From a virus, in IMG/VR virus record IMGVR_UViG_3300001749_000011, positions 1-37,093 of that record: a stretch of DNA of 37,093 nucleotides; one strand, written 5' to 3'. A program made the position numbers and the translations under genes. Below the pieces are notes generated by a model that saw nothing but the letters and a program-made list of their open reading frames with translations, did no database searches and was not told where the DNA came from. Shown here piece after piece: positions 1 through 37,093 of the stretch. How positions within the stretch are numbered: position 1 is the stretch's first letter; each line of letters starts with the position of its first letter.

Positions 1-2730
1 AGTCTGGATTAAATTATTCTTTATAGTTAATGTTCTTCTCCTGCCATATTTATCTATAATACTCTGGTCTGCTATAATACTGCATTTAATCTCCTTAATT
101 ATAATTGCATAATCTATCCCTGCAAAATCGGGTAGAGGAATACTGATATCTGGGAAATCGGGGAAATCCGGTAATTCAATAGGTGGAAATTCATCATCCC
201 AATCATCTCCAGGTTCTTCTTCTATTTCATCCTGTTCCCCTTCAGGGTCCTCTATAATCATAAATGGAGCTTCATAATATTTTTCACCAGGAATTAAATC
301 AACTATAAAAAAAGTTACTGATTCCCCACCGTACCATTCGCCATCTTCATATACTATTCCTTCATTACAGCTCGTAGTTCTACCATATTTAATTCCTATT
401 CTTGTTACTTTATATCCTTCTGGAAGACTATCTACTTTGATTTCGACTGTCTTTATGGCAGTAGTTGGGGATTCTATCGGTTCATTATCTTCACCACTAG
501 GATTTTCATATTCAGTATCTGGTTCAATTATTATTTGATTAGTAATTATCTCTACTTCTTCCCCGAATCCTCTACCTAATTCATTCTTACCAAATGCTTT
601 TATTTTATAAATATCATTCGGTAATAATGCATCTAATATGCCAGTTCCTATACCAAGTTCATATTCTTCAAGAGAATATCCGGATAAATCTTCGGTACTT
701 ACTACTTTCAATAATTCTCCAACCGTTAGAAATCCAATAAGTACCCCATTAGAAGCATATACAGGATTGGATTCTAAACTTGTAATAGTAAATCCATGAA
801 AAGTATATTTACTTAAATCAAAATTATCTCCTGAAAATTCTTTTATGACATGGAATCCTCTTTCGGTTACAATATTTGCTCCTATATCAGTTAATTCTCC
901 ATGACCTTTAGTCGAGAATGCAAGAGTATCTGTACATTCATTAGTAATAAGAGTCGGTATATTCTTCATCCATGTTCCGGCTACATATTTATTATCCCCA
1001 TCATCCTTGCAGTATGCCCTAAACCACCAGATAATATCTTCTTCGGCAAGGTATAAATCATTATAAGTATCTTGAGAAGATAGATAGTATTCCTCTACTT
1101 CAAATCCTTCTCCAGTTTCCTTTACTTCTGTTCCTGTATCTTCTTCTCCTGGTTCCTCATCTTGTATCTTATATTCAAATCCCCTTTCTATAATAGTAGT
1201 ATCTTTTTTGGTTATCTCTCCATAGAGATTTAAATGGCTGGCAAGCTTTGTTGCTTTCACATTTTCGATTAATGTACCCTCTTGTCTTACACCGGTCAGA
1301 GAATAGAAATCTAATTCATTCTGAATCTTAGTAGCCCAAGTAAAAACTTTTCCAAAAGTATATTGAGCAATCGAATAACCGCCTGTCTCGCTATCTATCC
1401 CAGTTATTAAAAAACTATCTTTTATCGAGCTTAAACTCTTTACATAAGAAGTTCGAGATGGAATCCATTCAATTGGAGCTTCACTCAAATCAGTTTGTAT
1501 AGTCCAACCCTGCTCTCCATATTCATTGCTATATATCAAATTCCCGGCGAATGCCAGGAAGTTATAATCTCCTACATAAAATCCTGATAGACTTGTTTCA
1601 GCTATTTTTTCCCATACATAGGGATCTTGTACCCAATGCCATTTCTCTATATTATTTGAGATTACATTTATCACATAATAATAACCATCATTATCTATGG
1701 CTAATCCTGTATATGCATGCGGGTCAATAGTGATACTTAATATCTCACTAGAACCTATCACGGTCAAATCAGCAGTGCTCCTCTTTTGCAAATATTGCAT
1801 GTCATCATCTCTACCTCTTATACACAGATTCCCTTCGGGGTCGATAGCAATAGAATAAGCTTCTCCTAATAAACTAATTGTGATAACTATAGCCCCATTT
1901 TTATTCCTTTTTATGAGTGTAGTTTCATCTTTTATGGAATAAGTATTTCCATCTTCATCTACACAAATACAATTAGCATTCGAATAATCACCGACTAAAT
2001 CCCAAGAATTATATATATTGCCATCTTTATCATAAGCAATCATATACCATTCATATTCCCAGATATCCTGCACCAGCATAAATATCTTTGGGTCGAGTTG
2101 TTTAGTAGAGAATTTTACATATTCTTCGGAATAATATATTCCCGTTGGAGTAATTGCATATGCACGGACATAGAAATCCGTATTACCAGCTAATCCAGAT
2201 GCAATAAGTTCATATTTTCCTTCATTACCAGCATTTATACTTCTATCCCACATATCTGATTCGGAAGTTCCATATTTGAATCCTTTCGTAGTTACATTCC
2301 CATCAGCATCATCATTTATATAACCTATAAATTTGACGGTATTTTCCGCCATTTTTGTAACATCGATTGCGATAATTATTTTTAAAGCAGCTTTCGCATC
2401 AGTTGTAAAATCCTCCATCATTCCGTATTTTTCAATATATTCCCAATAACCTTCTTCTTCTCCTTCTGGCGGTACCCATCTCTTGAATTTACCATAGGCC
2501 TGATAATAATATTTGGTATATGCCACTAATCCGCCTTTAGTATAAGAAAATATTCCAGGTCCGGGAGTCCCAGAAGCATCATTATAAGTCGTGAGTGGCA
2601 ATTCATCATCACAATAGAATCCCCATTTTATGCACTCCCATCCATCATATTCGAATGATTCCCCCCTTAATATAGCATTATTATTTTTGACACTTTCCTG
2701 AGTCAATGTTGCAATAATAGGGTCTGCCAT
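1..2730 (-). CDS. Long tail fibre / host-recognition protein, C terminus outside the window
   Basis: The frame is open from the ATG at 2730 to the window edge, 910 codons without a stop, so the C terminus is missing. The start overlaps the previous stop as TGATG, which indicates translational coupling. Residues about 125-210 show a fibronectin-III-like pattern ending in FYVRAYAITPTGIYY. Residues about 215-445 carry repeated strands such as ICVDEDGNTYSI, SIAIDPEGNLCI and LAIDNDGYYYVI, which suggest a beta-propeller (NHL-like). More fibronectin-like strands follow, then an acidic, Pro-rich stretch with PDFPDFPD near residue 855. As the last visible gene of the tail module, it is probably a distal tail or receptor-binding protein. 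The family is inferred from domain style, not from a specific relative. Confidence 0.8.
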   Translation of the reverse strand, partial: MADPIIATLTQESVKNNNAILRGESFEYDGWECIKWGFYCDDELPLTTYNDASGTPGPGIFSYTKGGLVAYTKYYYQAYGKFKRWVPPEGEEEGYWEYIEKYGMMEDFTTDAKAALKIIIAIDVTKMAENTVKFIGYINDDADGNVTTKGFKYGTSESDMWDRSINAGNEGKYELIASGLAGNTDFYVRAYAITPTGIYYSEEYVKFSTKQLDPKIFMLVQDIWEYEWYMIAYDKDGNIYNSWDLVGDYSNANCICVDEDGNTYSIKDETTLIKRNKNGAIVITISLLGEAYSIAIDPEGNLCIRGRDDDMQYLQKRSTADLTVIGSSEILSITIDPHAYTGLAIDNDGYYYVINVISNNIEKWHWVQDPYVWEKIAETSLSGFYVGDYNFLAFAGNLIYSNEYGEQGWTIQTDLSEAPIEWIPSRTSYVKSLSSIKDSFLITGIDSETGGYSIAQYTFGKVFTWATKIQNELDFYSLTGVRQEGTLIENVKATKLASHLNLYGEITKKDTTIIERGFEYKIQDEEPGEEDTGTEVKETGEGFEVEEYYLSSQDTYNDLYLAEEDIIWWFRAYCKDDGDNKYVAGTWMKNIPTLITNECTDTLAFSTKGHGELTDIGANIVTERGFHVIKEFSGDNFDLSKYTFHGFTITSLESNPVYASNGVLIGFLTVGELLKVVSTEDLSGYSLEEYELGIGTGILDALLPNDIYKIKAFGKNELGRGFGEEVEIITNQIIIEPDTEYENPSGEDNEPIESPTTAIKTVEIKVDSLPEGYKVTRIGIKYGRTTSCNEGIVYEDGEWYGGESVTFFIVDLIPGEKYYEAPFMIIEDPEGEQDEIEEEPGDDWDDEFPPIELPDFPDFPDISIPLPDFAGIDYAIIIKEIKCSIIADQSIIDKYGRRRTLTIKNNLIQT

Positions 2731-4079
2731 CAACTCACCGCCTCTAAGGTATTAAAATATATCCAGATAGAAGTCTTTTTACCATCAAAATTTTGAGCCC
2801 AAGCTTTAAATTTATGTTCTTTATTCGGAGTCAATCCGGTAATTTCATGCTCAAAATATCCTACTCCGAATGAACCTGTTTCATACCAACTTTGCAGGGC
2901 TTCTCCTTCTCCTTGCCATTCGAATCCTCTTATAGCTACTGTATATTTTCCTATGTCAGTTATTGCTCCTCTTATGATTGCAGATGTAGAAGTCAAACCC
3001 TTGACAGAAGAATATGCTCTTACTGATAACCATTTTCTCTTCATCTCTCTCTTTTCACCTTCTATTATAATATGATTATATAATTCATCGAATCTTTCTT
3101 CCTTTTTTCTCAATAAATATTCATTATCATTGATTCTTTTAATTACATCTCCATAAGTAGGGATGGGCTTAAATACTGGATTGCCTTCTCCATCAATATA
3201 GAATCTATATATTACTACTTCGGATAAAAGACTTAATGCTTTAATAGCTGAAATATCATAACTGAATCTTGTTCTATCAATCATATGTCCAGTCGGGGTA
3301 ACTAAATCGGAATTATTAAGCCAGGCATTTCTCTGGGAAGCATGTAATATTTTGGTTTCTACTAATATATCAGCAATTACATTCTCTACTGTTTGGGGAG
3401 TAAAATAATAAATTCTTAAACAGTTTGTACCGCTATAATCTGGAGTATTAGGAAATAGAAATATCAAATCATTAGTATCCCAATCATAAGTAAAATTAGC
3501 ATTGAGATATATCTCTTTAAATCCGGTACCATCATAAGGAGAAGTAGAATCCTGAAATGCACGATAGATTCCCTTACAGTCATCAGGCATAGCATAAGTA
3601 TCTTCTCCGCTTACTATATCTATGGCAGTCTGCTTTCCCCACCATATCTTTTTCAATTTTGCTTCGGTCAAATAAGCAATATAATCCCTTCCGGTAATAA
3701 TACATAAATGCTCTTTTGGTCCATAAGTCAATTTAGGTTTGTCGATTATTCCATAGAACCAACTCCAGTAGTAATTAGTAGAATTCTTTCTTATTCCCAG
3801 ATATAATTTTATCTTCCTACCTTGCCTTACATAATCATAATATTCTTTATTACTATCCAGAAAGGAATACTTATTATTCGTATTCGGTACAGTTAAGGTA
3901 AAATTGGTAGAGCAAGTTCGATTAAGAAGGTTGGTAATATTAGAATTGATAGTAAATTTCTTTGTACCTTCCAATGCTATATAATTACCATACCCGGTAT
4001 AATCTATTTCAGCTTTCAGACAGATTATATTTGCTTTATCTGTAAAATTATCTATTGCCAATCCTTGAAGATTTTGCAT
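2730..4079 (-). CDS. Tail-tip / baseplate-like protein with C-terminal fibronectin-like domain
   Basis: 449 aa, beginning MQNLQGLAIDNF one base after the stop of the preceding gene. The N-terminal 330 residues are beta-rich with many Tyr and Asn, as in phage tail-tip (Dit/Tal-like) proteins. Residues about 345-445 form a fibronectin-III-like domain ending HKFKAWAQNFDGKKTSIWIYF, the same style as in the downstream fibre. It lies between the small tail protein and the fibre, where siphoviruses encode distal tail or tail-associated proteins. No catalytic motif is visible. The exact role is inferred from position. Confidence 0.7.
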   Translation of the reverse strand: MQNLQGLAIDNFTDKANIICLKAEIDYTGYGNYIALEGTKKFTINSNITNLLNRTCSTNFTLTVPNTNNKYSFLDSNKEYYDYVRQGRKIKLYLGIRKNSTNYYWSWFYGIIDKPKLTYGPKEHLCIITGRDYIAYLTEAKLKKIWWGKQTAIDIVSGEDTYAMPDDCKGIYRAFQDSTSPYDGTGFKEIYLNANFTYDWDTNDLIFLFPNTPDYSGTNCLRIYYFTPQTVENVIADILVETKILHASQRNAWLNNSDLVTPTGHMIDRTRFSYDISAIKALSLLSEVVIYRFYIDGEGNPVFKPIPTYGDVIKRINDNEYLLRKKEERFDELYNHIIIEGEKREMKRKWLSVRAYSSVKGLTSTSAIIRGAITDIGKYTVAIRGFEWQGEGEALQSWYETGSFGVGYFEHEITGLTPNKEHKFKAWAQNFDGKKTSIWIYFNTLEAVS

Positions 4080-4080
4080 A

Positions 4081-4428
4081 TTATACCTCTAATAATTCAA
4101 ATTCTACTCTATACCCTTCAGCAGTTCCCAATATCGGACTCTTAGGTATTACTCCGGGTTTGAATCTTACTGTATAATTATCGCTTTCGATTATGAGATT
4201 AAGGTCATTTGTTTTACCATCTTCAAATACACTTATCAAGTCATCCCATATATCAGAAGTTACATAAGTTATACTGCATTTAAATATATATTTTTGATTT
4301 TGAGCATACTGCAATCTTACATTACCCGAGGGGGTCATATGTTCAGAACCGGGTATCCGATAATCATATTCTACTACTGCATATTCGAATGTAATTTCTT
4401 CTGTTAATATTCCTAATTTTATATCCAT
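4081..4428 (-). CDS. Small tail protein downstream of the tape measure
   Basis: 115 aa, starting MDIKLGILTEEITFEYAVV behind AGGAGATTTTTAA. It is all-beta in appearance, with a central DLNLIIESDNYTVRFKPG and a C-terminal YRVEFELLEV. Its place between the tape measure and the tail-tip gene suggests a distal tail or tail-tip adaptor, and the fold resembles small tail-tube-like beta proteins. The 91 bp before it hold no gene, only the palindrome AGAGTACTCT. No motif fixes the function. Confidence 0.7.
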   Translation of the reverse strand: MDIKLGILTEEITFEYAVVEYDYRIPGSEHMTPSGNVRLQYAQNQKYIFKCSITYVTSDIWDDLISVFEDGKTNDLNLIIESDNYTVRFKPGVIPKSPILGTAEGYRVEFELLEV

Positions 4429-4519
4429 TTAAAAATCTCCTGTATATACCCCAAATTAATGCGTAGAGTACTCTAATCGGGCATTTCTCATAAAAGACGT
4501 ATAAACATAAGCGAATTAT

Positions 4520-6304
4520 TTAAATCTCTATACCGTGCGCTATAAATTGCTTATAGACGACATCGAATATTCTCTTCCCTGAATCCTCTAATACATCTTC
4601 ATCTAATCTTAAAGCATTTATCTGTACTGCTCCTTCTCCAATATTTATTTCGATATTATTCCCGGTCTTTAATTTACCTTCTTCAGTTACCACTTCTCTA
4701 TCTTTTAATAAAGCTAATCCTTCTCCACCGGGAATAGGACTTCTGAATACTCCACCTTTATGTAATAATGGTATATTCGGGATATTAAATCCCCATACAT
4801 TCCCACCAAAACCCGGTACCCAGTCAGGAATTTCTACTCGGAATTTATTTAAGGCATTTATAATCCAATTTATAGCTTGAATAAATACATTGACAACACC
4901 TTTTAAAGCTCCGGTAATACCACCCCAAATATTCACCAATCTCTGAACAAAATATTCCCATATCGAAGCTCCATAATCACTTATAGATTCCCATATATTT
5001 ATCAGGTAATCTTTAATTCCATCCCAGAGATTTTTTATCCAATCTCCAACTCCACCCCATATATTTTTCACTGAATCACTTACTCTTCTAAATGTAGCAG
5101 AAGCATAATCAACTATATTGGGAAATACATTCTTAAAATAATCAACTACTTTCTTTACAGAATCTATTAATGCCTTTAAAGTCTTCTGGAAGAAAGCAGT
5201 TACTTTATCCCAATTTTTGTAGAGTAATACGAGAGCTGCAATAAGAGCTATGATTCCTATTACTATCCAGGTTATAGGATTTGCTAATAGAGCAGCAGTA
5301 AAAGCCCATGCACTCTGGGCACTGCTTATCATGGCAGGAATAAAATTACCATGTAGAATTTTACCGAGAAGGCCTGAACCAACTGAAACTAATTTCATAG
5401 CAGGCCCAACCAGATATAAGGCAGGAGCAAATTTAGCAGCTTGTTCTACTGTACCCGCAAATTTAAATCCCAATTCTCCTACTGCATGCTGTAATTTCTG
5501 CATCGGTGTATAGGATTCAGCATGAATATCTGCATTCCTCTGGATAACTTCCGAACTCTTTACAACCTCTGCATTATATTGATTGAAAGTATCTTCACTT
5601 ATTCCCAGAGTTTCAAGCAAGGTATCCATGCTTCCTTCGGATTCTACAACTGCTTGCATAAATTCTGTCCTGGCAGTTCGAGCACTCATACCAAATTGCT
5701 TTTCAAGTATACCCAGAATGGCAGCACTCTGATTTACATTCATATCCATTTCTCGTAAATCAGGTCCGCATCTATCTAAAAATTTCAAGAATTCACTAAT
5801 TGAACCACTAGTATTTTCAGTAATATAACCGAAGGCAGCAAGAGCTTCCTTCTCATTCCCCAATTCAATACCCATTCCTCGTAATGATGTTCCCATTTTA
5901 CCTAATTGAACGGCACTCTCTCCGGTTGCATCTCCAACTGTATCCCAGAATGTAGCATATTCTTTTAAGGCATCAGCACTTCTTAATCCTGCCTGCTTAC
6001 CTAATTCCATTAAGTCCAATACATCTTTCAAAGGGAATGTAACATTGGCGGTCTCAATGGCTAAAGTCCTGAATGCTTTTTCATTCATTCCTATCGCAGC
6101 TGCTATCTGCCTCGATTTCTCCAGCATGGGAGCCTGTTTTCTGGCAAACATCTCGATGGCAGTTGCTGCACCCGCAGCTGCCGCACCGTATTTTAGCCAA
6201 TTCTTCTCGCAAAAACCAACAACTTTTTTATTATTCGCTCCCAGTTTGTTTATGACCGGAGAAGCTTTATCTATCGCATTTATTACAATATCAAGACCTG
6301 CCAT
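4520..6304 (-). CDS. Tail tape measure protein (short)
   Basis: 594 aa. The N-terminal half is helical and Ala-rich, with a TP901-like core around LRSADALKEYATFWDTVGDATG. A strongly hydrophobic segment at about 335-365 (ITWIVIGIIALIAALVLLY) is followed by amphipathic Trp-rich repeats (VKNIWGGVGDWIKNLWDGIK, LINIWESISDYGASIWEYF), typical of tape measures. The C terminus LHKGGVFRSPIPGGEGLALL is also characteristic. Tape measures set tail length and pass through the tail tube into the host envelope. 594 residues is short for a siphovirus and implies a short tail. The start behind AAGGAGTAAAAAAG overlaps the end of the frameshifted chaperone frame by 14 nt. Confidence 0.92.
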   Translation of the reverse strand: MAGLDIVINAIDKASPVINKLGANNKKVVGFCEKNWLKYGAAAAGAATAIEMFARKQAPMLEKSRQIAAAIGMNEKAFRTLAIETANVTFPLKDVLDLMELGKQAGLRSADALKEYATFWDTVGDATGESAVQLGKMGTSLRGMGIELGNEKEALAAFGYITENTSGSISEFLKFLDRCGPDLREMDMNVNQSAAILGILEKQFGMSARTARTEFMQAVVESEGSMDTLLETLGISEDTFNQYNAEVVKSSEVIQRNADIHAESYTPMQKLQHAVGELGFKFAGTVEQAAKFAPALYLVGPAMKLVSVGSGLLGKILHGNFIPAMISSAQSAWAFTAALLANPITWIVIGIIALIAALVLLYKNWDKVTAFFQKTLKALIDSVKKVVDYFKNVFPNIVDYASATFRRVSDSVKNIWGGVGDWIKNLWDGIKDYLINIWESISDYGASIWEYFVQRLVNIWGGITGALKGVVNVFIQAINWIINALNKFRVEIPDWVPGFGGNVWGFNIPNIPLLHKGGVFRSPIPGGEGLALLKDREVVTEEGKLKTGNNIEINIGEGAVQINALRLDEDVLEDSGKRIFDVVYKQFIAHGIEI

Positions 6305-6506
6305 CTTTTTTACTCCTTATCTCATTTCTAAGTTTCTGATATTTATCTGATTTTCTTTCTTTTTCGATATCAAATAATCTCTTATATTCTTCATAGGCAG
6401 AGATAAAGAATTCTTTCTGTACTCTGGTCATATTTCTATAATTCGTGATAAAGGGAATGCCTATTAAATGAAAGTTCAAAATCGTTTGCCCTTCATCACT
6501 CCTTGC
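6291..6506 (-). CDS. Tail assembly chaperone T part, read by +1 frameshift from the upstream gene
   Basis: This frame lies between the tail chaperone gene and the tape measure and encodes about 71 residues, with NYRNMTRVQKEFFISAYEEY and a basic C terminus. Its only usable start is a TTG at 6479 without a Shine-Dalgarno. The frame is +1 relative to the upstream gene and continuous with it at TTT TTT C (6513-6507). The fused product would be about 218 aa, the size and layout expected for a gpG-T type chaperone. Its 3' end overlaps the tape measure start, as usual for this gene pair. Not an independent gene in my reading. Confidence 0.75.
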   Translation of the reverse strand, partial: ARSDEGQTILNFHLIGIPFITNYRNMTRVQKEFFISAYEEYKRLFDIEKERKSDKYQKLRNEIRSKKDGRS

Positions 6507-6948
6507 GAAAAAAGTCTATATCTTTTAATTGGTCTTTGCTTATATTACTTATCTTGTAAATCTCTTCTGCTATTTTATCAATAATGCCAGGTGGAGAAAT
6601 AGACTTTATCTCTTCTTCTGTCCATTCTTCTACTAACCCATATCTTAAAGCAATTACATTCTGTAAAAAATGACCCATAGCCAATTGCTCCGTACTGAAT
6701 TTCATCTTGACCGATTGAGCTGTAGCTTTCTTATCTATATTTCCATCTTTATCGAACATTGCACCACTTATAATTTCACTTTTCCCCATCGAGGCCGCTT
6801 CTATTTCCGACCAAGCTTCTTCTGTTAATGGTCTGATTTCAATTTCTCCACCCAGTCCTTCGATATATACTCGTACTTTTTTATCTCTTCCTTTGAGAAT
6901 AATCTCTTTAGTAAGTAATACCTTCTCCATATCTTTTCCGTTAGTCAT
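6496..6948 (-). CDS. Tail assembly chaperone (gpG-like)
   Basis: 150 aa, starting MTNGKDMEKVLLTKEIILKG behind GAAAGGAGAACGAAG. It has the usual pattern of a short beta N terminus (VRVYIEGLGGEIEIRPLTEE) followed by helices (MGHFLQNVIALRYGLVEEW). Position directly after the major tail protein and before the tape measure is diagnostic for the lambda G/GT-type chaperone, which coats the tape measure during tail assembly. It ends DFFRKE, and the last two Phe codons form the probable slip site. Sequence identity is inferred from synteny. Confidence 0.85.
   Translation of the reverse strand: MTNGKDMEKVLLTKEIILKGRDKKVRVYIEGLGGEIEIRPLTEEAWSEIEAASMGKSEIISGAMFDKDGNIDKKATAQSVKMKFSTEQLAMGHFLQNVIALRYGLVEEWTEEEIKSISPPGIIDKIAEEIYKISNISKDQLKDIDFFRKE
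6507..6513 (-). promoter_or_regulatory. Probable +1 programmed frameshift site
   Basis: The minus strand reads GAC TTT TTT CGC AAG GAG TGA at the end of the chaperone frame. A +1 slip of Phe-tRNA from TTT to TTC before the CGC codon joins the downstream frame as FF-ARSDEGQ. CGC would be a slow codon in this AT-rich genome. The in-frame stop is only nine bases after the slip codon, and AAGGAG in this stretch could act as an internal Shine-Dalgarno stimulator. A -2 slip would give the same frame. Confidence 0.65.
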
Positions 6949-6968
6949 CTTCGTTCTCCTTTCTTATT

Positions 6969-7973
6969 TTAACTTATGATATCTTCATCCAAATCATCAT
7001 TATTATTATTAATAGTTGCTATCAAATCAGTATCGATTTCGGTTACTCCATCATCTAAAGTTATTGTTTTCATTAAAGCAATACCAGCAAAGGCCTGTAT
7101 TATCTCTGTCCTTCCTGAAGGTGGAGTTTTCAAATCTGTAAATATGAATTTTGGTATTTTAATCTCCATACTTCCATAAGCTCCACTATCAATAGTAATA
7201 ACCAATTCTTCATTGGTAGATAGATTCCCAGATATACCCCCGGAAGCACCCCAGAATTTTTCATATTCCGAACTATCTTCAAAATAGAGATTACCACTTA
7301 TATTGATATCCCTTGCTCCTATCGGCATTCTACAAGGATGTCTACTTCCAAATCCCTTTCCTGCTGCCACATCTGGATTATTAGTTATTGAGATAGTTAT
7401 CCCTTTGAATTTACAGCTATAATTAGTTTCTCCTAAAGTTATAGTAGAATCTATAAAAGATAAAGGATATTCATCGAATAGCAATAAATCTGCTATTGCT
7501 TTTACTGCTCCTTTATAATCTCTGGCTGCAACTATATCAGCAGTTATAAATACATATTCACCTTCTATCTTTATCTCCAGACTATTTATGGTACATCCGG
7601 TAAATATATGCTCGAAATTATCCTTTCCGAGTCTAGTAGTAAATGAAGGTAATACTAAATCTTCTACTCCGTAAATCTCATGAGTATTTGCTCCCTCTCC
7701 ACCATCGGTAAATACATATTTACCCAATGCCCATTTCAAGATATAAGCAATAGACCTTATATCTACCGGATACATTATATTCCCGGTAGGAGCATAAAAT
7801 CCCGGCCTGATAATCTTTCTACCTCTATATAATCCGCCTTCAAAATGCAAATTAGGGTCAGTAGGAACATCAAGGGTTGCACTACCTATATCAATATGAA
7901 ATATAGCATCTGGTGGAGTACCAGGATTAAAACTATATTCTTCTGCCATTCCTGCATATCTGATTCTTCCCAT
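6969..7973 (-). CDS. Major tail (tube) protein
   Basis: 334 aa from the ATG at 7973, chosen because AAAGGAG lies 9 nt upstream; an upstream TTG is less likely. The protein is beta-rich with a long central section, including VFITADIVAARDYKG, CKFKGITISITNNPDVAAG and a second half resembling GNLYFEDSSEYEKFWG. The C terminus is Asn/Asp-rich (TINNNNDDLDEDI). It sits after the tail terminator and before the tail chaperone, the standard place of the tail tube gene. The size and the two-part beta pattern fit tube proteins with an extra surface domain. Function is from synteny and general pattern. Confidence 0.85.
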   Translation of the reverse strand: MGRIRYAGMAEEYSFNPGTPPDAIFHIDIGSATLDVPTDPNLHFEGGLYRGRKIIRPGFYAPTGNIMYPVDIRSIAYILKWALGKYVFTDGGEGANTHEIYGVEDLVLPSFTTRLGKDNFEHIFTGCTINSLEIKIEGEYVFITADIVAARDYKGAVKAIADLLLFDEYPLSFIDSTITLGETNYSCKFKGITISITNNPDVAAGKGFGSRHPCRMPIGARDINISGNLYFEDSSEYEKFWGASGGISGNLSTNEELVITIDSGAYGSMEIKIPKFIFTDLKTPPSGRTEIIQAFAGIALMKTITLDDGVTEIDTDLIATINNNNDDLDEDIIS

Positions 7974-7994
7974 TATAATCAACTCCTTTCTTTA

Positions 7995-8456
7995 TTATCT
8001 TTCTAATACATTAAAGGTAATTTTTATTACCGCGACAGCACTATAATTATTTCCTGCTACATAAGCAGGATTAGATGGTTCGAATCTATCGCTCCTGGTA
8101 TCTTGCACGAAAGTATTTAATCCGAGATCCCTGTCCTGCAATATATGATACCTGGCTTTAGCAGCCAGTTCATTAGCTTTTTTATATCCTTCTTCTGCAT
8201 CATTGGAATAAAATACCGCTACCAGATTTATAGGCATTTCCCAACTCTCCATAATGGTTGCAGGCGGATGAGTACAGATAGCTACATCAGGAAATATCCA
8301 GATACAGGGAGTTTTAGGAGTCTTGACTGACCTATCCCCCCGATATATTGCTTTTACGATATCAAGGTCTTCTCCTGTCTGTATCTTTGCTTCAAGTGTA
8401 TTCTGGAGAGATGACATAATATCATCAATTGCTTCATCTAATAATTTATTTTGCAC
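7995..8456 (-). CDS. Tail terminator / minor tail protein
   Basis: 153 aa starting with GTG at 8456. The N terminus LLDEAIDDIMSSLQNTLEAK, then PCIWIFPDVAICTHPPAT and INLVAVFYSNDAEEGYKKAN, follow the alpha/beta pattern of tail terminator proteins (lambda gpU-like), which close the head-proximal end of the tail. It ends in the strands NYSAVAVIKITFNVLE. Its start overlaps the end of the preceding gene by 11 nt in a sequence nearly identical to the junction at 8896-8908. Assignment rests on gene order. Confidence 0.75.
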   Translation of the reverse strand: MQNKLLDEAIDDIMSSLQNTLEAKIQTGEDLDIVKAIYRGDRSVKTPKTPCIWIFPDVAICTHPPATIMESWEMPINLVAVFYSNDAEEGYKKANELAAKARYHILQDRDLGLNTFVQDTRSDRFEPSNPAYVAGNNYSAVAVIKITFNVLER

Positions 8457-8898
8457 TGGTATCTACCTCTCTCAATGCTCTTCTTATGAATTCAGGAACT
8501 CTCTTTTCCGCTCCTTTCATTGCTCTATCCGGATAAGGATTTGGTTTCATTCCTTGAACTTCTGCTCTTTTAGTAAATATCTCCATTCCTTGCCAGATAA
8601 AATGTAAGCATTTTTTAGTTACCGGTTCGATAATGATAGGTCTGCCTTCCGGACCATATACTCCTGTTCCGGTCGCAACTGCTAAGGCGTATTTAACTCC
8701 ACTCTTAGCTTTATATCTGAAATCATTTTCCTTTGATAATTGCCAACTCCCTGCTAATCTACCATGGTCGACCGGACTCTCTTTCATTAAAAGACTCCAT
8801 GCTTCTTCTGCTGTATATTTGAAAGCTAATTTACCGGCCTTCATCGGTAATTTCATTATCATTGCCAATTTTTCTTTATCAAATTTAAAATTAATCAC
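8446..8898 (-). CDS. HK97 gp10-like head-tail / tail completion protein
   Basis: 150 aa starting with GTG at 8898 and overlapping the connector gene by 8 nt. The segments ESPVDHGRLAGSWQ, VKYALAVATGTGVYGPEGRP and EVQGMKPNPYPDRAMKGAEK match the well-known pattern of HK97 gp10-type proteins: a 'pvdtGrL..S' motif, a central 'YA..v..GTg', and a C-terminal proline-rich 'kpnPf'. These proteins act at the head-tail joint or in tail completion. Product ends REVDTSAK. Confidence 0.87.
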   Translation of the reverse strand: MINFKFDKEKLAMIMKLPMKAGKLAFKYTAEEAWSLLMKESPVDHGRLAGSWQLSKENDFRYKAKSGVKYALAVATGTGVYGPEGRPIIIEPVTKKCLHFIWQGMEIFTKRAEVQGMKPNPYPDRAMKGAEKRVPEFIRRALREVDTSAK

Positions 8899-9760
8899 TG
8901 GTATCCACTCTCATTAATCTGAATTTAGCTTTAGCAGGAAAATTATTCAATTCTTTTTGTATCTCCGAAGTCAATATCTGGTCCATGGCTACCTTTACGC
9001 TTAAATCATCAACTCTGATCACTGCACTCTCCCTTCTGCTGAAGGCCAGGGCAACCATATTTCCACACATCCTCATGGCTATATTATGTATTCCTTCTGG
9101 TATTTTTAGTATGGAGAATAGACCCAAATATATATCTGCTCCTGCTAATCCAGATACATGTTTTATTCCGATACTCTTTATCGAATTCAGAGTACTATCT
9201 CTACCCAGATACCTTTTGAATAATCTCCACTCATCCTCATCGAATGCAGGCACAGTTAGAGTTTTTTTGATATTTACACATCCCTCATCTTCTGCTAATT
9301 CTATTTCTAATTCATCAATTCCTACATTAACAGAAGATTTGATATAGAAATTTAATACCTTTCCTTCACTCAAATCCTGTTTATCACTATCAAGGTCTTT
9401 ATGTGCCAGAATTATACTATCCATTATCCCGCTTCCTAGAGATATCTTATTACTTGATATCTGCTCACCAGTAGGAATATTATCATCATCTTCATCTACA
9501 TTTTCAACCAAGCTTATAGTAACTCCACTGGCATCTGCTTCCCATTTCTCTTCGCAATATTCAACAGGAAATTCTTCTCCACTATCCAAATCTCTGATAT
9601 AATTTCTCTTACGATTATTATTTATAATACTTGCTATTTCTCTTAACCATTTTTCAATAAGAGATTCGAGTGCAGGTTTACCGGATAAATCTAATTTCTC
9701 ATAATCAACACCAGTATATTTAATTATATCTCCTACTGTACTATAATAATCTTCAGCCAT
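8891..9760 (-). CDS. Head-tail connector (adaptor) with inserted beta-sandwich domain
   Basis: 289 aa behind AAAGGAGTGATATAG. The ends are helical: residues 1-55 with LIEKWLREIASIINNNRK and residues about 220-289 with MRMCGNMVALAFSRRES and DQILTSEIQKELNNF, as in HK97 gp6-like adaptors, which are normally about 100-150 aa. The extra middle part, about residues 70-215, is beta-rich: KISLGSGIMDSIILAH, KVLNFYIKSSVNVG, LEIELAEDEG, IKSIGIKHVSG. This is the pattern of galactose-binding-like beta-sandwich modules seen in phage decoration proteins. I infer an adaptor that also displays a surface domain. Confidence 0.75.
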   Translation of the reverse strand: MAEDYYSTVGDIIKYTGVDYEKLDLSGKPALESLIEKWLREIASIINNNRKRNYIRDLDSGEEFPVEYCEEKWEADASGVTISLVENVDEDDDNIPTGEQISSNKISLGSGIMDSIILAHKDLDSDKQDLSEGKVLNFYIKSSVNVGIDELEIELAEDEGCVNIKKTLTVPAFDEDEWRLFKRYLGRDSTLNSIKSIGIKHVSGLAGADIYLGLFSILKIPEGIHNIAMRMCGNMVALAFSRRESAVIRVDDLSVKVAMDQILTSEIQKELNNFPAKAKFRLMRVDTSD

Positions 9761-9765
9761 CTATA

Positions 9766-10023
9766 TCACTCCTTTGAAATAGAATGTGCATGTTCGGGAT
9801 GAGCCATATTAATATGGGTATATAATCCTCTTTTCTTATCGAATCTCTTTTTACAATAAGGACATGAATAGAAAACTTTTAATATTAAATTTCGACAGGC
9901 TTTCAATTCTTTGAATCCTGCATCATCAGTAAATACAGTTCTCTTTTTCTCTGCCTCGAAATAATGCTTTGCCCTGAAGATACCCTCACCCTTTCTATTA
10001 ATTACCTCAATCTCGTATAACAT
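9766..10023 (-). CDS. Small protein with C-terminal C2H2 zinc finger
   Basis: 85 aa behind AAAGGAGTAAAAA. Residues 54-75 form a classical C2H2 finger: Cys54, Cys57, His70 and His75 with spacing CX2CX12HX4H (CPYCKKRFDKKRGLYTHINM). Residues 1-50 (IEVINRKGEGIFRAKHYF) resemble the last 50 residues of the glycosyltransferase encoded just upstream. It lies between the sugar cassette and the connector gene, so it is likely a small head-joining or capsid-associated protein, or a protein-protein or DNA-binding adaptor. Function unknown; the finger is directly visible. Confidence 0.8.
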   Translation of the reverse strand: MLYEIEVINRKGEGIFRAKHYFEAEKKRTVFTDDAGFKELKACRNLILKVFYSCPYCKKRFDKKRGLYTHINMAHPEHAHSISKE

Positions 10024-10027
10024 TTTT

Positions 10028-11242
10028 TTACTCCTTTATATTTATTTTCAGATGAACGTGTGCTTTGATTAATCTGAAAGCACTCTCATCTACTCGAAAG
10101 ATTTCGGTTTCTTTATTCGGATAAAAAATATGATTTGCTCTTTCTATCAATATCTTACCTCTATTCTCGACTGTAATGAATTTAGGAAATGGAGTTTTAC
10201 TAATTAGTCTAGGAATTATATATTTTTTGGGTTTATGTCCTAAAGCTACTTCGATTACTTTTCTAAATTTCTTTATATCTTTATTCATTACATTATTATT
10301 CCTCATTCTCTTAGTAGTCTTCAATTCTTTTAATCTCTCTGGAATTTTCTTTAAGGTTTTCATCTCTAAATCATCGATTATTATTCCCCATTTTCCATCA
10401 TAAATATTCATTCCTTTGCCACCTTGATATCCGATAGTAGGAATTCCTGCTGCTAAGTAATCCCAGATCTTATTACCCATGCAAGTTTGAGTATAATCAT
10501 AAGCACGTTTAGATACATTTATCTTGTTATAACTATGTAATCCTGCTGTATATTTACTCATTTCTTTTAATAATGCTTTATAAGATAAATTATCATAAGT
10601 GATACATCCTAATTCTCTATATTCCCTCAGTCTTCTCTGATTATGGCTTGCTGAATATATATGTATTTTCCAACCCGCTTCTATAAATTTTTTGAATATC
10701 TCATGATAGCATCTATATCCATAAATGGAATTAGATTTATTCCAATTTGCTACTACTCCACCTGCATATACTAAATGCAAACCCTTTAATTTCCTTAATG
10801 GAACAAAATCTAAATCTTTTCTTAATGGCCGGGTATGAATGATTTCATAATAAGGCATTTTCCAATCATATTTTTTTTTCATTTTTTCGTAATATTCAGC
10901 ATGACCTCCACTGGTAAAGATTATTGCAGAAGCATTTCCTATCTTTTCTCTATCCCTTCTCTCAGTATGCCTATCTAATCCACGCCTCATGCTATTAATA
11001 TCATGTTCGATTAATATATAAGGAATATTATATTTCATGGGGATTTTATAATCTTCTTTTGCATCTCCACGTACTATCATTAAATCGGGTTTTTTTTCTT
11101 CGATATTCTTTTTTACAGCAGGAATATCATCTTTGATTATTTCTCCACCAAAATTATCTTGCATAAAACTGATATCTTTATAAGCAGTTCCTTCATACCA
11201 TCTGGATACAAAATATATTATTTTTTTACCCTTTATTCTCAT
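10028..11242 (-). CDS. GT-B type glycosyltransferase with C-terminal appended domain
   Basis: 404 aa. Residues 1-350 look like a two-domain GT-B glycosyltransferase: an N-terminal alpha/beta half with IIYFVSRWYEGTAY, a linker LHLVYAGGVVANWNK opening the second half, and a donor-site-like KIWDYLAAGIPTIGYQGGKG at about 255-275. The last ~52 residues (KFITVENRGKILIERANHIF, then FRLIKAHVHLKI) are not part of the usual fold and resemble the N terminus of the adjacent zinc-finger protein. It probably transfers the sugar made by the cassette. The start overlaps the previous gene by 17 nt. The acceptor is unknown. Confidence 0.82.
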   Translation of the reverse strand: MRIKGKKIIYFVSRWYEGTAYKDISFMQDNFGGEIIKDDIPAVKKNIEEKKPDLMIVRGDAKEDYKIPMKYNIPYILIEHDINSMRRGLDRHTERRDREKIGNASAIIFTSGGHAEYYEKMKKKYDWKMPYYEIIHTRPLRKDLDFVPLRKLKGLHLVYAGGVVANWNKSNSIYGYRCYHEIFKKFIEAGWKIHIYSASHNQRRLREYRELGCITYDNLSYKALLKEMSKYTAGLHSYNKINVSKRAYDYTQTCMGNKIWDYLAAGIPTIGYQGGKGMNIYDGKWGIIIDDLEMKTLKKIPERLKELKTTKRMRNNNVMNKDIKKFRKVIEVALGHKPKKYIIPRLISKTPFPKFITVENRGKILIERANHIFYPNKETEIFRVDESAFRLIKAHVHLKINIKE

Positions 11243-11972
11243 CCTTCAATTCCTCTTTCTTTGATATTCCGAAATCAGCTAATATATTTTTAATATCATC
11301 TTTATCTTCTATCTCTTCCCATTGCTGCCAACTTCCGGGATGAAATGTGGAAACAATATTCTTACCATGTACCGTATCCATATAATTAAATCCCGGAATT
11401 ATTTCGTGTTTCCTTAATATTGCCCCACCATGACCTCTTTTCAAGTAATGTCTTTTACCTTTTGCATATTCTTCTGGCTTGTATATCAGAACATAAGATT
11501 GTGGTGATTTATAAAAAAAACTTGCTAATCTGCCCGAACTTATATCATAGTTGTAACAATTCTGATTTATCAATACTTCTGTTTCTAATTTAGGAATATA
11601 ATCATGCAATAAATTTATGAAATGCCTTTCCCACATATCATCACTATCCACTCTAACTAAATATAGAAAATCATATCCTTTTGATAATTCATTTACTTTA
11701 TTATCAAATTCTTCACTACTAATAATACTGATATTTTCTGGAAGTTCCCCCATTTCTTTTTTAACGAAGGTAATCGTTTCTCCTCTACATGTTAATAATA
11801 AATTAAATGATTGATTCATCTGTGCTATCATACTCCTCAAACAATAATCTTTAAATAATTTTATCCTGAATCTAATCCAATCCTCATCCATCTCATTTCC
11901 TTTTCGCTCCATATTTGTAGTTGTCTGGAAATAAGTATTCAATCGCGATTTTATTATTATTTTTTTACTCAT
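11226..11972 (-). CDS. GT-A type glycosyltransferase (rhamnosyltransferase-like)
   Basis: 248 aa. FKDYCLRSMIAQMNQSFNLL, then ISIISSEEFDN, then YLVRVDSDDMW with the DxD-like metal/nucleotide-sugar site at about residues 107-112, is the pattern of the 'putative rhamnosyl transferase' GT-A family. The C-terminal GHGGAILRKHEIIPGFNY and SWQQWEEIED support a complete enzyme. It is coupled to the GT-B gene, so the two enzymes probably add successive sugars or work on one glycan. Donor specificity cannot be read from sequence. It acts in the cytoplasm; no membrane segment. Confidence 0.8.
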   Translation of the reverse strand: MSKKIIIKSRLNTYFQTTTNMERKGNEMDEDWIRFRIKLFKDYCLRSMIAQMNQSFNLLLTCRGETITFVKKEMGELPENISIISSEEFDNKVNELSKGYDFLYLVRVDSDDMWERHFINLLHDYIPKLETEVLINQNCYNYDISSGRLASFFYKSPQSYVLIYKPEEYAKGKRHYLKRGHGGAILRKHEIIPGFNYMDTVHGKNIVSTFHPGSWQQWEEIEDKDDIKNILADFGISKKEELKDENKG

Positions 11973-11983
11973 AATCGTATTCC

Positions 11984-12934
11984 TTATAATTTATAATATT
12001 CTTTCATCCAATCAATCGTCCTTTTTATTCCTTCTCTAATATCAACAGTAGATTTATGTTCTAATTCTTTAATTGATAAATCTATATTGACTCTCTTTTT
12101 TTTAGTAGTCAATTTTTCGCTATTTTCATAATGTATTAAATCCCTTTCTGCTCCTGTGTAATTCCAGATGATATCTGCTAATTCTTCAATGCTATAATAT
12201 TCATTACTACCAATATTATAAATCCTGCCTGGTATAAAATTATCAGATATGTTTGCTATTGTCCGGGAACAATCATCAATATAGCTATTAGAACGATAAT
12301 GACCTTTATATATTATTATTGGAAATTTTGATAATGCATGATAACAGAATTTACATATGGCAGAACGGTATGGATGATAATATTCTCCCGGACCATAAGT
12401 ATTAAATAATCTTACTATAATAGTTTCTGTCCCATACATAATCCGAGAATTTCTGATTTGCAATTCATTAGCCCATTTTGATATAGCATAATCATTCATC
12501 TGATTAATTACATATTTATCAGGTATATTTTCTTTCATAATACCCGCATAATCTCCGTATATTTCCGAACTTGAAAAGTGGACTAATTTAAATTTATATT
12601 TTTCCTGCAATCTGATTATATTCTTCAGGCCTATTAGATTACTTTTCCACATCTGTTCGTAATAATCTTCCCCATTCCACCTGCCAAATTCAGCTGCACA
12701 ATTATAGATTAAATCAAATGGACCTACTTCGGTTATAATCCTTTCTATCTGTCTGTATTCTCCAATATCACATCTGGCATATTCCCAATCTTCATTACCC
12801 ATTTTTTGTATGAAGCCAACTTCTCCAGCATGATGTAATAAATCTATTCCGAAAATATTATGTCCTCTTTGTTTCAATTCTTCTGTCAATTTTTGCCCTA
12901 TAATACCCTCTGAACCAGTTATTAATATCTTCAT
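11984..12934 (-). CDS. NAD-dependent sugar epimerase/dehydratase (extended SDR)
   Basis: 316 aa from the ATG at 12934, chosen because GGAG is 9 nt upstream and the ATG overlaps the upstream stop as ATGA. The Rossmann glycine motif GSEGIIG is at residues 7-13, the active-site Ser region HFSSSEIYG at about 119-127, and the YxxxK pair Tyr149/Lys153 in NDYAISK. The C-terminal YIDDCSRTIANI and GRIYNIGSNEYYSIEELADI are typical of nucleotide-sugar epimerases and 4,6-dehydratases. It likely converts a nucleotide sugar used by the two downstream glycosyltransferases. Substrate unknown. Confidence 0.9.
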   Translation of the reverse strand: MKILITGSEGIIGQKLTEELKQRGHNIFGIDLLHHAGEVGFIQKMGNEDWEYARCDIGEYRQIERIITEVGPFDLIYNCAAEFGRWNGEDYYEQMWKSNLIGLKNIIRLQEKYKFKLVHFSSSEIYGDYAGIMKENIPDKYVINQMNDYAISKWANELQIRNSRIMYGTETIIVRLFNTYGPGEYYHPYRSAICKFCYHALSKFPIIIYKGHYRSNSYIDDCSRTIANISDNFIPGRIYNIGSNEYYSIEELADIIWNYTGAERDLIHYENSEKLTTKKKRVNIDLSIKELEHKSTVDIREGIKRTIDWMKEYYKL

Positions 12935-13506
12935 TTTGTCTTTCTCCAAAAACAAGTTTTTATATAATCAGGAGGCCCATCCCATTCATCTTTATATAGA
13001 GGTTTAAGCCCATATTTTATTACAGTATCTTTTGTATTCTCTTCTGTTAATTTTGCCATTGCTATTGATTGCCAATCATGAGAAGCGAATACAGAATCCT
13101 TAGGTAATAATTTAATGAAATAATTAAAATCCCTTAATTTATTTCCATTATCAGAAAAGAATAAAATCGGGCTATCAATATATTTGTTCATCTCTTGAAT
13201 AGAGTCTTTATGATAACAATCTCTATTAATGAATTTTATCCCTAGTAATTTGAAAAGTTTGGGTTCTTTAATCGATAATATATCATAAGTTAATAATGGT
13301 TTTAATCCTCTTTCATAACATTCTAATCCCAAAAATATGGATAAAGCTCCGCGCCCAGTTCCGATTTCGATTATCCCTTTTATCTGTTTATTATCATTCA
13401 AGATATCATCTATTACTTTATACATCCAATAAGCATGGCTTTGACGAAATCCTAAAAAAGTTCCATACCATCTTTTATATTGATATCTTAATTCATCAGT
13501 TACCAT
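12931..13506 (-). CDS. Class I methyltransferase-like protein of the sugar cassette
   Basis: 191 aa. Residues 45-60 (IIEIGTGRGALSIFLG) form the SAM-binding motif I; strands LLTYDIL and SPILFFSDNG follow as motifs II and IV, and SVFASHDWQS near residue 140 recalls the Methyltransf_24/cephalosporin-hydroxylase-like group that modifies sugars. It is slightly short, with a reduced C terminus. Position between a sugar dehydrogenase-like gene and an epimerase points to sugar O-methylation. It starts two bases after the upstream stop. Methylation is inferred; a hydroxylase-like or other role is possible. Confidence 0.72.
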   Translation of the reverse strand: MVTDELRYQYKRWYGTFLGFRQSHAYWMYKVIDDILNDNKQIKGIIEIGTGRGALSIFLGLECYERGLKPLLTYDILSIKEPKLFKLLGIKFINRDCYHKDSIQEMNKYIDSPILFFSDNGNKLRDFNYFIKLLPKDSVFASHDWQSIAMAKLTEENTKDTVIKYGLKPLYKDEWDGPPDYIKTCFWRKTK

Positions 13507-13507
13507 T

Positions 13508-14275
13508 TTAATTATCCCTCATCTTCAAATAATGGAGATTCAATTCCTTTGCCAAATCCACAAGAGGAATATTAATAGACATTTTCTTAGCTATATTACA
13601 TAAAAATCCGATGTCTTTCGGTAAGCATTTACCCCCTGCTCCTCGATAACCATCTTTATTTGCTATCAGATGCCTTGCATTAATATTTTTATCCATTCCT
13701 ATTATCTTATAGATATTATTATAATCAGCTTCTAAAGCATTACTCAAATCATATATCTCTTCTGCGAATACAACCTTTATAGTGGCTAAGGAATTCAAAA
13801 CTAACTTTGCCAGTTCAGCTTCTACCGGCCTTACCTTTATAAAATAATTACAGACTATAGCTTTACTCATTAATTTTAATAAATAAACGAAAGCTTCATT
13901 ATTCTGTGTACCTATAATTACTTTATCCGGTTCTCTCATATCTTCGAGTGCCTTCTCTTCTATAAGGAATTCAGGCATAAATACTATTATTCTATTATGT
14001 TCCAGAATCAAAGAATCGGTTGTACCCGGTAATACTGTAGTCCGGAGAACAATTATAGCTTTTTTATTTTCTTTCACTACTCCTTTTACTACTTCTCTGA
14101 TTAAACTCATATCTTTGCTTTTATCATTTATGCAGATAAAAATTACATCTGCATCGGTTAATTCATCATTAAATCCTTTAACGGGGTCATATCTTTTTAT
14201 GTCCTGAAATTTATCACTAAGTATTTGATATAAAGCATTACCTATTATACCCAAACCAATGATACCTATATTCAT
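13508..14275 (-). CDS. Short UDP-glucose/GDP-mannose dehydrogenase-like protein
   Basis: 255 aa behind AAAGGACGAAAAA. NAD-binding glycine motif GIIGLGIIG is at residues 4-12 and PEFL at 101-104. The catalytic-type Lys157/Asn161 (AELAKLVLNS) and Cys217 in GYRGAGGKCLPKD are all present. Full-length family members are about 390-450 aa with a third, UDP-binding C-terminal domain. Here the protein ends soon after the Cys motif, so that domain is absent. It may oxidise a nucleotide sugar in an altered way or act as a dehydrogenase of another substrate. First gene of the cassette, 154 bp downstream of the capsid gene. Confidence 0.82.
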   Translation of the reverse strand: MNIGIIGLGIIGNALYQILSDKFQDIKRYDPVKGFNDELTDADVIFICINDKSKDMSLIREVVKGVVKENKKAIIVLRTTVLPGTTDSLILEHNRIIVFMPEFLIEEKALEDMREPDKVIIGTQNNEAFVYLLKLMSKAIVCNYFIKVRPVEAELAKLVLNSLATIKVVFAEEIYDLSNALEADYNNIYKIIGMDKNINARHLIANKDGYRGAGGKCLPKDIGFLCNIAKKMSINIPLVDLAKELNLHYLKMRDN

Positions 14276-14360
14276 TTTTTCGTCCTTTCGTTATTCATAT
14301 ATAAACTATAGAGTCAAAGTAAAATTTCTCCATTAAGGGTACTCTACGGCGTTATTCAGG

Positions 14361-14400
14361 CCTATATAGGACAGGGAGAGCAAAATTTATTACTCCCCCT
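14361..14400 (-). other. Hairpins between the capsid gene and the sugar cassette
   Basis: The 154-bp gap 14276-14429 contains no gene. On the minus strand AGGGGGAG (14400-14393) can pair with CTCTCCCT (14380-14373), an 8-bp stem with one G-U pair, followed by the perfect palindrome CCTATATAGG (14370-14361). No T-run follows, so this is more likely an RNA processing or attenuation site that lowers readthrough from the capsid gene than a full terminator. No convincing sigma70 promoter is seen in the gap. Confidence 0.5.
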
Positions 14401-14429
14401 ATCTATAATTACATCCTACATCTTAAATA

Positions 14430-15446
14430 TTAAGATACTGGATTTTCTTTCTCTATATAAGCGACTACAGCTGCATTCTCATCTTCGTAATCGGAATCAC
14501 CTTCGACAGTAAGCACGAAATCAGTTCTATGCAGTTTAGCTTCTCTTTCTCTTTCCATTCCTACTTCGAGGAAGATTCCCCAGGCCATATTATCAGGATT
14601 TTCGAGCATGCATACAACTCCGGGTCCACCCAAAGCAGTTGTCTTTGCCCTCTCCAGCATAGGAACTCTTACAATCGGAATACCTTCAAAAGCGAGTGGA
14701 ACTGCTTTAGTAGTAAAGGTATCACCCAGTGCAGTTTTTCTTGCTTTTAATAAAGTGCGCCATGCTTTTTCTACACTATAAACAACGTAGAATCTCCAAT
14801 CAGTTCTACTTCCGAGATACTGTTTAGGAAGTGCATCAAGCATTGCTTCGAACATATTCTCTGGATAAGTAGCTCCCGCGGGGTCAAAATCCTTACTTGC
14901 TCCAACTCCATATACCGCATTAGCAGCCAATTTAATCCATCCATCAGTCTTGCTCAATACATGGTCTTGAGCATATGACATGTCAGTATCTGCCAAGAGG
15001 AAGAATTCTTCGAGGTCCCTACCAGCCGCTTCTCCAAATAAAGCAATAAGAGTATCTTCGAATCCACCTTTCTCAATATTTTTCCTTAATGTTTCATCCC
15101 GAATAGATGCAATAGCTTGGAAATCCTCTGAATCTAAACGGTTAGTATTTATTGTAGGTTTGGCAAATTCTGATGTTTCTAATTCCCTGGTATTTCCACT
15201 TGCATCTTTTAAACTATCAAGTATTCTTCCGATAAATGCGATCCTATCAATATCAACTCTATGAGTTTCCATTTTGATATATCGAGCTTCGGGTACTACT
15301 ACAGTCTTTTCTTGAACTACCCTCACAAATTTATCGAATTTAGTAGGTTGCAATATAGCTGTACCTAAATCGCTTACTTCCGTAATTCCACCTTTTAAAA
15401 CATCATCTACTATTTTTAATAAATCTCTGTTACTATATGTTTTCAT
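14430..15446 (-). CDS. Major capsid protein (HK97 fold)
   Basis: 338 aa behind GAAAGGAAGGTGATAGAATA. The order of segments fits HK97-like major capsid proteins of the P2-related type: a helical N terminus, DETLRKNIEKGGFEDTLIAL, a spine-helix region EEFFLLADT, the central FEAMLDALPKQYL, DWRFYVVYSVEKAWR, and the C-terminal P-domain strands FEGIPIVRVPML and NMAWGIFLEVGME. It follows the protease-scaffold gene, as expected. No long N-terminal delta domain is present; scaffolding is supplied by the upstream gene. Confidence 0.9.
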   Translation of the reverse strand: MKTYSNRDLLKIVDDVLKGGITEVSDLGTAILQPTKFDKFVRVVQEKTVVVPEARYIKMETHRVDIDRIAFIGRILDSLKDASGNTRELETSEFAKPTINTNRLDSEDFQAIASIRDETLRKNIEKGGFEDTLIALFGEAAGRDLEEFFLLADTDMSYAQDHVLSKTDGWIKLAANAVYGVGASKDFDPAGATYPENMFEAMLDALPKQYLGSRTDWRFYVVYSVEKAWRTLLKARKTALGDTFTTKAVPLAFEGIPIVRVPMLERAKTTALGGPGVVCMLENPDNMAWGIFLEVGMEREREAKLHRTDFVLTVEGDSDYEDENAAVVAYIEKENPVS

Positions 15447-15475
15447 TATTCTATCACCTTCCTTTCTATATTTTA

Positions 15476-17299
15476 TTAATATCTTTTCTTTTTACTTCGA
15501 CCCATTGCATCCCGATTATCCTCTTCTAATGCTTTTTTGGAATTTTCTGCTTCTTCTTCCAGAGTGGCATCTCCTTTTATAGCATTAGACTTGCCTTTTT
15601 TAACAAGTTTCTCGAGGCCTTCAACCTTTTCGGTAAGACCTTTTATCAATTCATCATTAGAGATATCTTTCTTGTCCTTTTCCTCTTTCTCTTTTTTCTC
15701 TTTCTCTACCTTTTCCTTTTCTGCTTTAGCTTTTTCTGCTTCTTTTTCTTCCTCTGTTTTTTCTCCCTTCTCTAATGATTTATCGATTTTTTCTATCTGT
15801 TCAGCAATAGGTTTTAATTTCTCATCAATAGTTTTTTCAACTAATTCTTTGACTTCTTCATCTTTCATTTCGATATCACCTTCCTTTTCTTTTTTGATTT
15901 TGGGTTCTGCCCTCTCCCCTTCGGCTTTTTTTATTAATTTACCTAAAGATTCCCATGCCTTTTTTAAATCTCCAAAAGTAGATTCTGATATTATTCTACC
16001 TTTCTTTTCAGTACCGTTAATCATATCTATCACCTTGCTTATTATACTTTTTTTATCTACCTCTTTTTCCTTACTTTTAATAGAAAAGAATTTGGATTTT
16101 GGTACGCAGGCCTCATCTACAATACTTACTATTGGTACGAGCCAATTATCCCCGAGGTCAGCTATTAAAGTCTTTTTTAAGGATGCAATTAATTCCTTAC
16201 TTATATCTTTTCCTTTGTTCGCAGTTTCAGTTAATTGCTTTAATGCAGTTTCTCTGATTCCCATGATAGAGAATCCGGTAAGTTCTCCACTATCAATCTT
16301 TTTCCATACTTCTTCTTTCTTTACTTTAGCACCCATGACCCAAGTTCCTTCTGGCAATAACATCTTCTTTCCGTATGCCTCAACTTCCCATTCCATTGGT
16401 AAGAGATAAGTCTCTATCGGTACCGCCACATTATTAAGTCCATGCATATAATCTATATTGCCATAATCTTCCATCCATTTATGAGCAACTCTCTCGACTT
16501 CCTCTCTAGTTAATATCTTTTCTCCTTTATCAAAATCATAATCGGGTTCACCCGGTACGAGTACAGCAGCGAATACTATTTTCTGTACATTATCTTTTAA
16601 TACTATTGGTCCGGTTAATTCAGCTCCTTTACTTGCTCTTTTTTCTCCTGGCCATTTGCCTTCTGCTTGATAATGCAACCAGGCACATAGGGCTTCGGGG
16701 TCAGTTATCCCCGGTTTATCTGATAATGCATCTACGCACGCAGTAAAACTGCCAGCCCAACTTCCCCAAGTATCAATTATTGATTCTATCCCCTTTACAG
16801 TCTCCTTCAATTTCTCCACATTACTAAAATCAAAAGACTCCGAGAATAACCGTTTCTTCGCGTAAACTTCAGTTACTTCTTTCGGAGTCCCAAATGTGAT
16901 TTCTCCTTCTTCATTCTTTGAATATAGAATTTCATAAGTACCAGTACCTTTATCATCACTCGCAATTATTGCATCTTCAAAAGTACATATTACCCAATAA
17001 TCAGGATATATCATAGATAGACTTCCCCTAAGCTTTTCTTGTTTCTTCTCCAGACTATCTTTTACATCCCTATCCTTTTTCACATTCATAGGATTGCCTC
17101 CTTCCTCATTTATTTTTACCTTACCTTGCCACCCACTTGCCCTGATAGCCCGGCCTTGAGCGGCGGCTTTATCTTTTGCTTTTTCTCTGGCACTTTCATT
17201 ATTACAAGTATAATAATATTTCTTACCAGTACTTCCCCATCGTGCATAACATTTAGGTTCTTCCTTTTTATTACTATCATATCCTGTATGTACTGGCAT
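15476..17299 (-). CDS. Capsid maturation protease fused to scaffold (XkdF-like)
   Basis: 607 aa. The N terminus (MPVHTGYDSNKKEEPKCYAR, residues 1-60) is a small Cys/Tyr-rich module. Residues about 175-220 contain FTACVDALSDKPGITDPEAL and AWLHYQAEGKWPGEK. Residues about 235-370 match an XkdF-like serine protease domain: IVFAAVLVPGEPDYDFDKG, then DYMHGLNN with the likely catalytic His, then GELTGFSIMG with the likely Ser. After about residue 440 the protein is almost purely Lys/Glu coiled coil, a scaffold. I infer that one polypeptide nucleates capsid assembly and then digests itself. It lies directly before the capsid gene. Confidence 0.85.
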   Translation of the reverse strand: MPVHTGYDSNKKEEPKCYARWGSTGKKYYYTCNNESAREKAKDKAAAQGRAIRASGWQGKVKINEEGGNPMNVKKDRDVKDSLEKKQEKLRGSLSMIYPDYWVICTFEDAIIASDDKGTGTYEILYSKNEEGEITFGTPKEVTEVYAKKRLFSESFDFSNVEKLKETVKGIESIIDTWGSWAGSFTACVDALSDKPGITDPEALCAWLHYQAEGKWPGEKRASKGAELTGPIVLKDNVQKIVFAAVLVPGEPDYDFDKGEKILTREEVERVAHKWMEDYGNIDYMHGLNNVAVPIETYLLPMEWEVEAYGKKMLLPEGTWVMGAKVKKEEVWKKIDSGELTGFSIMGIRETALKQLTETANKGKDISKELIASLKKTLIADLGDNWLVPIVSIVDEACVPKSKFFSIKSKEKEVDKKSIISKVIDMINGTEKKGRIISESTFGDLKKAWESLGKLIKKAEGERAEPKIKKEKEGDIEMKDEEVKELVEKTIDEKLKPIAEQIEKIDKSLEKGEKTEEEKEAEKAKAEKEKVEKEKKEKEEKDKKDISNDELIKGLTEKVEGLEKLVKKGKSNAIKGDATLEEEAENSKKALEEDNRDAMGRSKKKRY

Positions 17300-17315
17300 G
17301 ATAAAACTCCTATAA

Positions 17316-17346
17316 CCAAAAAGAGCCAGTCGGTTAAACTGGCTCT
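17316..17346 (-). terminator. Rho-independent terminator before the protease-scaffold gene
   Basis: Minus-strand AGAGCCAGT (17346-17338) pairs perfectly with ACTGGCTCT (17330-17322) over a 7-nt loop and is followed by a short T-run, TTTTTGG. It sits between the Com-like gene stop (17385) and the start at 17299. Because the downstream gene belongs to the same structural module, it may act as a partial terminator that separates the terminase/portal transcript from the capsid transcript. Confidence 0.75.
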
Positions 17347-17384
17347 CTAAAGGTGCTCTGAAGAGAATAAGGATAAATTATATT

Positions 17385-17570
17385 TTACTTTTTTATCATT
17401 TTATCAGTCTTTTTATCTTCTGTCAAGGGAAGTTTAATTTCATAATATACATATTCCCCGCATTTAGGACATTTAATCTCAATTATATTCTTATCTATTA
17501 TCTTAAATAGACAAGCTTTCCCACAATTATTACATCCTACTATTACCGCATTTTTACTATGCATTACCAT
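17385..17570 (-). CDS. Com-like small zinc-ribbon protein
   Basis: 61 aa with Cys13/Cys16 (CNNCGKA) and Cys34/Cys37 (CPKCGEY), a four-cysteine zinc ribbon followed by a basic C terminus. Similar small proteins (phage Mu Com type) are translational regulators or appear in head modules. Its Shine-Dalgarno overlaps the stop of the MuF-like gene, so it is translated in that operon. A role in regulating or joining head proteins is inferred only from position. Confidence 0.75.
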   Translation of the reverse strand: MVMHSKNAVIVGCNNCGKACLFKIIDKNIIEIKCPKCGEYVYYEIKLPLTEDKKTDKMIKK

Positions 17571-17572
17571 AA

Positions 17573-18499
17573 TTATACTCCTATCTTTACTAAATCTTCT
17601 TCATAAAAGAAATCTCTTCCGGTCGGTGCTTTAAATCCTTCTGGCATTAAGAAAGGTACTACCCTGCATCTACATTGAATCCATTCAGCTATATCTCCAC
17701 TTGTATCGAGAGGATGCATTAATCCATTACTGAATGGTTCTCCTACCTTTACTATCTGTCCATGTAGATATGTATGGTCTGCTAAATCTGCAGGGTCATT
17801 CCCTCTAACTCTATCATCTTGTGCAGTCCACCATTGATGATAATCTACTCCCAATTCCTGCTCGGTCATAAATGTAGCTACATTCTGCGCTCCATTTATT
17901 TCAGTCCTCGCTACTCTACTTAATTCATAATCAAGCATTGAATCAAATGTACTATCAAGATTACTCGCGGCCTCAGCTATTCCTAAACCTTCTTCATAAC
18001 TATCGGCAAGATTAGCCATTACATTATCCGTTATTCTGGCAAGCGTGGCATCAGAAGCTACAAAGGTTTTATCCTTAATCAATTTTAATATTTCTGGAGA
18101 GAATTCGCTAAATTCTACATCTGCTATTTTTATTATCACTCGGGGTCCCGAGCTTGTCCTTGATTTTTTAGTTTGCTTTTTGATTTCACGTATAGTTTCA
18201 GTCCTATGATAGCTTAAAGTCTCCTGTTTATTATCGAATAATGTATTACCAAAATCCTCTTTTATGTCACTCAACCCTGATAATAGAGCTTTCCTCTCCA
18301 TATCACTCGAAGGAACAGTATCTCTCTTCTTCAATTCATTCATTATCTTTTTGAACTGCTTACTAAAGAGTTTTCTTAATTCCCTATTTAGTCTGCTCTC
18401 TTCCTCAATTATCTTCTTTGGTATCCCTTTGTATATTCCTAAGGAATTTCGCGTATGCTCTATCTCTATCAGCATCTTTAGGATAGCGTTTTCTAACAT
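17573..18499 (-). CDS. Minor head protein, SPP1 gp7 / MuF family
   Basis: 308 aa. The C-terminal half has the SPP1 gp7/MuF pattern: RVARTEINGAQNVATF, then YHQWWTAQDDRVR, then ADHTYLHGQIVKVGEPF, and finally the Cys-containing EWIQCRCRVVPFL. The N-terminal half is helical. Proteins of this family sit at the portal and take part in head morphogenesis and genome ejection. The start at 18499 overlaps the portal gene by 95 nt behind a GAGGTG-type site; a later start is possible. Position directly after the portal supports the call. Confidence 0.87.
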   Translation of the reverse strand: MLENAILKMLIEIEHTRNSLGIYKGIPKKIIEEESRLNRELRKLFSKQFKKIMNELKKRDTVPSSDMERKALLSGLSDIKEDFGNTLFDNKQETLSYHRTETIREIKKQTKKSRTSSGPRVIIKIADVEFSEFSPEILKLIKDKTFVASDATLARITDNVMANLADSYEEGLGIAEAASNLDSTFDSMLDYELSRVARTEINGAQNVATFMTEQELGVDYHQWWTAQDDRVRGNDPADLADHTYLHGQIVKVGEPFSNGLMHPLDTSGDIAEWIQCRCRVVPFLMPEGFKAPTGRDFFYEEDLVKIGV

Positions 18500-19949
18500 C
18501 TTCCATCAACACCTCGATTAATTTATTCTTCAGGCCTTCAAGTATATTAACTAATTCTATCTCCGGTACAAAACTACCAGCATCTATTGCTTTACCACTA
18601 AGGTAATGCATATCCATAGCAGGATTATCTTCTACTGCTTTAAGCCCATATCTATTTCCTACATGAGCAATTCCTTGATTCGGGGTCATCATAGCATTTG
18701 TTATTAACTTGATACATCTATCAATCTCTTTATCCTCATCTTTAGTATCTATGCTTACCAATTTCCATATCCAATCTTTGATTTCAAGTGTAGGAAATAC
18801 AAAGAAATTAATGAATTCTTCGTAGAGTTTCTGTTTAGGAAGTATTACTGAATCATTATAAATTACAGTACTTTCCAATCCGAGATTCCCTGCTAATTGT
18901 CCGGTCTCATATATTCCCATTCTGTAAGGTGGAGTGGCATGTGCAGTAATGACTTCATTTCTATTATCAACTCTATATAATCTAAAACTTGCCTCTTTTA
19001 TATCAGTAGAAATCGGTTTAATATCAATCTTGACTTCACCCAGTGAACCATCCCTTTTAGGAACTACCATAGTCATAACACTATGAGGATTCTGAGCCAT
19101 AGCTTTAAATTTTTCTTTGATAGCAGTTTCTAATGGGGTCATCTTAGTTTTAGGGTCCTCTTTACCCGGTTCGAAATCTCCGGTAATGTAAACTATATAT
19201 GCAGGTATACCATAATTCTTGAAGAAGGATATATTATAATCCCTTCTGGAGATATCCCCGGTTATAGCTCCGATCGCAGGAACGATATCAGGCACTCCAT
19301 AAAAAGTACTTCGAGGATAGTAATTCATAAGCCAGTATATCTCAGTTGCCCTCTTACTTTTATCCAGAGATTTTTCTTTTAATTCTCTACCATCCTTTTT
19401 ATCTACATCTTTCTCATATCCGAAATTCCTGAACCAGACTTTTTTATTATTCCATTTCTGGCAGAATTTATTACCTTGTTTGTGCATTCTTATAGTATAT
19501 GCAGGTATATGAGTAATCAGACTTACCGGACCATTAAAATCATTATTCTCTCTTACTACTTCCAGGCCTGAATATCCGTTAGCTTCATAATCTATACTCG
19601 ACCTTCTTATGGTTTCTTCTATCGGCATATTCTGATTAGCAAAAAAATCATTTATCCTTTTCTTTTCTTCTTCACTCGGCTTGTCTACTTTGGATTCAAG
19701 TTCCCAGCCCTTCCCGGAAGTATCGTTCGATTTGGTCTTACAAGCCCTCATGTGATAGGTATTCATCTCCATCAACTTGGCCATGGTTACAGGTTCATAT
19801 AAGGGTTCTACTAATCCGCTTTCTTTATATTCCTTAGCAAATACTTCCTTCTCCAGTTGCTGACTCTTTTCCTCTCTTTGGTATTTTGCCAAGACATCCA
19901 AACTTACTACTTCACCTATATTAGTTACAATGCAAAATGGCTTACTCAT
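18405..19949 (-). CDS. Portal protein (PBSX-like family)
   Basis: 514 aa behind GGAGATGATAAAAA, with its start overlapping the upstream stop as ATGA. The N-terminal LVEPLYEPVTMAKLMEMNTY, then RACKTKSNDTSGKGWELES, is the hallmark opening of PBSX/HK97-type portals. Further on, NYYPRSTFYGVPDIVPAIGA, NYDISRRD-like elements (DISRRDYNISFFKNYGIPAY) and AHATPPYRMGI give the usual core. The portal forms the dodecameric DNA channel at one capsid vertex. Gene order terminase - portal - MuF - protease - capsid is canonical, with one insertion (the peptidase) between terminase and portal. Confidence 0.93.
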   Translation of the reverse strand: MSKPFCIVTNIGEVVSLDVLAKYQREEKSQQLEKEVFAKEYKESGLVEPLYEPVTMAKLMEMNTYHMRACKTKSNDTSGKGWELESKVDKPSEEEKKRINDFFANQNMPIEETIRRSSIDYEANGYSGLEVVRENNDFNGPVSLITHIPAYTIRMHKQGNKFCQKWNNKKVWFRNFGYEKDVDKKDGRELKEKSLDKSKRATEIYWLMNYYPRSTFYGVPDIVPAIGAITGDISRRDYNISFFKNYGIPAYIVYITGDFEPGKEDPKTKMTPLETAIKEKFKAMAQNPHSVMTMVVPKRDGSLGEVKIDIKPISTDIKEASFRLYRVDNRNEVITAHATPPYRMGIYETGQLAGNLGLESTVIYNDSVILPKQKLYEEFINFFVFPTLEIKDWIWKLVSIDTKDEDKEIDRCIKLITNAMMTPNQGIAHVGNRYGLKAVEDNPAMDMHYLSGKAIDAGSFVPEIELVNILEGLKNKLIEVLMEDVRKRYPKDADRDRAYAKFLRNIQRDTKEDN

Positions 19950-20488
19950 TTTTTATCATCTCCTTTATAAATAACAATAATTTTAGATTTCTTATTCATA
20001 TCAAATCCTAAATCGAAAAATGCTCTATAGCTCATCTTATAATTATTTTTACCAGATGGGTCATGCAAAGTAAATTCTGATTTCACGCTATTAAAACCTA
20101 TTATAACCCTGCAATGGCTTTTTGTAATTGACATGCTATATTTCTGTACAATAATCAAAGGGATACACTGCCTCAAATATTCTTCTATCTCTTCTACCTT
20201 AATATAACAGAATTTAGATTCATATCCTAATTCTCTGGCATAACCAACCATTTTGAATATATTGCTTGTTCCTTCTACCATTATTCTTCTGGCAATTTCT
20301 GCTTGAGTGATATTCTCTCCATAATATCTCAAAATCATTGCACCGGAAGCAGGCAAACACCAATCCTTTCCTTCTGCTTTTTCATAAGGAACGTTTAATA
20401 GAATTTCTGTTATATCCTGTTTAGCGGATTTTTTATATCTTGATAGAAATATTATAAAAACTATTCCTAAAATTAAAAGAATCCACAT
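19946..20488 (-). CDS. Membrane-anchored C39-like cysteine peptidase
   Basis: 180 aa. Residues 2-17 (WILLILGIVFIIFLSRYKK) are an N-terminal membrane anchor followed by positive charges. The rest matches a papain-like C39/C39_2 peptidase: Cys44 in KDWCLPASGAMIL, His125 in KSHCRVIIGF and Asp143 in FTLHDPSGKN, in the correct order and spacing. C39 enzymes cleave leader peptides at double-glycine sites or act as general papain-fold hydrolases. With no transporter nearby, the substrate is unknown. Position between terminase and portal is unusual. Translation is coupled to the portal gene (ATGA). Confidence 0.82.
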   Translation of the reverse strand: MWILLILGIVFIIFLSRYKKSAKQDITEILLNVPYEKAEGKDWCLPASGAMILRYYGENITQAEIARRIMVEGTSNIFKMVGYARELGYESKFCYIKVEEIEEYLRQCIPLIIVQKYSMSITKSHCRVIIGFNSVKSEFTLHDPSGKNNYKMSYRAFFDLGFDMNKKSKIIVIYKGDDKK

Positions 20489-20516
20489 TGATTTTTTCCT
20501 TCTTCAATTATATTTT

Positions 20517-20636
20517 TTATTTTTTCCCTGGGTTTCTACCCTGCCCGGTACTACGAGTTGTTCCACAACCACCACGCCCTCGGTTAGTTCTATTACCACC
20601 ACCTGAACCATCTTTTTTTGGTGTTCCTTTTGGCAT
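20517..20636 (-). CDS. Small Gly/Arg-rich basic protein
   Basis: 39 aa, MPKGTPKKDGSGGGNRTNRG followed by RGGCGTTRSTGQGRNPGKK. It has a strong Shine-Dalgarno, GGAGG, 9 nt before the ATG, overlapping the end of the upstream gene. The sequence is almost entirely Gly, Arg, Lys, Thr and Ser with one Cys and is surely disordered and nucleic-acid-friendly. Similar tiny Gly/Arg-rich proteins are common next to phage head genes. Function unknown. Confidence 0.7.
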   Translation of the reverse strand: MPKGTPKKDGSGGGNRTNRGRGGCGTTRSTGQGRNPGKK

Positions 20637-20640
20637 TGAT

Positions 20641-20826
20641 TTAATCCTCCTTTCTTTCTTTTTCATACATATAATATCCTACTGCAATCCATGTCCTTAA
20701 TTGAAAGCTATCAGAAATACCATATTGCAATCCCATTTTAATTCTCGCTTCTTCTTGCGATAATCCTTCTTCGGCAAATCCTCTTATGCTCTGATTCACG
20801 CTTCGGATTCTTTGAGCATCTATCAT
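20641..20826 (-). CDS. Small helical protein of unknown function
   Basis: 61 aa starting MIDAQRIRSVNQSIRGFAEE behind AAAGGAGAGGAAAG. It is helical and charged, with SQEEARIKMGLQYGISDSFQ and an aromatic segment WIAVGYYMYEKER. It lies after the terminase genes and before the Gly/Arg-rich gene. No family recognised. Confidence 0.65.
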   Translation of the reverse strand: MIDAQRIRSVNQSIRGFAEEGLSQEEARIKMGLQYGISDSFQLRTWIAVGYYMYEKERKED

Positions 20827-20959
20827 CTTTCCTCTCCTTTATCATTATATCATCAACCCCATCTACTTTACTCCTGAATGGACTGCATAAATCGAGTTCA
20901 GATATAAGATAATAATCTTTAATATTATTTCTTATTATTATTCCATAAAACATTGACAT
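20738..20959 (-). CDS. Possible small protein upstream of and overlapping the 20826 gene
   Basis: A 73-aa frame starting MSMFYGIIIRNNIKDYYLIS. The first ~45 residues (ELDLCSPFRSKVDGVDDIM) look protein-like, but the last ~28 residues run through the start of the better supported gene at 20826 in another frame. There is no good Shine-Dalgarno (only GGGG close to the ATG). It could be real, truncated, or frameshifted. Low confidence. Confidence 0.3.
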   Translation of the reverse strand: MSMFYGIIIRNNIKDYYLISELDLCSPFRSKVDGVDDIMIKERKDDRCSKNPKRESEHKRICRRRIIARRSEN

Positions 20960-20977
20960 ATCCCCAAATCTCTAATT

Positions 20978-21014
20978 TAAGCACCCTTACTTGCGATTCA
21001 GTAAAGTCGCTTAT
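20978..21014 (-). repeat. 37-bp intergenic repeat, copy A
   Basis: This stretch matches 28286-28322 at 32 of 37 positions in the same orientation. It lies in the gap after the large terminase gene, about 20-55 bp before the next start codon. On the plus strand it includes GCGATTCAGTAAAGTCGC, an imperfect inverted repeat with GCGA/TCGC ends. The position in two gene-free gaps suggests an operator or promoter element of the phage. No clear sigma70 boxes are placed around it. Confidence 0.55.
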
Positions 21015-21078
21015 CTTTATAAGTCTTTTACTCTAAACTCTTCATCACAGTAATCCACAGATGATTATTTCCAGAAAA

Positions 21079-22518
21079 TCACCTTACTCTTACCTCTGTC
21101 TTCTCTCTGGTCGAACATCGAGGCATATAAGCTACACAATCTACCATGTCATCATTCTCTCCATCATCAAAAGCACAAAGCTCATCTTCAAAGACTTCGA
21201 GATTCTCCATTTTAGCATTATGATAGACTTTTCCGCTTTCGTATTTAGCGCTCATCGGCATAGCCCGGGTAACTTTATCCTTATCTGCTTCCAAAGGCCT
21301 TACTGACATATCAGGAAATACATCCATCTCATCCATTAATACTCTTTGATATTGTTTAGTCTCTATTCCCATCCATCTCAGGCCAAATATTTTCCACCTT
21401 ATATAATTCATCCTTGACAGCTTTTTCTGTTCACCCCAGGAATACCTTCCTCTTCTGATATCAATTATATAGAAATTGCCTTCTTTGTCCAGACCATAAG
21501 TTAAGATTACAAAGTAATCAGCTTTATCACTCTTCGATATTGCTAAATCGCAAGTCTGATAAATAGCTAAATCCTTATAACTAAATCTACGTCCATCAGT
21601 ATCTCTGAAATCGCCTTCGGGGGTCTTATCGAAATACTTAAACCATTCCCGGTGAAATATCTTTCCGATTTTCATGAGTTCAGTATCATTTTGCCATTGA
21701 GCATTAAATACTATCGAACCCCATTTGTTCTTCTTATCCATCAACCATTTGAAAGAATACATTTCAGGCCATAAAACTTTTTTGCTTTCTTCGTCTATTA
21801 TTGCTCTATGAGAATTCTTATTAGTTCTTACTCCACGTTTGAGTACTTTATCATATTCATCATCATGGTGATATCTAGTACCATTCCAACCTATTTTCCC
21901 ATCTTTTTTTACCATGGGAATCAAAGTCATCCCCAACCAATCATGTACTTTATCCCTCTGATATTTAGTCCTCGAATTATCAAAATCGATTATATCGTCA
22001 ATCATTAAATAATCAAAATCTAATCCGGTAATCGATTTCCCATAACTGATAGCTGTTACAGTCGAAGTCTTTTTTATTTTATCTGCTCCTATTACATTAA
22101 ATTCAGTATCTGACCAGGGAGTACCAGGAGCAAGATAAGGATACATCTCTCTTAATACTACATTCCTCTCCAACTGCATCTTCGTTTCCCTGGAGAACTT
22201 TATGGCTTGTCCATCTGTATCTGAACATATACCTACTTGCACATTAGGATTTTCTATGATTCTTGCTATAGTCCTGATTACTGCCCTTACCGTAGTTTTA
22301 GCAAAGTTCCTGGGACCTAAACATAAATCCTCTTCTTCTTCATCATGCAATCCTAAATTAAACCATTCTTCATGAAATTTCTTCCATTCATAATCCGGAT
22401 ATAATATTTTAGCTAACTGCCAGGGGTCAGCTTTTACTTCCCTTCTTTTCTTCTCTATCAGGAATTTGAAGTATTGTTCCTTTTGCGAGCGTGATAATGT
22501 ATTTATCGAGTTCTTCAT
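21079..22518 (-). CDS. terL: Terminase large subunit
   Basis: 479 aa from the ATG at 22518 (GGAAGG 8 nt upstream; a GTG one codon earlier is also open). ATPase part: deviant Walker A GPRNFAKTT at about residue 70 and Walker B LMIDD at about 172. Nuclease part: CDLAISKSDKADYFVIL near 325, GIETKQYQ, and the C-terminal Asp in ENDDMVDCVAY. It packages DNA into procapsids. The gene overlaps the small subunit by 92 nt. The complete motif set indicates a functional enzyme. Confidence 0.93.
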   Translation of the reverse strand: MKNSINTLSRSQKEQYFKFLIEKKRREVKADPWQLAKILYPDYEWKKFHEEWFNLGLHDEEEEDLCLGPRNFAKTTVRAVIRTIARIIENPNVQVGICSDTDGQAIKFSRETKMQLERNVVLREMYPYLAPGTPWSDTEFNVIGADKIKKTSTVTAISYGKSITGLDFDYLMIDDIIDFDNSRTKYQRDKVHDWLGMTLIPMVKKDGKIGWNGTRYHHDDEYDKVLKRGVRTNKNSHRAIIDEESKKVLWPEMYSFKWLMDKKNKWGSIVFNAQWQNDTELMKIGKIFHREWFKYFDKTPEGDFRDTDGRRFSYKDLAIYQTCDLAISKSDKADYFVILTYGLDKEGNFYIIDIRRGRYSWGEQKKLSRMNYIRWKIFGLRWMGIETKQYQRVLMDEMDVFPDMSVRPLEADKDKVTRAMPMSAKYESGKVYHNAKMENLEVFEDELCAFDDGENDDMVDCVAYMPRCSTREKTEVRVR

Positions 22519-22984
22519 CACTTAAACCTTCCATTCCGGTTTTATCTTTAGTTTCTATCTCTCCTTTAAATTGCATTAATAGTTTTGCAGGTTCTCCTAA
22601 TAATGATAAATCAAGTTTAATCATCCTCTCAAGTGCCAGGAGTGCAGCATTATATTGTGCCATATTCTCAATCTTAATTTCTTTATTCCTGACTTTCTCT
22701 ACTATGGTTGAAATGATAGAATTTATTATCTTCGTATTTATCTTAATGGTATTATGATATTCTGCTTTCTCCTCGATTATGGACTTGGTAATCCTTCTCT
22801 CTACTCCCTGCATTATCTCAGTATCACGTTTCTCTATCCGTTTTTTCCATTCGAATTCAGTTTTCCATTTTTCGATACTTCTCCTTGAAACTGAGAACTC
22901 ATCAGCAACTAATTGTGAAGTTCTTTTATCTCCTAAATTATAATAAAACTCAAATGCCCTCCTGTGTCTATCATTTTCTAACAT
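22427..22984 (-). CDS. terS: Terminase small subunit
   Basis: 185 aa. The N terminus contains a helix-turn-helix, KRTSQLVADEFSVSRRSIEKW, shared with PBSX-type small terminases that bind the packaging site. The middle is a long helix (IKINTKIINSIISTIVEKV) for oligomerisation. The C terminus runs into the large subunit gene. The start ATG at 22984 has only a weak Shine-Dalgarno (GGTG). The 73 bp before it contain the inverted repeat TACAAT/ATTGTA. Confidence 0.87.
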   Translation of the reverse strand: MLENDRHRRAFEFYYNLGDKRTSQLVADEFSVSRRSIEKWKTEFEWKKRIEKRDTEIMQGVERRITKSIIEEKAEYHNTIKINTKIINSIISTIVEKVRNKEIKIENMAQYNAALLALERMIKLDLSLLGEPAKLLMQFKGEIETKDKTGMEGLSDEELDKYIITLAKGTILQIPDREEKKGSKS

Positions 22985-23057
22985 CTAATTCACACCTATT
23001 TTATTAATTCACATTCTTTAAAACTTTACAATATATAAGAATTGTAGAATATCATCT

Positions 23058-23663
23058 TTATATTCTTATTCCTTTTTCATATTCTTTTGATACTTTCTTT
23101 GGCACATTTTCGCCCCTTTTTATCGCATCTTCAACCTCATATTTATGCCCCTGCAAATAGGAATCTTCATAAGCATTTATTATAAAGTCCTTATTCTTCA
23201 GCGGATTCAATACCTCATTAATTGCCTTATATTTTTCTGTTCTTCTTTCCCATTGCCTTACCTGCCTTTCATATTCCTTTACCGCCTTCGGGTGAATTTC
23301 CTGATAGTATTCCTTTCGGGTCATTCGCCAGATTATTCTGTCAATTACCCATTTTTCGTAAAAGTCTATTTTTTTCAGTATGATTTTTTTGGCATGGTCA
23401 TAGTTATAGTATATCTCCGAAAATCCCACTTGTTTGCGGTCTCTGATGTCTTCACGGTCAAGCTCGGCATGAACAGACACCAAATAGCCTTCACCTTGAT
23501 AGCTACATAATTCAGCGGATATATTTCCTCTGCCATGAGTATTATAATAGTAAAGCAGTTCATAACCGCCCCGCTTTTCCTGTTTCTCGTTCTCAATTAT
23601 TACGCCTTCATTTTTAAAAGTTAAATATCTTATCGGATAGTCCGAAGTTCGGATTGTCTTCAT
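23058..23663 (-). CDS. Conserved-looking phage protein of unknown function
   Basis: 201 aa starting MKTIRTSDYPIRYLTFKNEG. The start overlaps the preceding stop as ATGA. The N-terminal half is beta-rich (YELLYYYNTHGRGNISAELC), and the C-terminal half is helical and highly charged (EYERQVRQWERRTEKYKAIN). No motif recognised. It lies just before the terminase genes. Codons here are less A/T-biased than in the neighbours (for example CGG, GCG, CCG clusters), possibly a recent arrival. Confidence 0.65.
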   Translation of the reverse strand: MKTIRTSDYPIRYLTFKNEGVIIENEKQEKRGGYELLYYYNTHGRGNISAELCSYQGEGYLVSVHAELDREDIRDRKQVGFSEIYYNYDHAKKIILKKIDFYEKWVIDRIIWRMTRKEYYQEIHPKAVKEYERQVRQWERRTEKYKAINEVLNPLKNKDFIINAYEDSYLQGHKYEVEDAIKRGENVPKKVSKEYEKGIRI

Positions 23664-23839
23664 TTTATTTGTCCCTCACATTTTTTGTCATGATATTCAA
23701 GGTCAAAATCTGGCTCTTCGCCTTCCCAATTATCGCAAAAATCTTCTTCGTATATTTCATGTTCGCCTCGTGCCTGGCAATAACATAAATCCGAATCATA
23801 ATATTTACAAAATCCGCATATATGTTTTACTTTTTTCAT
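23660..23839 (-). CDS. Small Cys-rich, acidic zinc-binding-like protein
   Basis: 59 aa: MKKVKHICGFCKYYDSDLCY, then CQARGEHEIYEEDFCDNW and an acidic tail. Cys8, Cys11, Cys19, Cys21 and Cys35 form a compact metal-binding pattern found in small phage proteins with a terminal 'FCDNW'. It has a weak GAGGTAAGTAAA site and ends in an ATGA overlap with the next gene. Function unknown. Confidence 0.8.
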   Translation of the reverse strand: MKKVKHICGFCKYYDSDLCYCQARGEHEIYEEDFCDNWEGEEPDFDLEYHDKKCEGQIK

Positions 23840-23904
23840 TTTACTTACCTCTTTTTTTATTTTTTGAATCGTTGATTGACATCTATTTTATTCTCATAAG
23901 CATT

Positions 23905-24288
23905 TTACTCCTCTATAACATATACTTTTACCAATCTTATTCCCCAGTCGATTGCTTCTTGTAATGTATTATAACATACATCTGCTTCCCATCCTTTGAT
24001 TGAACTCCCTACATCATTGCAGATACCATATCCATATCCCTCTATGAATACTCTCTGACCTAACCTTAGAGGACCGCCTTCGGGGTCGATTGCTATACAG
24101 CCATATCCCGCTATTGCTCCAGTCGCGGTAAGCCCATCATTAAAAGGATAAGTACATTCCGGTCCGGGGTAATAAGCAGTTACTCTCAAAATATAATATT
24201 TACATTCTTGAATTTCTGCCTCAGGCCAACCCACATATAATAACAAAATTAATATTATAATCTCAATCAAAATAATCAATTTTTTCAT
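23905..24288 (-). CDS. 3D-domain cell-wall-active protein (endolysin-like)
   Basis: 127 aa from the ATG at 24288, chosen because AAAGGAG is 6 nt upstream. Residues 3-19 (KLIILIEIIILILLLYVGW) are a signal or anchor. The rest is a 3D domain, named for three Asp residues: LRVTAYYPGPECTYPFNDG, TATGAIAGYGCIAIDPEGGP, QRVFIEGYGYGICNDVGSSI and ADVCYNTLQEAIDWGI. This fold is related to MltA lytic transglycosylases. It may act as the phage lysin or in local cell-wall opening. No holin is next to it. It sits behind a structured leader. Confidence 0.85.
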   Translation of the reverse strand: MKKLIILIEIIILILLLYVGWPEAEIQECKYYILRVTAYYPGPECTYPFNDGLTATGAIAGYGCIAIDPEGGPLRLGQRVFIEGYGYGICNDVGSSIKGWEADVCYNTLQEAIDWGIRLVKVYVIEE

Positions 24289-24318
24289 CTTTAACTCCTT
24301 TCTCATCACAACGCAAGA

Positions 24319-24412
24319 AAGGATAAGCCCGGCAACTTATCCTTCCCTGCATTTTAGGAGGTAATGAGCAGTTGAAAGCCCAGGGTCGATAATCTGGGAA
24401 AATTCCCTGCTC
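24319..24412 (-). ncRNA. Structured leader RNA of the 3D-domain gene
   Basis: The gap between the stop at 24421 and the start at 24288 folds into two modules on the minus strand. Module 1: GAGCAG (24412-24407) pairs with CTGCTC (24371-24366) and encloses CCCAG/CTGGG (24398-24394 with 24383-24379). Module 2: AAGGATAAG (24344-24336) pairs perfectly with CTTATCCTT (24327-24319). Between them, CCTCCT (24361-24356) could pair with the AAGGAG of the downstream gene. No T-run follows. I infer a translational control leader or processing signal. Confidence 0.5.
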
Positions 24413-24420
24413 TCTGCGGG

Positions 24421-24732
24421 TCAAACTTCTTCTTCTATCATACTCACATAATCAGGACAATTTCTTATCATACGTCTAAACCAAGCTCTGGCGCTATGCG
24501 AAGCATTATGACCTTTGAAATGTTTTATCATCTGAAATCCAAATCGATAATTATTATGTCTCAAACACCATCTTTCCAGAGTTACGCATGCAGTACCTCT
24601 CCCTAAATTTGCTACGAGTAATACTCCCCTGAATAGAAATTTATTACTCCTGATATTTATAGTCTTTTCACAATCATAGAATTTACTGCCTCCTGCGTAC
24701 TTTTTCTTAAGTTCCCATTTAATATCATCCAT
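24421..24732 (-). CDS. Hypothetical basic phage protein
   Basis: 103 aa starting MDDIKWELKKKYAGGSKFYD behind GAGGAGTGAAAAGAG. It has two Cys (CEKTINI and TACVTLERWC), a basic middle (RWCLRHNNYRFGFQMIKHFK) and a C-terminal RAWFRRMIRNCPDYV. No family recognised. It ends the middle operon just before the structured leader. Confidence 0.65.
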   Translation of the reverse strand: MDDIKWELKKKYAGGSKFYDCEKTINIRSNKFLFRGVLLVANLGRGTACVTLERWCLRHNNYRFGFQMIKHFKGHNASHSARAWFRRMIRNCPDYVSMIEEEV

Positions 24733-24746
24733 CTCTTTTCACTCCT

Positions 24747-24956
24747 CTATTTTTTAATCTTCAATCTTTCTTCTTTTAATAAACCCCCCGGACTATCATA
24801 TCTTTCTTGTAATTCATTACAGATTACAGGAAAAACGGCTTTCAATCTCATAGCATTCATAGTATCTGCTTTTCTCATTGCAGACATTATTAATGATGCA
24901 AATGGCGGGTCATTTTTTGATATCTCTTTTGATTTCTCATAATCATATAAACTCAT
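24747..24956 (-). CDS. Conserved small phage protein (unknown function)
   Basis: 69 aa starting MSLYDYEKSKEISKNDPPFA. The signature DPPFASLIMSAMRKADTMNA, ELQERYDSPGGLL resembles a family of small helical phage proteins found next to recombination and HNH genes. The start overlaps the previous gene by 14 nt and has AAAGGAGTAAAAAGAG. Function unknown. Confidence 0.72.
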   Translation of the reverse strand: MSLYDYEKSKEISKNDPPFASLIMSAMRKADTMNAMRLKAVFPVICNELQERYDSPGGLLKEERLKIKK

Positions 24957-25680
24957 CTCTTTTTACTCCTTTCGGAAATTCTTTTATTTCTTCCGGATAG
25001 ATATTTTTTAAGCTATCTTTTAGATAAAGAGGTACTCCAGTTCTATTACAAAAATCGACTATGACCTCTATCCACTCTTTTTTAGGAATAACTTTATCTT
25101 TTCTATTACCTGTTTCTGCTCCTACAATTACCCAATCTGGTTCAAAATCATCTATATACCTAATGTTTATCTTTTCCAATAATGGCTCGATACTAAGAAA
25201 TTTAAGCCCCTTTTTAATAGGTATACAAAATCCTTTCTTTATCAAGCTATTTGTCATAGTTACTCCGAACCAGCAATTTTTAGTCCATAAATATTTAGCA
25301 TAGACTTCCGGATGTTGAGTCAAAAATTGAAAGATATGCTGAGGATATTGTTTAATCTTTTCGATTACTCTTTCCATCCACTCAGGTTTCCAATAATAGA
25401 TTTCACTCATAGAGCCTATGAAGATTCGTTGAGGTTTTTTAGGTAGTTTCTTTTCGAATTGAGCATTTAAGAAAGTAGGTTTAAAATCTTTCAATCCTGA
25501 TAAATGGTCTCCTGTCCAAGCCCAATTTGGATGTTTTTTCCATTGATGATTAGCTTCAATCATCCAAACTTTCTTCCAAAATCTTTTTGCTATTCCTCTC
25601 GCATAACAATATTCACAATGATTTCTGCATCCCCAGCATGGATTCCATGTCATATCACACCAACCGATTTTATTCTTCAT
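24943..25680 (-). CDS. Phage Gp37/Gp68-family protein (DUF5131), radical-SAM-like
   Basis: 245 aa from the ATG at 25680 (GGAG 8 nt upstream; an earlier GTG is open). Cys18, Cys22 and Cys25 in CWGCRNHCEYCYARGIAKRF give the CX3CX2C motif of radical SAM iron-sulfur enzymes. IFIGSMSEIYYWKPEW, QFLTQHPEVYAK, CWFGVTMTNS, LSIEPLLEKI and WVIVGAETGN follow in the typical order of DUF5131. The family is common in phages; its reaction is not established. It may modify a nucleic acid or protein. Confidence 0.88.
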   Translation of the reverse strand: MKNKIGWCDMTWNPCWGCRNHCEYCYARGIAKRFWKKVWMIEANHQWKKHPNWAWTGDHLSGLKDFKPTFLNAQFEKKLPKKPQRIFIGSMSEIYYWKPEWMERVIEKIKQYPQHIFQFLTQHPEVYAKYLWTKNCWFGVTMTNSLIKKGFCIPIKKGLKFLSIEPLLEKINIRYIDDFEPDWVIVGAETGNRKDKVIPKKEWIEVIVDFCNRTGVPLYLKDSLKNIYPEEIKEFPKGVKRDEFI

Positions 25681-25831
25681 ACCGTTCACTCCAACAATCT
25701 TTGGGTCTCCACCCTCTTTTCTTTCCCTCTTTCTTTGCTTTAATCCTTATCTCTTCTATAGTCTCTCCTTCTATTATTATGCTATCATTATTCTCTATAT
25801 TCTCCGGACAATAATTTATTTTTATTTTCAT
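25670..25831 (-). CDS. Small charged protein
   Basis: 53 aa: MKIKINYCPENIENNDSIII, a Glu/Lys-rich middle and a C-terminal GWRPKDCWSERYEE. It has AAAGGAGTAAAGAG before the ATG and overlaps the Gp37/Gp68 start by 11 nt. The form is similar to small regulatory or clamp proteins of unknown role in phages. No function proposed. Confidence 0.65.
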   Translation of the reverse strand: MKIKINYCPENIENNDSIIIEGETIEEIRIKAKKEGKKRGWRPKDCWSERYEE

Positions 25832-25843
25832 CTCTTTACTCCT

Positions 25844-26278
25844 TTATTCCCAACCGGGAATGAATCCTTTCCATTTTTCTATTTCTTTATAACTCTCTAT
25901 ATCTTCAAATTTGATTCTCAAATCATCTATCAAAAATGCTATCATCTCTCCATTAACTTTATCCTTTGCATATTTATCTGGTATCACAAACCTCAATTTT
26001 TTAAATTCTTCTGGATAATATCTCTTAAATCTTCTTAATTTTATTTTATCCTGCCTCCTAAAATACCCTTTAACTTCTATCCATAAATCATCTATCGGTA
26101 AAAGGAAATCCGGCTTATAGAATCTTGTACCTCGCTTTATTCCTTTGAATTCAAATTCTTTCGGTTCGTATTCCCAGGGTATTTTCATATAAATATAATA
26201 TCGACAAATATTCGCTTCCATTTTTGACCGGAAGAATTTCTTTATATCTTCTCTGAAACCGCCTTTAGCTATTTCCAT
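25844..26278 (-). CDS. PD-(D/E)XK nuclease (endonuclease I / DUF1064-like)
   Basis: 144 aa. The nuclease core has Asp57 in RFYKPDFLLP, then Glu68 and Lys70 in DLWIEVKGYF, with an earlier Glu21 in a helix, the pattern of small PD-(D/E)XK phage nucleases including T7 endonuclease I-like and DUF1064 proteins. The C-terminal half is helical with basic residues (KIKLRRFKRYYPEEFKKLRF). Such enzymes resolve branched DNA or Holliday junctions. It overlaps the upstream gene by 10 nt. The exact DNA structure cut cannot be told. Confidence 0.8.
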   Translation of the reverse strand: MEIAKGGFREDIKKFFRSKMEANICRYYIYMKIPWEYEPKEFEFKGIKRGTRFYKPDFLLPIDDLWIEVKGYFRRQDKIKLRRFKRYYPEEFKKLRFVIPDKYAKDKVNGEMIAFLIDDLRIKFEDIESYKEIEKWKGFIPGWE

Positions 26279-26478
26279 TTATCTCTCCTGTAAATAGTAG
26301 TCTGTATTTTCATTAAATAAGGATTTTTAGTATTAATTATTTCTATATTTATTCTTACATCATCTTCCTTAATATTATTTTTTTTAAGATAGTCTTTCAC
26401 TTTCTTGATAATCTCATCCGAAAGACCTTTGATTAATATATCATTAATGCTTATTTGATTCTCTATTTCTTTTTCCAT
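26269..26478 (-). CDS. Small hypothetical protein
   Basis: 69 aa starting MEKEIENQISINDILIKGLS, followed by charged helix-rich sequence and NPYLMKIQTTIYRRDKWK. Starts on a TAATG overlap with the upstream gene and overlaps the nuclease start by 10 nt. The gene belongs to the same tightly coupled set as the nuclease. No motif recognised. Confidence 0.65.
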   Translation of the reverse strand: MEKEIENQISINDILIKGLSDEIIKKVKDYLKKNNIKEDDVRINIEIINTKNPYLMKIQTTIYRRDKWK

Positions 26479-26654
26479 TAATGCTTTTCCTTTCGTCTAT
26501 TATGACGTTTTCCTTTATATACTGCATTCTTCAAGAATCTTTTTGCTTTAATCTGCCTTCTTTCTATTTTAGCTTTTCTTATTTTTATTTCTATTTCTCT
26601 TTTCTCATTTTCGTATTTATTAATAAGCTTTTTTAATTCTTCCTCTCTAATCAT
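26478..26654 (-). CDS. Small basic coiled-coil protein
   Basis: 58 aa: MIREEELKKLINKYENEKRE, then an Arg/Lys-rich helix IKIRKAKIERRQIKAKRFLK and the C terminus NRRKEKH. The Shine-Dalgarno AAAAAAGGAGAGTAT is good, and the stop overlaps the next start as TAATG. Strongly basic and helical, so possibly nucleic-acid-binding. A GC-rich hairpin lies just before its Shine-Dalgarno. Confidence 0.7.
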   Translation of the reverse strand: MIREEELKKLINKYENEKREIEIKIRKAKIERRQIKAKRFLKNAVYKGKRHNRRKEKH

Positions 26655-26669
26655 ATACTCTCCTTTTTT

Positions 26670-26705
26670 GCAGGGCAGGAGAACACAGCCGCAGACCTGC
26701 CCCGC
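26670..26705 (-). other. GC-rich hairpin between replisome gene and the small basic gene
   Basis: Minus-strand GCGGGGCAGG (26705-26696) pairs with CCTGCCCTGC (26679-26670), 10 bp with one G-U pair, around a 16-nt loop. The GC content is far above the surroundings. AAAAAAGGAG follows immediately, so it is not a T-run terminator on this strand. It lies between the stop at 26728 and the Shine-Dalgarno of the next gene. Possible mRNA end or processing signal. Confidence 0.5.
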
Positions 26706-26727
26706 ACTATTTCCTAATTATCTTTCT

Positions 26728-27555
26728 TTATGAATTTTTTAGCTCATCTTTTTTCATAGGCATCTTCTCCTTACCTTTTGATTCGGAAACAGGTTGATGT
26801 TTTAATTTTTTTATCGCTTTTGCTATTTCTACCTGTCCCGTTTTCCTATTTTTATTAAATTCTTCTTTAGTCATTTTTTTAGATTTATATTTCTCATAAC
26901 TAAGATCTTCACTTTCACCTTTATCTTTTGCCTTCTCTCGAGCTTGTTTCCGGTCTTTCCTATACCAAGCTAATATGGTGGCATAATGACTCTTATATCT
27001 TTTCCCCTTCGATTGTATATAAAGCGAAAGGTCTTTCATATACTCTTTGGTCGGGTTTTTTCCTATCTCATTTATCAATTTATCATATTCTTTAGGTGTA
27101 AGAAAAACCCCTTTTTCATGTTCTTTCTTCTCTTTATTTTTTATTTCTTTCTGTTTATCTTTTTCTTCTGGAATATAATTATTTTCCTTTTTGATAAATT
27201 CTATTAATCTAACATCCTTTACCTTTTTAAACTCTGATTCAATGTGCTTTCTCACCTTCTCATTATCAGCAAGATAATTATATTTACCCCAATTCTTGAT
27301 AGCTATTTCATGAGTATCTGGATTATATTTAATCTTCTTTAATTTATTCTCGAAAAAATCAATTACTTTCAATAATTCTTCTTTACTAAATCCTGTATGA
27401 GCAATTACCAATTTCAGAGGGAATTCACTAATTCCGCATTGACTTGATTTCGGATTAGTAAGTAAATATAAATAAAATAATCTCTGATCTCGAGTGAGTT
27501 CAAGCATGTCGGGGTCTTCCCAAAATCTGGTATGAACATATCTGTATTCTGCCAT
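26728..27555 (-). CDS. Replisome organiser / DnaD-like replication protein
   Basis: 275 aa starting MAEYRYVHTRFWEDPDMLEL behind AAAGGAGTAAAAGAG. The N-terminal ~100 residues are a winged helix: LTRDQRLFYLYLLTNPKSSQ, FPLKLVIAHTGFSKEELLKV and HEIAIKNWGKYNYL. This is the phage replisome organiser pattern, which binds the origin and loads helicase partners. The rest is highly charged: a KE-rich linker, then KEYMKDLSLYIQSKGKRYKS, a DnaD-type region, and a basic C terminus with KRYKSHYATILAWYRKDR. It shares a family with the N-terminal part of the gene at 36527-37093. Confidence 0.82.
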   Translation of the reverse strand: MAEYRYVHTRFWEDPDMLELTRDQRLFYLYLLTNPKSSQCGISEFPLKLVIAHTGFSKEELLKVIDFFENKLKKIKYNPDTHEIAIKNWGKYNYLADNEKVRKHIESEFKKVKDVRLIEFIKKENNYIPEEKDKQKEIKNKEKKEHEKGVFLTPKEYDKLINEIGKNPTKEYMKDLSLYIQSKGKRYKSHYATILAWYRKDRKQAREKAKDKGESEDLSYEKYKSKKMTKEEFNKNRKTGQVEIAKAIKKLKHQPVSESKGKEKMPMKKDELKNS

Positions 27556-27581
27556 CTCTTTTACTCCTTTATTATATCCTA

Positions 27582-27661
27582 AAAAAAAAGAGAGGAATGA
27601 GATTTTAATTATGGAAAGAGATGATTAATAGGAGCATCCACTTTCAAAATCCGCATTCCTC
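27582..27661 (-). terminator. Terminator-like structure with T9 run
   Basis: Minus-strand GAGGAATG (27661-27654) pairs with CATTCCTC (27599-27592), followed by TCTTTTTTTTT. Inside, GAAAG/CTTTC (27645-27641 with 27618-27614) and GATG/CATC (27638-27635 with 27623-27620) give a nested stem-loop. The T9 run is the longest in the window and supports termination. The structure overlaps the small frame 27609-27698. It lies upstream of the replisome organiser gene. Confidence 0.55.
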
Positions 27662-27698
27662 GCTTTGATTTTTTATCCTCTATTCTTTTTTCAGACAT
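27609..27698 (-). CDS. Tiny possible leader peptide within the terminator structure
   Basis: 29 aa: MSEKRIEDKKSKRGMRILKV then DAPINHLFP. AAAAGGAG lies about 10 nt before the ATG. The frame runs through the nested stems of the T9 terminator, so it may be a real tiny protein or a leader peptide whose translation affects the hairpin. Support is the Shine-Dalgarno and position only. Confidence 0.45.
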   Translation of the reverse strand: MSEKRIEDKKSKRGMRILKVDAPINHLFP

Positions 27699-27743
27699 AA
27701 AAAAACATCTCCTTTTCAGCTCCTATATCATAATAACATATAA

Positions 27744-28076
27744 TTAATCATCTTTCAACTTCTTCCAGAACTTTTTAGGAATAAATATCTGCAATCTATG
27801 TGGCTTAAAATGCTTGAATATTTTATTATCTTCGATATCTTCTAAGGTGCATTCATATCTCTTACGAGAAACCATTTCTGTAAGGATTATCTTTTTCAGG
27901 CCATAACTCGATTTGAGGATTTCATACATCTTATTATCGAGGCCCCAGGCATTCAGTTTTTTCATGAAGTGCTTATTTTTATCTCTTCTAATATACCATA
28001 CTTTTATCTTATTATCAAATACTCCTATTCTCTTCTCAGTTTTATCATCCATCTTTATATTAGTTTCCATCAACAT
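27744..28076 (-). CDS. Hypothetical basic protein
   Basis: 110 aa starting MLMETNIKMDDKTEKRIGVF immediately after the preceding stop. GGGGGG serves as the ribosome site. It is basic with RRDKNKHFMKKLNAWGLDNK, YGLKKIILTEMVSRKRYECT and the C terminus HRLQIFIPKKFWKKLK. No family recognised; the overall form is like small phage DNA-associated proteins. Confidence 0.65.
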   Translation of the reverse strand: MLMETNIKMDDKTEKRIGVFDNKIKVWYIRRDKNKHFMKKLNAWGLDNKMYEILKSSYGLKKIILTEMVSRKRYECTLEDIEDNKIFKHFKPHRLQIFIPKKFWKKLKDD

Positions 28077-28235
28077 TTATTCTATCCCCCCGTATCGCTT
28101 TTTTATTATATCCTCTTTTCTGCGCCATTCATAACCCTGTTTATATCCTATATCAAAACCTTTAATATATCCGAAAGTTGCTCCAATTAAGATTCCGGCA
28201 CAACTAATTAAGATTATTCCCAGAACTTCCCACAC
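28077..28235 (-). CDS. Small membrane protein (GTG start)
   Basis: 52 aa starting GTG: WEVLGIILISCAGILIGATF, then GYIKGFDIGYKQGYEWRR. One N-terminal membrane segment is followed by a charged tail, with AGGAGG 8 nt before the GTG. It resembles small phage holin or spanin-like membrane proteins, but no lysis context is present. The 37-bp repeat copy B and the gap lie directly upstream. Confidence 0.72.
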   Translation of the reverse strand: MWEVLGIILISCAGILIGATFGYIKGFDIGYKQGYEWRRKEDIIKKRYGGIE

Positions 28236-28285
28236 TTTTTAATCCTCCTTTCTCTTTTTTAGGAATATACTTTAAATTTCAAAGC

Positions 28286-28322
28286 TAAGTACCTTTAATC
28301 GCGATTTAGTAAAGTCGCTTAT
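28286..28322 (-). repeat. 37-bp intergenic repeat, copy B
   Basis: Matches 20978-21014 at 32 of 37 positions. It lies about 50-90 bp before the GTG start at 28235. On the plus strand GCGATTTAGTAAAGTCGC is an imperfect inverted repeat (GCGATTTA against TAAAGTCGC). A GATAGATAGATATAG run lies just upstream on the minus strand. The rest of the gap 28236-28412 holds no gene that I can support. Possibly an operator or promoter. Confidence 0.55.
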
Positions 28323-28412
28323 AAAACTATATCTATCTATCAAAATTCCTTACCACGACCATACACGAGTGTTTTTTTTTCTAAATATCACTATTTTCAG
28401 GGTAAATCTCCT

Positions 28413-28487
28413 TTATCTTAAAAAAATCCAGTAAAATGCTACCATTACAAAACTTCCTAAAATATATTGTAAAAATGTTAATTCCAT
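28413..28487 (-). CDS. Tiny membrane peptide
   Basis: 24 aa: MELTFLQYILGSFVMVAFYW then IFLR. AAAGGGG precedes the ATG. The whole peptide is one hydrophobic segment with charged ends. It is shorter than typical annotated genes, but the ribosome site and membrane-like composition support expression. Function unknown. Confidence 0.5.
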   Translation of the reverse strand: MELTFLQYILGSFVMVAFYWIFLR

Positions 28488-28515
28488 TTTATCCCCTTTC
28501 TAATCTATTTTTATA

Positions 28516-28797
28516 TCAATCATCTTTTTGCTCCTTCTTTTCCGAATATCCATTACATTCCAAAAGCCATATCGGGTCAAAATTGGCAGGCCACATAAAC
28601 CAACCTCTTTTTATTCCTGTTGAATGTCCTTTTATTCCTAATTTTTTAGACGCTTCTATATTTTTACCTTGTAACATTTCAACTAAAGCTCCAAACATAT
28701 TATCATCTTGTTTTACTAATGGATGATTGCAACAAGAATGTGCATCCCCTGGGATACTTTCTCTATATTCACACTTATAACAATCTGGATTTTTCAT
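28516..28797 (-). CDS. Cys-rich phage protein, putative zinc binding
   Basis: 93 aa starting MKNPDCYKCEYRESIPGDAH. Cys6, Cys9, Cys22 and Cys23 with HPLVKQDD and a later LLECNGYSEK form a metal-binding pattern, with GIKRGWFMWPANFDPIW between. This arrangement is known from small phage proteins of unknown function. The start overlaps the previous stop by one base. No catalytic role proposed. Confidence 0.75.
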   Translation of the reverse strand: MKNPDCYKCEYRESIPGDAHSCCNHPLVKQDDNMFGALVEMLQGKNIEASKKLGIKGHSTGIKRGWFMWPANFDPIWLLECNGYSEKKEQKDD

Positions 28798-29042
28798 TAT
28801 AATTTACCTTCCTTTATTTTTCTTAATCGATAATTAGCTCCATTAACTCTAATTTCTAATCCTCGCAAGATACTCCCTATTTTAGAATCTCCCTTTTCTT
28901 TATCCACTATAACCCCGATAGCTTCTGCTAACATTTCAAATGATGGTTTGCTATACCACCATGCTACCAGATTATTTTCCGGTTGATTATATTCATTATC
29001 AATACTAAATAGAACACATATTTTACCTGTTCTTTTTTTCAT
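28797..29042 (-). CDS. Hypothetical phage protein
   Basis: 81 aa starting MKKRTGKICVLFSIDNEYNQ, with the AAAGGAGTAAAGAG leader. The middle (NNLVAWWYSKPSFEMLAEAI) and the C-terminal LRGLEIRVNGANYRLRKI look like a small alpha/beta protein with conserved aromatic residues. It is linked to the next gene by a one-base overlap. Function unknown. Confidence 0.68.
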   Translation of the reverse strand: MKKRTGKICVLFSIDNEYNQPENNLVAWWYSKPSFEMLAEAIGVIVDKEKGDSKIGSILRGLEIRVNGANYRLRKIKEGKL

Positions 29043-29057
29043 CTCTTTACTCCTTTT

Positions 29058-29837
29058 TTAAAATGGTATTTCTTCGGTAAGATTCTCCAATTTCTTTTTC
29101 AATGCTTTCAATTCTTCAATGGATAAAGTCTTGATATCTTTATTATTACAATGGACCGCAAAAGTTTCTGCATCCAGATGGTGATCTTCTTTCAATTGCA
29201 TTATCTCATTTATCAGAGGAACATTATTAATCTTGATTACTTGCTCATCTGACTTTGCTCCTTCTAACTTTTTCGGTTCTTCTTTTTTCTCTTTTTTCTT
29301 CTGGCCGGAAACTCTTTCTTTTTTCTCTGCTCCTATAAGATAAGTTTTAAATTTATCAGCAGTTTTAATTATTCCATCCTCATCTTTCTCATGTCCAATG
29401 CGTGACCCCCAAAATTCTATTGCCATATTAAGAGATATCTTTCTCAACTCTACTCCTGCTGGTAATACTGAAATTGTTGCAGGCCTGACTATAGTAGAAT
29501 TATCTTTCTTCGCAGGCATTTCTCCTTCTTTGAAAATCAACTTACCAAAAACTTTTACCTTCCCTTCCCAAAGGGTTAATTTACCATCTACCTCTATTTC
29601 TTTTCCGATAATATCTTTACCATATTCAAGCTCTTTTTTCTTATGACTTATGATTATCTGGATATTATCCGTATCATCCTCTACTATTACATTCTGCCTT
29701 GATACTGTATATTTCGCTTTAGCCCTTTGCTCTGGAGTTAAATCTTTTGCGTCATATACATTTTTTACTTTCCCGGTAAATTTAATTTTGTCATCTTTTT
29801 CGCCTTTAGCTTTCAATTCCTTAATAGACATTTTCAT
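29058..29837 (-). CDS. OB-fold single-strand-binding-like protein with SSB-type tail
   Basis: 259 aa. Residues about 15-105 form an OB-type beta barrel: DKIKFTGKVKNVYDAKDLTP, NVIVEDDTDNIQIIISHK, IGKEIEVDGKLTLWEGKVK. A second part with ISLNMAIEFWGSRIGHEKD follows, then a Lys/Glu linker and a helical C-terminal region. The last residues LTEEIPF resemble the acidic IPF tip by which SSB recruits partners. I infer a phage SSB-like protein that also recruits the nuclease and replisome. Starts on ATGA with the previous gene. Confidence 0.72.
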   Translation of the reverse strand: MKMSIKELKAKGEKDDKIKFTGKVKNVYDAKDLTPEQRAKAKYTVSRQNVIVEDDTDNIQIIISHKKKELEYGKDIIGKEIEVDGKLTLWEGKVKVFGKLIFKEGEMPAKKDNSTIVRPATISVLPAGVELRKISLNMAIEFWGSRIGHEKDEDGIIKTADKFKTYLIGAEKKERVSGQKKKEKKEEPKKLEGAKSDEQVIKINNVPLINEIMQLKEDHHLDAETFAVHCNNKDIKTLSIEELKALKKKLENLTEEIPF

Positions 29838-29974
29838 TTTCTATGTCTCCCTTCATATTTTTTCATCCCTTCTTTAGAGATTACCATATTCTCTTTCTTC
29901 TCTTTTCTCCACTTCCAAGTATAATAAATTATCATTGCAATTAACCAGATGAAGATTATCCATACTAATATCAT
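29834..29974 (-). CDS. Small membrane protein with basic tail
   Basis: 46 aa: MILVWIIFIWLIAMIIYYTW, then a basic tail KWRKEKKEN and a C-terminal EGRHRK. One membrane segment, and AAAGGAGATGAGAAA before the ATG. Its stop overlaps the SSB-like start as ATGA. A role in membrane anchoring or holin-like action is possible but not shown. Confidence 0.7.
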   Translation of the reverse strand: MILVWIIFIWLIAMIIYYTWKWRKEKKENMVISKEGMKKYEGRHRK

Positions 29975-30003
29975 TTTCTCATCTCCTTTCATTTTATTTC
30001 ACC

Positions 30004-30023
30004 GGAGAGCTTATCCGCTCCCC
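30004..30023 (-). other. Intergenic hairpin
   Basis: Minus-strand GGGGAGC (30023-30017) pairs with GCTCTCC (30010-30004) around the 6-nt loop GGATAA, a stem with one G-U pair, starting 5 nt after the stop codon at 30029. No T-run follows; instead the A-rich spacer and AAAGGAG of the next gene. Same arrangement as the hairpins at 26670 and 35256. Confidence 0.5.
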
Positions 30024-30028
30024 ATTAA

Positions 30029-30505
30029 TCATTCAGTATCTTCTTCAAAATATTTATCAAAATATTTCAAAAAGTATTCCTTTTTCGCTTTTGCTTCTAA
30101 TAGATTATTTTTCTTTTCTACTATCTCATTATTCAACTTCTCTAGTATGGTTGATTTCTGGAATGGTATAAATGTATCTTCAGCTATGCATATTTCTGTA
30201 TCTTTGGTACTTTTATTAAATGTAAGAAATTCTATCTCTGCATTATTATAACTGGTTTTGAGATAAGCTATAAGTATTGAAGGTCTACTTTTGAATTCCT
30301 CAAATCCGATTATTACTCCTGCATAAGTATCATATCCTTCTCCATAGCTTGCTTTTTTTAATATCCTGATATTAGTACCTACTTTATAATTTTCTATCTT
30401 TTTAACATGTCTCATATCTACTTCCATTTTAATTCCGGCTATTTCAATTACTCTCTTATCTGATTCTTTCTCTTCCATTTTTGTCAATTCATTCATTTTA
30501 GTCAT
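30029..30505 (-). CDS. Hypothetical protein with beta core and C-terminal coiled coil
   Basis: 158 aa starting MTKMNELTKMEEKESDKRVI behind GGAGATTAAAGAA. The middle (KVGTNIRILKKASYGEGYDT, YAGVIIGFEEFKSRPSILIA) looks like a small beta barrel. The tail (ILEKLNNEIVEKKNNLLEAK) is a coiled coil. It lies between the SSB-like gene and the RecB-like gene. Probably part of the recombination or replication set, but no family is recognised. Confidence 0.68.
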   Translation of the reverse strand: MTKMNELTKMEEKESDKRVIEIAGIKMEVDMRHVKKIENYKVGTNIRILKKASYGEGYDTYAGVIIGFEEFKSRPSILIAYLKTSYNNAEIEFLTFNKSTKDTEICIAEDTFIPFQKSTILEKLNNEIVEKKNNLLEAKAKKEYFLKYFDKYFEEDTE

Positions 30506-30523
30506 TTCTTTAATCTCCTTTTT

Positions 30524-30679
30524 TTATTTTCTTCTAAAATTCTCTTCAATATACATATCTATATGCATTAAAATATCATCAACTATATCTCCTATGAATA
30601 TTTCTTCCCCCCTTTCTTTCTTTTTTCTATCATCTTCTATAATTTTCCCAATCCTATCATTCAATTCTAATCTATCCAT
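30524..30679 (-). CDS. Small acidic helical protein
   Basis: 51 aa: MDRLELNDRIGKIIEDDRKK, then RGEEIFIGDIVDDILMHIDM and FRRK. The Shine-Dalgarno GGAAGGAG is strong. It has two charged helices around an amphipathic IFIGDIVDDIL segment. It lies directly downstream of the nuclease gene. Unknown function. Confidence 0.65.
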   Translation of the reverse strand: MDRLELNDRIGKIIEDDRKKKERGEEIFIGDIVDDILMHIDMYIEENFRRK

Positions 30680-30700
30680 AATACTCCTTCCTTTCATATT

Positions 30701-31651
30701 TTATATTCCGAACTGCTTTCTGAATTGATGTCGCTTCTTTACAAATAGCTTAAATTCTCCAGAAATATCGGTACTGATTTTTGGTTTCTTCCATCCGACC
30801 TTATTATCAGTAGGCCCGACTGGACAGATTACCATTTGCTTAATCCCTTTTCTGCATACTGCTTCTGCAGCTAATTGCCTGAAATCTCCTGCATTTGCTC
30901 CGCATTTATAATCAATTACTGATGGTATTCCTTCCCAATCACAAAACATATCTGCTCTACCCATATATAAATGCTCTTTATTCCAGATAGTTACTTCTAT
31001 CTCCGGTTTAGTAATTTTCTCTACATGCTTTTCCATAAATGCTTTTACCGATAAATCATCCCAATGCAATTTTAGACTACCATTCAATAATATGGCTACA
31101 TGCCTTTCAAGTGATTTAATCTCTTCGGGATTCATCCAGGTAATAGGTTCTTCTTTCTGTTTTTCTGGAGTCTTTAATAACCATTCTGTATATTTTCTTA
31201 CATAGTCATGAGCCATTTCATGTCCGATAGTTCCTCTACTACCATATTGAACTAATTCAAAATCTGGTATTCTCCAGATTACATCCCAACCCAATACAGA
31301 AGAAATCCAAACATATTTAAGATTATCCTTTTCAGAAAATCCTATATTATCCCATTTCTCCTCTATTACTTCGGCCTTACAATTATTCTTTTCCAATTTG
31401 AACTGCTCCTTTACTTCTTCCTTTCCCTGTAAATATACTTGTTTTATCTGCTCCTTAGTATACCCTTCCGTATTTACTTTCATGAAAAATCCCGGTTTCC
31501 AATTCTCATAAGGAGCAGTAGATATCGTACCATTAACTCCTAAACTGATTTCTGTTACCCGATTTGATAGTAAATCTTTTTTCTTATCCAGAGCTATTAA
31601 TAATTGCTGTTCATTCATAACTTTTTTATCCTCTATTTTTTCTTTATTCAT
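30701..31651 (-). CDS. PD-(D/E)XK nuclease, RecB/Cas4-like
   Basis: 316 aa from the ATG at 31651, chosen over a TTG at 31672 because GGAAGGAG lies 11 nt before it. Nuclease motifs: TIGHEMAHDYVRKYTEW (His and helix near 143), MGRADMFCDWEG (Asp234), PSVIDYKCG (Asp247, Lys249) and FRQLAAEAV (Gln259), the RecB/Cas4 order. No Cys cluster for an iron-sulfur site is visible. Such phage enzymes process DNA ends for recombination or replication. It overlaps the preceding RHH gene by 8 nt. Confidence 0.85.
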   Translation of the reverse strand: MNKEKIEDKKVMNEQQLLIALDKKKDLLSNRVTEISLGVNGTISTAPYENWKPGFFMKVNTEGYTKEQIKQVYLQGKEEVKEQFKLEKNNCKAEVIEEKWDNIGFSEKDNLKYVWISSVLGWDVIWRIPDFELVQYGSRGTIGHEMAHDYVRKYTEWLLKTPEKQKEEPITWMNPEEIKSLERHVAILLNGSLKLHWDDLSVKAFMEKHVEKITKPEIEVTIWNKEHLYMGRADMFCDWEGIPSVIDYKCGANAGDFRQLAAEAVCRKGIKQMVICPVGPTDNKVGWKKPKISTDISGEFKLFVKKRHQFRKQFGI

Positions 31652-31820
31652 TATCTTTTTTACTCCTTCCAAAATAATCTTTTAAGATATTATTAAGTAC
31701 CCAGGTTATCGATACGCCCATATTAAAAGCTATCTTTTTTATCTTCTTATGATATTTTCTTCCAATCCAAACAGTTACATTCTTTGTTCTTTGCCTTTTA
31801 ATTGCTTTATGTAATTCCAT
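31644..31820 (-). CDS. Ribbon-helix-helix DNA-binding protein
   Basis: 58 aa: MELHKAIKRQRTKNVTVWIG, then RKYHKKIKKIAFNMGVSITW and VLNNILKDYFGRS. The strand KNVTVWI followed by two helices separated by a GVS turn is a CopG/Arc-type ribbon-helix-helix. It is encoded directly before, and overlapping, the RecB-like gene. Likely an autoregulator or operon regulator. The AAAGGGG ribosome site lies 9 nt before the ATG. Confidence 0.75.
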   Translation of the reverse strand: MELHKAIKRQRTKNVTVWIGRKYHKKIKKIAFNMGVSITWVLNNILKDYFGRSKKDNE

Positions 31821-31824
31821 GTCA

Positions 31825-32079
31825 TCAACCCCTTTCTTTTATCCAATCATTTTTATCATTTATATAAGCACATACAACTTTACCATTCTCCAATCTGATG
31901 TATGCTTTGGCAGGAAATTCTTTTCTTATCTCATAAATTTCTCCTCTCATTATTCCATATGGCATAAGTACCCATACTTTTTGTAAATGTGATAAATCTG
32001 CATTAGCTTGTGATTTGAAATTTCTTAATTGATAGATTTCTCGTGTAATTTTTGTAGATTTCTTTGAAGGTTTTTTCAT
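31825..32079 (-). CDS. Small basic protein of unknown function
   Basis: 84 aa starting MKKPSKKSTKITREIYQLRN, a basic N terminus then a beta-like part VWVLMPYGIMRGEIYEIRKE and AYIRLENGKVVCAYINDKND. The first gene after the best sigma70 promoter of the window (32102-32130), with the AAAGGAGTAAAGAG leader. It could be an SH3-like small protein. No family recognised. Confidence 0.68.
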   Translation of the reverse strand: MKKPSKKSTKITREIYQLRNFKSQANADLSHLQKVWVLMPYGIMRGEIYEIRKEFPAKAYIRLENGKVVCAYINDKNDWIKERG

Positions 32080-32101
32080 CTCTTTACTCCTTTATATTGT
32101 A

Positions 32102-32130
32102 ATTATACAGAATTTATATACATTTGTCAA
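32102..32130 (-). promoter_or_regulatory. Perfect sigma70 promoter
   Basis: Minus strand: TTGACA (32130-32125), a 17-bp spacer, TATAAT (32107-32102). Both boxes match the consensus exactly. The predicted start near 32095 gives a short leader, with AAAGGAG and the ATG at 32079. It drives the small basic gene, the RHH gene, the RecB-like nuclease and probably the whole replication set below. Confidence 0.9.
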
Positions 32131-32132
32131 AA

Positions 32133-32405
32133 CTATTTTTTGCTCATAAATTGTAAGTTATTATTCTTCATTAACCATTCAAGCATAACATCAACTATAG
32201 AATGTATCATCGCCATTGCTATTGTATAATCTTTAAAATTAATATCTTTGTCGATTAACTTGATAGTTATATCAGCATACTTTGATAATAGATTTTGATA
32301 TTCTTTATCTTTAGTAAGTTTTTTAATTGTTTCCAAATAAGGTGAATCCCCTATACTTTCTTTATCTTTCATTATTATCTCTTTAAAATCTTGTAAATCT
32401 GACAT
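32133..32405 (-). CDS. Hypothetical helical protein
   Basis: 90 aa starting MSDLQDFKEIIMKDKESIGD, mostly helical with YADITIKLIDKDINFKDYTI and SIVDVMLEWLMKNNN. It ends the leftmost early operon, just before the perfect promoter. No motif recognised. Confidence 0.65.
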   Translation of the reverse strand: MSDLQDFKEIIMKDKESIGDSPYLETIKKLTKDKEYQNLLSKYADITIKLIDKDINFKDYTIAMAMIHSIVDVMLEWLMKNNNLQFMSKK

Positions 32406-32422
32406 TATTTTTATTCTCCTTT

Positions 32423-32767
32423 CTAATCTCTGGGGTCAGAGATTCCTGTTAAATAATTAAAATAACTTTCTCCATATCTATCTATTATCCATATTCTTAT
32501 ATCTTCGGAAGTGATTTCCCATTCATTCCCCATTTCAGCTACAAATCTTCCTTTGAAAGCCATGTATAATTCTTGATGAGGTTCTTTGCCTAAGAAATCC
32601 CACAAGATACTTCGTGCTAAGTCAGCAGGCCCGGAACCCAAATATCCCCATTCAAATCCAGTAGGACTATGCCGGACTTGATGTTTTAAAGATTTTCCAT
32701 TTACGGTAACTTCCACATTTGGCATTCCTTGCCTTGGCCCCATTCTTTTTCCTTTATAAATTTTCAT
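32423..32767 (-). CDS. DUF6166-like protein
   Basis: 114 aa. KIYKGKRMGPRQGMPNVEVT, then HSPTGFEWGYLGSGPADLAR and SILWDFLG, then ELYMAFKGRFVAEMGNEW and DIRIWI, match the DUF6166 pattern with its SPTGFEWGY and GPADLA motifs. Proteins of this type are common in phages and mobile elements with no established role. It is translated from a good Shine-Dalgarno (AAAGGAGAAAATAA). Confidence 0.82.
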   Translation of the reverse strand: MKIYKGKRMGPRQGMPNVEVTVNGKSLKHQVRHSPTGFEWGYLGSGPADLARSILWDFLGKEPHQELYMAFKGRFVAEMGNEWEITSEDIRIWIIDRYGESYFNYLTGISDPRD

Positions 32768-32797
32768 TTATTTTCTCCTTTCATCCGAACTTTCGGA

Positions 32798-33007
32798 TTA
32801 TTCTAATATTTTATCATTCTGGATTACTCTATTATAAGCATGACCTTTAAGTTTCCATATCTTTTCATCTTGATAATAATCTTCATCTGGAATAATTGAT
32901 ATACTAGTACATTTCTTTTTTTCATCAAATAATCCTTCTTGAATATTAACTATACATCCTTCTGCTTCGATATGAAGTATTCCATTTTTTAATTTATTGA
33001 TATTCAT
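32798..33007 (-). CDS. Conserved small phage protein (unknown function)
   Basis: 69 aa: MNINKLKNGILHIEAEGCIV, then NIQEGLFDEKKKCTSISIIP and EKIWKLKGHAYNRVIQND. The segments GCIVNI, SIIPDEDYY and the C-terminal NRVI resemble a small beta protein widespread in phages near DUF6166 genes. Function unknown. Operon partner of the DUF6166-like gene, with the HNH gene upstream. Confidence 0.7.
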   Translation of the reverse strand: MNINKLKNGILHIEAEGCIVNIQEGLFDEKKKCTSISIIPDEDYYQDEKIWKLKGHAYNRVIQNDKILE

Positions 33008-33022
33008 AATCCCTCTCCTTTC

Positions 33023-33574
33023 TTATTTTATACCTTTCTTTAAATTTTCAATTTTCCACAATGGTTGCAAATTAGATAATGCCCAACATTTTCTTATTTC
33101 TTCACAATCCATAGATATTATGTTAAATTTAGAACGTGGAATTATATGGTCTACATGCCATTTCCCATAATTATTCCATGTCATCCCTTTTTTAAATTTC
33201 GATTCCAAATGTTTTTTTAATTGGATAAGATTATATCCCACAATTGATACCCATTTTCTCCTTCTTTTAACTATGCCTTTCGCTTTCAATGATTCATAAA
33301 TACATCTTGACATATTATAATGTAATCTTACTATTGGATTCTCTGCCCTTCTCTTTCTTTGACTTGCATTCCTTTTTTCTCTATTACCTATTAACCATTT
33401 TTTATATTTATCGGTTAATCTATATTTTTTTAATCTTACAATTGTTGCTTTCTTTATATCAGTTCTTTGATAATAATCTCTATTATATTTTGTATCCTTA
33501 GCTCTATTTTCTGGATTTTTACGATATTCTTTTTTTTTCTTCCGCCAATATACTCGTAATTGTTCTTGATTCAT
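33023..33574 (-). CDS. Free-standing HNH endonuclease
   Basis: 183 aa from the ATG at 33574 (an upstream TTG would add 18 residues but runs into the leader structure). The basic N terminus (QLRVYWRKKKKEYRKNPENR) is followed by LHYNMSRCIYESLKAKGI and the HNH core: NNYGKWHVDHIIPRSKFN, CWALSNLQPLWKIENLKKG. This is the phage HNH family that behaves as a homing endonuclease. It is controlled by its own promoter and a structured leader, unlike the neighbouring genes. Confidence 0.88.
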   Translation of the reverse strand: MNQEQLRVYWRKKKKEYRKNPENRAKDTKYNRDYYQRTDIKKATIVRLKKYRLTDKYKKWLIGNREKRNASQRKRRAENPIVRLHYNMSRCIYESLKAKGIVKRRRKWVSIVGYNLIQLKKHLESKFKKGMTWNNYGKWHVDHIIPRSKFNIISMDCEEIRKCWALSNLQPLWKIENLKKGIK

Positions 33575-33600
33575 CTTCTTTCTTCTTCTTTCCTCTAAAA

Positions 33601-33697
33601 TAAAAAGGCACATTTCGGTTGGTAACAAGGAAACGGTTAAACTTCCTAAACCTACTTTGTGCCTTTTATAAACTAAAAAAACCGTTCACTTGCTACC
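33601..33697 (-). promoter_or_regulatory. HNH leader with interleaved inverted repeats and terminator
   Basis: Minus strand, in order: A GGTAGCAAGTGAACGGTT (33697-33680), B AAAAGGCACA (33667-33658), A' AACCGTTTCCTTGTTACC (33638-33621), B' TGTGCCTTTT (33612-33603). A and A' are complementary at 15 of 18 positions; B and B' pair perfectly over 10 bp and are followed by a T-rich run (TTTTTATTTT). The order A-B-A'-B' makes the two stems mutually exclusive or a pseudoknot. It lies between the promoter at 33704-33732 and the HNH start, so it can act as attenuator/antiterminator. Confidence 0.7.
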
Positions 33698-33703
33698 GTA
33701 AAT

Positions 33704-33732
33704 ATTATACCACAATTATTTGTTTATATCAA
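33704..33732 (-). promoter_or_regulatory. Sigma70 promoter of the HNH gene
   Basis: Minus strand: TTGATA (33732-33727), 17-bp spacer, TATAAT (33709-33704). The -35 box overlaps the last codons of the preceding gene, so the promoter is an internal start of the early operon. The predicted transcript begins with the interleaved repeats (33697-33601). Strong on sequence. Confidence 0.85.
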
Positions 33733-33984
33733 AACATTTTGCTTCCCCCTCTTTACTATCTTTAATAACTTTACTGTATCTCCACAACCTTGTTTAAAAT
33801 AGTTAAATCTCATAAGTATAATTTTGTATCTACTCCCTCTTTGTTTTAATCTCCATTTCACTATATCCCGGTGAGTTATATTTCTTATATCTTCTATGTT
33901 CCATTCACTAAAGAGTCCTGGTTTTACTTCCACAAAGTAATGGTCATTCTTCAAAAATCCATAATAAACCCTATGTTCTCTCAT
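33724..33984 (-). CDS. Hypothetical basic protein
   Basis: 86 aa starting MREHRVYYGFLKNDHYFVEV, with FSEWNIEDIRNITHRDIVKW and a basic C terminus (RLKQRGSRYKIILMRF, KLLKIVKRGKQNVLI). It overlaps the previous gene by 14 nt. Its 3' end carries the HNH promoter. No family recognised. Confidence 0.62.
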   Translation of the reverse strand: MREHRVYYGFLKNDHYFVEVKPGLFSEWNIEDIRNITHRDIVKWRLKQRGSRYKIILMRFNYFKQGCGDTVKLLKIVKRGKQNVLI

Positions 33985-34201
33985 TCTGTGCCTCCTCCAG
34001 ACAATAAACTTTAGTTTTCCAATCTACATTATAGATATCATATAAATATTGAATCTCTGCACAATATCCACAATGTGCTATATAAAGTTTTCCATTAGGA
34101 GCAATAACTTTTCTTTTCCTTTTATCAATTTTATCTTTTTTCTTTGCTCCGATTACTCTTCTAATTATATTTAGAAATTTCTTACAATTTTCATTTACCA
34201 T
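33971..34201 (-). CDS. Small basic protein with CGYC motif
   Basis: 76 aa from the ATG at 34201, chosen because GGGGGG lies 6 nt before it (an ATG two codons earlier has no spacing). Basic N-terminal half (RVIGAKKKDKIDKRKRKVIA), then NGKLYIAHCGYCAEIQYLYD with CGYC and a later VYCLEEAQ. One more possible metal-binding or redox-like site in this group. Function unknown. Confidence 0.58.
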   Translation of the reverse strand: MVNENCKKFLNIIRRVIGAKKKDKIDKRKRKVIAPNGKLYIAHCGYCAEIQYLYDIYNVDWKTKVYCLEEAQNERT

Positions 34202-34460
34202 CTTCATCCCCCCATATAATATAACTTAAAGACTTTAATATATTCTCATCTGTAAAATCCAATTCCCAATCATTAAGCCATGCTATTGCTTCTTCCACAA
34301 TCTGCTTCCGGTTATTCTGGAAGGAAGTTTCCACTTCCTGCTTAGTCATCTCATCCTCATCGATGAGGTTATCCAGAGTACCTCTTACATCTCTTTCGAT
34401 TTCATGCTCATGTTTCTTTCTTTCCAGAGCTTCTAACATTCTTCTTACTCTCGATTTCAC
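34191..34460 (-). CDS. Small helical charged protein (GTG start)
   Basis: 89 aa from the GTG at 34460, preferred because AAGGAG lies 8 nt upstream and GTGA overlaps the upstream stop; an ATG at 34499 lies inside the upstream gene. Highly charged helices: VKSRVRRMLEALERKKHEHE, LDNLIDEDEMTKQEVETSFQ, with AIAWLNDWELDFTDEN near the end. Unknown function. Confidence 0.62.
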   Translation of the reverse strand: MKSRVRRMLEALERKKHEHEIERDVRGTLDNLIDEDEMTKQEVETSFQNNRKQIVEEAIAWLNDWELDFTDENILKSLSYIIWGDEDGK

Positions 34461-34609
34461 TTTATTATCTCCTTTATAGTTTTCAATTTTCCTCCACATT
34501 TAGGACAAATACCAGGAATATAATCTTTTCTTTCTCTTAAAATGGGTAAATCCCATTCTGTCTTACATTTTTTACATTTTGCCCTATCCCAATATATTAT
34601 TTTTTTCAT
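34457..34609 (-). CDS. Zinc-ribbon protein
   Basis: 50 aa: MKKIIYWDRAKCKKCKTEWD, then LPILRERKDYIPGICPKCGG and KLKTIKEIIK. Cys12/Cys15 and Cys35/Cys38 form a CX2C-CX2C zinc ribbon. It overlaps the next start as GTGA. One of several small zinc-binding proteins of this early region; likely involved in binding nucleic acid or host proteins. Confidence 0.75.
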   Translation of the reverse strand: MKKIIYWDRAKCKKCKTEWDLPILRERKDYIPGICPKCGGKLKTIKEIIK

Positions 34610-34621
34610 AATTAAATTCCT

Positions 34622-34816
34622 TTATATTTTTATTTGACTAGTAATATCTGCATCACATTCAGGACAATAAAATGTGATTTTCTTATCAATATTATCTCCA
34701 TAATTATCTATTTCAGTAACTCCTTCTTTATCTGTTTCTTTAAGCTCTACCCAACCATTTCTTTCTTCCGTATAATATACTTCTTTGATTTCCGCTGAAC
34801 AATGAGAACATTTCAT
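34622..34816 (-). CDS. Zinc-ribbon protein
   Basis: 64 aa: MKCSHCSAEIKEVYYTEERN, a beta-rich middle, and FYCPECDADITSQIKI. Cys3/Cys6 and Cys53/Cys56 make a CX2C-CX2C pair. It begins 3 nt after the previous stop without a strong ribosome site, so coupled translation is likely. Unknown function. Confidence 0.72.
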   Translation of the reverse strand: MKCSHCSAEIKEVYYTEERNGWVELKETDKEGVTEIDNYGDNIDKKITFYCPECDADITSQIKI

Positions 34817-34819
34817 GAA

Positions 34820-35020
34820 TCATTTACCCCCTATATATTTTTTCTTCAAATTGCTATAATTTTGCATTATATAAAGACATTCTTCTCTAGTTAATTTCAC
34901 ATCACAAAGAGTATTAGCATATTTTATTACATTCCTGACATCAAACATATTCGTTGCTCCTGATTGCTGAACTGTAAAATACGCATCAAATTTATCTTTG
35001 GTTATTTCAACTCCATTCAT
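34820..35020 (-). CDS. DUF5049-like small protein
   Basis: 66 aa: MNGVEITKDKFDAYFTVQQS, then GATNMFDVRNVIKYANTLCD and EECLYIMQNYSNLKKKYIGG. The TNMFDVRNV motif followed by a C-terminal helix resembles DUF5049-type phage proteins. It overlaps the upstream gene by one base (TAATG type). Function unknown. Confidence 0.7.
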   Translation of the reverse strand: MNGVEITKDKFDAYFTVQQSGATNMFDVRNVIKYANTLCDVKLTREECLYIMQNYSNLKKKYIGGK

Positions 35021-35223
35021 TATAAATTATCCTCCTTATTTAATTCATACAATGGATAAAAATTATTAAATTTCCTTGCATTCTTTTCTACCCTCTCAAT
35101 CTTGAAAGTAGTACCGGAATACTTTTTCTGAAGTCTCCTCTTATGCCTTTTCGCTATCAATTGATTTTTATAATTCCCTTCAGTAGTTTTAAAACCATCT
35201 ACTTTAGCTGTTATCCTGAACAT
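35020..35223 (-). CDS. Small basic protein
   Basis: 67 aa: MFRITAKVDGFKTTEGNYKN, then QLIAKRHKRRLQKKYSGTTF and KIERVEKNARKFNNFYPL. Basic, with a helix of Arg/Lys in the middle. The AAAGGAGATTAAAA site is good. Possibly nucleic-acid-binding; no family recognised. Confidence 0.64.
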   Translation of the reverse strand: MFRITAKVDGFKTTEGNYKNQLIAKRHKRRLQKKYSGTTFKIERVEKNARKFNNFYPLYELNKEDNL

Positions 35224-35255
35224 TTTTAATCTCCTTTCTTATTTTTTGATTCACC

Positions 35256-35275
35256 AGCAGGGAGTCGACCCTGCT
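35256..35275 (-). other. Intergenic hairpin
   Basis: Minus-strand AGCAGGG (35275-35269) pairs perfectly with CCCTGCT (35262-35256) around the loop TCGACT, starting inside the stop codon of the preceding gene. No T-run follows; GGTGAATCAAAAAATAAG and AAAGGAG come next. Same arrangement as at 26670 and 30004. Confidence 0.5.
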
Positions 35276-35744
35276 AAAGCATATCCTCATCATTCGCTCT
35301 CTGAATTAAATCCTGATTATATGCTCTGTCATCTTCTATCAAATCTGGCTCATTATCTTGCTTTTTTGTTTCAGCTATAAGCAATTCCCTTGCTTTCATT
35401 TCACATTCTTCGCTACAAACGTATTTAAAAGGCCTACCAATCTCATCTTTGACTACTATATATTTATTAATTATTCTATTACATATTCCACAAGGTATCT
35501 GTACCTTATTTAATCCAGCATCATAATAAGTTACATATTTAGCTTCCATTCTCAAATCTTCCTTCTTTTGGTATCTTTCCTTACTTATATTGGTCAAAAA
35601 ATCATATGCTTTTTTATTTTTATTAGGACCAATAAATTCATGTTCTTCATCATCATAGTAAAACGTCCAAGCAAAATAAGTTCTGAAAATTTCTATTCCA
35701 AGTTCATCAGCTAAATTAATTATTTTTTGTTTTGGTATTCTCAT
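35274..35744 (-). CDS. Hypothetical protein with putative zinc site
   Basis: 156 aa. The N-terminal half (IPKQKIINLADELGIEIFRT) looks helical and then FYYDDEEHEFIGPNKNKKAY. The middle carries Cys residues in IPCGICNRIIN and KYVCSEECEMKARE, likely one zinc site. The C terminus is acidic (EPDLIEDDRAYNQDLIQR). It overlaps the upstream gene by 4 nt. Unknown function. Confidence 0.68.
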   Translation of the reverse strand: MRIPKQKIINLADELGIEIFRTYFAWTFYYDDEEHEFIGPNKNKKAYDFLTNISKERYQKKEDLRMEAKYVTYYDAGLNKVQIPCGICNRIINKYIVVKDEIGRPFKYVCSEECEMKARELLIAETKKQDNEPDLIEDDRAYNQDLIQRANDEDML

Positions 35745-36052
35745 TCCTTTTCTCCTTCCTCTTTATTTTCTTCTAAATGCTTTAATACCTTAAGAACTTC
35801 ATTTGAACTTTCCCAATTTCTTAATATCCCTTCTAATTTCTCTACATTAAATCTGGAGATATAAGAAGTTACATCTGATTTTATCATCTTGAATGCTTCT
35901 GCACTTCCTGACTCCAATCTCTTTTTATTTTTCAATAAATCCATCTTTAAAAAATCAACTTGCATTATCAATTCATCTGTCATTTCTATCATATTTTTTT
36001 CTCTATATTTCTTATCCCTTTCAAAAAATTCTTTTAATTCTTTCTTATTCAT
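35741..36052 (-). CDS. Hypothetical helical protein
   Basis: 103 aa starting MNKKELKEFFERDKKYREKN, all helical with IMQVDFLKMDLLKNKKRLES and a charged C terminus (LKHLEENKEEGEKE). ATGA overlaps at both ends show a coupled operon. No family recognised; possible coiled coil. Confidence 0.64.
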   Translation of the reverse strand: MNKKELKEFFERDKKYREKNMIEMTDELIMQVDFLKMDLLKNKKRLESGSAEAFKMIKSDVTSYISRFNVEKLEGILRNWESSNEVLKVLKHLEENKEEGEKE

Positions 36053-36405
36053 TTCAAATCTCCCTTCCTTAATTTATATATTTTAGTTCCTGATTTCACC
36101 CAGACATTACTTTTAGGGATTATTGTTCTGATTCTGATTTGAGTACTTTCGAAAGTTATTATTGTAGTGATCTTATTATCGATATCAATGATTGCAACAT
36201 CATCTCCGGACTTAGCATAATTATAGAGTCTTTCTTTACCCAGAGAAATTACATCTCCACAGGCAATATTAACATCAATGCCATTTTCTTTGAAGCGGAT
36301 AAGCGAATGTTCAGTAGTCCTGATTTTGAATTCAGTACCATTAAAACTAAACTTTAAGAGGGTTATTCCGTAGTTCTCATTGAGGTTTTCATTGAATCTA
36401 TTCAT
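36049..36405 (-). CDS. Hypothetical beta-rich protein, first gene of the early operon
   Basis: 118 aa from the ATG at 36405, chosen because AAGGAG lies 10 nt upstream in the same leader type as other genes here; an ATG at 36426 has a weak site. Repeated strands (GITLLKFSFNGTEFKIRTTE, KITTIITFESTQIRIRTIIP) give a small beta protein. It is the first gene behind the promoter at 36451-36479. No family recognised. Confidence 0.64.
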   Translation of the reverse strand: MNRFNENLNENYGITLLKFSFNGTEFKIRTTEHSLIRFKENGIDVNIACGDVISLGKERLYNYAKSGDDVAIIDIDNKITTIITFESTQIRIRTIIPKSNVWVKSGTKIYKLRKGDLK

Positions 36406-36450
36406 CTCTTTTTTGCTCCTTTTCATCTCTATTTCTCTCTCTCTGTCTAT

Positions 36451-36479
36451 ATATTACACCCATTATACACACTTGTCAA
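36451..36479 (-). promoter_or_regulatory. Sigma70 promoter of the early operon
   Basis: Minus strand: TTGACA (36479-36474), 17-bp spacer, TAATAT (36456-36451), with TG just before the -10. The -35 is consensus, the -10 four of six. A TATAAT lies inside the spacer at too short a distance for this -35. The leader GACAGAGAGAGAGAAATAGAG runs to the gene at 36405. Probably the main promoter of the early region. Confidence 0.78.
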
Positions 36480-36526
36480 ATTTTTATTACAAAATATCGA
36501 AAATATTTTAATTATTTTTTAATAAT

Positions 36527-37093
36527 TTATTTAACTCCTTCATTATTCCTTCCTGTATTACATTTCATACATAGAACTCTTAAATTATCGAATTTATTGC
36601 TCCCACCTTTTGATATAGGTATAATATGGTCAATTTGTAATTCTGTATTTTTTGAAGTTTTACCACATATTTGACACCTATATTTATCCCTTTGTAATAC
36701 TCTCATTCTTAATGAATTGCTTATTTTACTTCTACCATGCTCATTAGGTAATTTTATTTTATAGTTATCCCCTAATACTATTTTTATAATTTCAGAAGGA
36801 ACTTTTTTTAATATATTTGCTATTGCTATTTCCATTTTTGGTCCTCCAAATTTTTTAGTATATTTAAATATATCTTTTATCCCTATCCATTTCCTATTAA
36901 GGAAATATATCTTATCATCTTTCTGAAATTTATTTAATATTTCAATTACTTTCTCTCTTTTTATTTCTGTATCTATTGCCATAAATATTGTAGATATTTC
37001 ATAAATACCTATAACATTACTATATTCATTAGTTAATAAATATAAAAATAATGTTTTCTCGTCAGTATTTAAATCTTCAATATAATCATCTCT
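36527..37093 (-). CDS. Winged-helix (replisome-organiser-like) HNH protein, N terminus outside the window
   Basis: The frame is open to the window edge (189 codons visible), so the start is missing; the internal ATG at 36982 is not the true start. Residues read first (DDYIEDLNTDEKTLFLYLLT, then NEYSNVIGIYEIS) match the winged-helix opening of the gene at 26728-27555, including FLYLLTN. VIEILNKFQKDDKIYFLNRK continues that domain. The C-terminal part is an HNH nuclease: RDKYRCQICG, LQIDHIIPISKGG, NLRVLCMKCN with the CX2C pairs. I infer a phage replication-type DNA-binding protein with an HNH nuclease. Confidence 0.85.
   Translation of the reverse strand, partial: RDDYIEDLNTDEKTLFLYLLTNEYSNVIGIYEISTIFMAIDTEIKREKVIEILNKFQKDDKIYFLNRKWIGIKDIFKYTKKFGGPKMEIAIANILKKVPSEIIKIVLGDNYKIKLPNEHGRSKISNSLRMRVLQRDKYRCQICGKTSKNTELQIDHIIPISKGGSNKFDNLRVLCMKCNTGRNNEGVK

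Follow-up and report, generated by a model that had tools for sequence, protein, structure and literature searches.

Phage genomes are compact, and a homing endonuclease that invades them has to do so harmlessly; in T4, this is achieved by late promoters, weak terminators and hairpins that cover the ribosome site. Regulatory leaders have been reported for the T4-type homing endonucleases I-TevI, I-TevII, I-TevIII, segB and Aeh1 mobE, and the 5' end of the coding region in T4 mobE contains a partial intrinsic terminator (PMC2988022). In these T4-type leaders, a simple hairpin conceals the ribosome site of early transcripts. We compared them with the leader of an HNH gene in IMG/VR virus record IMGVR_UViG_3300001749_000011, a stretch of 37,093 bases that was analyzed as a whole and is called the window here. 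In the 183-aa gene product we find the HNH motif WNNYGKWHVDHI and a match to PHROG 1035 (phrog_1035, endonuclease VII, E 7e-9), and searches of Pfam and NCBIfam with this protein returned no match. Relatives with 30-56% identity are found in many phages, and the gene appears to be homing-endonuclease-like.

The sigma70-like promoter sequence proposed in front of the HNH gene is present on the minus strand (33732-33704, TTGATA-17-TATAAT, 11 of 12 matches). Four minus-strand sites in the window reach at least 11 of 12 matches, this one among them, and shuffled sequences yield about 1.2 such sites per strand. One other promoter-like site, at 32130 (12 of 12 matches) and just upstream of gene 31825-32079, is as good or better, and the leader behind it is short and plain. 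Downstream of the HNH promoter, the inverted repeats and the T-rich run lie on the minus strand in the order A-B-A'-B', exactly where the original prediction had placed them (Table 1). Its count of 15 complementary positions out of 18 for A/A' and its perfect 10-bp B/B' stem were reproduced. In the minus-strand RNA, the 15 Watson-Crick pairs of A/A' are joined by two G-U pairs, leaving one mismatch across the 18 positions. On the opposite strand, both G-U pairs would become A-C mismatches; pairing in the sense RNA is therefore favored over a dyad at the DNA level. With 17/18 and 10/10 pairs and a spacing of A-12 nt-B-19 nt-A'-8 nt-B', the geometry of the predicted leader RNA fits an H-type pseudoknot with spanning loops of 12, 19 and 8 nt. 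The B hairpin (-19.9 kcal/mol) encloses a loop of 45 nt and is adjoined by the U-tract UUUUUAUUUU, with UAUUUU following B'. A terminator scan with short loops gave no match, and a 45-nt loop is unusual for terminators. B' leads through UAUUUUAGAGG to the ATG at 33574, 28 nt past B', and the distance of 17 nt between GAGG and ATG is unusually large.

Table 1. Features of the HNH gene leader, in coordinates of the window
Feature	Position	Strand	Remarks
Gap of 149 nt	between ORF 33724-33984 and HNH ORF 33023-33574	-	holds promoter and leader
-35 element TTGATA	33727..33732	-	overlaps end of upstream ORF 33724-33984
-10 element TATAAT	33704..33709	-	preceded by TG; spacer 17
Arm A, GGUAGCAAGUGAACGGUU	33680..33697	-	at expected transcript start
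Arm B, AAAAGGCACA	33658..33667	-	
Arm A', AACCGUUUCCUUGUUACC	33621..33638	-	pairs with A
Arm B', UGUGCCUUUU	33603..33612	-	10/10 pairs with B
U-tract, UUUUUAUUUU	33597..33606	-	first four U belong to B'; terminator-like
GAGG	33592..33595	-	Shine-Dalgarno-like; outside A and B
HNH gene, 183 aa	33023..33574	-	ATG at 33574

The promoters of the window look bacterial and its ribosome sites are AAAGGAG-like. The best cultivated relative of its portal protein (18405-19949, minus strand) is that of Methanobacterium virus Drs3 (38%), and with an archaeal host, the interpretation as promoter and terminator would have to be revised. Elsewhere on the minus strand, nucleotide-sugar genes (11984-14275; an epimerase, PF01370, and an NDP-sugar dehydrogenase-like gene) stand amid structural genes, and the protein encoded at 24943-25689 resembles in part the radical SAM mobile pair protein A (TIGR04471), with a score below cut-off. 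An intergenic repeat containing AAGCGACTTTACTRAATCGC occurs at 20966-21014 and 28274-28322 (minus strand, 82% identical over 49 nt), with a weaker third copy in the other orientation at 4463-4548 (plus strand).

We scored all interleaved stem pairs of the window with nearest-neighbour stacking energies, which give approximate values. The interleaved pair of the HNH leader scores -45.4, and the next best on either strand -36.6. Dinucleotide shuffling of the whole window on both strands, repeated 60 times, reaches -40.8 at best, and 2000 shuffles of the local region reach no better than -34.6. The ordinary, non-knotted MFE of the leader is not unusual (z -1.3), and its signal thus lies in the interleaving, which is far beyond chance. 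The original prediction held that neighbouring genes have nothing like this structure. The HNH leader is indeed the strongest in the window, but a weaker interleaved, T-run-terminated leader stands before gene 26728-27555. In this second leader (27556-27743, minus strand), 27666-27654 pairs with 27599-27587 in a long-loop, T-run-terminated hairpin that overlaps a 29-codon ORF, and the region in which the gene starts could base-pair with TCATCTCTTT. The window also contains a second HNH gene (36527-36982, minus strand; PF14279/PF01844), whose HNH portion is similar to the one in IscB (62.7 bits to NF040563, short of the cut-off) and for which the window-wide interleaving scan showed no knotted leader.

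The window leader sequence was found only in its own virus population, to which locus L001, identical to the window over 6.5 kb, belongs. A DNA similarity search of cultivated phages returned nothing like the leader beyond short chance-level matches, a degenerate leader pattern run over IMG/VR returned only the same contig, and the leaders of HNH relatives contained no diverged homologue. The pattern ATCCTGTCAAGGAGGC retrieved 11 stretches, of which the motif-bearing ones were already known HNH loci and the others unrelated. No relevant Rfam family reached its gathering score in the window or in any of the other leaders, and nothing below these scores was convincing.

The same architecture is found with unrelated sequence before other HNH genes (L059, L093, L079, L170, L203/L223, gp034 of phage mumin6-1 and the L103 group). 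In L059, a TTGACA...TATAAT promoter precedes a NUMOD3-HNH gene, and A (TGGATAGTATAA) lies just past the promoter, with A' (TTGTGCTATCCA), the B/B' arms CCCCTATT/AACGGGGG and then TTTTATTTTTAATATG. In L093, a 192-kb virus contig, an 11-pair A-A' and a 12-pair B-B' stand before the HNH gene. The geometry is shared: A lies 6-22 nt downstream of the -10/-7 box in those leaders in which one was identified, the A'-B' gap is usually 6-8 nt, and a U-tract is followed soon after by the start codon. By analogy with these independent leaders, the proposal of a homing endonuclease equipped with a control leader of its own gains support. The same layout was also seen in front of genes other than HNH genes, or some 300 nt upstream of an HNH gene (L192 1064, L176 3539, L178 3233; the A arms of L176 and L178 are ACCGCCAA/TTGGCGGT). 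Other HNH starts have strong upstream hairpins with a tail of CTAACC or CTAACACC and no T-run (L039, L071, L090), or hairpins about 50 nt before the start that include the SD and/or AUG (L003, L008, L096, L109). The hairpins of L003 and L008 differ in a compensatory manner, and the HNH genes of all four loci are related to that of the window.

Two groups of leaders allowed us to follow the helices through sequence change. In the first, L079 and its relatives L153, L156, L162, L170, L194 and L197 share a TAnnTTTG box, which we take to be a Bacteroidota-type promoter box, followed by A-B-A'-B', a U-tract and ATG. Homologues of the L162 leader occur in 46 Flavobacterium-phage records, and the resulting group comprises Muminvirus/Lillamyvirus and IMG/VR relatives and is without an Rfam entry. 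Here, A makes up the loop of a first hairpin, A' makes up the loop within the B hairpin, and A-A' would form a kissing loop. In alignment A3 (8 sequences), 97.4% of cells pair and 12 of 29 pairs are changed on both sides; none of 500 shuffles reaches this pairing, and slid controls are 31-44% paired. The A-A' helix alone keeps 8/8 pairs in 8/8 sequences, with four two-sided changes. The window, L059 and L093 have a longer A-A' (11-18) and a larger B loop than this group. A covariance model of the group built without A-A' (R1) located a second element in mumin6-1, directly before the NUMOD4-HNH gene gp034, with GTCGTCG/CGACGAC and CCACCAA/TTGGTGG and then TTTTTATTTTATG. Weak model matches in L155, L177 and L260-L266 were left out of all counts. 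The window leader was not among the R1 matches in a full-model search of the window with filters off, and R1 had no match in 299 Flavobacteriaceae genomes under strict filters. The RNA also stands before non-HNH genes, including an early hypothetical gene. In the second covarying group (L103, L147, L014, L006), a hairpin loop GTGCGAG faces CTCGCAC, L014 has GTACGAG and CTCGTAC in their place, and pairing is 100%. Both groups keep the A-A' pairing together with the B hairpin through two-sided changes, and this conservation in independent HNH leaders supports, by analogy, the H-type pseudoknot envisaged for the window. Since the covarying version occurs in cultivated Flavobacterium phages, with two copies in vB_FspS_mumin6-1, its transcription and structure are directly testable.

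We next describe how often the layout accompanies HNH genes, using a descriptor of A-B-A'-B' plus U-tract. With descriptor and cut-offs set after examples had been seen, 9 of 177 HNH leaders score -27 or better compared with 2 of 1108 other leaders, in an HNH sample partly fetched as relatives of a match, with half of the matches coming from the relatives of one match. Both non-HNH matches are homologous to the HNH group, and shuffled leaders give 0 (HNH) and 0.35 (other) matches at this score. In a sample of loci fetched before any leader-based selection, with the window excluded and the L059 gene classed as HNH after its leader had been seen, 4/110 HNH and 1/844 other leaders match at -25 (p 0.0008), and 3/110 and 1/844 at -27 (p 0.005). 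In a generic test of HNH against control genes, best-stem, pseudoknot and MFE z-scores showed no significant difference; only the descriptor differs. The interleaved leader is a minority feature, present in about 3-5% of HNH relatives.

The original prediction also offered the repeats as possible ends of a small mobile unit. We rejected the repeats as mobile-unit or transposon ends: they lie inside the leader, and the sole empty-site comparison, in mumin6-1, shows a larger unit. Phages mumin6-1 and filifjonk9-1 are 98% identical up to just past one gene, beyond which mumin6-1 has about 0.6 kb with promoter, leader and HNH gene that filifjonk9-1 is without; the start of the next gene differs as well. 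This arrangement is consistent with a cassette having been inserted with the leader inside it, and in at least one other phage such a leader appears to travel with the nuclease gene in a mobile segment. For the window virus, we found no relative that lacks the HNH gene.

We propose, with confidence about evenly balanced, that a pseudoknotted, terminator-like leader damps transcription into the homing-endonuclease-like gene. The HNH gene would have its own promoter and a leader of about 120 nt, and the 5' end of the RNA (A) would pair with A' in the long B-B' loop to generate an H-type pseudoknot. Immediately ahead of the ribosome site, the B hairpin and its U-tract would form a terminator-like element, and the leader would most likely attenuate transcription into the nuclease gene, such that little nuclease is made. 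The leader is probably a control device that keeps nuclease production low. For the window, we infer transcription start, folding, termination and low-level control, and also that the leader works like the others. Since the covarying groups retain all of their helices, we read them most naturally as a single fold whose terminator-like hairpin holds the 5' arm tied into its loop. A broader proposal, which we consider doubtful, is that these leaders belong to a portable class of phage leader RNAs, conserved in architecture (promoter, knotted or kissing terminator-like fold, U-tract) and not in sequence and carried by HNH homing endonucleases within the mobile unit across the phages of different hosts, whose fold, perhaps bound by the nuclease, sets the output.

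The antiterminator/terminator pair suggested originally would work as a two-state attenuator, in which A-A' (the antiterminator, allowing readthrough) excludes an extended B-B' rod (the terminator). A signal at A, for example a protein, ribosome or RNA binding there, would decide between the two, and we regard this reading as rather unlikely. Computed singly and non-knotted, the A-state reaches -27.0 kcal/mol in the window and the B-state, in which inner pairs extend the rod, is nearly equal at -24.5 kcal/mol; these inner pairs (UUUCCU, ACC) conflict with A-A', and A-A' is complete before B' is made. These features would suit a switch, but the covarying groups keep A-A', B-B' and the inner stem together, all of them compatible, as fits simultaneous formation, and contain no sequence-conserved ligand core. 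It is unlikely that the knot instead hinders ribosomes near the start region, like the hairpins of T4-type homing endonucleases. Such translational control is known for I-TevI, segB and mobE (PMC2988022), and the SD and/or AUG hairpins of L003, L008, L096 and L109 occur in relatives of the HNH family. In the window, however, GAGG and AUG lie outside both helices, and the ensemble predicted without knots leaves GAGG largely and AUG mostly unpaired, so hiding the ribosome site is not the role of A and B, and its sequestration by these arms is not supported. A small terminated RNA acting in trans, which the HNH gene merely adjoins, seems quite unlikely: promoter and terminator-like end do lie within about 100 nt, and Flavobacterium-phage copies also precede the early hypothetical gene, but the helices diverge freely, even between the two mumin6-1 copies, such that no conserved target-pairing stretch is seen, and descriptor matches are enriched before HNH genes. 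A chance or dead juxtaposition of a terminator and an unrelated inverted repeat, to which the single virus population and the short arms might point, is very improbable, given a leader score beyond all shuffles and a layout that recurs in other HNH leaders.

We compared the damping leader proposed here to known systems. Like the IscB omega-RNA (HEARO), it would be a structured RNA that immediately precedes an HNH gene, but the window has a 183-aa HNH protein, an RNA of about 100 nt and no Rfam match; a RuvC family search with the protein gave no match, and the locus does not qualify as an IscB omega-RNA. Intrinsic terminator and attenuator leaders likewise have a G+C-containing stem followed by a U-tract and an upstream competitor arm; in the window, however, the loop measures 45 nt and the competitor pairs with the loop rather than with the terminator stem. 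The Flavobacterium-phage R1 group shares the promoter box, A-B-A'-B', U-tract and start codon and often stands before HNH genes, but there A and A' are the loops of two hairpins, whereas A in the window is an 18-nt arm without a hairpin of its own, and the two have no sequence similarity. Like the T4-type systems, the window has a nuclease gene, probably mobile, with a promoter and a structured leader that would limit expression. It differs from them in being interleaved from the 5' end of the transcript and terminated by a U-tract, with the ribosome site outside. Our survey of the open-access literature found the T4 work and no description of the promoter/A-B-A'-B'/U-tract architecture. Structured control of homing endonucleases is known, whereas its knotted, promoter-proximal and terminator-like form appears to be new. 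A knotted, terminator-like leader arriving together with its gene would be another solution to the problem that T4 solves with late promoters and hairpins, in phages whose promoters differ.
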